From positions 124,001 to 188,000 of IMG/VR virus record IMGVR_UViG_3300043426_000266: a DNA stretch of 64,000 bases; one strand, given 5' to 3'. The notes beneath the pieces were generated by a model, which saw nothing but the letters and a program-made list of their open reading frames with translations, was not told the origin of the DNA and ran no database searches. Positions 1 through 64,000 of this stretch are shown in pieces (the stretch's first letter is position 1; every line of letters begins with the position of its first letter). This DNA comes from a virus. The position numbers and the translations under genes were made by a program.

Positions 1-108
1 GATAATTATCTTAAACTGAGTTTACATGCAAACACAAACAAGTGATTAGGAATTTTCCCAACTCTTTTATTTTCATATGCCTTTACAAACAATAAACTGG
101 AGAATTTA

Positions 109-531
109 GTGGGTAAATTTCAAATCGCTTTTTATAAAGCAAAATATGGTGATGTGTTCGATAAGATCATTTCCAAATTCACCTTCTCTCCTTACTCCCA
201 TTGCGAGTTAATCTTCAGTGATGGAATTTGCGCTTCTTCATCCCCTCGTGATGGGGGTGTACGTTTTGCAAACATTAATTTCGGTGAACATTGGGATGTA
301 TTCGATCTAGATGAAAGTTTATCTGAACTAGACGCAAGACTTTGGTTCGGATTCTACGATGGGGAAGCATATGATTTTCTAGGCGCCATTGGTTCAGCAA
401 TTGGGTTACCTTTTCATAGCGACAATAAAAAGTTTTGCTCTCTTGCCTGTGCTTCTGCTTTAAAGTTAAGAAAGATCAATCTCACCCCTGGCGGGTTGTA
501 TAAAAAACTCAAACGTTTAAAACATATCTAA
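109..531 (+). CDS. Permuted papain-like (NlpC/P60 or YiiX type) hydrolase
   Basis: A 140-aa protein starting at GTG 109 behind a GGAG ribosome-binding site. A histidine sits in SPYSHCELIF (H31) and a cysteine in KKFCSLACASAL (C110). His before Cys is the order of circularly permuted NlpC/P60-like proteins (YiiX/YebB group), common in phages and acting on amide, peptide or lipid bonds. SSSPRDGGVRF between them is also typical of the phage versions. No signal peptide or membrane segment is visible. It stands alone, closed by the terminator at 536-559. The fold family is fairly sure; the substrate is unknown. Confidence 0.65.
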   Translation: MGKFQIAFYKAKYGDVFDKIISKFTFSPYSHCELIFSDGICASSSPRDGGVRFANINFGEHWDVFDLDESLSELDARLWFGFYDGEAYDFLGAIGSAIGLPFHSDNKKFCSLACASALKLRKINLTPGGLYKKLKRLKHI

Positions 532-535
532 AAAA

Positions 536-565
536 ATAGAGGGGCAATTGCCCCTCTATTTCAAT
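536..565 (+). terminator. Intrinsic terminator
   Basis: Perfect palindrome ATAGAGGGGCAATTGCCCCTCTAT with a T-rich right side. The core GGGGCAATTGCCCC recurs in three other terminators of this window (47149, 60680, 60995). Confidence 0.85.
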
Positions 566-572
566 TTATTAC

Positions 573-593
573 AAATATATATTATTTACATGA
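573..593 (+). promoter_or_regulatory. Early-type promoter box
   Basis: ATATATTATTTACATGA box about 30 bases before the ATG at 622. The same box recurs before many plus-strand gene blocks and resembles the phiKZ early promoter element (TATATTAC). Inferred from recurrence and position. Confidence 0.7.
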
Positions 594-621
594 TATTAAC
601 TTATTTTATCAAGGTGAATAC

Positions 622-771
622 ATGCCAACCATTTATTACGAAGGTATTTGCGAATGCTGTCATTGCTGGGTATCATTAAATGAGTCTGAGGTTGATGGAT
701 ACATGTTATGCCAATTAAGATATTCCGTTTTATGCACAGGATGTGAAGATGAGCAACGATGTTTTAAATGA
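622..771 (+). CDS. Small zinc-ribbon-like protein
   Basis: A 49-codon frame starting at ATG 622, 8 bases after AAGGTG, at the expected distance from the promoter box at 573-593. It is very cysteine-rich: GICECCHCW near the start and CTGC plus a further Cys near the end, a likely zinc ribbon or rubredoxin-like knuckle. It overlaps the next gene by 23 bases. Too short to assign a function; perhaps a regulator or host-protein binder. Confidence 0.6.
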   Translation: MPTIYYEGICECCHCWVSLNESEVDGYMLCQLRYSVLCTGCEDEQRCFK

Positions 772-1102
772 TTTTAACAAACAGGCTAGGATTAAAAACT
801 ATCTTGTTTTAATGCGAGCAAAAGCCTGTGACAAACGGTTAGAGCAGGTTAAGCTACTTCGCAGCGCAACAACCAAACAAATGAGGACTGATGTTTCTAA
901 TAATATCAGGGTCTTAAATCATCTCATTGATTTAAGTTATAAACTCATTAATTCAAAACAAGTTGTTGATACCAATAAATCAAATCATTCCGATAAATTT
1001 ATTGATATGATCATTACTGGAAACTACAAAGGAGAGCAAATTATTTACGATGTAAAGAATGCACCAAGAATCAAAACAACGCGTACAGTTGAGTTAATGT
1101 AA
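749..1102 (+). CDS. Unknown protein, basic and helical
   Basis: A 117-aa protein. I prefer ATG 749 (MSNDVLNDF) over the in-frame GTG at 743 because AGGA lies at a usable distance. It is rich in Lys, Arg and Asn and predicted mainly helical, with no recognised motif. It overlaps the 49-aa gene upstream and lies 11 bases before the next, so the three form an operon. Confidence 0.6.
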   Translation: MSNDVLNDFNKQARIKNYLVLMRAKACDKRLEQVKLLRSATTKQMRTDVSNNIRVLNHLIDLSYKLINSKQVVDTNKSNHSDKFIDMIITGNYKGEQIIYDVKNAPRIKTTRTVELM

Positions 1103-1113
1103 GGCAGGCCATT

Positions 1114-1578
1114 ATGGATTTATTAACCACTACCCTAGCAAGCTCTTGTGGGTTACCTCAATTGCGGAGAAGCGAAAAGTTGGCTTTGGTTGATTATGTT
1201 GAAAATTTTATTCGACATCGTAAACCAAAAATGTCGAACTATATTGAGAAAGACCTTGTTACGCAGATTATCGACCCAGGTAAAACTGCCGAACAAATCA
1301 AGAACGTTTTAGATAAAGTCATCTCATTCGATTTAACATTTTCTAAAACCCCGTATATTTATCAACTTGAGGTAACGTATTCAGAAAACAAATACCATCA
1401 TTTAAATGAATTGCTTAAAGTACTCTGTAATCGCAAAGGGGTTGTTTTACCAATGCGTGGCGAACGTACTCGAGGTAATTATCGCTTCTCGATTCTTATT
1501 GACGTCGCTAAAGGCGGGAATGTGACTGACGGTATCACCCGGGTGGCTAAGCTGGCTTATTACTTAAACACAATTTAG
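1114..1578 (+). CDS. Unknown 154-aa protein
   Basis: A soluble protein of mixed helix and strand; ATG 1114 is preceded by GGCAGG. No domain is recognised. It sits in a compact run (749-2601) with 4-base overlaps or about 10-base gaps, so it is probably co-transcribed with neighbours from the promoter at 573-593. Confidence 0.65.
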   Translation: MDLLTTTLASSCGLPQLRRSEKLALVDYVENFIRHRKPKMSNYIEKDLVTQIIDPGKTAEQIKNVLDKVISFDLTFSKTPYIYQLEVTYSENKYHHLNELLKVLCNRKGVVLPMRGERTRGNYRFSILIDVAKGGNVTDGITRVAKLAYYLNTI

Positions 1579-1588
1579 AGTATCGTAT

Positions 1589-2254
1589 ATGAAACTTGTA
1601 TTTCCAAACGTAAATGATCCAAAATTCATTGACTTTATTTATCAAGAAGAGTTACTGGATGTATGTATTCAAAGAGCCAAAAATGAACTGGGTATGGATA
1701 CTGAAATTAATTTGATTGATTTCTTTTTAAAGTGCGGTAAAGAAAATCGAATTACTCAACCATTAAAACTTCACCAATTCATAACACGATTCCCGGTGGC
1801 AGATGTAAACGAATCCATACTGTATGAAACAGTCAAAATTTGGCATGTTGCTCTCGGTCATGCTGCGTTGGTACAAACAGAGTATGAATTGGGTCTTAAG
1901 TTTTTCGAAACTGTTGTACTTCGTCGATTTAGGGTTTTAAACGATGATATCAAATATCATGTTTTAATCGGGCGTGTTAAACTTGGTGATTTAGCAGATC
2001 GCACAGGCGCGGATTTTCTTGCCTTATTTGACCCATATGCTGGAAGAGATTATGAGCTGTATCATGGTGCCACTGGAGATGAACTAATGTTTAATATGTT
2101 CTTCGGGTTCAAAAGTCAATACCCTCTGGATAAACTGAAGTTAGATATTCATCAAGATCAACGATTTATAGAAGCGCTTAATATCTGGAACCGGGATTAT
2201 CTTAAACCTCATTTGTTATCCAATATCACAAAAGTGAAGGAATCATCCACATGA
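1589..2254 (+). CDS. Unknown 221-aa protein
   Basis: A soluble, mostly helical protein with aromatic-rich segments and no motif I recognise. It ends in an ATGA overlap with the next gene (stop at 2252-2254, next start at 2251), so the two are probably translationally coupled. Confidence 0.7.
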   Translation: MKLVFPNVNDPKFIDFIYQEELLDVCIQRAKNELGMDTEINLIDFFLKCGKENRITQPLKLHQFITRFPVADVNESILYETVKIWHVALGHAALVQTEYELGLKFFETVVLRRFRVLNDDIKYHVLIGRVKLGDLADRTGADFLALFDPYAGRDYELYHGATGDELMFNMFFGFKSQYPLDKLKLDIHQDQRFIEALNIWNRDYLKPHLLSNITKVKESST

Positions 2255-2601
2255 GCTTGATCACTCCAATGTTTCACTCGGTTATTGTAACTGATATCGC
2301 GATGACCGTTGAACAAATGTATATTCATCACGACCAACATCGTCTTGAGGTGATGGGTAATCAGCGTTGTAGTTTACGCTGCACGGCTATTTACCCATCT
2401 ACGAATATTGATGCTGCGTTGGAGTTTTTCAAACGCACCCCACATCCCCGGGCCGTGAAAATATTATCACCCAACCCCACGCCTGCATTGAAACAATTAG
2501 CCATGTATGTTGAGAGAACCATGGTTGCTTTTCACCAGGAATATTTACAATCAATGGATCTACCTAATGAAGGTTGGTTGCGTCGTGATCGAGGTGAATA
2601 A
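2251..2601 (+). CDS. Unknown 116-aa protein
   Basis: The start codon overlaps the upstream stop (ATGA). There is a His/Met-rich stretch at residues 20-40 and no recognised domain. It is the last gene of the first block and is followed by the terminator at 2636-2664. Confidence 0.65.
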   Translation: MSLITPMFHSVIVTDIAMTVEQMYIHHDQHRLEVMGNQRCSLRCTAIYPSTNIDAALEFFKRTPHPRAVKILSPNPTPALKQLAMYVERTMVAFHQEYLQSMDLPNEGWLRRDRGE

Positions 2602-2635
2602 CAATTTACCCTAGTATAAACTAAACACAATTAAG

Positions 2636-2664
2636 AGAGAACTTCGGTTCTCTTTTTTTTTTTT
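2636..2664 (+). terminator. Intrinsic terminator with TTCG loop
   Basis: Stem AGAGAAC / GTTCTCT closed by a TTCG tetraloop and followed by a run of 12 T. Confidence 0.9.
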
Positions 2665-2695
2665 AGGATTTTTATGAGATCTTAAGGAGGTGTTT

Positions 2696-3418
2696 ATGGA
2701 TGTCAAGGGTTTTCAACAGTGGATAAACTTAAAGATTAAATCTGAGGGTTTAAATATTCCGTTTTTAAAAGAGGATGGCATGGGTGGCCCACTCACGCGA
2801 TCAACCTTTCTTTTACTATTTGTTAATAAAAACGCAAGAGCGATTACACATGATGAAAAACTCATCATCGCAAATAGTTTATCTGAATCAACAACGAAGC
2901 GTATTGAAGCAGTTGCAAAAGTTGAATCAGCAGGAAGCGGTTGGTTTGATAATGGGTTAGTAAAAATTCTCTACGAACGTCATTACTTTTATAAGTTTAC
3001 TAAGAAAACTATTTCTTGGTTAACTCTTGGTTTGTTATCAAATGCTAGTGGTGGTGGTTATACTGTCGATGCCGATAACAACGGCATGAACGATAACTGG
3101 GATAAATTAGCAGCTGCGGCTTGCATTAATCCGGATGGGGCTTTACAGTCTGTAAGTATTGGGTCATTTCAAGTGATGGGTAAGTGGTATAAAGAGTGTG
3201 GCTATTCACATCCTCTGGATATGCTCTGGGATGCTCGTAACAGCGAGTATGCGCACTGGAAGATGTTAGCTGGGTTTATCAAGGCAAACGGTCTCCTAGG
3301 GGCATTCAGACAGGTTTCAACCGACCCTAAGACTTGTGTAGCATTTGTTAAAGCGTACAATGGACCAGCTTGGGCAAAGAATGACTATGCTAATAAATTA
3401 GCAAGAGCAATGCGATAA
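2696..3418 (+). CDS. N-acetylmuramidase endolysin with N-terminal wall-binding domain
   Basis: Lyses the host by cutting peptidoglycan. I start at ATG 2696, ideally placed behind AAGGAGG, rather than the in-frame GTG at 2690 inside that site; this gives 240 aa. Residues 4-50 look like a PG_binding_1 repeat (GFQQW, DGMGGPLTRST). Residues 60-240 match the N-acetylmuramidase family PF11860: VESAGSG (probable catalytic Glu77), ILYERHYFY, SIGSFQVMG and the C-terminal AYNGPAWAKNDYANKLA. There is no signal peptide, so release needs a holin, which I could not identify here. The wall-binding-first order matches other jumbo-phage lysins. Confidence 0.9.
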   Translation: MDVKGFQQWINLKIKSEGLNIPFLKEDGMGGPLTRSTFLLLFVNKNARAITHDEKLIIANSLSESTTKRIEAVAKVESAGSGWFDNGLVKILYERHYFYKFTKKTISWLTLGLLSNASGGGYTVDADNNGMNDNWDKLAAAACINPDGALQSVSIGSFQVMGKWYKECGYSHPLDMLWDARNSEYAHWKMLAGFIKANGLLGAFRQVSTDPKTCVAFVKAYNGPAWAKNDYANKLARAMR

Positions 3419-3421
3419 TTT

Positions 3422-3445
3422 AAAAGGGAGTCTAGACTCCCTTTT
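3422..3445 (+). terminator. Intrinsic terminator
   Basis: Perfect palindrome AAAAGGGAGTCT/AGACTCCCTTTT directly after the endolysin gene. Confidence 0.85.
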
Positions 3446-3470
3446 CTTTATGTTGATTCCATTTTATTTC

Positions 3471-3493
3471 AGATATATATTACTTACATGATA
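3471..3493 (+). promoter_or_regulatory. Early-type promoter box
   Basis: GATATATATTACTTACATGA, containing exactly TATATTAC as in phiKZ early promoters, 45 bases before ATG 3537. Confidence 0.75.
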
Positions 3494-3536
3494 CACCACC
3501 GTATCATTTAACTTTTATTTTCAAAAGGAAATTACC

Positions 3537-3896
3537 ATGAACACATTTCAACGCCACAATGTAGAAGCAGCTCTTATCCGTGCTAAAGAAAACCACCATC
3601 GTAGCGAAGTTAACAGCATCTTGAATCGTCTTCGTTGGGAAGAGGATGATAAGAAGTTCTGTGAAGAACGTTATCCATTAGATAAGGAAAGAAAAGGTGT
3701 TTACACTGTAGTTGAACATTGGGACGGTATTCATATCGTTCTAAACGAAAACACAACAGAAGAACACATCTTTGGCGTCGAGTTTCGTACAAAGTACGAT
3801 GCTGAGTTTTCATTGAAAATTCATGAACTTGTTCAGAGCGATGTTCCAAAACCAATCATTACTGAAAAAGAGGATGATGGTGATGGTTGGTTTTAA
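3537..3896 (+). CDS. Unknown early 119-aa protein
   Basis: Begins at ATG 3537 after AAAAGGAAA, alone between its own promoter box (3471) and terminator (3895). The N-terminal half is helical and charged; the second half has strand-like runs (VYTVVEHWDGIHIVLN). The C-terminus is acidic (EKEDDGDGWF). A single gene behind a strong early promoter fits a host-takeover protein, which is inference only. Confidence 0.7.
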   Translation: MNTFQRHNVEAALIRAKENHHRSEVNSILNRLRWEEDDKKFCEERYPLDKERKGVYTVVEHWDGIHIVLNENTTEEHIFGVEFRTKYDAEFSLKIHELVQSDVPKPIITEKEDDGDGWF

Positions 3897-3921
3897 AAAA
3901 GAGGATTCCCTCTTTTTTTTT
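3895..3921 (+). terminator. Intrinsic terminator
   Basis: AAAAAAGAGG/CCTCTTTTTT stem with an ATTC loop and a long T run. Confidence 0.85.
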
Positions 3922-3993
3922 ATTTATTTACAAGGTGGAAGTATAGGATGAAGAAACTTATCATAATGAATGAAGTTATAAACCGGAGTAGAA

Positions 3994-5343
3994 ATGTCAA
4001 GTGCACTATTAAGCTGGGATGATTTTGAAGAACCAGAAACACCAATTGCCAAAGCTCAAAAAGCAGTAAGCAATATAGACACTACAGCAGCTGACAAAGA
4101 GTTCGATGAACATTCAGCTACACTTCAAAGTCGTAAGGAACTAAAAGAGTCGGGATTAGCGAAAGTACAAGGTACACCAATCACAAATCCAACTATGACT
4201 CAGCAGCAACTTACAGCAGCTAACCAGAAGCTTCTGGAAGAAGCCATGAAGATCGTAGATGTCATGGATGCACAAATGGTAAAAGAAGGTGCAGTGAATG
4301 TATCAGATAAGTTTCTGATCAATTGCCGTGCTGACTTAAACCAATTAGTACCGTTCAAATACAATCAGATGTGGGGGTTGTATTTGACAGGTTGTGAACA
4401 ACATTGGATGCCTGCCGAATATAGCCTTGAAAAGGATAAAGCCGAGTTTAACAATTCGGCTAAAGATGATGGCGCTCCTGTTTCACAAAAGTCAATGTTG
4501 GCTCGTGCTTTTTACATGTATCGTACCAGGGTGAGTCATTTCGGTGAAGTTACTTTACTACAAATTTACCGTTTGATCACTAATCCAGAGTGTCGTCAAT
4601 ATATTTTACGTCAAAGTTTTGAATCAGCACTTATTCATCATGCATGGATTCATATCACTGAATCTCTAACTGATGCAGTTACACTTGGTCAACATATAGC
4701 TGGTGGTAATCGTCTAATTGACCAAATCGCTCCAGCAAATGTAACCTTCGTTGAACGTAACGCGAGGTTAAAAGAAACCACAGCGTTTCTTAATTCATTA
4801 ACTGCAGAAACAGCATCAGTTGAAGACATGCGTAAGTTTGTGCTTAACTTGATGACGATCTATGGTTACATCAATTGGACAATGGTGATTGGTCCGTATT
4901 ATCAAATTCTCAATGGTTCACGCCAAACTGCCAAACTAGTACATCTGACCCCAATCTTTGAAAAGTTAATTCGTGATGCTTCAACTCAAACCTTATTCGC
5001 TAAGGAATTGATTCGTGGTATTCTAGAAGAAAACCCTCAAATTAAGGATCCTCAGTTTGTCGCAGAGGCTAATAAACAGTTCAAAGAGTATTTGTCCTTT
5101 GAGCAGGATTTAGCATCTACTTTGGCGAACACTGATACTGAATATAAAGAAGTTGAACATTTAGTGGATTATTACATGGTCGATTTCTTTAATGATATTG
5201 GTGTTGAGTGTAATTATAAGTTCAATCGTAACACGATGTTTAGTGATGTTGATTGGTTCAAAAAGATGGTTGTTAATCTCACCCCTAAATTAAATCATGA
5301 AGCTGGATTAGGCGGTGGTCACCTAGCATGGGAAAATATATAA
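3994..5343 (+). CDS. Ribonucleotide reductase small-subunit-like (R2-like) protein lacking metal ligands
   Basis: A 449-aa protein. After a disordered first 100 residues, GCEQHWMPAEYSLEKDK (residues 133-149) resembles the start of class I R2 proteins (FWTPEEIDLSKD), and the spacing of the later helices also fits R2. The helix FESALIHHAWIHI (209-221) lies where R2 has its ExxH ligands and radical Tyr. IRDASTQTLFAKEL (326-339) lies where E. coli has ARDEALHLTG. By my hand alignment the canonical metal ligands are gone: the helix B Asp/Glu is Arg or Thr, the second ExxH is SxxQ, and the radical Tyr is Trp. It may be an inactive or scaffolding R2 relative, or a divergent phage R2. It is followed with no gap by a nucleotide-kinase-like gene, which supports a nucleotide role. 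Confidence 0.5.
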   Translation: MSSALLSWDDFEEPETPIAKAQKAVSNIDTTAADKEFDEHSATLQSRKELKESGLAKVQGTPITNPTMTQQQLTAANQKLLEEAMKIVDVMDAQMVKEGAVNVSDKFLINCRADLNQLVPFKYNQMWGLYLTGCEQHWMPAEYSLEKDKAEFNNSAKDDGAPVSQKSMLARAFYMYRTRVSHFGEVTLLQIYRLITNPECRQYILRQSFESALIHHAWIHITESLTDAVTLGQHIAGGNRLIDQIAPANVTFVERNARLKETTAFLNSLTAETASVEDMRKFVLNLMTIYGYINWTMVIGPYYQILNGSRQTAKLVHLTPIFEKLIRDASTQTLFAKELIRGILEENPQIKDPQFVAEANKQFKEYLSFEQDLASTLANTDTEYKEVEHLVDYYMVDFFNDIGVECNYKFNRNTMFSDVDWFKKMVVNLTPKLNHEAGLGGGHLAWENI

Positions 5344-6093
5344 ATGGCAAAATGCTCAGAAAAAGATTGTAAAACAGGTGCATTGTTTCGCAGAACGGTT
5401 TCTACTGCTGGAGAGACTTTAAAGACTCGCCCAGTTTGCGGGGATCATCTATTAGAAGCACCGGTCGAGGGATATCCTGGAGTAAACGGGAGTTTCTATA
5501 ACGGGTTTAAAATAGTTATCGCCAATGGTCCTCCTGGATCTGGTAAAGATACTTCAATTGCATTATTGGTTGAAGGGTTGAATTTCAAAGGCCGTGCATT
5601 TGAACTAAGTTACAAGGCTACACTTTACCAGGAGGTTGCTAAACGCTACAACTTAGAAGTAGATTATGTTCGAAGTTTAAATGAGAACCGAGAAACTAAA
5701 GAAGTTCAAATGGATTGTTTCAATGGTCTATCTGTTCGAGAAGCTTTAATTAGCGAATCAGAAGACCATATCAAACCAACTTTAGGTGAAGATGGTGTTG
5801 CTAAGCTAACCCTCGATGCTTTACTTAAAGAAATTCAGCCTGAACCGAATGAGTCAATTTTGCTTATGAATTCTGATGGCGGGTTTAATGTCGAAGTTGA
5901 CTATGTTAAATCTCGTTTAGGGTTACATTCAGAGCAGTTGTTTATTATTCGTTTATTAAGAAACGGTTGTAGTTTTAAGAATGATTCCAGAGAGTTCATT
6001 CGTAATCCAAACCTAATTATTAATAATGATAATAGTATTGATAAATTGAAATTTCAATTGATTAAACCTATCCAAACCTGGTTAGACAAATAA
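5344..6093 (+). CDS. P-loop kinase, probable (deoxy)nucleoside monophosphate kinase, with zinc-binding N-terminus
   Basis: The start codon follows the R2-like stop directly (TAAATG). ANGPPGSGKDT (residues 60-70) is a Walker A loop of the NMP-kinase type, the KD after the glycines as in T4 gp1-like dNMP kinases. There is no helicase or AAA+ Walker B. Residues 1-40 carry C4, C9, C32 and H35, a likely zinc site not usual in dNMP kinases. With the R2-like gene before it and DHFR/TS elsewhere, phosphorylation of dNMPs is the simplest role; the exact substrate cannot be read from sequence. Confidence 0.6.
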   Translation: MAKCSEKDCKTGALFRRTVSTAGETLKTRPVCGDHLLEAPVEGYPGVNGSFYNGFKIVIANGPPGSGKDTSIALLVEGLNFKGRAFELSYKATLYQEVAKRYNLEVDYVRSLNENRETKEVQMDCFNGLSVREALISESEDHIKPTLGEDGVAKLTLDALLKEIQPEPNESILLMNSDGGFNVEVDYVKSRLGLHSEQLFIIRLLRNGCSFKNDSREFIRNPNLIINNDNSIDKLKFQLIKPIQTWLDK

Positions 6094-6099
6094 CCTTAT

Positions 6100-6174
6100 T
6101 ATATGTGAGTAACTTACCCCTACTCGCTGGAGTCTTCTTTTAGTCGACTTCTATCTTTGCACTTTGTATATCGA
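6100..6174 (+). ncRNA. Possible small structured RNA in intergenic stretch
   Basis: Noncoding stretch after the kinase gene. GTGAGTA (6105-6111) can pair with TACTCGC (6121-6127), and a second weaker hairpin follows around 6129-6151, before the strong terminator at 6175-6207. No ORF is visible. Orientation and function are unknown; it could simply be a 3' untranslated region. Confidence 0.25.
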
Positions 6175-6207
6175 AGCTAACCCCGGTTTTGGGGTTAGCT
6201 CTTTTTT
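6175..6207 (+). terminator. Intrinsic terminator
   Basis: AGCTAACCCC / GGGGTTAGCT, a 10-bp stem with a GGTTTT loop followed by a run of six T. Confidence 0.9.
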
Positions 6208-6220
6208 ATGCAAATATTTT

Positions 6221-6244
6221 CAAATACACACTATTTAAATGAAT
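6221..6244 (+). promoter_or_regulatory. Early-type promoter box (variant)
   Basis: ATACACACTATTTAAATGAATAA, a variant of the recurring box, just before the gene starting at 6265. Confidence 0.5.
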
Positions 6245-6264
6245 AACTTAACAGAGTATTATCA

Positions 6265-6960
6265 ATGACCATAGAAATCTTCAGCGGCAATAACGCTAAA
6301 GCCGACCTAATTAAATTCTTACAATCATCAATAGGTGATGACTGGGAACTTCATTTGATTTTTAAATCAATATCTAACGGTGCTCCTGAGTATTTAACCT
6401 TTTCACCGCTTTTCTATCATTATGGAAAATACTATAGTGACGACCAAACTTTTGTTGTCAAGGCAAACCTCAAACGCTTCGAAGATGATGAATATTCTAT
6501 TGCTCATGAACAAGTAAATATCTTTAAAGAAATATTTACTAAGGTTCAAATGAGCTCTGTTGTTTTAGCAGAAACAGTATTAAAGTTTGATGAAGTTGTC
6601 TTAGTTCGAGATAAAAACGGTGAATCGGATTATCCTGGCGCACTTGAGAATGATGAGTGGGGGATAAAATGTTATCAACACGATAATCGCCCAGGTTACT
6701 ATCGATATGTTGTAGAACAAGATTCATTTGGTAAAGAGTACGCGAATAACTGTTATGGGTGCCAACAAAACCAAAACGCATATAGAGAACTCGTAAAACA
6801 GTGTTCACAACTATGGGAGACCTGTGGATGTGGGAATAGTCAACCTTATCTTCAGAGTTTTAAAGATCCTGATGAAGGAATGAATGGTTGTTATTATGAA
6901 CGCTGTGATTCTTGCGCTAAACGTTTCTGGGATAGATGGTATGAGGAAAACGACGAATAA
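6265..6960 (+). CDS. Unknown protein with C-terminal cysteine-rich zinc region
   Basis: A 231-aa protein. The first 150 residues are globular with no recognised family. The last 80 carry many cysteines: CYGCQQN, CSQLWETCGCG, CYYERCDSCAKRF. They suggest two zinc-binding knuckles. The C-terminus is acidic (WYEENDE). It is a single-gene unit between its own promoter box and the terminator at 6992-7017. Confidence 0.65.
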   Translation: MTIEIFSGNNAKADLIKFLQSSIGDDWELHLIFKSISNGAPEYLTFSPLFYHYGKYYSDDQTFVVKANLKRFEDDEYSIAHEQVNIFKEIFTKVQMSSVVLAETVLKFDEVVLVRDKNGESDYPGALENDEWGIKCYQHDNRPGYYRYVVEQDSFGKEYANNCYGCQQNQNAYRELVKQCSQLWETCGCGNSQPYLQSFKDPDEGMNGCYYERCDSCAKRFWDRWYEENDE

Positions 6961-6991
6961 GACGACTACGATGATTATTAAATAATAGTTA

Positions 6992-7020
6992 AAAGAGGAA
7001 GGTTAACCTTCCTCTTTCTT
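6992..7020 (+). terminator. Intrinsic terminator
   Basis: Perfect palindrome AAAGAGGAAGGTT/AACCTTCCTCTTT followed by a pyrimidine run. Confidence 0.9.
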
Positions 7021-7049
7021 CTTTATGCGCAATTTCAACACAGGCGGTT

Positions 7050-7109
7050 GTTTGTGAATATTGGTACGGGCTAGAGCAACTTTCCGCAAACTCTAATACC
7101 AATACAAAC
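7050..7109 (+). ncRNA. Candidate structured (possibly pseudoknotted) RNA element
   Basis: Noncoding 60-nt stretch. GTTTGT (7050-7055) pairs with ACAAAC (7104-7109), ATTGGTA (7060-7066) with TACCAAT (7097-7103), and TAGAG (7072-7076) with CTCTA (7091-7095). CGG (7067-7069) could also pair with CCG (7084-7086) inside the apical loop, forming a pseudoknot. It lies between the terminator at 6992-7017 and the weak promoter at 7151. It could be a small RNA or the leader of the gene at 7183 if transcribed from further upstream. Confidence 0.4.
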
Positions 7110-7150
7110 ACAGAACTTTTCGAAACAAAATGGTAGCAAAATTTTACAAA

Positions 7151-7171
7151 CCGATATTATCTAAATGAGTT
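7151..7171 (+). promoter_or_regulatory. Weak early-type promoter box
   Basis: CGATATTATCTAAATGAGTT, a shortened version of the recurring box, 12 bases before ATG 7183. Confidence 0.35.
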
Positions 7172-7182
7172 AGGAGAAACTA

Positions 7183-8136
7183 ATGTCAACAGTCAACGAA
7201 ACACGCGCACATTCACTCACCTTCGGTGAAGCAATGCATATTTTAACCAGGGACAAGCGACCAATTATTTGTTCACTATGGTCTGCAGATGAACAGTTAT
7301 CAGTTAACACCAATACAGTTAGAGTAGCTGAAAAGGATTTATGGAATCCGTTGAATAAAAAGGTCGCTAAACAAAATGGCGGCTTTGTAAAGAATTTACC
7401 CTACTTTACTAAAGTAAAAGGCGATACCGTTCAAATGGGTTGGACACCCACTCAAGAGGAGATGCTAGCTGAGTGGCGAGTCGCCGGCTTCTATAATTTA
7501 TTATTCTCACTCAAGAGAAAGACAAACAGTCAAACCTTAGACGAAACGATTGAGTTGGAGTATCAACCTGGTGATGCGAACTTTGATTTTAGATTATCGC
7601 CTTATTGGATGTTGTATAGCCAAAATATGGTAAAAGAAAACGTCCCCGTTGTATTTGCATCCACGGATATGACTACAAACATTATCAATTGTTTAATTTA
7701 CGATTCAATGTTAGCGAGTTATAACTCCGAACTACTAACCCCTATTTACGAGGGGTTTGTATTGAAGAAAGAAGATATCGCGAATGGTTCTTGGCGAGAT
7801 TTATTAAATCAACGATCGTCGCTATATACTCTTGCAACAATCGAAGATGCCGGACAATCTTTTGTTAACTTTATACAGGAGCTAACGGACCGGCCTATTT
7901 TAATTGCGGATGCAAAAACCATGACCAGTGAAACAGTCCAATTAGCAATTTCACAACACGAAGCTTTATCTGGTATTGAAATAAATCCGAACTGGGTTTT
8001 AATCGATTTTGAATCTGGTATTGAAATAAATCCGAACTGGGTTTTAATCGATTTTGATGAGCAAGCAGATTATTCTCTTGCAAAAAGTGCTTCAATTTCA
8101 GATGAAGGTAACGACAATGAAGATAGCTTTTTTTAA
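7183..8136 (+). CDS. Unknown 317-aa protein with recent internal tandem duplication
   Basis: ATG 7183 after TAGGAGA. A globular soluble protein with no family I recognise. Near the C-terminus a 15-residue unit (SGIEINPNWVLIDFE) occurs twice in tandem, from a 45-bp direct repeat differing at one base (7969-8013 and 8014-8058). The reading frame is kept. The repeat is young, or an assembly artefact. The gene overlaps the next by 20 bases. Confidence 0.7.
   Translation: MSTVNETRAHSLTFGEAMHILTRDKRPIICSLWSADEQLSVNTNTVRVAEKDLWNPLNKKVAKQNGGFVKNLPYFTKVKGDTVQMGWTPTQEEMLAEWRVAGFYNLLFSLKRKTNSQTLDETIELEYQPGDANFDFRLSPYWMLYSQNMVKENVPVVFASTDMTTNIINCLIYDSMLASYNSELLTPIYEGFVLKKEDIANGSWRDLLNQRSSLYTLATIEDAGQSFVNFIQELTDRPILIADAKTMTSETVQLAISQHEALSGIEINPNWVLIDFESGIEINPNWVLIDFDEQADYSLAKSASISDEGNDNEDSFF
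7969..8058 (+). repeat. 45-bp tandem direct repeat inside coding sequence
   Basis: Two adjacent 45-base copies, 44 of 45 bases identical (last codon GAA versus GAT). In-frame duplication of 15 codons. Confidence 0.95.
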
Positions 8137-8578
8137 CAATATATTTCTTATTGTTGCTGGCGTGGGGATGTTAATAAACATCCTCGCGTTTTACAGCAGC
8201 TTAAGAATTCTTAAAATGAATCAAAAAGTTTATTCCAATAAACTCAATGATAAACTATACCAATTTTCATTTAACACTCGATTTCATCTAACCATTTTAG
8301 TGTTTAATCTAGCGGTGTTTTTGTACAGTATTTATATTTTTGATTTAGATACCTTGTCTAAAACAAGTCAAAAATTAGTTTGGTTAAATTCAACCTTTCT
8401 CGTTTACATGTTTCTTTTCTTCGTAGTGTTGGATACTTTTACGATGCCAAGACTTTGGTTGAATAAAATGAAGAACCATAAAAAGATTATGTTCAGGGAA
8501 TTCGGTTATGTTGTAACTTTCTTTCTAACATTATCGATAAATTTTGTGATTTATTTTATTGAATTCAAAAATGTTTAA
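8117..8578 (+). CDS. Small integral membrane protein with four transmembrane segments
   Basis: I start at ATG 8117 (MKIAFFNN), behind GAAGGTAACG and overlapping the upstream stop; an in-frame ATG at 8054 lies deep in the upstream gene. This gives 153 aa. Four hydrophobic stretches: residues 6-26, 55-75, 90-110 and 132-150, with basic residues between. Phage membrane proteins of this size can be holins, superinfection-exclusion proteins or membrane anchors; nothing here decides which. Four segments and a location away from the endolysin make a classical holin less likely. Confidence 0.6.
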   Translation: MKIAFFNNIFLIVAGVGMLINILAFYSSLRILKMNQKVYSNKLNDKLYQFSFNTRFHLTILVFNLAVFLYSIYIFDLDTLSKTSQKLVWLNSTFLVYMFLFFVVLDTFTMPRLWLNKMKNHKKIMFREFGYVVTFFLTLSINFVIYFIEFKNV

Positions 8579-8600
8579 ACATATATTATCAACATGATTT
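8577..8600 (+). promoter_or_regulatory. Early-type promoter box upstream of groEL-like gene
   Basis: ACATATATTATCAACATGATTTA, a good match to the recurring box, about 40 bases before ATG 8639. Confidence 0.65.
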
Positions 8601-8638
8601 AACGATCAACTTTAATTATCTTATCGGAGTAATACCTA

Positions 8639-10285
8639 ATGCAGGCTAAGAAAATAATTTTCGGTGCGGACGCGCGCGCTTTAATGCTAGAAGGCGCGGA
8701 TATTCTTGCACGCGCAGTAACAGCCACACTAGGACCTCGCGGTCGTAATGTTATCATTAAGAAGGCTTATGGCGTTCCGCATATTACCAAGGATGGTGTA
8801 AGCGTTGCAAAAGAAGTTGTTCTTGAGGATGAGTTTCAAGATATGGGCTCATCTCTTATTTTAGACGCAGCTTCAAGAACAAATGAAACAGTAGGAGATG
8901 GAACTTCTTCAAGTACTGTTGTTGCTAATGCAATCCTACAGGAAGGTAACCGCTATATTCTTAATGGTTCTGACCCTATGGATATTAAACGTGGTATGGA
9001 TATCGCGCTAATGGAAGTGTTGGATCTACTTCCTAAAGTAGCAATCTCAGTAGCAACCAAAGAACAAATCATTGCAGTTGCTAAAATTTCAGCAAACAAT
9101 GATGTAAAGATAGCCAAACTAATTACCGAAGCGATCGAAGCTGTAGGTAAAGATGGTTTGATTACCGTGGAGAGAGGCGGCTCTAAAGATGAGATTGAGA
9201 CAATCAATGGATTCAATATAGACGAAGGGTATTTAACCCCAACTTCAATCACCAATCAAAGTCGTATGGTCGTTGAGTACAATAACCCTTACATTGTGTT
9301 GATTGACCACGAGGTTAATACCCCAGATGATATTTTACGCGTATTAGAGATCGCACGTGCTGATAAAGTTCCAATGATCATTATTGCGCATAGTTTCTCT
9401 GATGAGGTTATTGAACTAATTAATCTCAATAATTTAAAAGGGGTTTTTTCGGTTTGCACAATCACTGCTGAGGGCTACAGTTCGCGTCGCAGTGATATAT
9501 TAAAAGATATCGCAATTTATTCTGGCGGCGAGGTTATCTCTAATACTTCTGGAATTAATCTGCGTGGGGCATCAGCTCGTTATTTTGGTAAAGTCTCGAA
9601 GGTAACGGCTAGCCGTACCGAGACTTCGATCATTGGTGAGACGGGCGACAAAACTATGATTCAAACCCGAGTTGATTCGATTAAGAATCAACTCGAAATA
9701 GAAACGAATCAATTCAATAAAGATAAACTTACCGAACGATTATCTCGTTTAACAAATGGGGCTGCTTTAATTCGAGTAGGTGGTTTAACTGAAGTTGAGA
9801 TGAAGGAGCGTAAAGACCGCATCGATGATGCAATCTGTGCAGCGCGCGCGGCAAGCGCAGAAGGTATTGTCCCAGGTGGCGGTGTTACACTGCTTCGAAT
9901 TGCGAAACATCTCAAAGATTCGTTTTTAAAAGATACCGATCTACTGGCGAATGAAGATCAAATTATCGGAGTTAAAATCCTGATTAAGGCACTTCAATCA
10001 CCCGCGGAAAAGATCTTAGAAAACGCAGGAGAAAAAATCGACGTAATTATCGAAAAAGTTTTAAGCGAAAATCATTTCTCATACGGGTATGATTCAGCGG
10101 CCCGCCAATTCGGTAACCTTGTTGATCTCGGAGTAATTGATCCGGTTAAGGTCACACGTTTAGTTGTTGAGAACGCTGTGGGGGTTGCTTCGTTAATGTT
10201 GACTACTGAGGTAATGATTGGTTTTGCTGAAAGTAAAAAACCCAATGCAATCGATGTATACAAAGGGAAGGCTGATAACTTTTAA
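8639..10285 (+). CDS. groEL: Phage chaperonin, GroEL-like
   Basis: ATP-driven folding chaperone, 548 aa, full length for the family. Conserved group I residues include GPRGRNV, KDGVSVAKEV (Asp52), VGDGTSSST (Asp87, cellular form GDGTTTAT), and DDAICAARAASAEGIVPGGG, where D corresponds to the ATPase Asp398. The Gly-Met C-terminal tail of bacterial GroEL is missing; the protein ends IDVYKGKADNF. Phages EL and OBP also encode a GroEL, and the EL chaperonin works without a GroES; no GroES gene is seen here. It has its own early-type promoter and ends in a hairpin over the stop codon. It may fold phage proteins such as the lysin or RNAP pieces. Confidence 0.95.
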   Translation: MQAKKIIFGADARALMLEGADILARAVTATLGPRGRNVIIKKAYGVPHITKDGVSVAKEVVLEDEFQDMGSSLILDAASRTNETVGDGTSSSTVVANAILQEGNRYILNGSDPMDIKRGMDIALMEVLDLLPKVAISVATKEQIIAVAKISANNDVKIAKLITEAIEAVGKDGLITVERGGSKDEIETINGFNIDEGYLTPTSITNQSRMVVEYNNPYIVLIDHEVNTPDDILRVLEIARADKVPMIIIAHSFSDEVIELINLNNLKGVFSVCTITAEGYSSRRSDILKDIAIYSGGEVISNTSGINLRGASARYFGKVSKVTASRTETSIIGETGDKTMIQTRVDSIKNQLEIETNQFNKDKLTERLSRLTNGAALIRVGGLTEVEMKERKDRIDDAICAARAASAEGIVPGGGVTLLRIAKHLKDSFLKDTDLLANEDQIIGVKILIKALQSPAEKILENAGEKIDVIIEKVLSENHFSYGYDSAARQFGNLVDLGVIDPVKVTRLVVENAVGVASLMLTTEVMIGFAESKKPNAIDVYKGKADNF

Positions 10286-10296
10286 GTTATCAGTTT
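10272..10296 (+). terminator. Hairpin at the end of groEL
   Basis: CTGATAACTT/(T)AAGTTATCAG inverted repeat spanning the stop codon, followed by only a short T run, so a weak terminator or mRNA stabiliser. Confidence 0.5.
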
Positions 10297-10323
10297 CATA
10301 AACTTTAATATAAGGATTTTGCA

Positions 10324-11229
10324 ATGGATTTAATTAACGAAAAACGTGGTCTAATCGGGTATAAACTTAATCCGGTTGGGCCACACGTCTTCACTTACAA
10401 AGACATCGACCATAGCCAACCTATTTTTGGATTTTTAGGGGTTAAACTGGGTAACAAAACTATCTATATCGAAGTGATCTCTACTGCTGAAACTCGATTC
10501 TTAATGGGTTTGATTTTAAAAGCTATTATTGCTGAGAGCCACACAACTGATAGAGTTTACAACGAGGTGGATACGATTGATGCACTAATATCCCTGGGAT
10601 TTAATGTGGTGGGTATTAGTTCGATTAATAGACGTGAAGACACCTTGCTTCATGACTTTGAAACCACATACCCGAACTACCTTGTTGCCAAAAAGCACTT
10701 TAAACCAAGTACTCAGCTGGCATCGACCGCGACTTATTTAAGGCGCTCATCGTATCAAGTTAGATTGGAGATCATTAGAGAGATATCTAATTCTAACTTT
10801 GACAACAAACACCTTGCCCCAGAGAGTTTTAATTATCAACAACGTTATATTCCTGTTAAGTATCATAATACCAACAGAAACACGATGTTAAACTTCCACC
10901 AACAACTTTGGTTAACTAATATTCCATTCCCCAACTTTTCTAAATTCTTTGATGTGTTCTTTGAAGCAGTAGATGTTTTGGTTGCGAGTCTACATCGTAG
11001 ATACGCAAATGAAAATATTTACCACAGAATCTTTGCTTCATTGAGTATTTTGAAGGTAAATGGGTTTACGTTTAGACCAGCAATGATTACCCGCATGGCA
11101 AAAGGTCAATTTGTCATTACACACCGACCATATCTACAGCAAGATCGTTTATTATCAAAAGATGATTATCTGTTATTAAAACCAGTGGTTGACGCACTCT
11201 CGATATTATCAAAAGAGGTTAAACAATGA
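10324..11229 (+). CDS. Unknown 301-aa protein
   Basis: ATG 10324 follows AAGGATTTTGCA. A soluble, basic, mixed alpha/beta protein with no motif I recognise. Its stop overlaps the start of the HD hydrolase gene (ATGA at 11226-11229), so the two are coupled and may share a process. Confidence 0.65.
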   Translation: MDLINEKRGLIGYKLNPVGPHVFTYKDIDHSQPIFGFLGVKLGNKTIYIEVISTAETRFLMGLILKAIIAESHTTDRVYNEVDTIDALISLGFNVVGISSINRREDTLLHDFETTYPNYLVAKKHFKPSTQLASTATYLRRSSYQVRLEIIREISNSNFDNKHLAPESFNYQQRYIPVKYHNTNRNTMLNFHQQLWLTNIPFPNFSKFFDVFFEAVDVLVASLHRRYANENIYHRIFASLSILKVNGFTFRPAMITRMAKGQFVITHRPYLQQDRLLSKDDYLLLKPVVDALSILSKEVKQ

Positions 11230-11768
11230 TTGGACCATCAATTGATGAAACTGAACATTTCATCATACAAGCTCATGGTCAGCAGACCAGGCGGGGATTA
11301 GAAGTCCCTTACTACACACACCCACAAGCAGTTGCAAAATTTGCAGTAGAGTTATTAGTAAAGTACGCACCGCTTGTAGAGGAAGAAGACGCCGAGATTA
11401 TTATCAAATTATCTTTGTTACATGACGTAGTTGAAGATACCCCGGTGTCAATTGAAATGCTTGGTAAAATGGGTTATCCAATAAAGTTACTAAATTCACT
11501 CCATCTACTTACTAAGTTTGATGATGAGTTCGGTAAGGAAACTCATAACGAAGCAATTGCCCGTATCATCGATTCCGGGGATATATATGCAATCGTTGTT
11601 AAGATTGCGGATACACACCATAATTCACTATTGCAAGGTAGCGACATTACCTGGCTTATTGAACAAGGTAAGGATCCTGCGTGTCACTCTAGACGTTATT
11701 TAGAGTCAAACGAGCGACTCATGGAATCTGAAACATTTATTAAATTCTGTGAGGTACATCGTGGATGA
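11226..11768 (+). CDS. SpoT/MESH1-like HD hydrolase, candidate (p)ppGpp hydrolase
   Basis: A 180-aa single-domain protein of the RelA/SpoT HD superfamily. Metal and substrate residues are recognisable: YYTHPQAVA (H32), LLHDVVEDTP (H66, D67, E70, D71) and VVKIADTHHN (D129, N133). They match SpoT YITHPVAVA, LLHDVIEDTP and KLADRLHN. There is no synthetase, TGS or ACT domain, so it is a small alarmone hydrolase. It could remove host (p)ppGpp or a related nucleotide made during infection. The family also includes enzymes acting on other nucleotides, so the substrate is open. Coupled to the upstream gene; the downstream gene starts before its stop. Confidence 0.75.
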   Translation: MIGPSIDETEHFIIQAHGQQTRRGLEVPYYTHPQAVAKFAVELLVKYAPLVEEEDAEIIIKLSLLHDVVEDTPVSIEMLGKMGYPIKLLNSLHLLTKFDDEFGKETHNEAIARIIDSGDIYAIVVKIADTHHNSLLQGSDITWLIEQGKDPACHSRRYLESNERLMESETFIKFCEVHRG

Positions 11769-12030
11769 TGTTCAAGAAGGTTTTGTTTTAGTGATACTCG
11801 CTTCGATGAAATTAAATTCGACGGTTATAAGAAACATCCATAAAAAGAAAGGGTTCTTGGGTAACCGGGAACCTGATTCAACAGTACAAATCTACTCAAC
11901 TATGGACACCCATTCAATTGAAGAGATTATTGTTAAAGTTAAAAAGTATTCCAATTTTGAACTCTATACACACGGTAGCATCGCTAGCAATGATAAGTTC
12001 ATTAGACAGATTACAGATTTAATGTTCTAG
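11761..12030 (+). CDS. Unknown 89-aa protein
   Basis: Most likely starts at GTG 11761, preceded by GAGG and overlapping the HD hydrolase by 8 bases; a GTG at 11749 is also possible. No recognised domain; strand-helix pattern with basic residues. Closed by the terminator at 12037-12054. Confidence 0.55.
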   Translation: MDDVQEGFVLVILASMKLNSTVIRNIHKKKGFLGNREPDSTVQIYSTMDTHSIEEIIVKVKKYSNFELYTHGSIASNDKFIRQITDLMF

Positions 12031-12036
12031 ACGTAG

Positions 12037-12054
12037 ATGGGGATTCGTCCCCAT
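12037..12054 (+). terminator. Hairpin terminator with TTCG loop
   Basis: ATGGGGA-TTCG-TCCCCAT. The same GGGGATTCGTCCCC core appears at 35908. Confidence 0.65.
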
Positions 12055-12086
12055 TCGTTTCATAATTTTAATCGGAACCAATAAAA

Positions 12087-12527
12087 ATGATTTTACTTTA
12101 TTCTCTTATATTTCTATTTTCAATTACTTTTATAGGGTGTTTAATTTTATTTTTTCACACATCGGCATTATTGGAGATCGTGTTTGTTAGTGTGAAAATA
12201 GACCGATCAACTAATCCCCATATTGTGATAAAAATAGACACGTTTGGTAAACGAGAAGTTTTTAATTATAGATTAAAAAATTTGAATGATTTAGAGGTAG
12301 TTATTTCAAATTTGATTATAAGTAAGTTTGCATATAGTTTAAATAAATCTGAAATAAACCATCTTAGAAACTCTATCGGGGACACTAGAGATTTTTATCT
12401 GGATCTAATTTGTTCAAAGAAATTAAATGTTAAGTTAACAGCTATTTATCAAGAAGGAAAATCAGTATGTCAGAAACGCAAATCACAGATGAGAAATTTC
12501 AAAAGCTCACCAAGGGTTTTAACTTAA
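12087..12527 (+). CDS. Unknown protein with N-terminal membrane anchor
   Basis: A 146-aa protein. Residues 2-24 form one strongly hydrophobic segment (LLYSLIFLFSITFIGCLILFF), likely an uncleaved signal anchor, followed by a soluble basic domain. Its 3' end overlaps the next gene by 61 bases in another frame. No function recognised. Confidence 0.55.
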   Translation: MILLYSLIFLFSITFIGCLILFFHTSALLEIVFVSVKIDRSTNPHIVIKIDTFGKREVFNYRLKNLNDLEVVISNLIISKFAYSLNKSEINHLRNSIGDTRDFYLDLICSKKLNVKLTAIYQEGKSVCQKRKSQMRNFKSSPRVLT

Positions 12528-12919
12528 CACCACAAGTTCAAACAAACGTGTTTTCGTTATACAGTCATATGGTGGTAGAAACCAAACACAAAATGAATCT
12601 ATCCTCGATTCTTACTTTAATCAAAGACCGAATTGTAAATCAAGAGGTTAGACATAAGCGAACAACCAATGATCTAGCTTCAAAAGAAACTCAATTATCA
12701 GCCCATGAAAAGAAACGCTTGAACGAACGTTTAAAATCCATCGAGTTTAAGCTAATTGGGTTAAAAGGGAAAAGAGATTTAATTACACATTTGATCAATT
12801 CCATTATCATTGAGAATGCAGATGGTAATCCTCAATGTGTTGAGTGTGGAAAATCGTTTAAATATAAAACTGAATCAAAGGTAACAGAACATGCGTCTAA
12901 GTCTGAAACAGTTGAATGA
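12467..12919 (+). CDS. Unknown helical protein with a C-terminal CxxC
   Basis: ATG 12467 lies behind AAGGAAAATC. A 150-aa protein with a long charged helix or coiled coil over residues 50-110 and one PQCVECGKSF zinc-knuckle-like motif near residue 125. One CxxC alone suggests dimer-shared metal binding or a degenerate finger. Overlaps both neighbours. Confidence 0.6.
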   Translation: MSETQITDEKFQKLTKGFNLTPQVQTNVFSLYSHMVVETKHKMNLSSILTLIKDRIVNQEVRHKRTTNDLASKETQLSAHEKKRLNERLKSIEFKLIGLKGKRDLITHLINSIIIENADGNPQCVECGKSFKYKTESKVTEHASKSETVE

Positions 12920-13223
12920 GATTTATGAGGAAACTCAGTCATTAGAAGTAACTGACTTGCGTTGGAATGGTAGAGAGTCGAATCAACAATCCGACTCTTT
13001 GTCAAAACGTTATTATCTCGATTTAGAACTTGAAAAATACCGAGTTCGTATTTATAAGTACGTGTATTTACATCTGGTAACTTTCTCTATTCGTATCATT
13101 GATGTAGGTGAAGGTAAACCGCTACCCCCTACACTCAGTAGAGAATTTAAACAGCGCAAAAAAGAATACATTACTTTATTAAAGTCAAAATTTAAACACA
13201 CTCCGCTAAATCAATCGGCATAA
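12891..13223 (+). CDS. Unknown 110-aa basic protein
   Basis: Starts inside the previous gene (29-base overlap) and is the last plus-strand gene before the tail-fibre block. Lys/Arg-rich with aromatic strand segments (YRVRIYKYVYLHLV). No domain recognised. Confidence 0.6.
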   Translation: MRLSLKQLNEIYEETQSLEVTDLRWNGRESNQQSDSLSKRYYLDLELEKYRVRIYKYVYLHLVTFSIRIIDVGEGKPLPPTLSREFKQRKKEYITLLKSKFKHTPLNQSA

Positions 13224-13252
13224 AAAATAGGGCTCTAGAGCCCTATTTTTTT
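13222..13252. terminator. Bidirectional terminator between convergent genes
   Basis: AAAAAATAGGGCTC/GAGCCCTATTTTTT, A-rich on the left and T-rich on the right, so it serves both the plus-strand gene ending at 13223 and the minus-strand fibre gene ending at 13252. Confidence 0.9.
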
Positions 13253-16200
13253 TATGCTGTTCCAACATTATACGGTAGATTGATAATTTCAACCCCAGTA
13301 TCAGTTCTTACTTCAACGTGTACAAACAACCCACCAGCAACAACAGTGAATGTGTTAGATGCAACAGGAGCACCATCGACATAATCCACAACTACTTCGG
13401 TATCAGATGTTCTTGACAATTTGATGCTATCAATTGCCAATGCATCACCATCAACCAAATCCGCAGTTACAAAATCTTTTAATGTCGTAACAATACTTCC
13501 TGAGTTATCCACATTAAACAAAGAGATATGTCCGACATTCGTCGTCCTTGCAGTTGTAATATTAGAACTCACTGCTAAGTAAATGTCAATACTCTTCACC
13601 CCAACGTTATCAAATTGAGTTACGTCAAATTCAACAAAGTAATCCGTGGAAATACTGGTTGCCGTTGAATACTGGTCAATTAAAATAGGCGAACCTACGG
13701 TGCCGATATTAAATTGATTCGATCGATTCCAATAGTGAATTTTATTTACAAAGTCATTTATTGAACCAGACGAAATCCAATCCGCTTCTGTATTTTCTAC
13801 CCCGTCTACTGTAACCAAAGTCGGTTCTACGTCAGCTGCTTCGACAAATAACCCCTCTAAGTAAAAACGATTTGCATTTTCACCATCAGTAAATATTGTT
13901 CGTTGGTGAGTAATAACATCACTACCATCTAATAAAGCTACTTCAAAGATCAAACTAGAAATAGTTCTAATTTTTATCTTAGCAGGCAGGCTACCAAACA
14001 ATTCACCGAATAGATCAACACCATTCTCTTTTACTGTAAGAGATCCACCGCCAGTACTGGTATAAACAACTTCAATGAACTTAATGGATTCGTCTCCAGA
14101 TCGTAGTCCAATGTTGTACGTGACATCACCAGTCGGTGTGCCTAGGTCAGGCACAGTATAAACTACAACCTCGTTAATAGAGTTTGGTCGATGCGCTTGA
14201 TACCCATTAAACGTATCTGGAGTGATTTCAATCGTTCCGAATTCATCCCAACCCAGAATTGTGCCGTTGTATATCCCATTGGTTAAAACGAAACCGTTAG
14301 GTACAACAATCGCCGCAGGCAACAACTCTCTAATCCAGACAAACCCACCGTGCTCATCAGCTGCCGCTGTAACATTAGCACCTATGAGCAAAGTGACATC
14401 CAATGGAACAGGAACAATCAGCGGAAGACTCACCGAGATCGCCCCATTTCGTGTGCCTAGGTCAGGTGATGTACCATCTAAACCTCGATGTAACTCTTCT
14501 ATTTGTTTAAACAAATATGGGAATACCAGATTAGATTTATAACCCACCCCACCAATATAACCAAATGGATCATTACCCTTAGAAGTGATACCCCCAACAA
14601 TTAATGCATCCTCACCCATGGTTTCCTGAGAAACGTACACTTCCCCAGAATCACTTGCCTTGTAAACTCGTACCCACTTACCAATTAGATCAATCACCCC
14701 GCCAGTGTACTCACAAGGAGCACCAGCAATCAAACGATAATAGCCTGGTGCCAATGTCACGTTTTGCGTTGATTGGTTATCAGTTATAGTGCCAGAGTTA
14801 AAACGATATAACGTACCATCTGCTTCAACATATGGAAAATCATTCGAAGGTTCAAAGACATTTTGGCTAAACCGACTCAACAAATCCAACTGTCTTTGCA
14901 TTTTCTCAATAACAGTTTGGATAGAATCCCCGGTTGCAGGGCGTTCAGGATTTGTTGCAACATTAAACTCAGTTAATAGGATTGTTTCCGCGGTAATCTC
15001 TGGATGAGTATGTGATGTCGCTGCTTTAGCATTCAACGCAGCTTGTAACCCAGTCACATTTGCAATGGTGTGCGTATGTGCTGTTGCTGCTTTACCGTCC
15101 ACTGACGAGGTTAACGTTGATAGTGCAGTTGCTAACCCAGTGATATCGTTAATAACGTGCGTATGTGCTGTTGCCGCTTTGCCTGCTACAGCTGAGTATA
15201 AGCCAGTTAACTCACCAGCTAAACCAGTAATGTCGGTTATAAGGTGAACATGACCCGTATTGCTTTTATTATTTAAAGCGGTAGCTATCCCATCAAGTTG
15301 TGTACCTAAACCTTGTACTTGACTGATCACGTGCCCGTGGCTTAAAATAGCCTCTTCCAACTGTTGTTGTTTAGAAGAAGAACGTAAAATAATAATCCTA
15401 GTTTTGTTGCTATAAAAGAAGAAGCAATCCCCAGGATATAACTTACGACTATTAATTTCACATTCTACAGAAACTCGATAAAGTTTTCCATTCTCTAAGT
15501 CAAATGGGAGGTTGTAAACCGTTAGAGACGTGTTAACAAACGCGTAACTCAGTGAGGTGAGTGTATTATCAACCTCAATGAAATGCATAAAATTAAATAC
15601 AACACCAGCGTCAACAGTTAGAACAGGGAAATTATCTAAATATAAAGAAAGAACACCATCATCTCTCTCCAACCGCAATGCTGTATTATTCCCGTCTTCA
15701 CCAACAATTGCTAATCCTTCTTCACTAAACAATGAATTGCTTACAGTGATCTTAGCCTGTCTTTCTAAGTCACCATTACCAATGTCAACGTCATTGTACT
15801 CTAATTTAACGATGAGGTGATCTGACGTATCTGTTAAAATATCATCCGTTTCAATAAATCTTAACTCGACTGACTCACCCTGAATGAATGTAAGTGTTGC
15901 TGGATTTTCACCAAGCCATTCATAAGCAAATTCAAGTGCATTGGTGGGCGAAGATAAATCCCCTGAGAACACATCACCTGTTACAACAATATCCGGTCGT
16001 GTATCAGGAATAAGAATACCGCCAGAACTTTGAATAACTTCTTCAACAACGATTGATTCAGGTTCTAAAATGAAATTTAAATCAGGGAATTGAGTCAAAC
16101 GTAACAAACTATTTTCATCAAGTGTAGGTAACCCTTCTGGAGCATTTAATAAACTATTCGGTAGCAGTGCATCTAACACATCAGGTAAACCGTTGATCTC

Positions 16201-17244
16201 CGAGATTTCATGCCCGTGAGCAGTTGGGGCTTTGCTATCCAAAGCATCGTCTAATCCAGCAACCGAACCAATGGTGTGTGTATGTGAGGTCACCTCACCT
16301 ATGAGTTTTGCTTCAATCTCTTCGATTGTGATGTCGCTATTTTTTTGCGCATCGGCTGGAGCATGATCTGTCTGCGAGTGGTCGTACGCGGTTTTACCTT
16401 TATCACCAGGGTATGCCTGATCGTTATTATCACCTAATTCTAACTGAACAATATCAGCAGTCGTCGCAATGTAATCCGAACCATCCCAACGGTAAGTAAT
16501 GTTAGATGTTTTATCAATGTACAAAACACCCTCGGTTCCAGGTTGTGGGAAATCGTTTAAAGTATCTGCAAGGATAATCCAAACAAAAGTATCATGTAGT
16601 TGCGATGTTGGTATTTTACCAGTCACATCTAGCGAAGCAACCCCGTTGGCTACCCCAACCTTATCTGCATCAAGCTTCAAAGTTAGTGCGGCATCTAACC
16701 CAGTAACACCAGAGATCGAATGAACATGATCAGCATCCGCTTTACCGTCTAACTCATCAACTAATCCAGTAACACCAGAGACCGAATGAACATGGTCAAC
16801 ATCCGCTTTACCATCTAACTCATTCTCTAATCCAGTAACACCAGAGACCGAATGAACATGGTCAACATCCGCTTTACCATCTAATTCATTACGAACATGG
16901 TCAGCATCCGCTTTACCATCTAACTCATTCTCTAATCCAGTAATCGAACTGATTTGATGCCCGTGAGCAGTTGGGGCTTTGTCGTTTAATGCTATCGTTA
17001 AACCAGTAATGTCGGCTACACCATGACTATGAGTTACTCCGGCTTTACTACCTAACGCGGCAGGTAAACCAAAAATACTATCTATATCTAACCCAAACCG
17101 AATAAATGTTTTCAATTGACCCATGGTCAGTTTAACAGAAACCCATGTATCGTTTACGTTTTGGGATATGATCGTTAAATCCTCATCAGAGAGCGCTTCT
17201 GGCGCTTCACCTAATGTACTAATCGCTGAGTCAACCATTTCCAA
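13252..17244 (-). CDS. Tail fibre protein with His-rich collagen-like repeats
   Basis: A 1330-aa protein, likely receptor-binding. Its N-terminal third and middle carry many copies of the phage-fibre repeat of the form GH.H.IS.ITGL...LD.KA (e.g. HVHSVSGVTGLENELDGKAD and HTHTIANVTGLQAALNAKA), whose histidines probably bind metal along a trimeric shaft. Between shaft segments lie beta-rich domains, including residues ~400-600. The last ~400 residues are Gly/Val/Thr-rich and lack the repeat, fitting a receptor-binding tip. The N-terminus (NVNDTWVSVKLTMGQLKTFI) should attach to the tail. On the minus strand with two other genes, probably late; three bases separate it from the upstream gene's stop. 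Confidence 0.9.
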   Translation of the reverse strand: MEMVDSAISTLGEAPEALSDEDLTIISQNVNDTWVSVKLTMGQLKTFIRFGLDIDSIFGLPAALGSKAGVTHSHGVADITGLTIALNDKAPTAHGHQISSITGLENELDGKADADHVRNELDGKADVDHVHSVSGVTGLENELDGKADVDHVHSVSGVTGLVDELDGKADADHVHSISGVTGLDAALTLKLDADKVGVANGVASLDVTGKIPTSQLHDTFVWIILADTLNDFPQPGTEGVLYIDKTSNITYRWDGSDYIATTADIVQLELGDNNDQAYPGDKGKTAYDHSQTDHAPADAQKNSDITIEEIEAKLIGEVTSHTHTIGSVAGLDDALDSKAPTAHGHEISEINGLPDVLDALLPNSLLNAPEGLPTLDENSLLRLTQFPDLNFILEPESIVVEEVIQSSGGILIPDTRPDIVVTGDVFSGDLSSPTNALEFAYEWLGENPATLTFIQGESVELRFIETDDILTDTSDHLIVKLEYNDVDIGNGDLERQAKITVSNSLFSEEGLAIVGEDGNNTALRLERDDGVLSLYLDNFPVLTVDAGVVFNFMHFIEVDNTLTSLSYAFVNTSLTVYNLPFDLENGKLYRVSVECEINSRKLYPGDCFFFYSNKTRIIILRSSSKQQQLEEAILSHGHVISQVQGLGTQLDGIATALNNKSNTGHVHLITDITGLAGELTGLYSAVAGKAATAHTHVINDITGLATALSTLTSSVDGKAATAHTHTIANVTGLQAALNAKAATSHTHPEITAETILLTEFNVATNPERPATGDSIQTVIEKMQRQLDLLSRFSQNVFEPSNDFPYVEADGTLYRFNSGTITDNQSTQNVTLAPGYYRLIAGAPCEYTGGVIDLIGKWVRVYKASDSGEVYVSQETMGEDALIVGGITSKGNDPFGYIGGVGYKSNLVFPYLFKQIEELHRGLDGTSPDLGTRNGAISVSLPLIVPVPLDVTLLIGANVTAAADEHGGFVWIRELLPAAIVVPNGFVLTNGIYNGTILGWDEFGTIEITPDTFNGYQAHRPNSINEVVVYTVPDLGTPTGDVTYNIGLRSGDESIKFIEVVYTSTGGGSLTVKENGVDLFGELFGSLPAKIKIRTISSLIFEVALLDGSDVITHQRTIFTDGENANRFYLEGLFVEAADVEPTLVTVDGVENTEADWISSGSINDFVNKIHYWNRSNQFNIGTVGSPILIDQYSTATSISTDYFVEFDVTQFDNVGVKSIDIYLAVSSNITTARTTNVGHISLFNVDNSGSIVTTLKDFVTADLVDGDALAIDSIKLSRTSDTEVVVDYVDGAPVASNTFTVVAGGLFVHVEVRTDTGVEIINLPYNVGTA
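16692..16950 (-). repeat. 66-bp tandem repeats coding fibre shaft units
   Basis: Nearly identical 22-codon units (ELDGKADVDHVHSVSGVTGL plus two residues) occur in tandem. One shortened unit joins ...DADHVRN directly to ELDGKAD, as if part of a unit was lost by slippage or recombination. Confidence 0.85.
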
Positions 17245-17247
17245 CTC

Positions 17248-17745
17248 CTAAAGTAATATTTTGCTACCATTTTCTAAAAGTAGATAATCCATGTTTTCTT
17301 TTCTTAGATAATTCCCATCAACGGTACCATTACCAGCTAAGTCCCCGATATACCCAAGGGATGTTGGCTTAGTTTGAATTACCCAGTTGACAATCTCTAA
17401 ATCATCTTCAGTAAAGTCAAACCCATGACTATTTAGAAACTCTAAGGCAAGTTGTAAACTCATTACGGGAATTTGAAGATCGATGGGTACGATGTCTCGA
17501 ATATCAATTCGATCGTACAAACAAGATCTTAGAACTTCACCAATACCAGCTTGTGGGTCATTATTTTCCCCAACAACAGAAGGATCAACTTTTAATACAA
17601 TCTTACTGTTGTAGAGTGTATAATCTATCGTCTCAACCGAAACAACTTCAATACCAGGATAACTGGAACCTCTAAGATCATCTAAAGAAATGTTTTTACC
17701 TTCTACAGAAATGTAAACCCGTTTCCTTAACACCGGCATTGCCAT
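17248..17745 (-). CDS. Unknown protein upstream of tail fibre
   Basis: A 165-aa protein starting behind AGGAGGATTT. A beta-rich first half is followed by MSLQLALEFLNSHGFDF (residues ~98-114). Short, directly upstream of the fibre and co-transcribed, it may be a fibre-attachment or baseplate protein; this is from position only. Confidence 0.6.
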   Translation of the reverse strand: MAMPVLRKRVYISVEGKNISLDDLRGSSYPGIEVVSVETIDYTLYNSKIVLKVDPSVVGENNDPQAGIGEVLRSCLYDRIDIRDIVPIDLQIPVMSLQLALEFLNSHGFDFTEDDLEIVNWVIQTKPTSLGYIGDLAGNGTVDGNYLRKENMDYLLLENGSKILL

Positions 17746-17753
17746 AAATCCTC

Positions 17754-18971
17754 CTAACCAAAGTAATCCTTGGAAAACATTCTAAGAATGATGTAGAGCA
17801 TCACCCCGGTTCTAATTACAGCAATCACGGAAGGGTTTGAATTTCTAATATTCTTTTTAATAAACTTTTCACCAATATCCCGCATTTTCTCAACATCGCC
17901 TTTAGCCTTAGATGCGGTGTATAATGATCTCATGTAGGTTAAAAGCTCTGGTAGGTTACTCACCTTCTTGGCAGTTTTAGGGTCAGTAACAACTTGTTCA
18001 AAACAATGACTAATGATTAGGTCCAACCACTCTTGAGTCATCTTGTTCTTTTTACTATGTTGTTGATGAAAACTAATTAAAGCAGGTGCTAATAAGTGTG
18101 GTGGTAGTGTTGGTAACATAGATGTTACTACTGTGACTAAGTCAGTTTTAATAAACTCATTTAAAGGCGAACCAACCACACCTTCCATGTAGACTCGGTA
18201 AGCGTTATATTTCTTACTCATGTCTTTAATAACAATATCGCCTTCTAAGTTACTAAAGTAAGATTGTTTATGACGTTTCATTTCTTTTTCTTTAATACGT
18301 GCCAAAACTTCCCAAAGGTTTTTAATAATGGAACGAAGTCGTCCTTGAATATCAGTGATCATGTATTGTATATCACCATCATCATTAAACTTAGTTAATG
18401 TTTCGGAGTGAATACCAGATTCACTAATAATGTCTTCTGCTCTTTCGACCATCAACCCCATCCAGCTCCCTTCTTTACGAAGTGTATATTTCATGGATAA
18501 CTCATCGTAGATCATCTGGGATAGTTCAGGATTAACCGGGTGTGGGAAAAAGTGTGTCATTAAAGAAGTAATCAGTTTGAAATTCATAACAAGAATTGCT
18601 TGATACATCCCATCCATTTTATCTTTAGCAGATAAGTTTGATGTTTTAAAACGATGAGCAAGCCATAAACAACTTAGGTTCATAACGTCAGTACCACGAA
18701 CCCAATCCTCATTTACAGTCGGTAAAGATTTTACCTCATTACGAATTTCGGTTTCCTCTAAACCTAGCAGGTCAATTAAGAACGCATGGCGATCGGAGGA
18801 CTTAAATTTTACAGGATATACACCAATCGCATTACCGCCAAAAAATTGAACACTCTCCTCGGATGAGTTTACAATTCCAACCCCATAATCCGTTAATTTT
18901 TTAACTAAACCACGGTCAAATTTAATAGTCGACCCATGACGATCAAAGATCGATTTTATACTCTGCGCCAT
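17754..18971 (-). CDS. Unknown 405-aa protein, probably structural
   Basis: First gene of the minus-strand fibre operon. Mostly helical, with a basic middle region (KEKEMKRHKQSYF) and a hydrophobic C-terminal stretch (VIAVIRTGVMLYIILRMF) that could be a membrane or buried helix. No family recognised. Sharing an operon with the fibre suggests a virion or tail role. Confidence 0.65.
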   Translation of the reverse strand: MAQSIKSIFDRHGSTIKFDRGLVKKLTDYGVGIVNSSEESVQFFGGNAIGVYPVKFKSSDRHAFLIDLLGLEETEIRNEVKSLPTVNEDWVRGTDVMNLSCLWLAHRFKTSNLSAKDKMDGMYQAILVMNFKLITSLMTHFFPHPVNPELSQMIYDELSMKYTLRKEGSWMGLMVERAEDIISESGIHSETLTKFNDDGDIQYMITDIQGRLRSIIKNLWEVLARIKEKEMKRHKQSYFSNLEGDIVIKDMSKKYNAYRVYMEGVVGSPLNEFIKTDLVTVVTSMLPTLPPHLLAPALISFHQQHSKKNKMTQEWLDLIISHCFEQVVTDPKTAKKVSNLPELLTYMRSLYTASKAKGDVEKMRDIGEKFIKKNIRNSNPSVIAVIRTGVMLYIILRMFSKDYFG

Positions 18972-19016
18972 AATCTGAATCCTCTAAGCTCAAATGATTA
19001 CAAAGTAAAAAATTAC

Positions 19017-19040
19017 AAATATATAATATTAACTTGAATA
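19017..19040 (+). promoter_or_regulatory. Orphan early-type promoter box
   Basis: AATATATAATATTAACTTGAATAA resembles the recurring box but has no plus-strand gene after it; the hairpin at 19053-19085 follows at once. It could drive a ~50-nt RNA, or be fortuitous AT-rich sequence between minus-strand genes. Confidence 0.35.
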
Positions 19041-19052
19041 ACCCGCATAAAG

Positions 19053-19085
19053 AAAATACAAAGGGATTAATCCCTTTGTATTTTT
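19053..19085. terminator. Bidirectional hairpin terminator
   Basis: AAAATACAAAGGGATT/AATCCCTTTGTATTTT inverted repeat overlapping the 3' end of the minus-strand 61-aa gene. Confidence 0.8.
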
Positions 19086-19252
19086 ACTTGTGTTGAATGT
19101 ATAAGTAATGCGGCGTTAGTTTTAAGTCCTAATTTAATCATGGAGTAATTTGATTTATCACTCTTGTCTTTAGAACTCTTTTTAGTTGTACCTAACGCAG
19201 CTAAGCTACCCGCTTCCGAAAATTGATTTAACATCGCAATTTCGATTTTCAT
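19067..19252 (-). CDS. Unknown 61-aa basic protein
   Basis: Starts behind a good AAGGGAAT site and ends within the hairpin at 19053-19085, giving a self-contained minus-strand unit. Lys/Ser-rich centre (TTKKSSKDKSDKS). Size and charge fit a small regulator or nucleic-acid binder, but no motif is present. Confidence 0.5.
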   Translation of the reverse strand: MKIEIAMLNQFSEAGSLAALGTTKKSSKDKSDKSNYSMIKLGLKTNAALLIHSTQVKIQRD

Positions 19253-19267
19253 ATTCCCTTGCCCTGA

Positions 19268-19292
19268 ATATTTACATATTATTAGGGTGTTT
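19268..19292 (+). promoter_or_regulatory. Early-type promoter box upstream of DHFR gene
   Basis: TTACATATTATTAGGGTGTTTAA, most like the box at 47590 (ACACATTATTAGATTG). Both are followed by the same AGATAACCAAAGGAG leader. Confidence 0.45.
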
Positions 19293-19339
19293 AATTTACT
19301 GAACCGTCTATTTATTTAGATAACCAAAGGAGTGACAGT

Positions 19340-20194
19340 ATGTCAATAAAACTAGCTTCAATAATGGCGGTAGATTTAAGTGGTGGTATTGGTTACAAGG
19401 GCCAGTTACCTTGGCAAAGTAACCGAGCGGATATGCGTTGGTTTAAAGATGCAACTCTTCATCAACAGGTCATTGTAAGTCCAACTACTTATGATGGTAT
19501 TCCAAACGGTTTACCAGGGCGTCATGTAATTATGGCTCGTCGTCAACACAAAGACGAAACCCGAGAAATTTATTTAGAGGACCTGACGGGTCATCCTATT
19601 GCCAAATGCTTTGATAGTATGTCTAATAAAGGGTTGGGTGATTTACCCATTGTGCTCGGTGGTAAAAAGGTTTACGAGTCATTCGAACCAGAAACAGTAA
19701 CAAAGTTTATTACAATTATTCCTGGTCATCATGTTGCCGATACCAAAATGAATCTAGAAAAACTCTTCGACCCAGAGCACTGGGAAGCAAGATTTATTGG
19801 CGGGTCTATACTTAAAGAACAATATTGTTATCTTGTTATTCTTGACCGTAAGGGTGAAAAGGAACATCATCACGGAATGGTAGAGCAGGTGAATAATCAT
19901 TTTGAACCTTATGTTAAGTTAACGCTAAAAGAAGGAATCGTTGTTAAACCAAATGCACATGGTGTCTCAAGCATTAATGAATTTATTGTAATCCCTAAAC
20001 ACCAAACGGGTATATTCTCTATCCGTAAATCACTTGCCATAAAAGGATTATATACCTCAGGTCAGACCTTTTCTCGCAACTGGCTAGGGTATCCACAAAT
20101 CATCATCACTAATCAATCGCTTAACGAGATTGAATTACCAGCTGGTACAGAAATCGGCGAACTTGCTTTACTTAACTCCAACTACACAGGTTAA
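19340..20194 (+). CDS. Dihydrofolate reductase fused to a dUTPase/dCTP-deaminase-like domain
   Basis: Residues 1-165 are DHFR: SIMAVDLSGGIGYKGQLPW, catalytic Asp31 in ADMRWFKDAT, GLPGRHVIMARR and the cofactor loop PIVLGGKKVYE. It supplies tetrahydrofolate for the thymidylate synthase encoded at 21944. Residues ~210-284 resemble the trimeric dUTPase/Dcd fold: TGIFSIRKSLAIKGLY, then NWLGYPQIIITNQSLNEIELPAGTEIGELAL, matching the family's DPGW.G...L...N.....L.PG..IG.L pattern. The catalytic Asp/Glu of both enzymes are not visible, so the C-terminal domain may be regulatory or inactive. 284 aa against about 160 for DHFR alone. The start is behind AAGGAG in a leader shared with 25312 and 47640. Confidence 0.8.
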   Translation: MSIKLASIMAVDLSGGIGYKGQLPWQSNRADMRWFKDATLHQQVIVSPTTYDGIPNGLPGRHVIMARRQHKDETREIYLEDLTGHPIAKCFDSMSNKGLGDLPIVLGGKKVYESFEPETVTKFITIIPGHHVADTKMNLEKLFDPEHWEARFIGGSILKEQYCYLVILDRKGEKEHHHGMVEQVNNHFEPYVKLTLKEGIVVKPNAHGVSSINEFIVIPKHQTGIFSIRKSLAIKGLYTSGQTFSRNWLGYPQIIITNQSLNEIELPAGTEIGELALLNSNYTG

Positions 20195-20200
20195 ATCAAC

Positions 20201-21058
20201 ATGTCAACTTTAAATATTCAAATGTTAAACACCCTTCGAGTTATCGCAGAAGGGGAAACTATGGAAGAAGATAAGAGTTTATTACCAACCGACCTTTTCG
20301 ATTTTCCAGAAACTTTCAACGACGTAGTTTCCGATATGTTGCAAGGTTCAGCAACCCCAGAGGAAATCCGTGATTTAATTAAATATGCAGTTATTATTGA
20401 TACGAATATTCGTTATCGTTATAACCCGGAAGAAGTCGCAAAATTAGAGAATGAGTCAGGCATCAATCCATCCGAATTTGCCAAGGTTTATGATTTGATT
20501 GATTCAAATTTTAAAGTCTCGGAAGGTCAGGCAGTTGCCGGGATTTTAGAAGGAACCTCTTCTTACATCTTGTGTGGTTTAGCGGGCGTAATTCGTCGCA
20601 ATTATTCCGAACTGTACGACGATGGTTCTACCACGGCTTTCTATAATCTAATTGCGTTACATGCTAATCTCTCAGCATCTAACCCAAGTTCAACTGAATG
20701 CTGGTGGTTAGAAACACTATTCACAATGTATGGAAACGACGAATCAATTGAAAGCATAGAAGACACTTTCTTTACTGACGAAGAAACAGTGAATCATGCA
20801 ATTGAATTATGGTACATCTCATTCGTACAACCGCTTCAAAATTTCTGGGACAATATCGCCAACGTTACAAACGAATATAACCCAAGTCATTTGGTTTCAT
20901 TCCTATATTCGGATGTAGAAAATACACTTGCGGACTTGTATGAGGTTGGGTTACCTAAAGCCGAATCAGGTTATATTTCTCCGATCTCATCGATTAGTGT
21001 TAGTAAATCTGTAACCAATGTTGAACAGATGATGTTTGCGTTACTCACCAGTGAGTAA
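20201..21058 (+). CDS. Unknown acidic 285-aa protein
   Basis: Seven bases after the DHFR gene and probably in the same transcript. Strongly acidic, helical, without motifs I recognise. Ends before the terminator at 21066. Neither charge nor neighbours is enough for a function. Confidence 0.65.
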   Translation: MSTLNIQMLNTLRVIAEGETMEEDKSLLPTDLFDFPETFNDVVSDMLQGSATPEEIRDLIKYAVIIDTNIRYRYNPEEVAKLENESGINPSEFAKVYDLIDSNFKVSEGQAVAGILEGTSSYILCGLAGVIRRNYSELYDDGSTTAFYNLIALHANLSASNPSSTECWWLETLFTMYGNDESIESIEDTFFTDEETVNHAIELWYISFVQPLQNFWDNIANVTNEYNPSHLVSFLYSDVENTLADLYEVGLPKAESGYISPISSISVSKSVTNVEQMMFALLTSE

Positions 21059-21065
21059 GCGACCT

Positions 21066-21098
21066 AAATAAGAAGGGGTAACCCCTTCTTATTTTTTT
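21066..21098 (+). terminator. Intrinsic terminator
   Basis: AAATAAGAAGGGG-TAA-CCCCTTCTTATTT followed by a T run. The sequence after it, TTTAGGATTTTTATGAG, is nearly identical to that after the terminator at 2636. Confidence 0.9.
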
Positions 21099-21140
21099 AG
21101 GATTTTTATGAGTTTCCCCATTCTATAGTGAGAAAATAAA

Positions 21141-21944
21141 ATGAGTGCAGATGCTGCTACGAAGATTGATATTGCGCCATTAACAATTGTTGTTTCAGAA
21201 GCGCTCGACCCTCGTGTACGTCGTAAGTTAGAGGCAGAACAACAGGCAGATGTAAAGACCTATAAAGAATTAACCCGTTCTTTAGAAACTCAAGAAGATT
21301 TAAATAAAATCAGACAAGAAGTGGAGGATCAAGGAGATGAAGCAGACCCATTCAAAACTCCAGAACCAACGGAATCAGAGCCAGCAGAAGCAGAAGCCCA
21401 ACCCCAACAGCCGACCCCTGCTGAAAACCCAACGCCTGCTGCGGAACAAACTGCTGAACCTGCAACAACGCCGGCTACTACAGAAGTGCCAGCCGACACA
21501 GCAGCTCCAGCGGAGACTCCAGCGGCTACTGGACAAGATCAAGGTGCTGATGAGGATCTTAGTTCAGCGTTTGAAGGATTTGGCGTAAATTTACCGCGCA
21601 ATCTTCTTCGTAAAATTGTAAAAGATTACATTAAGATGGAATCAAGTGACATTGACTCGATCGGTGAATTGGAGCACATTAAGTCATTTGTTTACATCGA
21701 CTTAAGTCAGAATAAAGTAGATGGTGATACGCTTGAATCAGTTCAAACACTACGTGATCCAGAAAACACAATTGTGGTTATCAATGAAGAATCGATCCCT
21801 GATGCTGATACCACAATTCGTGCCCGCCGTATCGCAGAACAATTGTCTAACCGTGGTGTGAAAATCTTCTATGATTTAGAAGAAGCAACAAACTATTTAA
21901 ATGAACTTTACGATATCGTCTCTGGACGTAAAAAGGATGCTTAA
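21141..21944 (+). CDS. Unknown protein with Pro/Glu/Ala/Thr-rich linker
   Basis: A 267-aa protein in three parts: a charged helical start (residues 1-70), a low-complexity linker rich in P, E, A, T and Q (70-140), and a folded C-terminal domain (140-267) with alternating strands and helices (FVYIDLSQNKVDGDTLESVQ, NTIVVINEES, RGVKIFYDLEEA). The stop overlaps the thymidylate synthase start (TAATG), so the two are coupled. No enzyme motif seen. Confidence 0.65.
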   Translation: MSADAATKIDIAPLTIVVSEALDPRVRRKLEAEQQADVKTYKELTRSLETQEDLNKIRQEVEDQGDEADPFKTPEPTESEPAEAEAQPQQPTPAENPTPAAEQTAEPATTPATTEVPADTAAPAETPAATGQDQGADEDLSSAFEGFGVNLPRNLLRKIVKDYIKMESSDIDSIGELEHIKSFVYIDLSQNKVDGDTLESVQTLRDPENTIVVINEESIPDADTTIRARRIAEQLSNRGVKIFYDLEEATNYLNELYDIVSGRKKDA

Positions 21945-23095
21945 TGATAAACTATAAAAGTTTAGTTGCCGATGTTTTAAATAACGGCAAAATGGTAAAC
22001 ACAGGCAAAGGTAGAACAAAACGTTTAATAGGTGCAATGGTTCGCTATGATATCGGTAATAAACTTCCCGTTGTTACCGGTAAAAAAACAAACATCAATT
22101 GGGCTTTGATTGAAACCGCAATGTTTCTTAAAGGTGAGCACCATACTGATTTCTTAAAACAATATGGCGCGGAAAAGATTTGGGAAAAACAAGCTTTAAG
22201 TGAAGACTTTAAAGTTAAACATCCGATTCCACCCGCTGATGTTATTGCTAAACTGGTTGAATTAAAAGGTATAACTACCGAAGAAGCTGCCGCTGAGTTT
22301 GAAGGTTTAGCTATTGCGTACCAAGAACAACTTGTGAATATCGGCAAAGAATTTCAAGCAAAGGAAGGTGAAGAAGTTAATGAAGCTGGTTATAAAGAAG
22401 CAATTGAAAAACACACAATTGCTTTTGAAACCACTTTAACGGATCTAGGTCTTGAGATTTATTCAGAAAAGGTCATTTACTCAAAAGGTGAAATGGGTCC
22501 TACCTATGGCGCACAATGGGTGAAATGGTTGGGTGTAAATCCAACTGATAATCGTCTAGTGTATATTGACCAAATCAAAGAAATTCTTTGGAAATTGGAA
22601 AACATCCCAGACTCTCGTCAGATTATTTTATCAGCCTGGAATCCTGCGGTAATTGCTCGAGAAACAATTCCGTATGATGCTAAAATTAAAGCGGGTTACA
22701 TGGGGCAGCCACCATGCCATCTTGTAACTCAATTCTTAGCAGATTTGAATGAAGATGGTACTCGTACATTAAACGCGGTATTATTTATTCGCTCGAATGA
22801 CTTAGCTTTAGGCCACCCATTCAATATCATTGGTTACGCGGCGATCCTTCACCTTATTGCTGCTAAGTTTAACTGGAAGGTAGGTGAGTTGGTTGTTCAA
22901 ATTGGTGATGCTCATATCTATGAAAATCATCTAGAGGGAATGAAGACTTATCTTTATGATCGTCCGATTCATGAAACCCCGACATTCAAACTCGCAGAAG
23001 GAGTAACGATTGATAACTTCACAGTTGAAGATCTCTTAACTGCGGTTGGTGAATACAAACACGAGGCGTACATGCCTTTTGAAATTAACGTTTAA
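21944..23095 (+). CDS. thyA: Thymidylate synthase (ThyA type)
   Basis: Makes dTMP from dUMP with methylene-tetrahydrofolate. Diagnostic residues: nucleophile Cys258 in QPPCHL, Arg283 and Asp286 in FIRSNDLALGHPFN, Asn294, His324 and Tyr326 in GDAHIYENH, and GPTYGAQW (185-192). DSRQIILSAWNP keeps the first of the usual two phosphate-binding arginines; the second is Gln. The protein is 383 aa against about 264 in E. coli, because of an extra ~80-100 residues (about 90-175) before GPTYG, acidic and helical. Works with the DHFR of the same region. Confidence 0.95.
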   Translation: MINYKSLVADVLNNGKMVNTGKGRTKRLIGAMVRYDIGNKLPVVTGKKTNINWALIETAMFLKGEHHTDFLKQYGAEKIWEKQALSEDFKVKHPIPPADVIAKLVELKGITTEEAAAEFEGLAIAYQEQLVNIGKEFQAKEGEEVNEAGYKEAIEKHTIAFETTLTDLGLEIYSEKVIYSKGEMGPTYGAQWVKWLGVNPTDNRLVYIDQIKEILWKLENIPDSRQIILSAWNPAVIARETIPYDAKIKAGYMGQPPCHLVTQFLADLNEDGTRTLNAVLFIRSNDLALGHPFNIIGYAAILHLIAAKFNWKVGELVVQIGDAHIYENHLEGMKTYLYDRPIHETPTFKLAEGVTIDNFTVEDLLTAVGEYKHEAYMPFEINV

Positions 23096-23107
23096 TAGGT
23101 TAACAAG

Positions 23108-23869
23108 ATGGACTTAAAATTAGCACAACGAATCGTCGCAGGTACCGCTGCATTCTTTGATAGCCGACTACATGCTCGTGTTGATGTAGTTACTCAGTGT
23201 GATGGTGAAAAAGCAGTTTATGTGGATTCACTTGGTGTTTCGACAATTCCTGACCCAACCTCAGTTGGCCATAACCTTTACAAGTTTATCCCAAAAAGTA
23301 AAAGTTTCGTTCAAGAACTTCATTTCCAATCTGGTTCGCCATCCAATGGGGTGAATGGATTAACGAACGAGTCAGCCTTGGCGGCAGTTTTACACCGTAT
23401 CACCAAACAGAACGAGACCTTTCCTTCTGCATATAACCAATTAACAATTCTTTGTCTACAAACTGCAATTGCGGCTTTGCAGATGCGAATTAAAGATCGT
23501 AAAGATTTTGGTATTTATGATACTGATCAAGTTGAGCCAAACGCAGAAACAGAAATGGAAGTTTCAAAGGCACTCTCAATCATAAACAGTATTGGCCTTC
23601 TTGGTGATTTGATTATCAAGTTCGATCGTTCGTATGCTTTATCAGCCCCTGGTGCGGTTCATAAGCAGATTGAACGTTTACTTGCGTTTGTTAAACCAGA
23701 AGAAGAAGTTAACGTGGTTACAGCAACAACAATGATGGGTACTGTGGTGCAGATGTCTGGCATTCTTACCTTTTGGCGTGGTCTAGCTGCCAGCATCAAT
23801 CAGGTTTATAAGGAGAATGTTGATGTCTCAAAACCAGCCGAAAATAATTCAGCTAACGACTCCGCTTGA
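23108..23869 (+). CDS. Unknown 253-aa protein
   Basis: Twelve bases after thyA, likely the same operon. A mainly helical soluble protein with no recognised domain; its last 53 bases overlap the next gene. Confidence 0.65.
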   Translation: MDLKLAQRIVAGTAAFFDSRLHARVDVVTQCDGEKAVYVDSLGVSTIPDPTSVGHNLYKFIPKSKSFVQELHFQSGSPSNGVNGLTNESALAAVLHRITKQNETFPSAYNQLTILCLQTAIAALQMRIKDRKDFGIYDTDQVEPNAETEMEVSKALSIINSIGLLGDLIIKFDRSYALSAPGAVHKQIERLLAFVKPEEEVNVVTATTMMGTVVQMSGILTFWRGLAASINQVYKENVDVSKPAENNSANDSA

Positions 23870-24335
23870 GCGTTTTCAAAAGTTTGATGCAGCAGTTGAT
23901 TCAGTTCTTTTGTCACTAGACAAGGTCGGTGAACTTTATACCGACCTTGGGTTTAGAGAAGACGACCTTGTAGGTTTATCTGTTCACAAAAAAGAACAGT
24001 TTAAAGAGGAATTGATTCAGCATGGCCAACTTTGTCTCGCTCTACTCCACCATCCAATGATTGAGGTTTTAAAACAAGCCAGAGAAAAAGCCAGAAGACC
24101 AGGTGATAACTTAGAGCTTTATAAAACCCCAACTGGTGTATGGCAACATTACAAAGGCAACTATTATGAAATGATCGGTGCTTGTAAGTCGACTGATCAT
24201 CATTGTAATGCCGTAATGTATCAAGAACATGGGAAGCCGGATGGTGATATTTACACAATCACCTTGTTTAATTTCTACACCAAGAAAGAAGTAAAAGGTC
24301 AATATGTTTCTCGTTTTGTAAAAATACGAGAATAA
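23823..24335 (+). CDS. Protein with C-terminal DUF1653 domain
   Basis: ATG 23823 is ideally spaced from AGGAG, so I prefer it over ATG 23817; this gives 170 aa. Residues 1-95 are helical. Residues ~100-170 match DUF1653: GVWQHYKGNYYEMIGACKST, then NAVMYQEHGK and GQYVSRFVKI. DUF1653 is a small domain common in phages and bacteria with no settled function. Overlaps the gene upstream. Confidence 0.7.
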   Translation: MSQNQPKIIQLTTPLERFQKFDAAVDSVLLSLDKVGELYTDLGFREDDLVGLSVHKKEQFKEELIQHGQLCLALLHHPMIEVLKQAREKARRPGDNLELYKTPTGVWQHYKGNYYEMIGACKSTDHHCNAVMYQEHGKPDGDIYTITLFNFYTKKEVKGQYVSRFVKIRE

Positions 24336-24338
24336 CTT

Positions 24339-24364
24339 AAACCCTCCCGGTCGGGAGGGTTTAT
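24339..24364. terminator. Bidirectional terminator between convergent genes
   Basis: Perfect AAACCCTCCCGG-T-CGGGAGGGTTT hairpin between a plus-strand gene ending at 24335 and a minus-strand gene ending at 24376. Confidence 0.85.
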
Positions 24365-24375
24365 TTATGCAGCAT

Positions 24376-25176
24376 TTACATCTTTCCAATTAAAGCCCGA
24401 AGATGTCTTTCTTTAGATTTCGGATCAGCCATAATACTGATCTTCTTCCAACGTTCAGTAAAGAACTCTTCATACTGTTCCATCGCATCAGAGTAGTTAT
24501 CAACAATCTCAGCAAATTTACCAAGTTCTTGACCACCATCAAGTTGAGCTCGATCAATCGTTACACTAAGCTCTGTCCAGATATGTGCTTTACAGGCTAA
24601 CTCACAGAGCTTAGCAAATGCAATCCAGGCTGGCTTTGGTAAGTTGTTGAAATTCTCATCCGCAGACAAATAACAGTTTACAAATAAATTAAAACTGCTG
24701 AATAAAATATCTGTCACATAGATGACATTATTATCAAGCAACTCAACAAACGGTGTTCCAGTAATTGGTGTCGGCATCACGGAGTCCAATACCTTCTTAG
24801 CCCCACTCAACGCAGCATTTGAGTTTAAAGAAGCATAAGTGCTCAAACCACCTGTGTTACCTTGCCCAAGTTCTACCGAGGTTACACGCGTAATTACGCG
24901 CCCCTGCGTCGCACTCATTGGAACACGAATCAAATACTCTCCATTCCCTTGATTGCTTAACCAGGAAGATTTGATAGGGAGCTGGATAAAGGTAGAACCA
25001 AGTAATTCAATATCAGCGGCAACTCGGTTGTCGATAATATGTTCTCTAATAAAAGAATCAATAGATCGAGATTCTCTATATCGATGACGTCCAGAACTAA
25101 TAAAGGTCTTTTCTAAAATTTGTCTAGGGATTGCAAATTTAATCTTATTAATTGCGTATGCAATAGGGTTTTCCAT
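24376..25176 (-). CDS. Unknown 266-aa protein, possibly virion structural
   Basis: A lone minus-strand gene with a helical, basic start, a beta-rich centre (YLIRVPMSATQGRVITRVTSVELG) and a helical acidic end. Composition and isolated minus-strand position resemble structural genes of jumbo phages; no family is recognised. Confidence 0.6.
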   Translation of the reverse strand: MENPIAYAINKIKFAIPRQILEKTFISSGRHRYRESRSIDSFIREHIIDNRVAADIELLGSTFIQLPIKSSWLSNQGNGEYLIRVPMSATQGRVITRVTSVELGQGNTGGLSTYASLNSNAALSGAKKVLDSVMPTPITGTPFVELLDNNVIYVTDILFSSFNLFVNCYLSADENFNNLPKPAWIAFAKLCELACKAHIWTELSVTIDRAQLDGGQELGKFAEIVDNYSDAMEQYEEFFTERWKKISIMADPKSKERHLRALIGKM

Positions 25177-25192
25177 CGAGTTTAACTCCTAT

Positions 25193-25220
25193 GTATTCAG
25201 ATGATTATTTAGATATAAAC
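25193..25220 (-). promoter_or_regulatory. Possible promoter box, minus strand
   Basis: Read on the minus strand: TATATCTAAATAATCATCTGAA, a partial match to the early box, upstream of the gene starting at 25176. Confidence 0.3.
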
Positions 25221-25261
25221 TAGATAGGATAATCATTTGAAGCCTGTAATCTAACGAATTT

Positions 25262-25285
25262 AAGATATATATTATACAAATGAGA
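25262..25285 (+). promoter_or_regulatory. Early-type promoter box
   Basis: AGATATATATTATACAAATGAG, strong match, 27 bases before ATG 25312. It heads the cluster of small acidic genes (25312-29661). Confidence 0.7.
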
Positions 25286-25311
25286 TGGTTAAGATAACCA
25301 AAGGAGTTGTT

Positions 25312-26268
25312 ATGCAAAAAGGTTGTTTAATTGAGTTATCAGAAGAGATTACACAATACAACGATTTTATTAGTTCTTTATTAAACCCAAAACCTAATTT
25401 TTCATTAGTTAACCGAATCTCAGCAGAGTTACTAACAGTACAAATTGAATCTATTTTAGATTCAAAGTTGAGCTCCGTTTTCAGATCAGGTAGTGATTTA
25501 TTAGAAACCTTTCAACATGTTATCCAGGTGTTCGATCACCCAGACTTTACCACTGACTCAATCGCCCAGATTAGTGAATTCCTTTATGAAACCGGAGTTG
25601 AGCTTTATAGACGTTTAACAGATATGTTTCACGATGTTGATATAGGTTATGCGCTATGGAATGTTAAACCAATAAATTCAACGGTTGCATTGGTTGAGTA
25701 CTTGGGGGATTACCGTATCATGGAATGGCATGAACGTAGCGGGATTGCCTATGATAAAACTCAGAACGATGTTAAGTACGAGTTTGAAATTAGCTCTGCG
25801 GTAAGTGTAATTAAATCAGCATTAGAGAAACATCGAGGTCGTTATGCAGGGAATTTCTTTGCACGAACAATCTCACACATTGTTAATGTGATTATCGAAG
25901 AATTTGTATTTCTTGGTAACAACCTTAAACTCTATGATGGTTTAACTGATGTGTATGCTTCTGAGTACCAGCTAACAAAAACTAAACTCTTGGATTATTT
26001 CCCTCATTTAACAACGGCAGAGTTATCTGCTTTCGTCGTCGATGTTGAGCAAACGATTAATGAATATGTGGTAAAACCAATTCAACTGATTACACAATTG
26101 GATGAGGTAAATACTTGGTACGTCACAGACAACATTCTTACAATCAACATTGACAAACCTTTAACTATCGTAGACTTTGGGGAACGTTTGAAAAATGATA
26201 TCCGAGCTTCTATTGCTAATGGAGATTGGGTTCCCCCAAAAATGCGAGATATCGCGGAATTTTACTAA
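25312..26268 (+). CDS. Unknown 318-aa protein, first of acidic gene cluster
   Basis: I start at ATG 25312 (MQKGCLIELSEEI), seven bases after AAGGAG; the in-frame ATG at 25285 lies inside the promoter box. The leader over 25292-25317 is identical to that of the RNAP beta gene at 47620-47645. A soluble helical protein with strand-like ends, no recognised domain. Its stop directly abuts the next start (TAAGTG). Confidence 0.65.
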   Translation: MQKGCLIELSEEITQYNDFISSLLNPKPNFSLVNRISAELLTVQIESILDSKLSSVFRSGSDLLETFQHVIQVFDHPDFTTDSIAQISEFLYETGVELYRRLTDMFHDVDIGYALWNVKPINSTVALVEYLGDYRIMEWHERSGIAYDKTQNDVKYEFEISSAVSVIKSALEKHRGRYAGNFFARTISHIVNVIIEEFVFLGNNLKLYDGLTDVYASEYQLTKTKLLDYFPHLTTAELSAFVVDVEQTINEYVVKPIQLITQLDEVNTWYVTDNILTINIDKPLTIVDFGERLKNDIRASIANGDWVPPKMRDIAEFY

Positions 26269-26796
26269 GTGATAGACTCAATAACTTTTCCTGTTGACCT
26301 CGCCCCGCTTTATTCGTCTGTAAAAAATGTAGAGCGGATCGATATCATACTTGACGTGTATGATACCGTTGGGCGGTTCTTTAACACATTCGTATCATCA
26401 GCAATTATCAGCCTGGTGAGTGATGGTTCGATTTCAGAGTATAAGATTGGTCGTAGTGATACAGACGATGCGATCGTATATGAATTACTTAGTAAGTCGT
26501 TTAGAAAATCAACTAAAAGCATACAGTTTGACCGAGATCTTTTAGACGACCTAGGGATCGGTAGATTAGAGTTATTAAAATTAATGAAACTGATTTCAGC
26601 TTTGTTAATTGAAATAACGCTACCCATTTGTGTTGAGGAATTACAATACACCGCACAAGAGAAGGGGTTGAGAATTGATAGACTTATCGAATTATCAGTT
26701 GAGAATGAATTTTCAGCCCCAGGGGAGCTACCAACCGTTATGCATTTGGTGGCTGAATTTAAACTTGATTATATTAAACAAATAGAGGGTTATTAA
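26269..26796 (+). CDS. Unknown 175-aa protein of acidic cluster
   Basis: GTG start directly after the preceding TAA; stop shares a base with the next ATG (TAATG). Helical, hydrophobic core pattern (LELLKLMKLISALLIEITLPI). No motif. Coupled translation with both neighbours. Confidence 0.6.
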   Translation: MIDSITFPVDLAPLYSSVKNVERIDIILDVYDTVGRFFNTFVSSAIISLVSDGSISEYKIGRSDTDDAIVYELLSKSFRKSTKSIQFDRDLLDDLGIGRLELLKLMKLISALLIEITLPICVEELQYTAQEKGLRIDRLIELSVENEFSAPGELPTVMHLVAEFKLDYIKQIEGY

Positions 26797-27218
26797 TGTT
26801 AGCTTTCCCATTTACTGAAACTGGTGTGACGCTATGGTTTGACCAACACAATATCTCGAACCCACATGAGGTTATTGAACAGACCATAGATGAGTTTGGA
26901 ACAGAAGTCCCGTTGTTGAAGATCATTCAAGCGTTTATGTTGGGACCTTCGGATATTACTGATATTATTAGTAACCCTAAACTCGCCAAAGAAATCCTAG
27001 AATCTTGGTTAGAAAAAGGTTTATTTCAGATAGATGGTGTTATATCTGAACTGGTTGAATTGAATTGGAAAAAAGTTGTTCTGGTCGCGTATGTTATTTT
27101 CAATGAAGATGCGTGTTTTGACCATTTTCAAGAAGCGGCCAAATGTGGCGAGTATGGCATGATTTCAGAAGTTATTTTTCTAGAAAACTGTATGTATATT
27201 GTATTCGAGACATCGTAA
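26796..27218 (+). CDS. Unknown 140-aa protein of acidic cluster
   Basis: TAATG overlaps at both ends. Helical with a C-terminal strand (FLENCMYIVFETS), an arrangement shared by several proteins of this cluster. No recognised domain. Confidence 0.6.
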   Translation: MLAFPFTETGVTLWFDQHNISNPHEVIEQTIDEFGTEVPLLKIIQAFMLGPSDITDIISNPKLAKEILESWLEKGLFQIDGVISELVELNWKKVVLVAYVIFNEDACFDHFQEAAKCGEYGMISEVIFLENCMYIVFETS

Positions 27219-27655
27219 TGAGCGATGTCCATGCTGTGCATATCAGCCTAAATGAGCTACTTGACCACGCCAGAAATCTTTTTAATCCATCCCCTTTAGA
27301 GTGGACTAAACTACGCGATGCTTTAGAATACGTTTGGAGACACTTCAGCTACGATGATTTAATTAAAACTGGAGTGTCTACCTGTATTGTCTTAGCTGAA
27401 CGATTTCTTGACGAATCAGATGACGATGATGGGTTTGACTTTACTGAAATGGATTTTGATATTCAAACCACCCTGAGGTCCCTTTTCGACACCTATGAAA
27501 CCTCAGCAATGGATGAATCAGAAATTCTAGCCATCTCAACTTTTGCAGAAACTTTGCATGACTTTATCTTAGAGTATTTAGATATTAGTAATTGGTTGGG
27601 TGATCTTAGTTTGATAGAACGATTAGGGGAGCGTTTTACTCTTTATTTTGGATAG
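27218..27655 (+). CDS. Unknown 145-aa acidic protein
   Basis: Starts at ATG 27218 overlapping the upstream stop. Very acidic (DESDDDDGFDFTEMDFD), short N-terminal strand (VHAVHISLNELL), long helices, terminal strand (RFTLYFG). Could mimic nucleic acid, but that is speculation from charge alone. Confidence 0.6.
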   Translation: MSDVHAVHISLNELLDHARNLFNPSPLEWTKLRDALEYVWRHFSYDDLIKTGVSTCIVLAERFLDESDDDDGFDFTEMDFDIQTTLRSLFDTYETSAMDESEILAISTFAETLHDFILEYLDISNWLGDLSLIERLGERFTLYFG

Positions 27656-27658
27656 CCT

Positions 27659-28156
27659 ATGGAACTACATCGTTTTGAAGTCCCCATATGGGACTTCATT
27701 CATTATTATGCTGGGTACTACTCAGTTGATAGAAAAAACAGCTATACGGCTGCTTCTTGTTGTGTATGGTTTTACGAAACCATTATGGATTTGCCCGACA
27801 TTGAAAGTTTCCTAATCCCTGTCTTTAATGAATTAAACAATTTTAAAAATTTAAGAGATATGAATGAAGATGGTCCTACCAATAGTGAAGAGTACGATGA
27901 AGAAAGCGAGTATGACGAAGAGGTTATGCGGTTAATCAATTACCATTTAGAAGAATACCGTTATGAATTTGATGTCGGTAGTCTAGGTAATGAACACCAC
28001 ATGATCGAAGAGGAAGACGTTGTGTTTGAGTTATTTCTATTACTTATTGCGTGGATTGAAATGTTAGGGGAAGAAGTAGATGAAATTTTTAGAGAGAGGG
28101 GGATCTTAGAAATTAGGAGGATGAGTACAGATGTCTTCGTTTATACTTTCGCATAG
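27659..28156 (+). CDS. Unknown 165-aa acidic protein, probable paralogue of 28902 gene
   Basis: Begins ELHRFEVPIWDF and ends with a strand (DVFVYTFA). The start resembles TLHRLEVGTTF of the 28902 product, and both have a Trp-containing helix near the end (AWIEMLGEEVDEI; TEWMNIVLELIDEY). Centre strongly acidic (SEEYDEESEYDEEV). Overlaps the next gene by 26 bases. Confidence 0.6.
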   Translation: MELHRFEVPIWDFIHYYAGYYSVDRKNSYTAASCCVWFYETIMDLPDIESFLIPVFNELNNFKNLRDMNEDGPTNSEEYDEESEYDEEVMRLINYHLEEYRYEFDVGSLGNEHHMIEEEDVVFELFLLLIAWIEMLGEEVDEIFRERGILEIRRMSTDVFVYTFA

Positions 28157-28598
28157 GCCGATCAATACCACGACAAGAGAAGTTACTTTTCTTATTGAGA
28201 TAAATCAAATCATTGAAGCAATTTACGATCAAGTCGTAGAAGAGTTTTTTACGTTTAGCGAGCTTAAGCATCACTTGACAGTCGATGCGCCATCTGAGAG
28301 TAACCAGCTTTTGTCATTCATGTCGTTTGGGTACAAGTATCTTAAAATTGCTCAGAAATCCGAGTTTTATGATGTGGTAAATGATATCGAATATAGCGCC
28401 CCTCTAGACATCCTGAAGGATTATGTGCTTGAGAACGCAACTAATCGCTTTATAGGTTATCTTGCATATACCTTATTGTCCGAAACCGATATCGAGGAAT
28501 ATCTCGACAAACCGCAGTTTAAACTTTCCAGTATTCACCATTCATTTGTAACCTTCTCCTATTCAATAGAGAGGAAAATAACGGGTATTATAAACTAG
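28131..28598 (+). CDS. Unknown 155-aa protein of acidic cluster
   Basis: ATG 28131 behind AGGAGG, inside the preceding gene's end. Strand-helix-strand pattern as in its neighbours, ending HSFVTFSYSIERK. No recognised domain. Confidence 0.6.
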   Translation: MSSFILSHRPINTTTREVTFLIEINQIIEAIYDQVVEEFFTFSELKHHLTVDAPSESNQLLSFMSFGYKYLKIAQKSEFYDVVNDIEYSAPLDILKDYVLENATNRFIGYLAYTLLSETDIEEYLDKPQFKLSSIHHSFVTFSYSIERKITGIIN

Positions 28599-28615
28599 CA
28601 TTATCAGGTTAAGCC

Positions 28616-28909
28616 ATGAATTATGATTATACAGTTTCTCTAAACACCGATGATTTTATCGAGGACATCGGTGAACCGGAGATAAAACGGGTATTAACAA
28701 ACGCAATGGTGTGGTTATCTGGATTTTGTACAAATCACCACATCATGGAACAAAATAATCTATATGACACAACAATTGATATCATTCATTACTTCGATCG
28801 CTTATTAAGATCGGAAGGTGAAGATATTCACAACTTTGCAGAAGCCACGCTTATACGTTGTGATGACTACTCAACAGTTGTTAGATTTAGAGGCGTTATT
28901 AATGACTAA
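28616..28909 (+). CDS. Unknown 97-aa protein of acidic cluster
   Basis: Starts DYTVSLNTDDFIED and ends with a strand (DYSTVVRFRGVI), again strand-helix-strand. Its stop overlaps the next gene's start. No function recognised. Confidence 0.6.
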   Translation: MNYDYTVSLNTDDFIEDIGEPEIKRVLTNAMVWLSGFCTNHHIMEQNNLYDTTIDIIHYFDRLLRSEGEDIHNFAEATLIRCDDYSTVVRFRGVIND

Positions 28910-29318
28910 TCAACATATCACCTTACATCGTTTAGAGGTCGGGACAACATTTAGAGTATTTGATAATCTGGTGCGATATAAAGGCACGCACTTGATGGCC
29001 GGGGAAATTGAGTTGCTTCATAAGCTCACTTTTGAAGCAGTTGTGAAATCGTATCTAGATACCGGATTACAGGATGCTCAAACAAATTTTGAAACGAAGC
29101 TAAATGAATTAAGATGGGTTAATGGGTACAACGATGTCCAGGATAGCGATTTTTATGAAATCTACACAGAATGGATGAACATCGTTCTTGAGCTCATTGA
29201 CGAGTACTTAACACTTGGAATATTTGATTACGATCGGGAAAATGAATCCATTGAGATTAATGTAGGGCAACTCACTGACTCCTATGTAAATATCGAGGTT
29301 ATTAAACGAGATCGTTAA
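28902..29318 (+). CDS. Unknown 138-aa acidic protein, probable paralogue of 27659 gene
   Basis: I take ATG 28902 (overlap ATGACTAA with the previous stop, GAGG just upstream) rather than in-frame starts at 28818 or 28866. N-terminal ITLHRLEV resembles ELHRFEV of the 27659 product; ends in a strand (SYVNIEVIK). Confidence 0.55.
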   Translation: MTNQHITLHRLEVGTTFRVFDNLVRYKGTHLMAGEIELLHKLTFEAVVKSYLDTGLQDAQTNFETKLNELRWVNGYNDVQDSDFYEIYTEWMNIVLELIDEYLTLGIFDYDRENESIEINVGQLTDSYVNIEVIKRDR

Positions 29319-29331
29319 TCTTGGGGGTTAA

Positions 29332-29661
29332 ATGGAGTTGATCGACCTTTTCAATGGCGATTACGTTATTGATAAACTAATAGAAGCTCATCAGCTGTAT
29401 GTGATGGAAAACTTCACCGATTATCCGGGCAAACATATTAGATTTAGAAGATTTGCTGAAAAGGTCTTAGCCGCTGTATTGAAAAACGATCAACATGCAT
29501 TTTCGTTGTTGATTCCGAATAACCAATACATTTTCGAAGACTTGAACGAAACTCTTGTGAGCTCAAAACTAATAAAAGCTTGGAATGAAGATTCTTATTA
29601 CTATTATATAACTTATCTCGGTTCTCTTAATTTGATCTGTATTGAAAGAGAGCCTAAATAA
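29332..29661 (+). CDS. Unknown 109-aa protein
   Basis: ATG 29332 behind GGGGG. Helix-rich, ending in a Tyr-rich strand (DSYYYYITYLGSLNLICIE). Last member of the tightly packed cluster; no domain recognised. Confidence 0.6.
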   Translation: MELIDLFNGDYVIDKLIEAHQLYVMENFTDYPGKHIRFRRFAEKVLAAVLKNDQHAFSLLIPNNQYIFEDLNETLVSSKLIKAWNEDSYYYYITYLGSLNLICIEREPK

Positions 29662-29675
29662 CTGAGGATTTAAAC

Positions 29676-30074
29676 ATGGGTTATGCGTTATTACAAACAG
29701 GTAATATTGTTTCATTTAGTGTACAGAGCAACATCATCGGTGGTAATTTCGAAGGAGTTGAGGTACTCGGTGTCGTAAGTCACGAGATTGCCAGGCTCCA
29801 AGCCGATGTGCAAGCATTACATTTTCAATTTAAATCGTATATTCCCGCATTACCTAATGCCTATACCGATTATGCTTACCTGATTGCAAAATTACCAAAT
29901 GGTTCTAAAACTGTTTTAGGATTACCTTGGTTAATTGAGTCTTCAATCACGCTTTCTCAACAAGCCGCTTATACGATTGTAATCAGTGGTGTTGAGCCAG
30001 GTGATGTAGATAGTATTCGCCGAGGGCTTGTAAACCGTGGGTTAAATGTTGAATCTTTTGAAAAGAATGAATAA
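29676..30074 (+). CDS. Unknown 132-aa protein, beta-rich
   Basis: ATG 29676 behind GAGGAT. Not acidic like its upstream neighbours; strand-rich (GNIVSFSVQSNIIGGNF, EGVEVLGVVSHEI), possibly a small structural or binding protein. Followed by a terminator. Confidence 0.65.
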   Translation: MGYALLQTGNIVSFSVQSNIIGGNFEGVEVLGVVSHEIARLQADVQALHFQFKSYIPALPNAYTDYAYLIAKLPNGSKTVLGLPWLIESSITLSQQAAYTIVISGVEPGDVDSIRRGLVNRGLNVESFEKNE

Positions 30075-30102
30075 ATAAGAGAACCTACGGGTTCTCTTAT
30101 TT
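30073..30102 (+). terminator. Intrinsic terminator
   Basis: AAATAAGAGAACC-TACG-GGTTCTCTTATTT hairpin. Confidence 0.85.
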
Positions 30103-30154
30103 TATGCTCTCGAAGCACTACTATTATTTATTACGATCATTAGGAAATTAAATT

Positions 30155-30478
30155 ATGCCGAATTCTAACTTAGTTGTTAAAATGATGTCAGGTGAAAACT
30201 TGGCTGATGATAATACATCTAAAGGTTTTACAATCGTGGAAGCTTATGGTGAAGTATTTTGTTCTCGCGACGCTGAAGGTAAACCGGTTGTTTCTATTCC
30301 ATTAGAGACTGGTCAACACGCACTATATCACCCAGAAGGTAACGTGTATGTTATCAAGAACAATAAAACCGTTGCGACATTTGCGTATAGTGGGTACAAA
30401 GATACCAAAGTTACACGTGTTAAAGGTACTGTTCAATCATTTCAACAACATCAGAAAGCTTCACGGAATACGATTTAA
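30155..30478 (+). CDS. Unknown 107-aa beta-rich protein
   Basis: Independent single-gene unit between the terminators at 30073 and 30502. Strand-rich (FTIVEAYGEVFCSRD, HPEGNVYVIKNNKTVATFAY), basic C-terminus. No family recognised. Confidence 0.65.
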   Translation: MPNSNLVVKMMSGENLADDNTSKGFTIVEAYGEVFCSRDAEGKPVVSIPLETGQHALYHPEGNVYVIKNNKTVATFAYSGYKDTKVTRVKGTVQSFQQHQKASRNTI

Positions 30479-30501
30479 TATTTATTGTGGCAAAATAAAG
30501 T

Positions 30502-30527
30502 AGAAGGGAGCAACTGCTCCCTTCTTT
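30502..30527 (+). terminator. Intrinsic terminator
   Basis: AGAAGGGAGCA/(AC)TGCTCCCTTCT hairpin before the DNA polymerase C-terminal gene. Confidence 0.85.
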
Positions 30528-30587
30528 ATGCCGCGTTTTTAATTTTTACCGACTCATCTCTTCTATGAGCCAGCGAGGTGAAACAAA

Positions 30588-32744
30588 ATGACTGCAACTC
30601 CAAGACCTTTTATTTTTGATAAATTTGAATACCAGCGGGATGGTGATCCATTAGCACATTGGATTAAAGCTCAAACTGATTATATCACAAAGTTATACGG
30701 CTACGATCGAGATTATGTTGAGCGTTGGGTGAGAGACTCGATCAAAGAGGGTGGTGCTTCTCCGTTCTTTGATCGCAAAGTCCAGTTAATACAACAAACT
30801 TCTCCTGGAAATAGAGAAGTGCAAGTAACTTCTTTTTATGCTTATCAGAAAACAGCACAAAAAGAAGGGTATGTATTATCCCCATCTCAAACTGCGTATA
30901 AAGATCCAGTTGAAAACCCATCCATTATGGCGAAGTTTACAGACTTTAACGCAAAGCTTCGTTCAAAATATAAAAAGACAGCACAAGATGCTAAGGTAAA
31001 GAAACAAACCGCAATCGCTGAAGAAAATGGTGTACTCCAGCTGAACACAAAAGAGTTAAACAACTCATTCTCAGGTGCGAACTCATCATGGTACAACGCT
31101 CTTTGTAATGCATCTGGCCATCAGGCATTAACCTCAACTTGTCGCTCTGCTACGTCGTATGCAAACATTATTTGCGAGCGATTCTTAATGGGTAATCGAG
31201 TTTACGTTAATGTGGATATTGTTATTCAGGAATTATCAAATGCGTGTTTACTAGCAGACCATGATTCTATTTGGAAAATAGTTAATGAGTACAACTTAAA
31301 AGTTCCAACGGCAGATGACGTGTATTCGACGGCTGAAAAATCTTTCTCTAAGTATTTCCGCTCAAGAGAAAAAACGGCAGACATTAAATTGTTTATTTCA
31401 ACAATGGACGATGTATCTCGCTGCGCATTTGTTTATCTGGGGGATTTGTATCATCTAGATAAGTTAAATCCGTGGTTCGTAGAAAATCTATTCAAAGAAC
31501 TTAGTGAGTTTACCAAGGAGAACACTGAACCAACCGATGATCTCTACTCAACTGCTTCTGACGACATGCGTACTTTAGTATTCTCGTTGCTCAAGGATAT
31601 GACCAAGGGTAAAGTTTATAAAGACTTTACAACGGCAGAAGATCCTACTGGCAAATCAATTATTAATAACACCATCAAATCGTATTACTCGTTTTTCAAT
31701 AAGTACGAGAAATTTATTAATGCGTTGTGGAGACCTACTTACTTACCTTCTGGTATGGCGTATCTACGAACAATGTTACGAGAGGTTATTTTAACTTCTG
31801 ATACTGACTCGGCAATTGGAACCACGCAGCATTGGACAAAGAGAATAACCGGGTCTTATAATTTCGAACCTGAATCATTTATGGTTTGCTTTAATTTAAT
31901 TTATTTCATTTCAGAATCTGTCGCTAACGCCTTTGGTAAACTTTGTGCGAACATGGGTGTGCCTGGTGAACTGATTGATCAGCTCGGAGCAAAGAACGAA
32001 TACTACTTCCCAATTTATACACTAACAGAAGCAATGAAACATTATTTCTGTTGGAAGATGTTGGAAGAAGGTCGAGTACTTCCCGAACTTGATTTAGAAA
32101 AGAAAGGGGTTGGTTTCATTAGTGCTAGATACGCGGCTAAAATTCAGACTGAGTTAGATGAGTATATTGAAAAAGACATCTTAACCAATGTAATGCAGAA
32201 TATACACTTAACTAAGGAGCAGGTGCTCGCAAGACCATTGGCGTTAGAAGAGGAGATACGAAACTTAATTCGTTCAGGTGGGATTATTTATCAAACAGAC
32301 AACATTAAAAGTGCAGAGTCTTATAAAACAAATACAAGTAATGCGACCTACCGCCAGTATCTTTTATGGCAAGAGGTCTTTGCACCTACTTACGGCATGG
32401 TTGATGAGCCCCCGTATTCAGCGTATAAAGTCCCAGTCGCTATCGAGAAAAAACGGCATATTAAAGCTTGGATCGAAAAGATCCAAGATAGAACATTAGC
32501 AGGCAGACTTCAAGCATTTTTAGATAAACACGGCGTAGAACAAATGTCCTCAATTCTCGTTCCAACCCAGCTTGCTGAGCAGATCGGGATCCCACGAGAA
32601 ATTGTTGAAATCGCTGATGAAATGAGAGCAACCTCTCAAATCATGCAGCCATTCTATTTAGTGTTGCAAGGTCTTGGGTTTCTCTATACAAACCATAGTC
32701 AAACAAAATTAATCAGTGACTATCGCTTTATAGAAGAGCGGTAA
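30588..32744 (+). CDS. DNA polymerase B, C-terminal half (motifs B and C)
   Basis: A 718-aa protein carrying the polymerase palm/finger motifs that the N-terminal half at 61024-62754 lacks: motif B as KELNNSFSGA (residues 155-164, family pattern KxxxNSxxG) and motif C as ILTSDTDSAIG (401-411, catalytic Asp405 and Asp407). There is no exonuclease motif and no motif A. Between B and C lie ~240 residues, far more than in T4 DNA polymerase, so there is an insertion of unknown role. It should assemble with the N-terminal half to form the replicative polymerase. Starts behind GAGGTG; its end overlaps the convergent minus-strand gene by 17 bases. Confidence 0.8.
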   Translation: MTATPRPFIFDKFEYQRDGDPLAHWIKAQTDYITKLYGYDRDYVERWVRDSIKEGGASPFFDRKVQLIQQTSPGNREVQVTSFYAYQKTAQKEGYVLSPSQTAYKDPVENPSIMAKFTDFNAKLRSKYKKTAQDAKVKKQTAIAEENGVLQLNTKELNNSFSGANSSWYNALCNASGHQALTSTCRSATSYANIICERFLMGNRVYVNVDIVIQELSNACLLADHDSIWKIVNEYNLKVPTADDVYSTAEKSFSKYFRSREKTADIKLFISTMDDVSRCAFVYLGDLYHLDKLNPWFVENLFKELSEFTKENTEPTDDLYSTASDDMRTLVFSLLKDMTKGKVYKDFTTAEDPTGKSIINNTIKSYYSFFNKYEKFINALWRPTYLPSGMAYLRTMLREVILTSDTDSAIGTTQHWTKRITGSYNFEPESFMVCFNLIYFISESVANAFGKLCANMGVPGELIDQLGAKNEYYFPIYTLTEAMKHYFCWKMLEEGRVLPELDLEKKGVGFISARYAAKIQTELDEYIEKDILTNVMQNIHLTKEQVLARPLALEEEIRNLIRSGGIIYQTDNIKSAESYKTNTSNATYRQYLLWQEVFAPTYGMVDEPPYSAYKVPVAIEKKRHIKAWIEKIQDRTLAGRLQAFLDKHGVEQMSSILVPTQLAEQIGIPREIVEIADEMRATSQIMQPFYLVLQGLGFLYTNHSQTKLISDYRFIEER

Positions 32745-33843
32745 CACGTTCAAACAAACTTGTTGTTTCTAAATCCAACGGAACATTGATTGGGCGATCA
32801 TTATTTAAGATTATTAATCTTCTTTTAATGTACGCTCTTGTGTCTAAGTTCCGAGGGGCAAACGAGGTTCCAGGTTGTTGTTTTTGAACATCAGTCATCT
32901 TAGAGGCCTCATAACTCAAAAGGTTATAGATTGTTCTAAGTCTAGTTAGATCTAAAACCCATTTAACAGATCGTGTCGGAGTAATCTCAGGCAACACCAT
33001 AACTTGTCTTTGATTATCGTAACTAATCGCAGGAATCTGCAATAGCACTTCTTCATAAGTCAAGTTTTTGGTTCTGAGTGTTTGACAAACATTTCGCAGC
33101 GCATTATCTAACAACTGCGAGTAGTCCCGAATCGCAACCGGGTGTATCTTTAAAAAATTACTTACTGGCTCTTTATTATAAAGCTTGAAGAAGCGATTGC
33201 GGATAGAAATATCCAAATGACTTTTCATTGCGTTGAACATAGGGTAACGTACAAGAAATTGCGCTTGGGTTGTGGTAACATCCCCAGTAAATTCTTTAAT
33301 TGATTCAACCCAGTAATGAAACTGAACAATTAACATTGCAACGTTTACGCTGATAACCGCTAAACCCTTTTGAGGTAATGAACTTTGAAAATGGTTATTT
33401 GGCATATTCAGATTGATATCATCAAACGGATGTTCCAATACTTTAATCGGTTCTAATTGTTGCCAGTTACCTTTAACGGCATTTGCATCAAACCAAGAGT
33501 CATCGTAAACGAGTAACTCTAAACAATTGTTATTATAAAATTGTGAAATTGGGGGATTTCGGGTTGTTGTGATTGAGGAGTAAAATCCAAAAGTTCCAAC
33601 TAAACTAGAGAAATCCTCTCTTACACATTCAGCCACATAATTTTTATCAGTATTAGGGGAGACATCTACTGTTGTAAGAATTTGATTTAACACATTTTGG
33701 TTTCTGGAGAACTGAGCACTAACACGATAATGTTTAGCAAGCTTATTCATTTCATCTAAAACAACACCCCTGGTTTGATTCCAACCAGTTACTCGATTGA
33801 GTGCCGGGTTAAATAAAGTAGGGGAATTAAACAAATTATACAT
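32728..33843 (-). CDS. Unknown 371-aa protein, possibly virion structural
   Basis: Lone minus-strand gene, convergent with and overlapping the polymerase gene. Asn/Gln- and aromatic-rich, mixed secondary structure, no recognised motif. A structural role is suggested only by strand and composition. Confidence 0.6.
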   Translation of the reverse strand: MYNLFNSPTLFNPALNRVTGWNQTRGVVLDEMNKLAKHYRVSAQFSRNQNVLNQILTTVDVSPNTDKNYVAECVREDFSSLVGTFGFYSSITTTRNPPISQFYNNNCLELLVYDDSWFDANAVKGNWQQLEPIKVLEHPFDDINLNMPNNHFQSSLPQKGLAVISVNVAMLIVQFHYWVESIKEFTGDVTTTQAQFLVRYPMFNAMKSHLDISIRNRFFKLYNKEPVSNFLKIHPVAIRDYSQLLDNALRNVCQTLRTKNLTYEEVLLQIPAISYDNQRQVMVLPEITPTRSVKWVLDLTRLRTIYNLLSYEASKMTDVQKQQPGTSFAPRNLDTRAYIKRRLIILNNDRPINVPLDLETTSLFERVTALL

Positions 33844-33956
33844 TGTTAAATCCTCAAGGTAAATTCATACCATTTGTCCATATGTTATAGAGAGTAACCA
33901 ATCGAATGATTGGATATTCTACTAACCAGTCTTATTCGTCGTTTCCAAAAAATAAC

Positions 33957-33980
33957 GAATATATATTATTTACGTGAACG
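33957..33980 (+). promoter_or_regulatory. Strong early-type promoter box
   Basis: GAATATATATTATTTACGTGAA, almost the full consensus, ~55 bases before ATG 34033. It should drive the shell-protein candidate and perhaps RNAP beta' N. Confidence 0.75.
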
Positions 33981-34032
33981 AGACTAATTAATGTCTTTTC
34001 ATTAACAATTGTTATCAAGCAAGGATATATCC

Positions 34033-35898
34033 ATGACAAGTTTAAAAATCGGTAATCAAAATCAAGAAACAACTCAAAACCAAACTAACGATCGCGGTCA
34101 TGGTGGCGACCGCCGTGAGTCTCGTCGTGAGTCTCGCCGCAAAAATGCAGACGACACGTTCGTAAGTTTAGTAGAATTGCTTCGCCCAGAAGCAGCTGGC
34201 AAAGCAATGCAACCCCGTGCTGAAAATGCACTTAAATGGGTGCAAGCTTCACTTGCTCGTGATCCTGAAATTATTAAAGGCCATGAAGTTCGCATCACTT
34301 CAATTTCTCGTGAAAAAGGATACCCAGTTAAATATCCTGGTATCGTCATCACTTTGTTTAACCCATCAACAAATCGTATCGCTTCACATACCTTGATGTT
34401 AGAAGATGGCGAAACATTACAACCATTAGAAAACCGTACTTTCCGCGGCGAAAATATTACCCCAGAACCAGTACCTTCAATGGTGTGGGATTCTGAATAC
34501 CAACAAGCGGTTCGCACAGAAGTGTACGAGCTTTATAAAGACGTGGCTGATGTGAAATATGCATCAATGGGTGTGACTGTAGTTCCACACACACTGTCTA
34601 TCCCAATTATCACTGAACATACCAGTCAAGACATTAACCCGTTAGATGCGCAGTTTGTTGCAATTGTAGAAAGCTTGTCAAGTTTCTACAAATGGTTAGG
34701 TCGTGATGCAAGTCGTGTTAAACTAGGTGAAGCATTCAACCCTGACCGTGAACAGCTGGTTGCAAACGTTGACCAAGCACCAACCATTGAGTTTGATCAA
34801 ATGGGTCAACCACGTCGTTCAGACTTCTGTATTTCGTTGTCTGTGAAAAAGCGCCGTGATGAAAAACGCGACGTTGGTCCGCTGTCTTATAACCGCGATG
34901 ACCAAGTTGATTCCGGTACTATTCTTCGTGTATCAGGTTATTGCTTGCCTTACTACACTCAACCAAACCTCGATGATAAAAAACCACGTAACTTCGGTAT
35001 CAATATCATCGTAACTGCAATTGAAGGTAAATCAACACCGTCGTTAGAATTGTTCCTTTACGGTATGGCTTCAACAACTGTATTGACCAACAACGACATG
35101 TGGGCGGATGGTTTCAAACCAGCATTGATCGTTGCAGACCCAATGCGTAACCTTGGTGGCCTGTTCCTTGAGATCCCTGATCAAAATGGTGAATCAATGC
35201 CGCGTCGTGACTACGCTGCGAGTTCATCTAATGAATTCTTAGATGACGTAGATTTCTTGTTCAGCTCTGATGTTACTGTGTCGTTAGATTGTTCTGAATC
35301 TGGTGCGACTGCCTGGATTACAGATTTGTTCTTGAACAACGATCTTGACGCAATTGAAGAAGCTGCTGACAACTTGACCAACGAAGAATATAGCGCCATC
35401 GTGAACAACGATGTGAATGATGCAATTGTTCGTAGTGATACTCGTCGTTTCTATACTGGTGAATACAGCGGTGCACATTCTGTACGTGATATTCGTGATG
35501 TTGATTATTTATATCTTATCAACAAATTCGATGAAAACGGTTCCGCAGAAGCTGCAAAAGACTGGGATGAATCTTTGGGTGATGATAGCGAGTATGGTTT
35601 ACACCAACGTGCGGTATTGACTCAAGAAGCACTTGGTCACGGCACTTATCGTATCACTGGTGTGGTTGACCGTGTGAAACTTGATGCTTCATTCTTTGAA
35701 GCAGTTGTGAATGCGTTACATAACACTGACATGCTTCCTAACACCAATGATATTTCTCGTGGCTTCCGTCCTAAACAGCGTCTTGAAGCGAAAAATGTTA
35801 AAGGTCGTATGGACAGCCAAGAGCTTGGTTCAAACTATCGCACCAACCATAGTCGCCAGGTTAATCGTCAACGTAATGCATTTCGTGATCGCGGTTAA
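34033..35898 (+). CDS. Candidate phage nucleus shell protein (chimallin, phiKZ gp54-like)
   Basis: A 621-aa protein. ATG 34033 follows AAGGATAT; the in-frame TTG at 34009 is less likely. The core is folded and Asp-rich, with flexible Arg-rich tails (RRESRRESRRK near the start; residues ~590-621 rich in R, N and Q). CGT Arg codons and GTT/GCA-type codons dominate more than in neighbours, and the promoter is one of the best here, so expression should be high. It lies directly before the RNAP beta' N gene, as the shell protein gp54 precedes gp55 in phiKZ. Size (chimallins ~600-630 aa), order and expression agree, but I cannot align it from memory. The alternative is another abundant early protein. 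Confidence 0.5.
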   Translation: MTSLKIGNQNQETTQNQTNDRGHGGDRRESRRESRRKNADDTFVSLVELLRPEAAGKAMQPRAENALKWVQASLARDPEIIKGHEVRITSISREKGYPVKYPGIVITLFNPSTNRIASHTLMLEDGETLQPLENRTFRGENITPEPVPSMVWDSEYQQAVRTEVYELYKDVADVKYASMGVTVVPHTLSIPIITEHTSQDINPLDAQFVAIVESLSSFYKWLGRDASRVKLGEAFNPDREQLVANVDQAPTIEFDQMGQPRRSDFCISLSVKKRRDEKRDVGPLSYNRDDQVDSGTILRVSGYCLPYYTQPNLDDKKPRNFGINIIVTAIEGKSTPSLELFLYGMASTTVLTNNDMWADGFKPALIVADPMRNLGGLFLEIPDQNGESMPRRDYAASSSNEFLDDVDFLFSSDVTVSLDCSESGATAWITDLFLNNDLDAIEEAADNLTNEEYSAIVNNDVNDAIVRSDTRRFYTGEYSGAHSVRDIRDVDYLYLINKFDENGSAEAAKDWDESLGDDSEYGLHQRAVLTQEALGHGTYRITGVVDRVKLDASFFEAVVNALHNTDMLPNTNDISRGFRPKQRLEAKNVKGRMDSQELGSNYRTNHSRQVNRQRNAFRDRG

Positions 35899-35904
35899 TT
35901 AGCC

Positions 35905-35934
35905 AAATGAGGGGATTCGTCCCCTCATTTTTTA
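35905..35934 (+). terminator. Intrinsic terminator with TTCG loop
   Basis: AATGAGGGGA-TTCG-TCCCCTCATT plus T run, between the abundant shell candidate and RNAP beta' N; probably sets their ratio. Confidence 0.9.
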
Positions 35935-35961
35935 TTTCAACTCTTGATCAAGGAATTAACA

Positions 35962-37383
35962 ATGCAAGGTGGAATAACCTGGGGCGAGTTTAACAATATC
36001 GTTGGTGATATTGTTAATTTAGATGAGGTCTTTGAGGAGGAAAAAGCGAGAAAGCCAATAACCTTTGTAAATGATATTAAAGTGAAAACTGATGGTGATG
36101 CATTAAGTCTACGAGACAAACTCACAATCAAATACACGGATGACATCATTGATTTGTTGCAAGGGTCAAATCCAATTGAGCAACCCGTGGAAATCGATTA
36201 CTGGATCCGTACACCAGATTCAGTTGATTGGTTTATGACACCTATCATTCGAATTATGCTCGAAGATAAAACGCGGTTTAGAGATAAAAACTCTAATACC
36301 TACATTTCAACACTCAGTTACTTTTGTGATCCAACATACCGATTACCAGTAGGTTATGTTCCTGATAAACGATTTAAACGTTTATTAGACGAAGGGATTC
36401 CACGTGGTATAAATGAATTTTATCATCATTTCGATACCTTTATTGATATTTGGTTTGGAATTAAAACAAAACGGGGTGGCTACACCAAGTTCTCGGAACC
36501 CGTTTATGATTTAATTCAAAAGTATCGTGATCGGGTTTTTATCAAACATCTGCCCATGTATACTAGACACGCGTTTGTGATTGAGTCAAGTGAGAATTAT
36601 GAATCTATGGATAAGTCCGTAGTCTATCTTGCTTTAGACGCAGTCTTTACAATCACATCATTGGATATGGAAATTAAGGAGTTAAGTCCTAAGAAGTTAC
36701 AAGCAAAGGCGTGGAAAGTCAATACGTTAATGTGTGAATCTGTAGAAGCTTATTTAAGACATATCTTTTTAAAGAAAGAAGGTTTGTTACGAAAAAGTAA
36801 CTGCGGAACAACCGCGTCGTTTAACACCCGTTGTGTAATCGCTTCCAATCAGGAACGTAACCACAAATACGAATCTATCAAACTCCCTTGGGGTGTAGCG
36901 ATGGTTTTGTTTGCACAAGAGATCGGCGGTATTCTTGTACGCGAACACGGATGGACTGCAAACCAAGTTTTCCATATGCGTGCTTTATTCGCTAAAAAGT
37001 TTGATCCCTTCATTTATCAATTATTAATGAAGTTTTTAAAAGATCATCCTGATGGCGGAAAGTGGGGTATCTTACATCGCCCGCCAACTCTTGAGCGTGG
37101 TTCTCATCAGACCGTGCTTGCTGACGACATTAACACTGATCCTCGAATCTTAGTTATTTTCATGAGTAACTTGATTACAAAAGCATTTAATGCGGACTTC
37201 GACGGTGATGAGCTCTGCTGGACTGTTCTGCATGACCGTAGAATGGAGACGTTGTTTGAAGGACTTAGACCGCATTATGGTGCGATGGATTTAAATACCC
37301 CTTTGACTTTCAGTAGTAATCTGGGTATACCAAAAGCACATGCGGTTAAACTGGAGAGATTTTTAAATCGACACAGAGGATAA
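35962..37383 (+). CDS. RNA polymerase beta' subunit, N-terminal part (nonvirion RNAP, phiKZ gp55-like)
   Basis: ATG 35962 after AAGGA; 473 aa. It carries the catalytic Mg-binding loop AFNADFDGDE (Asn410 to Asp416), plus LLRKSNCGTTASFNTRCVI (equivalent to GKRVDFSGRTVI) and HRPPTLERGSHQ (RAPTLHRLGIQ). It is therefore the N-terminal half of a split beta'. With beta C (47640), beta' C (49749) and a beta N outside this window it should form the phage-encoded RNAP. In phiKZ the equivalent is gp55 of the nonvirion enzyme, which transcribes late genes. It ends two bases before the next gene. Confidence 0.88.
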   Translation: MQGGITWGEFNNIVGDIVNLDEVFEEEKARKPITFVNDIKVKTDGDALSLRDKLTIKYTDDIIDLLQGSNPIEQPVEIDYWIRTPDSVDWFMTPIIRIMLEDKTRFRDKNSNTYISTLSYFCDPTYRLPVGYVPDKRFKRLLDEGIPRGINEFYHHFDTFIDIWFGIKTKRGGYTKFSEPVYDLIQKYRDRVFIKHLPMYTRHAFVIESSENYESMDKSVVYLALDAVFTITSLDMEIKELSPKKLQAKAWKVNTLMCESVEAYLRHIFLKKEGLLRKSNCGTTASFNTRCVIASNQERNHKYESIKLPWGVAMVLFAQEIGGILVREHGWTANQVFHMRALFAKKFDPFIYQLLMKFLKDHPDGGKWGILHRPPTLERGSHQTVLADDINTDPRILVIFMSNLITKAFNADFDGDELCWTVLHDRRMETLFEGLRPHYGAMDLNTPLTFSSNLGIPKAHAVKLERFLNRHRG

Positions 37384-37385
37384 AT

Positions 37386-37997
37386 ATGAATATAGTAGAG
37401 GGAGGTAGTTTATCAGGTTACGCTTCTTTTGGTCGCCTTGCAAGTAAAAAGACTATCGACTATATAAAAGATAGACGAGATTCTTTTAAAAGCCGAATCA
37501 CAAGCGATCGAATCGCAAACCTGGTTTTCAATTTTGAAACAAGTGCACGTCGTTTAGATATTGGTGAACTTAAAGATGAAATTCGTATCGCAAAACGTCG
37601 CGAGCGTAATCTCTTTGATGATGGACATATTCGTTATATCCATGAACCAGGTGATATTCAACACTCAAACTTTACAATGCGTCGCTTAATCATGGCTGAT
37701 GTTGAAATTCAGTCTAAAGCGAGAAGTAATTTAATTGATGGTTGGGTAAATCTCTACGTCGATCCTGACGAAGGTAAATCAGAATGGCGACATCGTGATT
37801 ATCGTCGATTAAACAAAGGTCTGTATAAGAAAACTGAAGAAGGGGTAACCCGGTCAAGTTATTATTATGAAGACCAGGGAGCAGATGAATTAACGCTTAC
37901 CGAGAAACTCGATGCATTACGAACAATTGATCGAATTAAAAACCTGATTCGATTAGGGGGTGAAGACCCTACGTCGCTCAATGGTGGTCAATTATAA
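37386..37997 (+). CDS. Unknown basic 203-aa protein after RNAP beta' N
   Basis: Two bases after the RNAP gene, so co-translated. Arg/Lys/Asp-rich and helical, with long charged stretches (DEIRIAKRRERNLFDDG). Could assist the polymerase, from position only. Followed by a terminator. Confidence 0.65.
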   Translation: MNIVEGGSLSGYASFGRLASKKTIDYIKDRRDSFKSRITSDRIANLVFNFETSARRLDIGELKDEIRIAKRRERNLFDDGHIRYIHEPGDIQHSNFTMRRLIMADVEIQSKARSNLIDGWVNLYVDPDEGKSEWRHRDYRRLNKGLYKKTEEGVTRSSYYYEDQGADELTLTEKLDALRTIDRIKNLIRLGGEDPTSLNGGQL

Positions 37998-38002
37998 AGA
38001 CT

Positions 38003-38031
38003 AAAGAAAGGGTACGCCCTTTCTTTTTTTG
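38003..38031 (+). terminator. Intrinsic terminator
   Basis: AAAGAAAGGG-TACG-CCCTTTCTTTT plus T run. Confidence 0.9.
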
Positions 38032-38044
38032 AGGATTCACCTTT

Positions 38045-38464
38045 ATGGCTAACCGTATCCCGTCTATGGATGGTTCAGGTTTTATTACTGACCCGTCTTT
38101 AAAAATAGATTATCTAATGGCTTGTTATTGTTCAACCCAACATTCACAGACTGTATTATACAGACCTCTTATTTCAAGTTTTAGTAAAGATATTCAACTC
38201 TCATCTCAACAATGGGAAAGTTTACCTGGGTATGTTGAAGCGAGTTTGTCTCGTTTATTTACTTCTTACTTTGACCAAACTGAAATTGCAGTATCTATTG
38301 ATGAGAATTCAATGGAAGATGGAACCAGTCTTTTTAAACTTATAATTGAAGGGATTGTTCGTCAGGATGGTACAAGTTATCAACTATCTAAAGAGCTTTA
38401 TGTTAACCACGCCAAACTCAGTAGTGTAACTGATTTTAATATAGGAAATACAAATTATGCGTAA
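38045..38464 (+). CDS. Unknown 139-aa protein
   Basis: ATG 38045 behind GAGGATT. First of a chain of five overlapping or abutting genes ending in the SbcD-like nuclease. Mixed structure, no recognised domain. Confidence 0.65.
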   Translation: MANRIPSMDGSGFITDPSLKIDYLMACYCSTQHSQTVLYRPLISSFSKDIQLSSQQWESLPGYVEASLSRLFTSYFDQTEIAVSIDENSMEDGTSLFKLIIEGIVRQDGTSYQLSKELYVNHAKLSSVTDFNIGNTNYA

Positions 38465-38765
38465 GCAACTTTATATCGGAACAGTTGTTGTTGGTGAAAT
38501 TGGTTATAAATACACCGTTGAAAAAGTACCTTCAAAAGAAGATTTAGTTGAAGGGGAATTAGAAGAGTCCGCTGAGGAATCAGACAACACAGTTTATGCA
38601 GATTTTAATACGCTGCTTGCCAATTTACCAGCACCATTAAACACTATTGAATATATCAACCCTGCATTCTTTCCATGTGTGGTCTTAATTGAACCAGACG
38701 CTGAATATGGTAAAGAAGAAGTTACTCAGGAGTCCGAGGAGACCACTAATGACGAAGAAAAGTGA
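38457..38765 (+). CDS. Unknown 102-aa acidic protein
   Basis: Overlaps the previous stop by 8 bases. Strand-rich start, Glu-rich end (EEVTQESEETTNDEEK). No motif. Overlaps the next gene. Confidence 0.6.
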   Translation: MRKQLYIGTVVVGEIGYKYTVEKVPSKEDLVEGELEESAEESDNTVYADFNTLLANLPAPLNTIEYINPAFFPCVVLIEPDAEYGKEEVTQESEETTNDEEK

Positions 38766-39042
38766 TTTACCACTGAATTTTGATTTATCAGATCGAATCC
38801 TTCTTGCAATAAATAAATCTGAAGAAGCAATCCATTCGGTTTATTTAGTTCGCTGTAAACCACTGTTGGTTGATCCGTATTATCATACGTTTGAAGAAAT
38901 TCAAGAACAGGTACCTTTCAAAATTGACTTTAGTCATTTAAATCCACTTCATGTATTGCCTTGTGGTATTAGTATCGAGACTCAAGCGGTATTTAAAGAA
39001 GCTGAAAACCTGGTCGAAACGGATGAAAAAGGAGGTGAGTAA
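38749..39042 (+). CDS. Unknown 97-aa protein
   Basis: ATG 38749 (MTKKSDLPLNF) behind GAGGAG, chosen over an in-frame ATG at 38689 inside the upstream gene. Abuts the next start (TAAATG). No domain recognised. Confidence 0.6.
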   Translation: MTKKSDLPLNFDLSDRILLAINKSEEAIHSVYLVRCKPLLVDPYYHTFEEIQEQVPFKIDFSHLNPLHVLPCGISIETQAVFKEAENLVETDEKGGE

Positions 39043-39642
39043 ATGCATCCGTTTACAAAGGTTATAGTTGATTTAGTAAATGAGTCTCCGGCACTCTACG
39101 ATCGTCCTCGTTTAGATTATTTCGAGTTTAGAGATCGTTGGCTACCATTGTTCAACAAAGACTCTAACACTGCTCTAGCGCCGTTAGGTGAGTGGATACA
39201 AGGGGTGGCAAGAGGTAACGGATATATGGATGTCGATATCATTAAAGGTGGTCGAGCAATCCCGGATGAAATGTATCCGCCATATATGACAATCGAAGGC
39301 GGTGAACTAATGTTCACTGTCCCTGGAATACTTAATCGCACGATTAATGTTAAGTTAGATTCTGGTCGTGTATTGGATAACGTTCTTACTGAGTCCCAGC
39401 GTAAACGAGAAGGTCACTTGGTTGCTGGGGAAAAATATTACAATGAAGAGTTTATAGATAAGCTCAACATTGGAGTTCCGGTAGATCCAATGTTGTTTGA
39501 GAAGATGAATGAAATTTTCAAACACTTTGGAGTTGAACGTACTACTTTTAAAACCGTTGAAAAAACTACAGAAGCTTCTAATAATGTAGATAATTCAGCA
39601 GCAGGTAAAATCGACAATGACCTCCTCGACTTCGAATTCTAA
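39043..39642 (+). CDS. Unknown 199-aa protein
   Basis: Excellent ribosome site GGAGGTGAG. Globular core of ~170 residues and an acidic flexible tail that ends DNDLLDFEF, reminiscent of SSB-type acidic tips. Its end overlaps the SbcD-like gene by 26 bases. Possibly a replication or repair partner, by position and tail only. Confidence 0.6.
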   Translation: MHPFTKVIVDLVNESPALYDRPRLDYFEFRDRWLPLFNKDSNTALAPLGEWIQGVARGNGYMDVDIIKGGRAIPDEMYPPYMTIEGGELMFTVPGILNRTINVKLDSGRVLDNVLTESQRKREGHLVAGEKYYNEEFIDKLNIGVPVDPMLFEKMNEIFKHFGVERTTFKTVEKTTEASNNVDNSAAGKIDNDLLDFEF

Positions 39643-40795
39643 AAGAGAGTTGGCAAAATTTCTTTGGGTTCAGGATGTACATTTCGGAGCAAATGGGTTA
39701 CCGTTTAATGCGGTAACCCATTCTTTTATGTACGTTTACAATATTGCAAAAAGAAAAGGGATTAAAGCGGTAGTCTTTGGTGGTGATACAACTGATAGAG
39801 AATTGCCACTTTGGTCTGATGGTGCAATTGAATATATTAACTTTATTCATTGGTTATTAAAGGACGCAGAAGAAAACAATATTGCAATTGTTGGGATTGA
39901 GGGAACACCTTCTCATGACCGTAAGCAGTTTGTTTTGTTTGAGGAAATTAAAGCAAGTGCAAAATTAAAGACTCAACTTATATATGTAAGTAAATTATCA
40001 ATTGTTGATTTACCTATGTTTGGCCATGTTTTAGTTGTTCCCGATGAATGGAGAAGCAAAGCTACCGACACTTACAACGAAGCAATTCTCCTTTTAAAGG
40101 AAAAAGAATTAAAACAAGTTGACTGGTGTTTTATGCACGGGTCTTTTAAATACCAGGTTCCTAGCTTTCTACAACATCGACTAGATTTACATGATCAAGA
40201 TGACTACTGTAAAATCGTAAAGAAAGGTTTATTTGTTGGGCATGAACACGTCCATTCTGAATACCAAAAGATACATTGCGCAGGTTCTCTTGAGAGATGG
40301 TCGTTTGGGCAGGAAGCCGAAAAAGGTGCTTTTTATGTTGAAGAATTAATGAATGGTTCAACATATGTTGAATTCATTCGTAATGCAGTTGCTCAAACTT
40401 ATATTGATGTAATTGTTGATGGATTAACTTCAAATGAAATTTTAGGAAAACTTAAGAAATTAAATATTGATTTGAATAGCCAGGTCAATATTCGTTTAAC
40501 AACGACTTCCGGAATTGAAGTAGTCAATGAGTTTATTGAAAAGTATAAATTCATTTATACCGAGATTAAATGGAAGTCAAAAGACCTATCTAAAAAAGGT
40601 TCCAAACCTGTCACCTTAACCGCAGATTCTAAACTAATATTTTCTAAGGTTAATTTAGATTTTGAAACATTAGAATCATTAATGTTAAAAAGGTTGGCTG
40701 ACAAGTATCCGGATAAGATAAATCAACTAACTTATATCTTTAAAGATATGTTGGTAGACTTTAGAGGTAAAAATGCCGAGCGCAGTGAACGTTAG
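39617..40795 (+). CDS. SbcD/Mre11-like metallophosphoesterase (nuclease)
   Basis: A 392-aa protein with all calcineurin-like phosphoesterase motifs in order: DVH (D20, H22), GGDTTD (D57, D60), GTPSHD (GNHD position, H100, D101), FMHG (H174) and GHEHVH (H209, H211). The first 220 residues form the nuclease; the rest is a helical capping or partner-binding region. Mre11/SbcD/T4 gp47 nucleases process DNA ends with an SbcC/gp46 ATPase; no such partner is in the window. The start at ATG 39617 overlaps the upstream gene. The role is probably recombination-dependent repair or replication, or host DNA breakdown. Confidence 0.8.
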   Translation: MTSSTSNSKRELAKFLWVQDVHFGANGLPFNAVTHSFMYVYNIAKRKGIKAVVFGGDTTDRELPLWSDGAIEYINFIHWLLKDAEENNIAIVGIEGTPSHDRKQFVLFEEIKASAKLKTQLIYVSKLSIVDLPMFGHVLVVPDEWRSKATDTYNEAILLLKEKELKQVDWCFMHGSFKYQVPSFLQHRLDLHDQDDYCKIVKKGLFVGHEHVHSEYQKIHCAGSLERWSFGQEAEKGAFYVEELMNGSTYVEFIRNAVAQTYIDVIVDGLTSNEILGKLKKLNIDLNSQVNIRLTTTSGIEVVNEFIEKYKFIYTEIKWKSKDLSKKGSKPVTLTADSKLIFSKVNLDFETLESLMLKRLADKYPDKINQLTYIFKDMLVDFRGKNAERSER

Positions 40796-41630
40796 AGAGA
40801 TGGGTGACATCTCCGTTTCAATTGGAACAAGCTTTGCAATCCAGAGTTTGTTTAACAAACACCCAGATAAAAAACCGGAAAAGTATTTACCCGCAGCAAG
40901 AGTCGATGGTATTTATATCAATGTTCGAACTCTATTGCGTAATATGTTTAATGCAACAGAGACATCACGAATATTAACTACCAAACCCAAGGATTATCTA
41001 ACCGCACTTAAATCTGAACTTACAGATATTAAAGCGTACATTGATTCGCAAGAAGGAAGTAAGTTAAAAGTTTACTTCTACCTACCAACTTATGCATCAT
41101 TACACAAAGAGTTTGGTAAAACCGCTGAATTGAGAATTCCTAAAACTGATTTACAGAAACAAAAGCTTGAAATTGAAAAAGAGGTTTTTGGTAAATTAGA
41201 ACAAGAGCTCCTTAGTTTAGATGAAGATAAACGTTATGTTAATATTACCGACATGGGCGTTAAACCCTCAAATAGAGAAATTGGTTTACTACTTACCCAC
41301 TATCCAGTGGATCTCCTTTATTCTCCAGGGTTCTCGAAGCTTTTGCTTATAGAATCTCATACTGGTCAAATCAAAGGTGAAAATGAGTGGTATACGAAGT
41401 TCTCCGCAACGGCAACGGAACGTATTCCTTTTAATAAGGCAATGCTGACTTTCTTTGGTGATAGCGGGGGGATGTTTAAACCCCAACATCATAAAGCCCG
41501 AGATGCTTTAATGTCTGTGGCCGATAAATACAAATGGACTTACCAAACTACTAGGGATAAGATTATTCTTAATCTTAAACTCGGCGGCGAAGGTGTAATT
41601 GAACAAACCGTTCGAAAAATGTTTGGTTAA
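40773..41630 (+). CDS. Unknown 285-aa protein
   Basis: Starts within the end of the SbcD-like gene, behind AGAGG, so probably coupled to it. Mixed alpha/beta with an ESHTGQIKGENEWYTKF stretch (residues 195-211) and basic patches. It may act with the nuclease; no recognised family. Confidence 0.6.
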   Translation: MPSAVNVREMGDISVSIGTSFAIQSLFNKHPDKKPEKYLPAARVDGIYINVRTLLRNMFNATETSRILTTKPKDYLTALKSELTDIKAYIDSQEGSKLKVYFYLPTYASLHKEFGKTAELRIPKTDLQKQKLEIEKEVFGKLEQELLSLDEDKRYVNITDMGVKPSNREIGLLLTHYPVDLLYSPGFSKLLLIESHTGQIKGENEWYTKFSATATERIPFNKAMLTFFGDSGGMFKPQHHKARDALMSVADKYKWTYQTTRDKIILNLKLGGEGVIEQTVRKMFG

Positions 41631-41681
41631 ATAAAAACTAAACTTAATCTATTATGACTTGAAACACTTGAGGATAAAGAC

Positions 41682-42386
41682 ATGTCTGATTTTAAAGCCC
41701 CTCCACGTACGAAAACCATTCAAGATAATCCATCGCTGCGACTAACTGCTCCAAAAGTGCAAGGTGCTGAGCGCGGACCTAGCTTAATGCTTTATGTTCA
41801 TCCGAATGATAAAAACCCCTCCAACACACAGGGTCGAATAGTCGTATTTACTCAAACCCCTGAGAATGACCCAAAGAAACAAAAGATCGAAGTTAAAATA
41901 GAACTTCTTGATTTACAAACAATCGTGAAAACGATTAAACGTGCTGCAATGGCAACTGATAAGTTTGAAGTTGCGGCTGTCCAAACTCGCGTACCTAAAG
42001 ACTATCGTAATCGCGCTGCTGGGATGCGTGATGATGTTAAGGTTGTTGTTGGTAAATCAGAACAAGGGGTTTATATCTCTTTAATTAGTTGGAATGCTGA
42101 AGTTCCACGTATTCGTTTCTACTTTGGTTCAACTGAAGTCTTTGAGTTTATTCAACAAGAAGATAAAGGTATGAAGTTTGTAGAATGGTCATCTATTCGT
42201 GCCGAAGCTTGGTGCGATATTCAGAGTTCATTAAACGTTGAAATGTTCCGTAAACACTGGAAACCTTGGGTGCCTGCAAATCAAAACTCGGGTCAAGGCG
42301 GCGGTTATAGCGGTGGGCAGCAAAACAATTACCCTGCTAAAGCTAATCAAAACAACGATGATGATTTAGATGATGTTTTTGGATAA
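41682..42386 (+). CDS. Candidate single-stranded DNA-binding protein
   Basis: A 234-aa protein: a beta-rich N-terminal and central domain, then a Gly/Asn/Gln-rich linker (residues ~200-222: NQNSGQGGGYSGGQQNN) and a short acidic tip ending DDDLDDVFG. Globular beta domain, glycine-rich linker and acidic tip is the architecture of bacterial and phage SSBs, whose tip recruits replication proteins. Neighbouring SbcD-like nuclease and replication genes agree. I cannot prove an OB fold by eye. Confidence 0.5.
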   Translation: MSDFKAPPRTKTIQDNPSLRLTAPKVQGAERGPSLMLYVHPNDKNPSNTQGRIVVFTQTPENDPKKQKIEVKIELLDLQTIVKTIKRAAMATDKFEVAAVQTRVPKDYRNRAAGMRDDVKVVVGKSEQGVYISLISWNAEVPRIRFYFGSTEVFEFIQQEDKGMKFVEWSSIRAEAWCDIQSSLNVEMFRKHWKPWVPANQNSGQGGGYSGGQQNNYPAKANQNNDDDLDDVFG

Positions 42387-42403
42387 ATAAACAATAACTA
42401 TAA

Positions 42404-42435
42404 ATGAGAGGACTCGTCCTCTCATTCTATTTTTT
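42404..42435 (+). terminator. Intrinsic terminator
   Basis: ATGAGAGGA-CTCG-TCCTCTCAT followed by TCTATTTTTTTT. Confidence 0.9.
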
Positions 42436-42437
42436 TT

Positions 42438-42462
42438 AAGATATACATTATTTACATGAATC
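42438..42462 (+). promoter_or_regulatory. Early-type promoter box
   Basis: AGATATACATTATTTACATGAA, close to consensus, 17 bases before ATG 42479. Confidence 0.7.
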
Positions 42463-42478
42463 AGCACGGGGTTTTTAA

Positions 42479-44059
42479 ATGAGACTTGCACTTGAAAATG
42501 AATCGGCCATTATTATCAGCCATGGCCTAGAAAGAGAAGTGTTTCCAATCTCAGGAACGAATAGTTACGAGAAAACGAAACTCACCAAGATCATTGAGGA
42601 TGATGAAGGGAATCCATACGACCCGTTTAAAAACATAAATGATTTCATTTTAACCTTAGGGCGAAGAAAACAACAGGAGCTGTTTGACGTCTATGTTCAA
42701 GTAAGTGAAAGCTTTATTGATATTTTACCTTTGGAGGAATTAAAAACCCAGTTACAAAACGCATTTACAAGCATCTTTGATATTGTATCTGTGGATGAAG
42801 TTGAGGAGTGGATGACCAAGTATGATCTTGTTCACATTCCAACACAGATTGAACAAAACGAATTTAGTCATTACAAGTCTGAACGCACGTATACGCCAGA
42901 GAAGTATAAAGGGTTAATTGCATTATCAGTCGCATTAAAACTTGCTGTACCAATCTGGGGTGCTTATGTTAAGTACATTACGAAAGGGTTTGGAGTTGGG
43001 CGTAAAGAGATTCATTGTATTCAGTTACTTTCCAATTCAACGATTGTAAACTCTAATCAATATATTGACTTTAACAGTTTTATCGTTTCAACACATGAGG
43101 TGGGTAAGTTTAAGATAGATACAATCTTAACTGGTGTGGGTACAGAGGAACAAGCAACATTAATCCCGGCTGCTTGTTTGTTTAGAAAGATCGCGATTGC
43201 CCCTAATTTAAAGTCTAAATCAGCGGTAACTGAGGCTTATAACTATGTTGTAAATGACGGGCCGTCGCATGAGCGTAAACATCCCCATATCCGGGCGAAG
43301 AAAATTGAACGTGGTGGTGTTGGGGAAATTGAAGAACAAGCACTTTTAGAAACGTTTAAAACCAAAGAATCCATCTCCGCAGGTGATATTGCATTTATCG
43401 CATATTGCTGTGAGTTCATTGGTTTGAACTTAAAAAGTATTGTGGGTGAGGTTCCACCAGAATGGGTTAAAGAAGCAGAAAATCTTAGAGATTACTTAAT
43501 TAAAGAGAAGTTTGATTCAAACATCATGAACCTACGTTTATTACAATGGTTTGTTCCGGGCGCGCCACCACAAATCATCACTCGATTAAAATCGAATGAT
43601 ATCTATACACTCATGGCACATGTTGGTGTGGTAAATCCCGACCAGTATCGTGAGTACCCGATTGAGTCTTTGCTTGCAACATTGTTTACCGCTTTGGTTT
43701 ACATGGGTTATCCTCAGATTGCATTGATGGTAACCGCGGTCATCTCTGACGAAGAAATAGATACTTCAATTGGAAATTCTAGAAAACAAATTCCAGCGGA
43801 GCTTGATGCTGCGCTCGATGACCTTTACCCGATTCGTGTATCAGGTGGTAAAGACAGTATCAACATGGTAAAAGAAGCAATAAGCAGATATTTTAATGCT
43901 TATTCTGGACGATCATACCGATCACTCTATACACCCTTTTTCAAACAGTATGTAGAGCAATTAGAAGATCGGGAAGGTAACCACTATCTTCGTCCAGAGA
44001 CTCCAATTCTTCTTGCCAAAATCACATTAGACATTTATGGAGAAAGAAAAAATGCGTAA
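42479..44059 (+). CDS. Unknown 526-aa protein in the position of phiKZ RNAP subunit gp68
   Basis: A large soluble mixed-fold protein with no motif I recognise. It starts the block that leads to RNAP beta C and beta' C, and its size is about that of phiKZ gp68, the extra subunit of the nonvirion RNAP encoded upstream of gp71-73. The match is by order and size only. The following gene overlaps its last 8 bases. Confidence 0.4.
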   Translation: MRLALENESAIIISHGLEREVFPISGTNSYEKTKLTKIIEDDEGNPYDPFKNINDFILTLGRRKQQELFDVYVQVSESFIDILPLEELKTQLQNAFTSIFDIVSVDEVEEWMTKYDLVHIPTQIEQNEFSHYKSERTYTPEKYKGLIALSVALKLAVPIWGAYVKYITKGFGVGRKEIHCIQLLSNSTIVNSNQYIDFNSFIVSTHEVGKFKIDTILTGVGTEEQATLIPAACLFRKIAIAPNLKSKSAVTEAYNYVVNDGPSHERKHPHIRAKKIERGGVGEIEEQALLETFKTKESISAGDIAFIAYCCEFIGLNLKSIVGEVPPEWVKEAENLRDYLIKEKFDSNIMNLRLLQWFVPGAPPQIITRLKSNDIYTLMAHVGVVNPDQYREYPIESLLATLFTALVYMGYPQIALMVTAVISDEEIDTSIGNSRKQIPAELDAALDDLYPIRVSGGKDSINMVKEAISRYFNAYSGRSYRSLYTPFFKQYVEQLEDREGNHYLRPETPILLAKITLDIYGERKNA

Positions 44060-45614
44060 TGACGGAGCACAATCCATTAATGGTGGATTCGTAATTACCG
44101 ATCTTATCATGTTGGAAAGTGGTCGATATAATGACCGCTTTCTACGTTCATTGAAAATTGGTAAAATCAGTTACGATACAATTGATCGTTTGGCTGAAGA
44201 AATCCTAACAACAAACGGTAAAACTTTTCGCCCCGGTGTAATTGCTTCAATTCGTTCTCCAGTAATTACATTAGATCCAGAGGTAAACCGCTCTGATGAT
44301 TTGCTTGAAATATCTCGCGGATTTGATCAAAAACGTTTTTGTTGGATTATGAAAATCGAAGAAATGGGTGCAGCTGCCGGACATCAGGCAAAACGATATA
44401 CAATTACTGGCTACACTGATCGAATGGAGTTTTCAAAATTCAGTCGATCGATTCCGGATGAGTTAGAGTTTTATATCAACTCAATTCTTGAAGTAAATGG
44501 TAGTCGAAAAAATAACCTTCAACTATTTACCGAAATGAATGTACAATCCTCTAGTAAAGATTTGTATATGGTTCGTCCATCAGATGTGATTTCTAAACAT
44601 GCTTTTATCAATCTCAGCACAAGCACACGTAACCGTGGGTCATACCACGGTGATGTGATTACAGGTAAGACGTTTAAAACGAGTTCTCGTCAGAATAACA
44701 TTCCTGCCAATTACTTAGCTAAAACGTTGACCGGGTTACAAAAGACGCGAATGGAACTTGAAACTGATCGATTACTTCGTGATCGTGATGAAGATATTCA
44801 TAATAGTTTCCTATCTTCAGGATCACGTCGAACCGGAAGCGGCCGCTCGAATGAAATCGAATCTGAGTATGAATCAGCCCGGTTAGCGGTACACGACAGC
44901 TACGCTGAAGATTATGAATTTATTCAGATGTTAAAAGATGAAGCACGTCAAACTCAACGGGTTGGTTCATTCAACTATCGTCAATTATCCAAACTCGTTC
45001 CAGACATCGGGGATTTTATTACCCTAAATCTAGTCCGTAAAGACCTGACTTCCATTCGTGGTCGAAACGGGGATACGAACGACCGTATGGGTGATATGGA
45101 CGGTGAAACTTGGGGTTACTCAACTCAAGAAGAATTGGTTGCTACTGAAGTCGCCAATGCATTCTCGACCGTAGCACTATCAACGTTCATTGCAAACATC
45201 GACATTATGTTTACTCTTAACTACGATGAGATGGATGAGATGGAATGGGATTTTGCAATCGGCTATGAAGATGACCGAGGTGAACAAGAGGGTGCTGTTT
45301 TATTCTTAGATGATGTCGGTGAAGAATTGGAAAAAGAGTTGATCGATAAACTCGGCTATACAATGATCGACAGTGTATTAAATTCTTATCGTAGTTATGG
45401 TTACGATATTTTCATTTCTGTACAGTATAACATGAATAGAGAACTCTTTGTTCGTGTTGCAATTGACTCCGATGAGGCACAGGAATTTTGTACCCCAATT
45501 TTCTGTGACTCAATTACTTCCCCAATTGTCTCAAACAAATCTCGTACTGGTTTAAATCTTGGTAGTGGTATTACCGAGCTTTATAAACAAGTTTACCGAG
45601 CACAAAAATCATAA
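44052..45614 (+). CDS. Unknown 520-aa protein
   Basis: ATG 44052 (MRNDGAQSI) behind GGAGAAAG. Alpha/beta protein with an Arg/Ser-rich middle (SSGSRRTGSGRSNEIESEY, residues ~255-273) that looks disordered, and Asp/Glu-rich stretches. No family recognised. One of three ~500-aa genes between SSB-like and RNAP genes. Confidence 0.6.
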   Translation: MRNDGAQSINGGFVITDLIMLESGRYNDRFLRSLKIGKISYDTIDRLAEEILTTNGKTFRPGVIASIRSPVITLDPEVNRSDDLLEISRGFDQKRFCWIMKIEEMGAAAGHQAKRYTITGYTDRMEFSKFSRSIPDELEFYINSILEVNGSRKNNLQLFTEMNVQSSSKDLYMVRPSDVISKHAFINLSTSTRNRGSYHGDVITGKTFKTSSRQNNIPANYLAKTLTGLQKTRMELETDRLLRDRDEDIHNSFLSSGSRRTGSGRSNEIESEYESARLAVHDSYAEDYEFIQMLKDEARQTQRVGSFNYRQLSKLVPDIGDFITLNLVRKDLTSIRGRNGDTNDRMGDMDGETWGYSTQEELVATEVANAFSTVALSTFIANIDIMFTLNYDEMDEMEWDFAIGYEDDRGEQEGAVLFLDDVGEELEKELIDKLGYTMIDSVLNSYRSYGYDIFISVQYNMNRELFVRVAIDSDEAQEFCTPIFCDSITSPIVSNKSRTGLNLGSGITELYKQVYRAQKS

Positions 45615-45625
45615 GGTTATCAATT

Positions 45626-47143
45626 ATGAAATTAGTCGTAGAACATTACAATAAACTGCTTCCATCACTTGGTTTATACGCAGGTGATGATAACATCATC
45701 CGCATGGGTGGTGGTGAACTTGGTAAACTCGCTGAGTTTAAAGTCGACGGTAGAGAAGTTTATTTACCCACGGATGAAGCGCTAACTACCTCAACCTTTA
45801 AAGAAAAGGTTGCTTTCCATCCACTTGCTGAAAACGTTTTAAAGAAACGTTCACATGTATTAACCGCAATTCAGTCAAGTCTTCAAACTCGTTTATTCAC
45901 AGTCGGGTATTTATTAATTGAATCATTATTGGGTGCCGCCGCTGCTCAGAAAAATGGTTCGTTAAAAACCAATGCTCCAGACTTATTGAAGTTTATGTCT
46001 GGATTAGAAGACGTAACTGACGACACCAGTCGTTTCTTCTCTAGTCTCGCTGATCGAATGAAAACAAACCCATCTCATACTTTGTTCAATGTGTATTTAA
46101 AACATGGCGGACAAATTAAAGGTGAGAAGTATCTTCGTATCTGTGCAATCTCTTCGCCTTTGGTTAAGGCGTTAGAAGATGCTCAGGTTCGCGGTGCTGC
46201 TAAATCGGGTAGTATTGAGGTTTGGGGTGTTACCCCTAAGCGGAAAATGGACGTAGGTGTTTTACTGCGTGTAATCAAAACTATCTTTCCGTTTCTAGAA
46301 ACTGATGGGTACACGGCAGGGAGCAATAACAAACATGCACCTTACTGTGATGCACTGTTACAATCCGTACAATTGCTTAATAAAGATATTCGCTATGCGA
46401 CCCAGCACTTAGCATATGTCGAGCCTTGTAAATCAGCCATTGACTACCTTATCGTAAATGATGACGTGATCAATGAAATGGACAATTTTGATGTATTGCG
46501 TAATGGGGTTTTGTTAACCACCTATAACGATGGTGATGGGTACGCAGGTGACGATCAACGCAATGAATTGGTTGATAAAGTAACACACAGTCACCCTGTT
46601 AAAAGCTACCAAACCCAATCAGCTCATCAACAACCAACCACGCCAGAGTTAACAACGATTGAGAATATGAAACATCTGGTCAACCCAATTGTTCGTATTC
46701 CAGGTACGCGTCAGCCAATTTTGGAGATCCCAGAAGAAGCTTATCGAACTGTTCCAGAACAACGTCGTCGTTACACTGGTTTTCAACGTGAGTTAGAGCC
46801 AGAGGTTCGTGGGTTTTCACATCCAACCCAAGCAGCTGCAATTCCACAGCGCAATCAAAGCCCCCGAGCAACTGATTTAGAGTTACAGCTCGACCGTGCT
46901 TTGGAACGCGCTCAAGAGTTAGAAGATGAACTTCGTAGCCGTAATAGTCGTCGCGGTGGTTTTGCAGACGACCGTGACCGTGACCGTGACCGTGACCGTT
47001 ATGGGTTTTCTAGTCGAGATCGCTACGAGGACAGCTATGACTCTCGCCGCGAACCTCGCCGCCCTATTCCTCGGGCCGCGGCTAGCTCAAGTCGAGATCG
47101 TGATCGAGGTCGCGGGCGTGGTCTAGATCGTTTCGGACGCTAA
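45626..47143 (+). CDS. Unknown 505-aa protein with Arg/Asp-repeat C-terminal tail
   Basis: Residues 1-300 are globular and helical. From ~310 the chain is low complexity, with a coiled coil at ~415-440 (LELQLDRALERAQELEDELRS) and then an RD-repeat tail (DRDRDRDRDRYGF and RDRDRGRGRG). Mixed-charge RD/RS-like tails often drive condensate formation or RNA binding. No enzyme motif. Followed by a GGGGCAATTGCCCC terminator. Confidence 0.6.
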   Translation: MKLVVEHYNKLLPSLGLYAGDDNIIRMGGGELGKLAEFKVDGREVYLPTDEALTTSTFKEKVAFHPLAENVLKKRSHVLTAIQSSLQTRLFTVGYLLIESLLGAAAAQKNGSLKTNAPDLLKFMSGLEDVTDDTSRFFSSLADRMKTNPSHTLFNVYLKHGGQIKGEKYLRICAISSPLVKALEDAQVRGAAKSGSIEVWGVTPKRKMDVGVLLRVIKTIFPFLETDGYTAGSNNKHAPYCDALLQSVQLLNKDIRYATQHLAYVEPCKSAIDYLIVNDDVINEMDNFDVLRNGVLLTTYNDGDGYAGDDQRNELVDKVTHSHPVKSYQTQSAHQQPTTPELTTIENMKHLVNPIVRIPGTRQPILEIPEEAYRTVPEQRRRYTGFQRELEPEVRGFSHPTQAAAIPQRNQSPRATDLELQLDRALERAQELEDELRSRNSRRGGFADDRDRDRDRDRYGFSSRDRYEDSYDSRREPRRPIPRAAASSSRDRDRGRGRGLDRFGR

Positions 47144-47148
47144 TAAAT

Positions 47149-47176
47149 AAAGAGGGGCAATTGCCCCTCTTTTTAT
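47149..47176 (+). terminator. Intrinsic terminator
   Basis: AAAGAGGGGCAATTGCCCCTCTTT plus T-rich tail; same core as at 536. Confidence 0.9.
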
Positions 47177-47206
47177 TTGTATGAAATGATTTAAAATTTA
47201 ACTACA

Positions 47207-47569
47207 CTATATATTTCTTTGAATAACCGCATTGTTTTGTTTAAGACGATAGACGACTTCAAAGTCAGGAATGATGATGTTTATCATTTCTTTTCTATAA
47301 TCTTCATAACCCATCAATCCGTTTACTCGCATAACAATCCACACCATGTTTAAAGGGATCTTAAAATATGCTGCAACCTTACGAAAATCCCCATCACAAG
47401 CAGCAGCTTCTGATGCAGGTAAAACAGAAATGTTTTGAGCATTTGTTGCATTAGCAGCATAGTTTTTGATATAGTCTAGATTTTGTTCAATGATGCACTT
47501 AAAGCCTTCTCGATGATAAATAGTATCATTTTGATCAATGTCTAAATCTGCTAAAGAAGTTTGACTCAT
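47207..47569 (-). CDS. Unknown 120-aa protein
   Basis: Isolated minus-strand gene starting behind AGGTGG. DFRKVAAYFKIPLNMVWIVMRVNGL (residues ~60-85) could be a helix-turn-helix (HTH), which would make it a small regulator; this is tentative. Confidence 0.5.
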   Translation of the reverse strand: MSQTSLADLDIDQNDTIYHREGFKCIIEQNLDYIKNYAANATNAQNISVLPASEAAACDGDFRKVAAYFKIPLNMVWIVMRVNGLMGYEDYRKEMINIIIPDFEVVYRLKQNNAVIQRNI

Positions 47570-47589
47570 AGAACCACCTAATAAATTTT

Positions 47590-47613
47590 CAAATACACAT
47601 TATTAGATTGAAG
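47590..47613 (+). promoter_or_regulatory. Early-type promoter box upstream of RNAP beta C
   Basis: CAAATACACATTATTAGATTGA, a variant box followed by the shared AGATAACCAAAGGAG leader. Confidence 0.5.
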
Positions 47614-47639
47614 AGACTTAGATAACCAAAGGAGTTGTT

Positions 47640-49748
47640 ATGCAACTAGGGTATAAAGAAAGTGAAGTTGATGTTCGTGCACTAGGTTCCGCTGGATTAA
47701 ATTTTGCAGCAAGCAACACATCGTCACAACGTCTTCACATGGATACCTCCCATCTTAAACAACATCTCACACTTATCGACGGGGATGCTAAAAGATGGTT
47801 TACTGGAGTTGAACGTGAGTATGCTAAACGCGCATATAAAGCAGAATTTCCAGTTGATTGTATGCGCGTATTTGAAGTTATCACTAAATACTCGGGTATG
47901 ATTCCGTCCGATATGGATTCACCTTTAACATTGGTTGTTTACGAAAGACGAGATGACCATAAAATCGCAGTATTAGAACTAGCTAGTTCTCGTTGTGAAC
48001 ATCAAACCTTTGGTTTTACTTACAAGAGAACCAAAGAAGGTCGAGGGGTTTTAAAACATAAAGCATTTAAAGCAGGGACTATTCTGGCCAAACCACCAAC
48101 GATTACTGACGACGGTGATTACAAGTATGGAAAGGAATTAAAAACCTTTGTGGGTAATACATCCGCCGGGGTTGAAGATGGTGCCTGGATCTCCGATGAA
48201 GCTGCATACATGCTTCGTACTGATGCGTTTGGTGAGTTAGACATGACACTTGATAAAGGGCATGTATTACTTAACATGAATGGTAACGAGCGTCATTTCA
48301 AAGGGATCCCGGACATCGGGGATTATCTACGAGACGATGGTTTGGTAATGGCGTGTCGTGAATTGCATAAAGATTTCCCGATGCAGCTTTATAACAAACA
48401 TGCGTTACGGGAACATTCGCAACTTGACAACTTACGATATGGTGAACCGTTTGTTGATACCGCTCAATACATTGGGTTTGAATTACCGCCCGGGGAAGAG
48501 TTATTACTTCGCCCTCGTGTAATCGATATTGAGGTGATTAAAGGTGGTTCTAACAAAACCCCGATTACCAAAAGTGAAGAGCAATTAAATAAGTACTGGG
48601 AAAAAACCGTACGTTTTCATGAAGCAATTCGCAAAACCCATGAAGATTTAGAGCGTTTAATTCCAAACTATGAACTTGACCCTTCTTGGCAACGTTATGT
48701 TGACGATGCATACTTTTATACCACCCAACCCCATGGCACTCGTTCTGAAACATTAAAGAACAAACCATTACCCCAGTGGTCAATTAAGGTAAAATATCGT
48801 TATACTTTCGTACCGACTATTGGTGCAAAAATCACAAACATTCACGCGGGTAAAACAGTAATCGTTAAGAAAACCCCGCGACACATGATGCCAAAAGATG
48901 CCGATGGTAATTATGCCGATGTGGTTGTTGAGGATATCTCAATTGCAAACCGTATGAATCCTGGGGTTGCGTTTGAGGGTCGTTTAGGTTCGTGTGAATT
49001 GGCAACACGTAAACGAATTAAAGAAATGTGGGATGCTAAAGTTCCTTTTGATGAAATTTATGATTATTATGTTGGGTTTGTTAAAATTGTATCCCCAATG
49101 TCTTACCATGAATTATTAAATCCAAGTATTGATCGTGAGTTAGAACTCAAAGAAGTTATGGAGGGAGGTATTTATGCTTATGTTCCACCTTCTTTAGGCG
49201 CATACATGATTGATATCTTAGCTGAACTCACCGCTAAGTACCCACCTTGTAGAGAGCGTCTTGAACTCACAACGAATGATGGCCGAAAAATCCTGACTGA
49301 CGAGAAAGCAGAAATTGTAGTCTTACATTATCAGTTTACGGAGCGAGCTGGGAATAGCTTCTCTGCAGTTAGTTCGGCTAAACGTCAACCCTTCGGCATC
49401 CCAACCAAAGCATCTCAATTGGATAAGAATAGTTTTCCAACTAAGATTTCATCTACTCGATTCCCGTCGGAGGCGGATACAAAATCAATCCAATCTCACA
49501 TTAACAATGAAGGGATTCCAGAACTTATGGATCGTAGTTTAAACCCCGTTTCTCATTGGTTCTTATTACGATCTTTGATTAGAAGCGTAAATCCCGCGAA
49601 GATTAAAGATGCGGTTTCTCGTAAAATTATTCCACGTATTGGTAATCGGATTATCGCAATCCGAGACACTATGCTTTTAATTGCGGGAATCAAGTTTAAA
49701 GAGGGGCGGGATGGTAATAGCGTTTTACCAGAAGACGAGGTAGAATAA
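47640..49748 (+). CDS. RNA polymerase beta subunit, C-terminal part (phiKZ gp71-73-like)
   Basis: A 702-aa protein. Residues 393-450 match the active-site end of beta: TIGAKITNIHAGKTVIV for VGDKLAGRHGNKGVIS, a conserved MP, and VVVEDISIANRMNPGVAFEGRLG for [25 protein letters not shown]. The rest is divergent. The uninterrupted frame contrasts with phiKZ, where I recall the gene being interrupted by an intron. The stop overlaps the start of beta' C by three bases less one codon (TAAATG), so the two subunits are made together. Confidence 0.85.
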   Translation: MQLGYKESEVDVRALGSAGLNFAASNTSSQRLHMDTSHLKQHLTLIDGDAKRWFTGVEREYAKRAYKAEFPVDCMRVFEVITKYSGMIPSDMDSPLTLVVYERRDDHKIAVLELASSRCEHQTFGFTYKRTKEGRGVLKHKAFKAGTILAKPPTITDDGDYKYGKELKTFVGNTSAGVEDGAWISDEAAYMLRTDAFGELDMTLDKGHVLLNMNGNERHFKGIPDIGDYLRDDGLVMACRELHKDFPMQLYNKHALREHSQLDNLRYGEPFVDTAQYIGFELPPGEELLLRPRVIDIEVIKGGSNKTPITKSEEQLNKYWEKTVRFHEAIRKTHEDLERLIPNYELDPSWQRYVDDAYFYTTQPHGTRSETLKNKPLPQWSIKVKYRYTFVPTIGAKITNIHAGKTVIVKKTPRHMMPKDADGNYADVVVEDISIANRMNPGVAFEGRLGSCELATRKRIKEMWDAKVPFDEIYDYYVGFVKIVSPMSYHELLNPSIDRELELKEVMEGGIYAYVPPSLGAYMIDILAELTAKYPPCRERLELTTNDGRKILTDEKAEIVVLHYQFTERAGNSFSAVSSAKRQPFGIPTKASQLDKNSFPTKISSTRFPSEADTKSIQSHINNEGIPELMDRSLNPVSHWFLLRSLIRSVNPAKIKDAVSRKIIPRIGNRIIAIRDTMLLIAGIKFKEGRDGNSVLPEDEVE

Positions 49749-51710
49749 ATGTCCAATTTCGATTTCAACGAGATCATCCATGTTAAGTATGAAGAAATTC
49801 AGCATATAATGGAAACAAATGATCAGGTATCGGTTCGCTGTGATGATGGGGTTTTAACCACCCCATCAGAAGATTTTCTGTTCAACTGGATTTGTTGGCA
49901 ATTGTTTCATGCGTTAGATAATGATTTCCCTTCATCTGTTCAGTATACAGTCACCCGAATTGAACACATTACCACGAGACCACATTTAGATATCGGGAGT
50001 TGGATTCTTAAAGACTATGTTAAATGGTCTGAAGAAAAAGGTATTATTCAAAACCTGGACGGTATTAAGAAGCAGATTTACGATTTAACAAATCTTCTTT
50101 ATAACTTTATTGACAATGAACTTGATAACCAAACAACGGATATTTGCTTTGATCACTTCAATGAGATTTATCAACATCCTGATGTGTTAAAAGCAAATAC
50201 GGCAATTCAAAATGCGGTCGTCGTGAGTCATGAAAACATTAAACACGTTTATGAGGTTATTACCAAAACAACTCTAAATGATCCAGGTCTAGCAAACAAC
50301 TCACTCGCATTGGCAGCGCGTTGTGGGGTCATTAAACTAACCCAGCTTTCAATGGTGCTTGGTCCAATTGGATTCTGTACTGATATTAACTCTAAGATCA
50401 TTCCTAAAGCAATTCGTGTAGGTTTCTTCAGAGGAATGGGTAAACTTGATGATATGCTTTATGAGTCAAGAAATGCTTCAATTGCAGCGTTATTCAACAT
50501 TGTAATTATGCCGCTATCTGAGTATACAAACCGTCGAACACAGCTCCCTTGTGAGAACGTGCAAACAATTGTGTATAAAGATTGTGGGGCGAAGTCTGAG
50601 CGAATTCAAGTAGTGAGTAAAGCTCACTTAAAAACCTTACTTGGATTTACATTAACCGATGGTCGTGAAGGTCGACCAATCAAATACATTGAGGAATCAG
50701 ATACAAGTTTAATTGGGCAAAGTATTTTCATCCGCTCGCTGAACTACTGTCGACACAAAGTTCGTAATGAGGTTTGTTCGACCTGTGTTGGGCTCATGCA
50801 TTATTCATTTCCTAATGGTTGTGTTGTGGGTCACGTGTCTGGGACTCAACTGGGCGCGGCTTTATCCACATCAGTGTTACAGCGTAAGCATGAAAACTTA
50901 ACCAGTAAAGCTGGTGGATTAACCATTGATGAAATATACCAAAATTATTTCAGAGTGAATGAGATTGGTAATGGGTTATGCTTCTCAGATAGCTTTGACT
51001 TCTCCAAGTGGTCGATTGTTTTAACTCCAGAATCAGCTTCTCATTTAAAAGAGGTCAATAGTGAGTACGGTGACGGTTTAATTCCAAGCCAAACAACTCG
51101 TATTGAAATGCTTCAACTTCAATCTAAAGACGGTTTGGAATCTATCCTGATGCCAATCGGTCTAGGGCAACGTGCTGGATTCCTTACCAAGGAGATGCTA
51201 CGGTTCTATAAGGAAAAAGGTTGGACGTTTATTGATGGTAATCTTTATCAGCTCGATCTAGAGGGTTGGGATAATCAGTCTGAATTCTTAACCATTCCGC
51301 AGATTGAGTTTACACCTCCAGATTTAATCTCAGCAGTCAGTGGATTCATCTTCAGTGGTAATAAAGGTAAGAATAGCGCATTCAAAACGCCAAGCTTATC
51401 AAATTGTCTAAATGTAGATGATGCGTATGCGTCGTTCTATGATCTGATTAAAGATCACCTGAAGCTACACTCAGTTCATCTGATGTTTATCATTCTGGCA
51501 ATGTCAGCACAAAATCCACGCGTTTACGATTATCGTCTACCGTACCCTCGAGAGACTTCTCGTACCGCAAAACTAGATGATATTATGTTTTATCGATCTG
51601 CCGGAGGAGCAATGGCTTATGAAGAACAAAACACGTTCTTTTTAAACCCGATTACCTATTTAGTTGATCGCAGACCTCCACACATTTATGATTCTATCAT
51701 CATGGGTTAA
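49749..51710 (+). CDS. RNA polymerase beta' subunit, C-terminal part (phiKZ gp74-like)
   Basis: A 653-aa protein. VCSTCVGLMHYSFPNGCVVGHVSGTQLGAALSTSV (residues 342-376) is the beta' segment CAKCYGRDL...GEAIGVIAAQSIGEPGTQL, with the zinc-site Cys343 and Cys346, followed by QRKHENLTSKAGG for MRTFHIGG. It contributes bridge-helix/trigger-loop structure to the enzyme formed with the 35962 and 47640 products. The start directly follows the beta C stop; the next gene begins 4 bases later. Confidence 0.85.
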   Translation: MSNFDFNEIIHVKYEEIQHIMETNDQVSVRCDDGVLTTPSEDFLFNWICWQLFHALDNDFPSSVQYTVTRIEHITTRPHLDIGSWILKDYVKWSEEKGIIQNLDGIKKQIYDLTNLLYNFIDNELDNQTTDICFDHFNEIYQHPDVLKANTAIQNAVVVSHENIKHVYEVITKTTLNDPGLANNSLALAARCGVIKLTQLSMVLGPIGFCTDINSKIIPKAIRVGFFRGMGKLDDMLYESRNASIAALFNIVIMPLSEYTNRRTQLPCENVQTIVYKDCGAKSERIQVVSKAHLKTLLGFTLTDGREGRPIKYIEESDTSLIGQSIFIRSLNYCRHKVRNEVCSTCVGLMHYSFPNGCVVGHVSGTQLGAALSTSVLQRKHENLTSKAGGLTIDEIYQNYFRVNEIGNGLCFSDSFDFSKWSIVLTPESASHLKEVNSEYGDGLIPSQTTRIEMLQLQSKDGLESILMPIGLGQRAGFLTKEMLRFYKEKGWTFIDGNLYQLDLEGWDNQSEFLTIPQIEFTPPDLISAVSGFIFSGNKGKNSAFKTPSLSNCLNVDDAYASFYDLIKDHLKLHSVHLMFIILAMSAQNPRVYDYRLPYPRETSRTAKLDDIMFYRSAGGAMAYEEQNTFFLNPITYLVDRRPPHIYDSIIMG

Positions 51711-51714
51711 TTAA

Positions 51715-53253
51715 ATGAAAATGACTATCTACGTGTATAGCCATAGTTTCGTGGTCAGCACAGTTGAACGACGATTTAAACAAATCTTAGCTGCCTTTAT
51801 CAGAAACAGACTTACCGTAGAGAAGTTTAAAATCGGTAAAGGTGACCCGGGAAAGAAGGTGTTCGCATCTTCTTCCCCAGACCGTAATCAGATCTTTTTC
51901 CACATCAATCTCTTCGAGCAGTTTAAACTTTTCTTACTTTCACAAGGGGTGAGGGCTGATGAGTATGAAGTGGTGTATAGGAAACCAAAGAAGGGTAAAC
52001 GGATTGAGGTTAAATTCATTGCCCCGTATTCAATGTCTGAACTACAGAATCGTTGCTTAGATTTTATTAGGGATGACCGGGTTACGACAATTGCACCGCT
52101 ACAGACAGGTAAAGGCAAAACAGCACTCGCGTTATACTTTATGTGTGAATACGGTCGCCGTACAATGATCACGATGAATGCTAAATACATTCCTCGGTGG
52201 ATTCAAGACTTAAGTGGTGAAAGTGCAATTGTAGATTTTGGTGAAGGGGATTTGTTGGTCATTAAAGGTTTAATCCAATTGAAAAAATATATTCAGTTGG
52301 CAAAAACCAAACAACTCCCCGAGTTTAAAGCGTTGTTAATCTCGAACACAACACTCTATATGTTTTATAAAGACTTTACTGATCATCCAGAGGAATGGAA
52401 AGAATATGGTTTAAAAGTTCCACAAGATCTTTACAACCTATTTGAGATTGGATTTAGGATTCGAGATGAATTCCATGAAGACATTCATTTCAACTGCAAA
52501 TTCGACACCTTCACCAATGTAGGTAAAGCGTTGGATTTATCTGCGACGATTATCTACGATGATCCTGGAATGGAGAGAATTAGTCAATTAATCTCCCCTA
52601 TTAGTGATCGATTTAACCAAGGTAGATGGGATACATATACGGAAGTCTATGCGACCTTATATCGGATTAATTTACCTACCAAGCTTCGTTGGCAGATGGG
52701 TTGGAATGGTCCGTACAACCATAACGAGTTTGAAAAATCGGTTTTGAAAATACCGATTCATAAAAAGAACTTTATCTCAATGGTGACAGGCTTGGTAAGA
52801 GATCTTTTTGTAAATGACTACAAAAAAGGTCAACGCTGTTTAGTCTATGCCAGTACAAAAGAGATGTGTACAATTCTATCAACCTTTATGGCTGAAGAGT
52901 TTTCACATCTATTCGTTCATCGATATATAGGAGAAGATGAGTATGAAGAATTATTAACAGGTGACCTTGTGGTTAGTACACCTAAATCAGCAGGTACTGG
53001 GGTTGATATTCCCGGGTTGATTCTTGTGATCGATACAGTGAACACATCATCCACCCAAGCAAACATCCAAAAAATAGGACGCTTGCGTAAACCAACGCTT
53101 ACTGACGAAGAAGGAAAAACTATTGTTCCTAAGTACTATTACACCACCTGTGTACAAATCCCTCAGCACATGAAGTATCATTATGAGAAGCAGTCGAAAC
53201 TTCGTGGGTTTGTAAAATCACTACAAACGTATGATACGGCTTACAAACTCTAA
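51715..53253 (+). CDS. SF2 DNA helicase, UvsW-like (phiKZ gp75-like position)
   Basis: A 512-aa protein with SF2 motifs: Walker A PLQTGKGKTALAL (residues 128-140, GKGKT), DEFH box at 251-254, a motif III-like SATI, CLVYASTKEM in domain 2, STPKSAGTGVDIPG (motif V) and QKIGRLRKP (motif VI). The extra ~115 N-terminal residues resemble the UvsW substrate-binding domain. T4 UvsW remodels forks and R-loops. Immediately after the RNAP beta' C gene, as in phiKZ. Confidence 0.85.
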   Translation: MKMTIYVYSHSFVVSTVERRFKQILAAFIRNRLTVEKFKIGKGDPGKKVFASSSPDRNQIFFHINLFEQFKLFLLSQGVRADEYEVVYRKPKKGKRIEVKFIAPYSMSELQNRCLDFIRDDRVTTIAPLQTGKGKTALALYFMCEYGRRTMITMNAKYIPRWIQDLSGESAIVDFGEGDLLVIKGLIQLKKYIQLAKTKQLPEFKALLISNTTLYMFYKDFTDHPEEWKEYGLKVPQDLYNLFEIGFRIRDEFHEDIHFNCKFDTFTNVGKALDLSATIIYDDPGMERISQLISPISDRFNQGRWDTYTEVYATLYRINLPTKLRWQMGWNGPYNHNEFEKSVLKIPIHKKNFISMVTGLVRDLFVNDYKKGQRCLVYASTKEMCTILSTFMAEEFSHLFVHRYIGEDEYEELLTGDLVVSTPKSAGTGVDIPGLILVIDTVNTSSTQANIQKIGRLRKPTLTDEEGKTIVPKYYYTTCVQIPQHMKYHYEKQSKLRGFVKSLQTYDTAYKL

Positions 53254-53265
53254 TGGGAGGTGTTT

Positions 53266-53460
53266 ATGCCATTCAGAAAAGAAACTCATCGAGATCAATT
53301 TAAAACTTTTCACCCCGGTATTGGGGTATCAGAGGATGATCCTATTTACTTAGGTGTCAAATCTAACCTAGAACATCTCCAACGCGGGGAGGCACTAGAA
53401 GATGAAAAAGATCCAATGGAGTTGCAACTTGATGATGAAGATGAAGACTTTGATGTTTAA
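53266..53460 (+). CDS. Unknown 64-aa acidic protein
   Basis: ATG 53266 (MPFRKETHRD) is well placed behind GGGAGG; GTG 53260 lies too close to it. Basic start and a strongly acidic end (LDDEDEDFDV). Last gene of the RNAP-helicase operon. Possibly a helicase or RNAP accessory peptide; unproven. Confidence 0.6.
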   Translation: MPFRKETHRDQFKTFHPGIGVSEDDPIYLGVKSNLEHLQRGEALEDEKDPMELQLDDEDEDFDV

Positions 53461-53462
53461 AG

Positions 53463-53491
53463 AATAACCGCCCCTAGGGGCGGTTATTTAT
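53463..53491 (+). terminator. Intrinsic terminator
   Basis: Perfect AATAACCGCCCCT/AGGGGCGGTTATT hairpin. Confidence 0.9.
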
Positions 53492-53516
53492 ATACCTTAA
53501 CTTGAGTGAATAAGCG

Positions 53517-54041
53517 ATGTATGAATTTTCATTGAATATAAACCGTAACGAACCGAATGTTGGTGTTGCCACAATATATGCGCTGACCGGAAATCGTTTC
53601 GTGGTTGACTATAATGGTTACGTTAAATTTAATCGTATACCTGAATATTGGATTACAACAATTTTTCTACATTTTAAAGAAGATAATGTAAAGATTGAAT
53701 TAGAGTGGATAGATACCCGACCAACTTTATACACTACACTGGATCGTTATATTCCTAATGTAGTTGCTGATTACATGAAGAATTATTATCCGAATTATGA
53801 TACAGCCGATTCCTCTGGAAACAAATGGTCATGCTTAGTAATGATTAGAAAGGTATCCAAGAAAGAGCGAGAGGTTTGGTCAAGTGAAGGAATAGAGTTT
53901 TCCCCAACACCGTTACTTCAAGATGAGGATCCTGAGATTTGGAATTTCAATTACATGCTTCCGGAATCTACTGAAAATTGTATTGTCCTCAACCAAATTC
54001 CAAACCTTAGTTGGCTCACCAAAAAGAAAAAACGCAAATAG
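53517..54041 (+). CDS. Unknown 174-aa protein
   Basis: Single-gene unit between two terminators. Strand-rich N-terminal half with several Tyr/Trp, basic C-terminus (WLTKKKKRK). No family recognised. Confidence 0.65.
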   Translation: MYEFSLNINRNEPNVGVATIYALTGNRFVVDYNGYVKFNRIPEYWITTIFLHFKEDNVKIELEWIDTRPTLYTTLDRYIPNVVADYMKNYYPNYDTADSSGNKWSCLVMIRKVSKKEREVWSSEGIEFSPTPLLQDEDPEIWNFNYMLPESTENCIVLNQIPNLSWLTKKKKRK

Positions 54042-54072
54042 AAAATAGAGAGCCTAGGCTCTCTATTTTTTT
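54042..54072. terminator. Bidirectional terminator between convergent genes
   Basis: AAAATAGAGAGCCT/AGGCTCTCTATTTT with A and T runs on either side. Confidence 0.9.
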
Positions 54073-54076
54073 TATG

Positions 54077-55039
54077 TTAACGAAGGGTTTGTGCCCAACC
54101 CAAGAAGGCTTCAGTATAACGTGCTTTATCGGCTGGGAATTTACCTACAATTGCGCCTAGCTTAAATTCACGGAGGGTGTGTAGTCGATCGGACGGATTA
54201 GCAATCGCTTGGAAAATACTGTTCATTGTATTAAACATCAGCAACTCTGGGATATCCCAACGTGAGGTACGAGTAAATCGACCAAGGTAAGTAACACGAT
54301 AAGAACTCTTTTCATTCTTAAAGAATTTCCAAAGTAGATAATCCATTGCAATAGATCGCTCTTTAGGTGCAATCATCAATGCCCGCAGATAGTTACGATA
54401 CAATTGTTGCTGAAGACTTGCTCCTTTTTGCTCAGGCACAACCACACCACGAGCCATTTCAATTTCATAACGATCGAAGAATTGAATGATTTCTTGTAAA
54501 TCGTCCGAACCCGTACCAAAAACATAACCATGTTTCATTTGGAAGTATTCTTCCGTAGAAATTGTATTAATGTTAACAGTATCAGCTTTAGCTTCAACAC
54601 GTTTCATGGAAGGTACTGATTTAACAACCAAAGGCTTAGTTTCCGCTTTAACCTCTGGCTTAGCTACAGCGTCTTTCTCTTTGTCTATTGGTGCTTCAGT
54701 TGCTTCTTCGGTATCCGCTTTTTCAGGAGCTGGTGTAGGTTCAGGTTCAGGTTCAGTCTGATCAGACTGAACCGTAGATTCGTCTTCTTTTTCAACATCA
54801 GTAGACGGTTGAATCTCACTAGGGGAAGTCGGTTGCGTATCAGCATCCCCACTCTCAGGTTGTTGTTCAGATTCGTTCTGAGTTTCCTCAGCAGGAACCT
54901 CGGTTGAAACTTCCTCAACTTCTTTTTCTACCTCTGATTGAGTGTTGACTTCCTCAGTAACAACCGGGGTTGTTTCCTCTGGGGTTGTGGTAGGGGTAGG
55001 TTGTTGCTGTGCTTTAGTTTTGTTACGCTGACCAGCCAT
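54077..55039 (-). CDS. Unknown protein with long acidic Pro/Glu/Thr/Gln-rich N-terminus
   Basis: A 320-aa protein. Residues 1-160 are low complexity (P, T, E, Q, V, S) and disordered; 160-320 are folded and basic, with FKNEKSSYRVTYLGRFTRTS and a helical end. Encoded ten bases after a virion-type RNAP piece on the minus strand, it is probably late. The acidic arm could bind basic proteins or mimic DNA. Confidence 0.65.
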   Translation of the reverse strand: MAGQRNKTKAQQQPTPTTTPEETTPVVTEEVNTQSEVEKEVEEVSTEVPAEETQNESEQQPESGDADTQPTSPSEIQPSTDVEKEDESTVQSDQTEPEPEPTPAPEKADTEEATEAPIDKEKDAVAKPEVKAETKPLVVKSVPSMKRVEAKADTVNINTISTEEYFQMKHGYVFGTGSDDLQEIIQFFDRYEIEMARGVVVPEQKGASLQQQLYRNYLRALMIAPKERSIAMDYLLWKFFKNEKSSYRVTYLGRFTRTSRWDIPELLMFNTMNSIFQAIANPSDRLHTLREFKLGAIVGKFPADKARYTEAFLGWAQTLR

Positions 55040-55049
55040 TATAAGCTCC

Positions 55050-56330
55050 TTACGTCAAATGAATTTTAGGATTGAATTCAGCAATTTTAAATGAACGACC
55101 ATGCATTGCTTTCATGGCGTTGTTCATGATAATGGATCCAGGAAGAGAGGTTTCGATATGCACCATTTCTCTTGAAGTAAAGAAGAAAGTATCTGTGCAG
55201 TGACCACAGAAGTTCGGTGGCTTCGTTTTACATCTCGCTGGAGTTCGTACGGTAATCGTTTTATTGATTAATGATTTTGCCAACTCCGGAGTAATCTCGT
55301 TGGTTTTACCTGACACAGGATCAACGGTATATCGACCATAATAACGCTTCATATTATCTTGAGTCAATAAAACATTTACACCAGTCTTTACCCCACAGTC
55401 ATCTTCTGAAATCTTTGAGTTCATGAAGATACGATATAGATAGTTTACTAGTTCACCGCCCTGCGCGGTTAAATGTCCACGAGAGTATGACGCTGCGCGA
55501 GTTGTATCGGCATTCGCTGGGATATTTTTAACGTCCATCCCGTCAGATAGTGGTTTGGTAATGATCGCGGGTTTACCCCCGCCGAGACCATCGTCTAACC
55601 CGTACATTACGTGTGCTTTTTTTCTAGAATTTTCAAAAGACTTATCTGAAACAAAGAAGTCCTCCGCAACATCCCCCTTGAAAGAGTTCTTATCCATTGC
55701 AACAAGTTCTTTTTCAATTTCAGCAATCACCACGGTATTATCAAGTTCCGCTGCGTGCTTCTTCAACAACTCATCCCGACGGATTTCTACTGATTTATCA
55801 ATAGACATTGTTTTGGCAGAACCAGTTGGAGTCGACACTGCCCATAACCCATTGAGCATGTTTAGACATTCACACCAGTAGTAGAATTCTGCAGCAGTGA
55901 TTCTTTTCTCTTTAATGAACTGCTCAACAACTGAATTAATATCAGATGGTTTAAGTTTTTTGTTTAGATAAGGAGCTTTATCCCCAAATGCAGCAATAAG
56001 ACAAATTAAATTACCTAGGATTGTTCCACCCGTACTCATTGTTACTTCGTGGATGTTTGGTAAATCCCCAGGGTTTAAAGTATAAGTGGTTTTATAATCA
56101 ATAATACTTTCTAATGGTTTAACTCCGTCTATCTTTTCAAACGCATTTGTTTCGGAGTTCCAAAACATGTGCTGGCCAGTATCACGGTCAATGGCGATAT
56201 CAAAACCAATCCAGTCACGTATCTCATCACTGAAGGGGTGGGTAGCAACAGTAAAGACGCACAGCAACCAACGGGTCTCTTTATATCGATTTGCTTTCAC
56301 ACCACCTAAGAAAAAATTAAAACGATCCAT
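55050..56330 (-). CDS. RNA polymerase beta' C-terminal part, second set (virion RNAP, phiKZ gp80-like)
   Basis: A 426-aa protein with a beta' segment distinct from that at 49749: GGELVNYLYRIFMNSKISEDDCGVKTG for [27 protein letters not shown], then VRTPARC...FCGHCTD (Cys367, 375, 378 of the beta' zinc site) and the degraded helix ETSLPGSIIMNNAMKAMHG for SIGEPGTQLTMRTFH. Two different beta' C pieces imply two RNAPs; in phiKZ gp80 belongs to the virion enzyme that transcribes early promoters after injection. It ends soon after this helix, so the trigger-loop and jaw part must be elsewhere. Minus strand fits late expression. Confidence 0.8.
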   Translation of the reverse strand: MDRFNFFLGGVKANRYKETRWLLCVFTVATHPFSDEIRDWIGFDIAIDRDTGQHMFWNSETNAFEKIDGVKPLESIIDYKTTYTLNPGDLPNIHEVTMSTGGTILGNLICLIAAFGDKAPYLNKKLKPSDINSVVEQFIKEKRITAAEFYYWCECLNMLNGLWAVSTPTGSAKTMSIDKSVEIRRDELLKKHAAELDNTVVIAEIEKELVAMDKNSFKGDVAEDFFVSDKSFENSRKKAHVMYGLDDGLGGGKPAIITKPLSDGMDVKNIPANADTTRAASYSRGHLTAQGGELVNYLYRIFMNSKISEDDCGVKTGVNVLLTQDNMKRYYGRYTVDPVSGKTNEITPELAKSLINKTITVRTPARCKTKPPNFCGHCTDTFFFTSREMVHIETSLPGSIIMNNAMKAMHGRSFKIAEFNPKIHLT

Positions 56331-57174
56331 TAATCTTCTCCTGGATACAGATGTTATTAATTTGATAACTTAATTCTGCTAAATACATTGGGTCTTCGCC
56401 GTATAGGTCTTTAGCAAGTGAATTCACTTTTGTTTTTAAATCTTTCCATTCAGTTTTACCAATCAAAGCAATTTCAACCAACTTCCAAGCAACCCGGTTC
56501 TTAGTTGTTCCTGATTTTAATGATTTTAACATATCTCTAAAGTTGGACATGATAACAATATCACTAATTGGTAAATTTAATTCATCGTTATAAACAAAGT
56601 GTTTAACAGTGTTAATTTGTTTAAGACCCCAAATTCTAAACAACAGTTCTTTTTTACGACTATCAATTTCTGGAACTGTAATCAAACCTTCTGATTGCAT
56701 TACACGCATCGGACTAAAATGGATATTGTAAATACGTTCGATAAACTCGGTGGGGATACGTTCAACAATATCTTCGAATTGAATTAAGTCGGCGTAACAA
56801 ACTTTTTCTATTAGGTCTAAAAAACCGTCTAAAGGTGTTTCAGCATTATCTAAAAGTTCAGTAATTAAAACATGTTCATCCGATTCTTCAATCACTGATA
56901 AATAGCTTAACAACGCATTTGAGGTTGCAATGTTATCGCAGTTGATTTGAATACCAAGTTCTTCAAAAATTAACTTCTGATATTGGCGAATGTGACCGTA
57001 GCATGTTTGAATAACTTCAAACGTGTCATTGTTTTCTAACAACATCCCTAGCTCATTTAAGTTAAGTTCAATATCCACCATTCCAAAATTTTGAATCGTG
57101 TGAATTGAATCATTAATTAAAGCCTGTTGTTCTACCGTGCACGTATCAGTTAAGAATTGTTGGATAATGTCCAT
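56317..57174 (-). CDS. Unknown 285-aa protein in the virion RNAP operon
   Basis: Upstream of and overlapping the beta' C gene by 14 bases on the minus strand, so coupled. Helical, acidic, with conserved-looking hydrophobic spacing. No domain recognised. It may be a virion or RNAP-associated protein. Confidence 0.6.
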   Translation of the reverse strand: MDIIQQFLTDTCTVEQQALINDSIHTIQNFGMVDIELNLNELGMLLENNDTFEVIQTCYGHIRQYQKLIFEELGIQINCDNIATSNALLSYLSVIEESDEHVLITELLDNAETPLDGFLDLIEKVCYADLIQFEDIVERIPTEFIERIYNIHFSPMRVMQSEGLITVPEIDSRKKELLFRIWGLKQINTVKHFVYNDELNLPISDIVIMSNFRDMLKSLKSGTTKNRVAWKLVEIALIGKTEWKDLKTKVNSLAKDLYGEDPMYLAELSYQINNICIQEKINGSF

Positions 57175-57179
57175 TTAAA

Positions 57180-57205
57180 CCTCTGTAAAATAATATTAGA
57201 TATCA
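57180..57205. promoter_or_regulatory. Possible divergent promoter region
   Basis: Between divergent starts at 57174 (minus) and 57212 (plus). The minus-strand reading GATATCTAATATTATTTTACA resembles the early box; the plus reading has only a partial match (ATATCAATACATATGAA). Confidence 0.35.
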
Positions 57206-57211
57206 ATACAT

Positions 57212-57784
57212 ATGAACATAAACGTTGGAAATTACAAAATGCAATGTCTTGAAAAACTGCACCTACTCGATGGAAAACCATTTGAAGTTGTTCGTCAAGA
57301 AGCAATTGATGAATATAACAATACGGGCGGTAAACCATTATCGGAAACGGATAAAGAAAACCTGCGCAAAAGTTACATTAAACAAAAGAAAACCAAAACG
57401 GATTATCGGCTCTACCCACTCTATCAATCGATTAAAGAAATTGAGCTGCATTGTACCCCCACCATGAGCGAGTTACTTGTTCAGGATGAAGATGGTGCTT
57501 GGACTCAAACAGAGGTATATACACTTCTAGCGAGTTTAAAACCTGAAAATGCTGAGTTGCTTAAACAAATGGAAGTTCTTTGGATTCCATCTGTTGGTAA
57601 AGCAGACCAGCTCAAACGAACTTGGATTAAAGAAAAAGTTATTCAAACTCGATTCTCTCGCCGAGGACAGGAGTTTGTCGAAAAGCTTCAAGCGTTGGTT
57701 GATGATTTATTTTCACTCTCAACTTTATGTATCAATGTGCAACTACTACTCAACGATTTAACAAAGGAAGTAACTGATGTCTAA
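57212..57784 (+). CDS. Unknown 190-aa protein
   Basis: Basic, helical protein starting at ATG 57212; stop overlaps the next start by 8 bases. Aromatic-poor with Lys-rich N-terminal third (RKSYIKQKKTKTDYR). Co-expressed with the large 57777 gene, perhaps as an assembly partner. Confidence 0.6.
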   Translation: MNINVGNYKMQCLEKLHLLDGKPFEVVRQEAIDEYNNTGGKPLSETDKENLRKSYIKQKKTKTDYRLYPLYQSIKEIELHCTPTMSELLVQDEDGAWTQTEVYTLLASLKPENAELLKQMEVLWIPSVGKADQLKRTWIKEKVIQTRFSRRGQEFVEKLQALVDDLFSLSTLCINVQLLLNDLTKEVTDV

Positions 57785-60080
57785 TCTTTCAATTATTATT
57801 TCCCCATTGGCGGATGCTGAAAAAGTAAAAACCGAATTGCAAGAACTGTTAGTTGGTAAATCAGTAGTGATCTCTGATGACCCATTTGCAATTGGTGATG
57901 TCGTCATTACTCAATATTTCTCTGACTTGTCAAAACATTTATCGGGTCATGTTTTAGATACACTCCTAGAGCGTAAAGATTTATTGGTACAAACACACAC
58001 CCAGGTAAGTGTAGGTGAACATATTGGTTCGTTGATGAATGATGAGAACTCAGACACAGCAGCAATATCTAGAATTTCAACCAATGCGTTTTCAGCAATT
58101 GCGTTTGCAAATCAAATTGCAAAACTAAATGAAAAGTTTATTATCACAACATCAGTTGATCATAGTTTTGGTGAAGAGATGGCATTTTCTGATTGGTTGA
58201 ACCGCCAACCGCAAGTTCAAGAGACTGTGACCACAGAAGTTAAGATTGAGCCAGAGGCGCCTGCTGCTGAAGTTGCTACTTCTGCAGAAACAGTCGTACC
58301 TGCGGTAGTGGAAACAGATCCAGTCCCTGTTGACGATAAGACTGAAATCGCCGGTGATGGTCTTGGATCAACCGATACCGCCCCTGTGGTTGATGAAGCG
58401 TTTTTAGACCCACTTTCAAATGTGATCAGCGCAACGACTGACCCCCAACCAATTGTCTTGGAAGAAATTTCCGTCAATGAGGTCTCTGAAACTGATACTT
58501 CAACTGCTGTAGAGGAAGCTGCTCCTCTGGTCGAACTAAACTCTGATATGGATTCCTTTGATCCGTTAGCACAAGCATTCGCAACTTCTTCTCAATTAGC
58601 AAACGAGGAGGAACCCAAACCAGAGCCTGATTTAGATGCGTCAATTTACATCGGTCGTTTACCAGACTATCCAAAAGTCGAAACAACAGTTGAAATTTTA
58701 AAACACCCATTGGTGAAAAAAGCTAAAGACGAACCATCAAGTGAAGCAATGTTTTACGACTGGGGTGGTGACGTGGATTCGCTTACATCTGAGTTAGAAA
58801 GACTTGATCGAATGTCTGAGGAAGCAACTCAACGTAAACGTCGCCCCAACTTCACAGAACAAGACATGCAGACGCTGGCATGTATGAGTGATCGAATTGG
58901 GTCTAGAGACATAATGAACCGAATGTTTACACCCCAGTCTAAATGGTCACAAGCGCTTCGCACAGAGACAAAAGCAATTCCGCTACTCACTGTAGTTAAA
59001 AACCCAAACTATGGCGATCAGCGCTATGTGGGTACTGATGCAGTACCGTTGCTTGCTAACCGTATGAAAATTGGTGTAACAATTGGTGTAATGCTACCAC
59101 ATACTGGTATTTACGTTTTAATTGTTTCACCAGGAGATGATGAAGTATTAAACACGCTGTCCATCATCAATGCACAACGTGTTGAAACCCTACGCTCTTC
59201 TTCTGGGATCTTATTAGGTAATAGTAATTACTATCTAAATAAACAAATCATTGACTTGTTCTTAAATAGCGTAACAGATTGTTCTTTAACCGCACATAAT
59301 CGTGAAATGCTGCAAAAGCTAATTGATGATCGTGATGTTGATATTATCGCTGCTGCGCTGTATGCATCTATCTATCCAGATGGCTACGACTATACACAGG
59401 TTTGCGGGTTAGAACTTGCCAATCATCCAGGTAAAATTTGCCCGGGTAGTCAAGAGTTTGTTGCTGATTTAAAACGTATGGTGTTTGTAGACAATTCACG
59501 TTTAAATGAATATCAACGTAACATCGCAACAGCTGGATTAACCAAACGTTCAGTTAAAGAAATTGAAGACTATCAAAGTCAACATTATCTTGGTTGGGAA
59601 AAACCATACGAGATTACTGAAGGTGTTCAATTCATTTATAAACCAGTGTCTTCTTTGGTTGCAATTGAAGCAGGTGAAAAATGGATTAGTGAAATCTCTA
59701 GCGTCGTTGACCGTTTGATTGCGTTTAAACAAGATGAAACTGAACGGAATGTGATGATCAACCAACGAATCGATATTACGCGTATTCGTGAGTTTAGTCA
59801 TTGGGTATCTGAGATTCATGTTGACGGGTTGATTCTTAAAGACCGTGATAAAATTGATCAGTTGTTAAATAAACTGAGTCGTAATCCAGAGGTTGTGAAC
59901 AAAGTAGGTGAAACCCTATCCGAGTTCCAACGTTTATCTGTTATTGCAATGGTGGCTATTCCACGCGTGGAATGTCCGACTTGTTCTCAGACTGATCAGA
60001 AGGATTTAGATATTAGCCCTTATTTAATTCCACAAGATGCAGTCTCTCGTTTTTTTACCCTCGCCCACCAAAGATTCTAA
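57777..60080 (+). CDS. Large protein with acidic linker; frame probably continues by -1 shift
   Basis: 767 aa in the zero frame. Residues 1-140 are globular, 150-300 an acidic Ala/Val/Pro/Thr linker, 300-767 a second folded region. Near the end CPTCSQTDQKDLDI (possible zinc knuckle) is followed by VSRFF and then only eight more residues. At 60050-60056 is T TTT TTT in the X XXY YYZ register; slipping back one base continues into an open frame ending at 60574. A CPxC motif followed by aromatic FF and then P occurs in T4 gp26-type baseplate proteins, a weak resemblance, so a baseplate role is possible. Alternatives: a sequencing error in the 7-T run, or a true mutation. Confidence 0.6.
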   Translation: MSNLSIIISPLADAEKVKTELQELLVGKSVVISDDPFAIGDVVITQYFSDLSKHLSGHVLDTLLERKDLLVQTHTQVSVGEHIGSLMNDENSDTAAISRISTNAFSAIAFANQIAKLNEKFIITTSVDHSFGEEMAFSDWLNRQPQVQETVTTEVKIEPEAPAAEVATSAETVVPAVVETDPVPVDDKTEIAGDGLGSTDTAPVVDEAFLDPLSNVISATTDPQPIVLEEISVNEVSETDTSTAVEEAAPLVELNSDMDSFDPLAQAFATSSQLANEEEPKPEPDLDASIYIGRLPDYPKVETTVEILKHPLVKKAKDEPSSEAMFYDWGGDVDSLTSELERLDRMSEEATQRKRRPNFTEQDMQTLACMSDRIGSRDIMNRMFTPQSKWSQALRTETKAIPLLTVVKNPNYGDQRYVGTDAVPLLANRMKIGVTIGVMLPHTGIYVLIVSPGDDEVLNTLSIINAQRVETLRSSSGILLGNSNYYLNKQIIDLFLNSVTDCSLTAHNREMLQKLIDDRDVDIIAAALYASIYPDGYDYTQVCGLELANHPGKICPGSQEFVADLKRMVFVDNSRLNEYQRNIATAGLTKRSVKEIEDYQSQHYLGWEKPYEITEGVQFIYKPVSSLVAIEAGEKWISEISSVVDRLIAFKQDETERNVMINQRIDITRIREFSHWVSEIHVDGLILKDRDKIDQLLNKLSRNPEVVNKVGETLSEFQRLSVIAMVAIPRVECPTCSQTDQKDLDISPYLIPQDAVSRFFTLAHQRF

Positions 60081-60110
60081 TTGGTAACGAAGAGTTCAAT
60101 CGAACTCTTC
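60050..60110 (+). promoter_or_regulatory. Candidate programmed -1 frameshift site with downstream hairpin
   Basis: Seven T (60050-60056) aligned as CGT TTT TTT, then 32 bases later GAAGAGTTC-AATC-GAACTCTTC (60089-60110), a perfect stem 8 bases after the zero-frame stop. The spacing is longer than usual for a frameshift stimulator. Confidence 0.4.
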
Positions 60111-60574
60111 CGCCTGATGGCCAGCATGTTTTACATATCGAGTATGGTACGAGTGAGCCTGAAGTTATTCCTCGTATCATGGTCGCTGCTGATGAGTTTA
60201 GGTTAGGGCTTGGTGTAAGTACAATTAATGGTTTCGAACGAGCAGCGATAAGACAGGATGTCTATGATCAAGTGTTTTTAAAGGAATCCGATCACCCTTA
60301 TTCAACGATTCGCATGAGTAATAAAGAGCGGTATTCTTCAACCCATTTGTGGTATAGTCGTATGGCAGAGTTTATGCTTTATAACGCCGCTGAGAAAACG
60401 GGGTTATCATTCGTAGAGTTTGTTAAAATGCCAACATGGTTTGTTGAAAATACACTCTCGACACTTAGACAACAAAGTAAAGACACGAGACAGGGCGCTG
60501 CAAGTCTTCAAAAAGACATTGAGAAGATGGGTGATGCTGCTGTTGAAAACTTTTCCAACATGAAAAAACGGTAG
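60056..60574 (+). CDS. C-terminal part of 57777 protein in the -1 frame
   Basis: This frame opens at 60017 and has no ATG, GTG or TTG with a ribosome site before ATG 60179, yet the intervening ~40 codons look like protein (YPRPPKILIGNEEF, HVLHIEYGTSEPEVIPRI). It is therefore most simply an extension of the upstream gene reached at the U UUU UUU run. The C-terminal 100 residues are helical with a coiled-coil end (LQKDIEKMGDAAVENF). If translated independently it would begin at 60179 (131 aa). A perfect 9-bp hairpin (60089-60110) follows the slip site by 32 bases. Confidence 0.55.
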   Translation, partial: YPRPPKILIGNEEFNRTLPPDGQHVLHIEYGTSEPEVIPRIMVAADEFRLGLGVSTINGFERAAIRQDVYDQVFLKESDHPYSTIRMSNKERYSSTHLWYSRMAEFMLYNAAEKTGLSFVEFVKMPTWFVENTLSTLRQQSKDTRQGAASLQKDIEKMGDAAVENFSNMKKR

Positions 60575-60596
60575 GGTAATTACCCTACCGTTTTAT
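60565..60596 (+). terminator. Intrinsic terminator
   Basis: AAAACGGTAGGGTAA/TTACCCTACCGTTTT hairpin right after the stop at 60574. Confidence 0.85.
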
Positions 60597-60609
60597 GGAT
60601 TAAAATATT

Positions 60610-60630
60610 TTTAGATATATTATTTAAGAG
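60610..60630 (+). promoter_or_regulatory. Weak early-type promoter box in noncoding region
   Basis: TTAGATATATTATTTAAGAG shares the ATATATTATTTA core but lacks CATGA. Any transcript would meet the terminator at 60680 after ~60 bases. Confidence 0.35.
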
Positions 60631-60679
60631 CTATCTGAATATATTGCAAGCCTGAAAAATAATAGTCTATCGCATAAAT

Positions 60680-60706
60680 AAAGAAGGGGCAATTGCCCCT
60701 TCTTTA
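60680..60706. terminator. Terminator, left border of noncoding hairpin region
   Basis: AAAGAAGGGGCAATTGCCCCTTCTTT, same core as at 536, 47149 and 60995. Confidence 0.85.
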
Positions 60707-60725
60707 AGTATATTTAGTTAACGCA

Positions 60726-60876
60726 TTAACCCCGGAGAGACCAGCCTCTCCGGGGTTAAATGTCTGACCTTTCTGGAGTTGGGTCAGAGGGGGTAGTGCC
60801 CATTCTACACTTACCCTTTATGATAAACTTAACATTCATGAGACTTTCTCATGAATCAATCGGTGTTAAGTTTATC
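60726..60876. ncRNA. Candidate structured noncoding RNA with four consecutive hairpins
   Basis: No ORF. Hairpins in order: 60726-60759, a 14-bp perfect stem TTAACCCCGGAGAG / CTCTCCGGGGTTAA; 60764-60787, CTGACC/GGTCAG; 60791-60816, GGGTAGTG/CAC(T)TACCC; 60822-60876, a 13-bp outer stem GATAAACTTAACA / TGTTAAGTTTATC enclosing a 9-bp inner stem TTCATGAGA-CTT-TCTCATGAA. It lies between two terminators with the same core, which suggests a separate RNA rather than a UTR. It could also be a DNA element such as an origin or packaging site. Strand unknown. Confidence 0.45.
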
Positions 60877-60994
60877 ACATACTAATAGAAAAAAATTGTA
60901 TTTAAAGATATGTATGCAGCTTACGATTATTTCATAAGACAATCTTTGAACCAGTCAAATTTGAACTCTTTGAGTTTACAATCCTGAAAAAATA
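60877..60994. other. Noncoding AT-rich stretch, no gene seen
   Basis: Between the hairpin region and the terminator at 60995. No ORF; one small hairpin AACTC-TTT-GAGTT at 60964-60976. May be the rest of the candidate RNA. Confidence 0.4.
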
Positions 60995-61022
60995 AAGGGG
61001 CAATTGCCCCTTCTACTTTTTT
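60995..61022. terminator. Bidirectional terminator
   Basis: AAGGGGCAATTGCCCCTT with T run on the plus side and an A-rich left side; also serves the minus-strand polymerase gene ending at 61024. Confidence 0.8.
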
Positions 61023-61023
61023 G

Positions 61024-62754
61024 TCAATTAACGGTTATTTCCTGATACATCTTAGCGGGTAGTTTGTGCGCGGCAGCAAAGTCTTTATGAAGATCTTGTA
61101 ATGTTTTTAATTTGTACAAGTCTCGACACGTCGTAATTGCATTTGCATACCCCCCGGTCAGATTCACACAAACATAACGGTGTTGGAATGAATCAATCCC
61201 TTGTATCTTACATATCTCAAATACCGTGTTTCTTCGACACAACCCCAGCAAGATACCGATCTTAGGATAAGCTGATATCAAATCCAGGTCGTAGTTATGA
61301 ATCGTTGTTCTAGATTTTAAGAACGTTTTATCATCTTTAACTAATTGGATTCCTATATCTTCAAGATGAGTCGCCTCTAGAATATTAATCCAAAGTTCCT
61401 TACCAATAACCATCTTGTCAATCTCTTCCTTCATTCGATCAGAAGTTGTAGACATAACCTGGTCATTCTCTAGGCAGAAAGTATGCAAGGCATCACATAG
61501 TTTTCTAGGGTTAGAGTTAAAGTCTTTAATTTGAGAATTACCCAACAACAAAGGTAACTTGGTGCTGATGTCTTTAAACTTCTCATCGAACTCCTCTACG
61601 CGAATACAGTCAATCAAACCATAAGCACAGTATTCCTTTTTAAAGTGTTTCTGCATCACCATGTGCCATCTCCCAGTACCCGTAGGGATGCCTTTTAATA
61701 ACTCATGTTCTACGTGATATTTACCTTGACCCAGATACTTCGTTGTTAAGTAGTCTAATGAATAAGAAGGCTCTGCTTTCATTTTACGAAGACCGCGAAA
61801 TAAGGAAGCAGGGTCAATAAAGTAAAATGGTGAAGTGGAATATACTGTATGCCATTGTTCCGATACTGCCAGGGGTCTAGAAGTACCATCATCTTTACGT
61901 TTCACTAATGGTCCTCGTTTGAATTCAAAATGTTTGAATTCAGGAGGAACAGAGGAATGAGAGAAAATGTCTTTAGGATCAACATTAGCATCCCTGAGGA
62001 TATCTAATATTACACTCATATCGTAGTTGATGTTCCAAAAACCAATAACGTCAGGCATCCATTCATTGGCTTTCTCGTACATCTTTTTAATTCCATCAAC
62101 CATATTGTTAACGAAATCTAATTCTAGTTTAATCTTTCTATCTTTTATTTCTGGCAACTCATCTTCAATAAACTTACGATATTCTTCAGCAGTGTCTCCA
62201 GGATTAACCCACTTGTTTAAAACAACCTGATAAGCTTTGTCTTTAAAACTCATGCTAAAGATAATCATCCCAAGATTACCATTCATGTCAAATTCAGTAT
62301 CTTGAACCGCGACAGTTAAACGGCTACGGGTACTGCGTTTGAATTTCTTTTCGTATTGAAGCTTAACAACAGAGTTAATGTCAATATCACAACCGTATAC
62401 AAACGGGCTACGAAAGCACTCTGCTAATCGCATTTGCGGGGTGTAGGGTTTACTAAGTTTGTACTGGACTTGACGAATCAGGTCACGTTGAGTTGTTTTG
62501 TAATTGATTAAGTTCTGTAGGTATTCTGTCTCTAATTTGTATTGATGTTTTTGATGCGCTTTTTTTGTAATCCAAAAATCACGTTTAACGTTCTCATGGA
62601 ACACATACTCAGGGGTACACCCGTCAGTACCATCTGCGTTTTTAACAAAACGATTACGTTTAACAAATACAGCGTCCCCCTCATGGGATTTATTATTAAT
62701 TGCGTAGCATGAATGAATATATTCAAATTCAGGATTATTAACATCGGTACTCAT
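61024..62754 (-). CDS. DNA polymerase B, N-terminal half (exonuclease and motif A)
   Basis: Starts at ATG 62754 on the minus strand, behind GGAGGATAC; 576 aa. All three proofreading exonuclease motifs are present: Exo I QDTEFD (D152, E154), Exo II GFWNINYD (D245) and Exo III YGLID (Y378, D382). Motif A of the polymerase site is YDLDLISAYPK (D491, YP 496-497). The protein stops ~80 residues later with no motif B or C; these are in the 718-aa product of 30588-32744 on the other strand. Each half alone would lack catalytic residues for synthesis, so they should work as a complex. Confidence 0.88.
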   Translation of the reverse strand: MSTDVNNPEFEYIHSCYAINNKSHEGDAVFVKRNRFVKNADGTDGCTPEYVFHENVKRDFWITKKAHQKHQYKLETEYLQNLINYKTTQRDLIRQVQYKLSKPYTPQMRLAECFRSPFVYGCDIDINSVVKLQYEKKFKRSTRSRLTVAVQDTEFDMNGNLGMIIFSMSFKDKAYQVVLNKWVNPGDTAEEYRKFIEDELPEIKDRKIKLELDFVNNMVDGIKKMYEKANEWMPDVIGFWNINYDMSVILDILRDANVDPKDIFSHSSVPPEFKHFEFKRGPLVKRKDDGTSRPLAVSEQWHTVYSTSPFYFIDPASLFRGLRKMKAEPSYSLDYLTTKYLGQGKYHVEHELLKGIPTGTGRWHMVMQKHFKKEYCAYGLIDCIRVEEFDEKFKDISTKLPLLLGNSQIKDFNSNPRKLCDALHTFCLENDQVMSTTSDRMKEEIDKMVIGKELWINILEATHLEDIGIQLVKDDKTFLKSRTTIHNYDLDLISAYPKIGILLGLCRRNTVFEICKIQGIDSFQHRYVCVNLTGGYANAITTCRDLYKLKTLQDLHKDFAAAHKLPAKMYQEITVN

Positions 62755-62811
62755 TTTTGTATCCTCCAACCTTCACATATACTCAAACCTCGTTTTATTA
62801 AAAATAAAAAT

Positions 62812-62835
62812 AGATATATATTATTTACATGCACA
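62812..62835 (+). promoter_or_regulatory. Early-type promoter box
   Basis: AGATATATATTATTTACATG, perfect core, ~30 bases before GTG 62864. Confidence 0.75.
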
Positions 62836-62863
62836 CTAACCGTGTTTTATCAAGGAGACTATC

Positions 62864-63379
62864 GTGTCAACTATCTTAACTTTTAATCATGATCCAGAAG
62901 CAATATATGAACTAGACCAATATTTTGATATTGTAAGCAATATCGAGAATGATCTTATCCGTCAAATCTTTGCAGCAGTTTTAGGGGAATGGCAGGGTGA
63001 TCTAGAATCAGACGATTGGGGTGAATATACCCACTACGAATTAGTTAAAAAACTATCAGATGAAGAAATGGAAGCATTAATAAATATTTATTCTGAAATT
63101 ACCAATTTACCAATCAGCGTAATAGGGCTTCTAAGTTTTTATGAGTCTACTACTATTGACAATGACAATTACCAACTCGATTATACAGATGATGTTGTTG
63201 GGGTGGGTTTTGAAGACTTTATTAATGCGAATCTTTCTAAATCAATCTTTGAAAATGATTTCTCAGTCTCTACTACTAAATCACCATTTGAAGATGAACC
63301 AAACGCGATTAGTGTTCAGATAGAAGGAAAATTCTCCTTGTTATTTGAATTGATTGAAGAATTCAATCAAGACGTTTAA
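62864..63379 (+). CDS. Unknown acidic 171-aa early protein
   Basis: GTG 62864 behind AAGGAG and a near-perfect promoter box, own terminator at 63388. Strongly acidic, strand at both ends (STILTFNHD; ISVQIEGKFSLLFELI), similar in general plan to the acidic proteins at 25-30 kb. No family recognised; possibly host takeover. Confidence 0.65.
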   Translation: MSTILTFNHDPEAIYELDQYFDIVSNIENDLIRQIFAAVLGEWQGDLESDDWGEYTHYELVKKLSDEEMEALINIYSEITNLPISVIGLLSFYESTTIDNDNYQLDYTDDVVGVGFEDFINANLSKSIFENDFSVSTTKSPFEDEPNAISVQIEGKFSLLFELIEEFNQDV

Positions 63380-63387
63380 TTAAATTC

Positions 63388-63418
63388 AAGGAGCTTCGGC
63401 TCCTTGTTTTTTTTTTTG
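63388..63418 (+). terminator. Intrinsic terminator with TTCG loop
   Basis: CAAGGAGC-TTCG-GCTCCTTG plus a long T run. Confidence 0.9.
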
Positions 63419-63469
63419 CACTCGTTGATATTCAATCATTTTATGAGTCAGGTTTTCATCGAGGTCGTC

Positions 63470-64000
63470 ATGGATTTATTTAAAGGAGCACTCTCTTTGG
63501 AGTCAGCTCAGTTCCTTGATACCGATTTTGCCGAGGAACTCTTAAACGAACTCCAGCGATTAAGAGACATTGGTGATTTTGGTCAAGCAGCAATGAAGAA
63601 ATGTAAAGTGTCTGCAATTACAAAACTATATACAGACATTGATTTACAGTTTGTTATTTCAGATCAAATTCAAAATAACGCATATTTTATTCTCCCGCAC
63701 ATGGATAAAAACCATCCATTCTTTAAACAGATGGGGTTATCCCCGGATTGGGCTTCTTCTTCAACCACACTACAGTCTATTCGTGAAGCTGCAAGTAAGT
63801 CTAAAGATGCTGGGGTTGACTTGCGCACAGGACGTGTTAAAGGTTATTTTAAACAAGTAAAAGTAACCATCGTCATGTCGCATAATTTCTTTGTTGATAA
63901 GAAATGGAAAACCCAAGAAATTGCAGGCATCTTCGCACATGAGTTAGGTCATGCATTTACCTACTTTGAATACTTCGGTAATATCGTCCGTCGCTCGATG
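63470..64000 (+). CDS. Zinc metalloprotease-like protein (HELGH), cut by window end
   Basis: Open frame from ATG 63470 (behind GAGGTCG) to the last base: 177 codons with no stop. IAGIFAHELGHAFTYFEYF (residues 151-169) holds the HExxH zincin motif (His157, Glu158, His161); the third ligand must lie beyond the window. The N-terminal 130 residues are helical with no recognised domain. It may be a prohead-type or other virion-associated protease, or act on host proteins; sequence seen so far does not decide. Confidence 0.7.
   Translation, partial: MDLFKGALSLESAQFLDTDFAEELLNELQRLRDIGDFGQAAMKKCKVSAITKLYTDIDLQFVISDQIQNNAYFILPHMDKNHPFFKQMGLSPDWASSSTTLQSIREAASKSKDAGVDLRTGRVKGYFKQVKVTIVMSHNFFVDKKWKTQEIAGIFAHELGHAFTYFEYFGNIVRRSM

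Follow-up and report, generated by a model that had tools for sequence, protein, structure and literature searches.

What is encoded in a stretch of 449 bp on which two phage genes converge, and would it act as RNA or as DNA? This question is raised by positions 60575-61023 of the 64,000-nt window analyzed here, which represents bases 124,001-188,000 of a virus record of 205,063 bp, hereafter G000. The record codes for a nuclear shell protein of the phiKZ type, several subunits of virion and non-virion RNA polymerases, the halves of a phiKZ-type DNA polymerase, GroEL and the major head protein, a gene content that identifies G000 as a nucleus-forming jumbo phage. Given that its DNA polymerase shows at best 36-37% identity to any sequence compared and has a terminal branch of 2.12 changes per site, the phage is, by sequence comparison, an isolated, deep lineage among phiKZ-like nucleus-forming jumbo phages.

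The gap lies between a + strand gene that stops at 60574 and a DNA polymerase gene on the - strand whose end is at 61024; it contains three terminators, T1-T3:

60179-60574, + strand: upstream gene, function unassigned, with weak matches to phrog_12109 and phrog_7580.
60565-60594, + strand: T1, a 13-bp perfect stem (AAAACGGTAGGGTAATTACCCTACCGTTTT) followed by TTTTATGG, which ends the upstream gene and overlaps its stop codon.
60679-60706, - strand: T2, a palindromic terminator (TAAAGAAGGGGCAATTGCCCCTTCTTTA) with the - strand tail TTTATTTATGCGATAG and the TTTATGC mark on the - strand only.
60994-61013, either strand: T3, which ends the - strand DNA polymerase gene and is T-rich on both strands.
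61024-62769, - strand: half of a phiKZ-type DNA polymerase (phrog_3011, E = 2e-143).

The original prediction of 450 bp without an ORF agrees with the measured gap, in which no ORF is credible. Of its two short ORFs, the one of 41 aa (+, 60760-60885) has a hexamer coding score at percentile 1.4 of the real genes and the one of 27 aa (-) a score at percentile 0.4; on these values, a small protein was rejected as its product.

The hairpin array

The central part of the gap is occupied by an array of four hairpins at 60723-60877, separated by linkers of 0, 0 and 2 nt:

60723-60763, either strand: H1, a 14-bp perfect GC-rich stem (17 bp if extended, with one bulge); the + strand loop is ACCAGC.
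60764-60787, either strand: H2, a 7-bp stem; the - strand loop CAACUCCAGAAA contains the anti-Shine-Dalgarno-like AACUCC.
60788-60818, either strand: H3, a stem of about 9 bp with a bulge and a 9-nt loop; TTTATGA follows on the + strand.
60821-60877, either strand: H4, a 14-bp outer stem around a 10-bp perfect inner stem, with a one-sided bulge of 7-8 nt.

All the stems that had been claimed for this region were recovered, namely the 14-bp perfect GC-rich stem as H1 (arms 60726-60739/60746-60759, with G-C pairs in 8 of 14 positions), the two smaller stems as H2 and H3, and the 13-bp stem enclosing a 9-bp stem as H4. Because the outer stem of H4 (60821-60834/60864-60877, 14 bp) and its inner stem (60834-60843/60847-60856, 10 bp) have one base in common, its description as 13 + 9/10 bp is accurate. 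Compared with 200 dinucleotide shuffles, the minimum free energy (MFE) of 60722-60882 corresponds to z-scores of -10.2 for the + RNA, -8.9 for the - RNA and -10.7 for DNA. The array ranks first for fold stability among the 3,401 sliding windows that cover the whole 205-kb genome, and no equally extreme intergenic window was found in phiKZ, pPa_SNUABM_DT01 or record G054. It shares perfect GC-rich stems of 10-16 bp with the hairpin terminators of G000; these are, however, single hairpins with mostly short loops that lie beside gene ends, whereas the array has four hairpins that follow closely on one another and do not border a gene end. Of two further features, a candidate kissing contact of 4 bp between H1 and H2 (CCAG/CUGG) could easily be a chance match, and the motif ACTTAAC/GTTAAGT in H4 fits the integron attC pattern RYYYAAC/GTTRRRY, a lead only and likely due to chance.

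Folding of this kind could also serve a DNA element such as a replication origin, a packaging site or a recombination site, acting as cruciforms or single-strand hairpins. The sequence folds equally well as DNA, the perfect palindromes are strand-symmetric, the flanks are AT-rich and a polymerase gene adjoins; however, a search for signs of a replication origin at the locus found neither iteron-like repeats nor a GC-skew transition, and the array is single-copy in the genome. Iterons and a skew transition are not common to all phage origins. On balance we regard a DNA element as improbable. The original prediction had offered a structured RNA or a DNA element, and of these the structured RNA is best supported, since the locus is noncoding, structured, placed between terminators and endowed with consistent - strand marks, whereas an origin or packaging signal has found no positive support.

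Terminators and the polarity of the locus

The claim that both borders are near-identical GGGGCAATTGCCCC terminators holds for their core, which is indeed identical, but the element is generic and the gap contains three terminators. As exact copies of this core occur seven times in the 205 kb genome, the GGGGCAATTGCCCC borders can be considered ordinary terminators. T1 and T3 already end both neighbours, and T2 is thus an additional terminator, as a separate unit needs; convergent gene pairs elsewhere in G000 mostly have one common terminator. The polarity of T2 can be deduced from the sequence TTTATGC that often trails the hairpin terminators of G000. Where a terminator separates co-directional genes, TATG is found on the sense side in 22/36 cases and on the antisense side in 3/36, so that T2, which carries it on its - side only, most likely ends - strand transcripts. 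The mark is not strand-specific at the terminators of phiKZ and two other relatives, and in G000 the + strand of H3 carries a TTTATG mark in an array whose hairpins are strand-symmetric.

The same mark is absent from the - side of T3, and therefore the polymerase mRNA could continue to T2. The strongest rival to a separate noncoding RNA (ncRNA) is that the array forms a structured 3' UTR on the mRNA of the DNA polymerase, which would be read past T3 through the hairpins to T2, with the array protecting the 3' end or being released by processing, as has been suggested for the 3' UTR RNA of PHIKZ298. The distribution of the terminator mark, present on the - strand of T2 and missing from that of T3, fits this reading, for which phiKZ offers a precedent: an ncRNA of about 100 nt, confirmed by northern blot and presumed to derive from the 3' UTR of PHIKZ298 (PMC8545117). 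On the - strand, however, T3 is a strong T-tailed hairpin, and the edge of the array, downstream of T3, has a site that resembles a promoter; we judge the 3' UTR explanation unlikely.

The repeated terminators might alternatively reflect recombination between them, which would have left between the convergent genes either a relic without function or an insulator. Consistent with this possibility, the surroundings of T2 and T3 look duplicated (p = 0.015), the early promoter described below has decayed and terminators of one or two hairpins are common in G000. Against it, other convergent pairs of the phage mostly need a single common terminator, and four abutting stems would be expected to decay without selection. 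A relic or insulator is the least probable of the explanations considered here, and a very unlikely one.

A side observation concerns the TATG mark itself, which we compared in four deeply diverged phiKZ-like phages: G000, phiKZ (L111-L124), pPa_SNUABM_DT01 (L125-L138) and G054 (L139-L150). In all of them TATG, often as TATGCCG, very often follows terminator stems, mostly at a distance of 0-4 nt, including convergent settings without a downstream gene; in G054 it is present at 21/24 on each side. The terminator-associated TATG, equivalent to the core of the late promoter of the non-virion RNA polymerase (nvRNAP), might work as a pausing or terminating element that resembles a promoter. Two papers on the phiKZ RNA polymerases that we searched for this association do not mention terminators (PMC4666361; PMC12809450).

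Candidate promoters and the predicted transcript

Promoter-like sequences are present on both sides of the array, and the transcript that we propose extends from one of them to T2:

60590-60628, + strand: degenerate copy of an early (virion RNA polymerase) promoter, with a PWM score of 10.8 versus 15-25 for typical sites.
60878-60893, - strand: putative late promoter of the non-virion RNA polymerase, TTTTTCTATTAGTATG, with TATG at 60881-60878 and the start G at 60878.
60672-60878, - strand: proposed ncRNA H4-H3-H2-H1-T2 of about 205-207 nt, with an MFE of -94.0 kcal/mol, a z-score of -10.1 and a mean pair probability of 0.94.

A motif search upstream of genes retrieved the early promoter motif (C)AGATATATATTATTTACATGAA at about 30 sites in G000, almost every one of which precedes a gene and lies on the + strand. 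The copy in the gap differs from the early promoter near G000:121,304-121,341 only by two indels of 2 nt each, an insertion and a deletion. Since the latter falls inside the TATATATA core and ACATG is missing, the copy is probably weak or dead. An RNA of the + strand would have to be read from the promoter copy at 60613 via T2 and the array to T3. The copy does show real sequence homology, the T tract of T3 is good on the + strand and a closing stem around the array (60701-60715/60894-60908) is well formed on this strand only; yet the promoter lacks 2 nt of its core as well as ACATG, transcription would need to pass T2 and the closing stem is within chance (p = 0.11). We therefore give a + strand transcript little credence.

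The late promoter of phiKZ consists of TATG, the last G of which is the transcription start (PMC4666361; PMC12809450). The same rule seems valid in G000, because TATG peaks 24-31 nt upstream of its start codons, with 26 sites versus 0-11 in other bins; as in phiKZ, the motif with its G start thus lies upstream of genes (PMC4666361). The TATG at 60881-60878 on the - strand is the best of the gap, with a context score of 4.0 that is matched by 0.9% of the TATGs in coding sequences. This predicted promoter precedes hairpins, whereas the late promoters of phiKZ precede genes, and it sits one base before H4, right at the array edge. The probability that some TATG falls no more than 3 nt from one of the two proper array edges by chance is about 3%, and the motif is short and was scored post hoc, after the locus had been seen; for these reasons its position constitutes support rather than proof.

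In the ncRNA reading that we prefer, the late RNA polymerase would use the G of TATG (60878) as its start, a single base ahead of H4, and would then copy H4, H3, H2 and H1 in turn, nearly free of linkers, until the - strand transcript would stop at T2, around 60672-60679. The product, about 205 nt long and with five hairpins, would be very stable. We infer that the array is transcribed, that the - strand is the one transcribed, that the timing is late and that the RNA itself is the functional product. Taken as a whole, a small ncRNA gene of the - strand, transcribed late into an RNA of about 205 nt, has in our estimation an even chance of being the correct description of the gap.

Relatives, precedents and possible function

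The original exclusion of tRNA, tmRNA and group I introns proved sound. Rfam returned no match above the gathering threshold in the window and in all but 4 kb of the rest of the genome, the best subthreshold match being His_leader with 31.6 of 49 bits, and ARAGORN was negative for tRNA and tmRNA; on these negative results, a known RNA was rejected. Searches for the array in other genomes were equally negative. Blastn searches of phage and plasmid sequences yielded at most chance-level matches, scans of viral and genome contigs with DNA polymerase and RNA polymerase (RNAP) as single proteins found no homologues, and exact-pattern scans with H1, H2 and H4 gave no match. A covariance model of the array (R1) found no homologue in 80 related records, its sole match (E = 0.01) being rejected as a single terminator hairpin, and the gaps at 85 related DNA polymerase loci contain no comparable array. 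One of the related DNA polymerase genes is split by a structured insertion (L089:7345-7788) that looks like a self-splicing intron.

Despite its isolation, the array as ncRNA has a precedent in phiKZ, where Grad-seq found two ncRNA candidates derived from UTRs (PMC8545117). The one from the 3' UTR of PHIKZ298 resembles the array in being small, structured and intergenic, in belonging to a nucleus-forming jumbo phage and in ending with a terminator stem-loop, but it has about 100 nt and two stem-loops, and no start of its own has been mapped for it. The other, from the 5' UTR of p40, is similarly structured and without ORF, with about 180 nt, but lies in a 5' leader and has two stem-loops, whereas the gap has convergent neighbours and no following gene (PMC8545117). 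Model R1 found no match in sequence or structure to these UTR ncRNAs in the phiKZ record. Phage ncRNAs, including those of phiKZ, are hence already known, and the array represents a new candidate whose stem-loops outnumber those of either example from phiKZ.

As to function, our guess is that a trans-acting regulatory or protein-binding RNA is the most likely class, on account of the anti-Shine-Dalgarno-like loop of H2 and the complementarity of H4, over 16 nt, to an early leader. GGAGTT, the partner of the loop AACUCC, is present at 13/152 predicted start sites. The leader complementary to H4 belongs to the early transcript near G000:28,307 (p = 0.018 versus shuffles); as comparable 16-nt matches were obtained for 10/60 random genome segments, this antisense match is not significant relative to real segments of the genome and is only a lead.

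A second long noncoding gap with several tandem hairpins is present at G000:119,366-119,860 (L104:19366-19860). It has a z-score of -7.3 for 119,560-119,780, ends in a hairpin followed by TTTATGC and can be considered a further ncRNA candidate. It is tempting, if rather far-fetched at present, to combine the array with that at G000:119.4-119.86 kb into a new class of stable multi-hairpin late RNAs of nucleus-forming phages, which would act in trans, for example by silencing early messages via the anti-Shine-Dalgarno loop and a seed in H4. Calling the array a new class would take relatives or a function. To our knowledge, little has been reported on the ncRNAs of nucleus-forming jumbo phages, and the array, as a candidate that is strongly structured, flanked by terminators and has predicted ends, offers a concrete target. 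In these phages transcription occurs inside the phage nucleus and translation outside it; if the RNA is made, it would bear on how phage RNA works under this separation.

Additional strong hairpins are found elsewhere in G000. Two genes end in the common 3' sequence AATCGAAATAAAAGTAGAAGGGGCAATTGCCCCTTCTCTTTAATATGC, at G000:10,670-10,706 and 80,162-80,198, and each of these ends is followed downstream by an extra strong hairpin (10,785-10,820 and 80,241-80,275, respectively) that is not a terminator.
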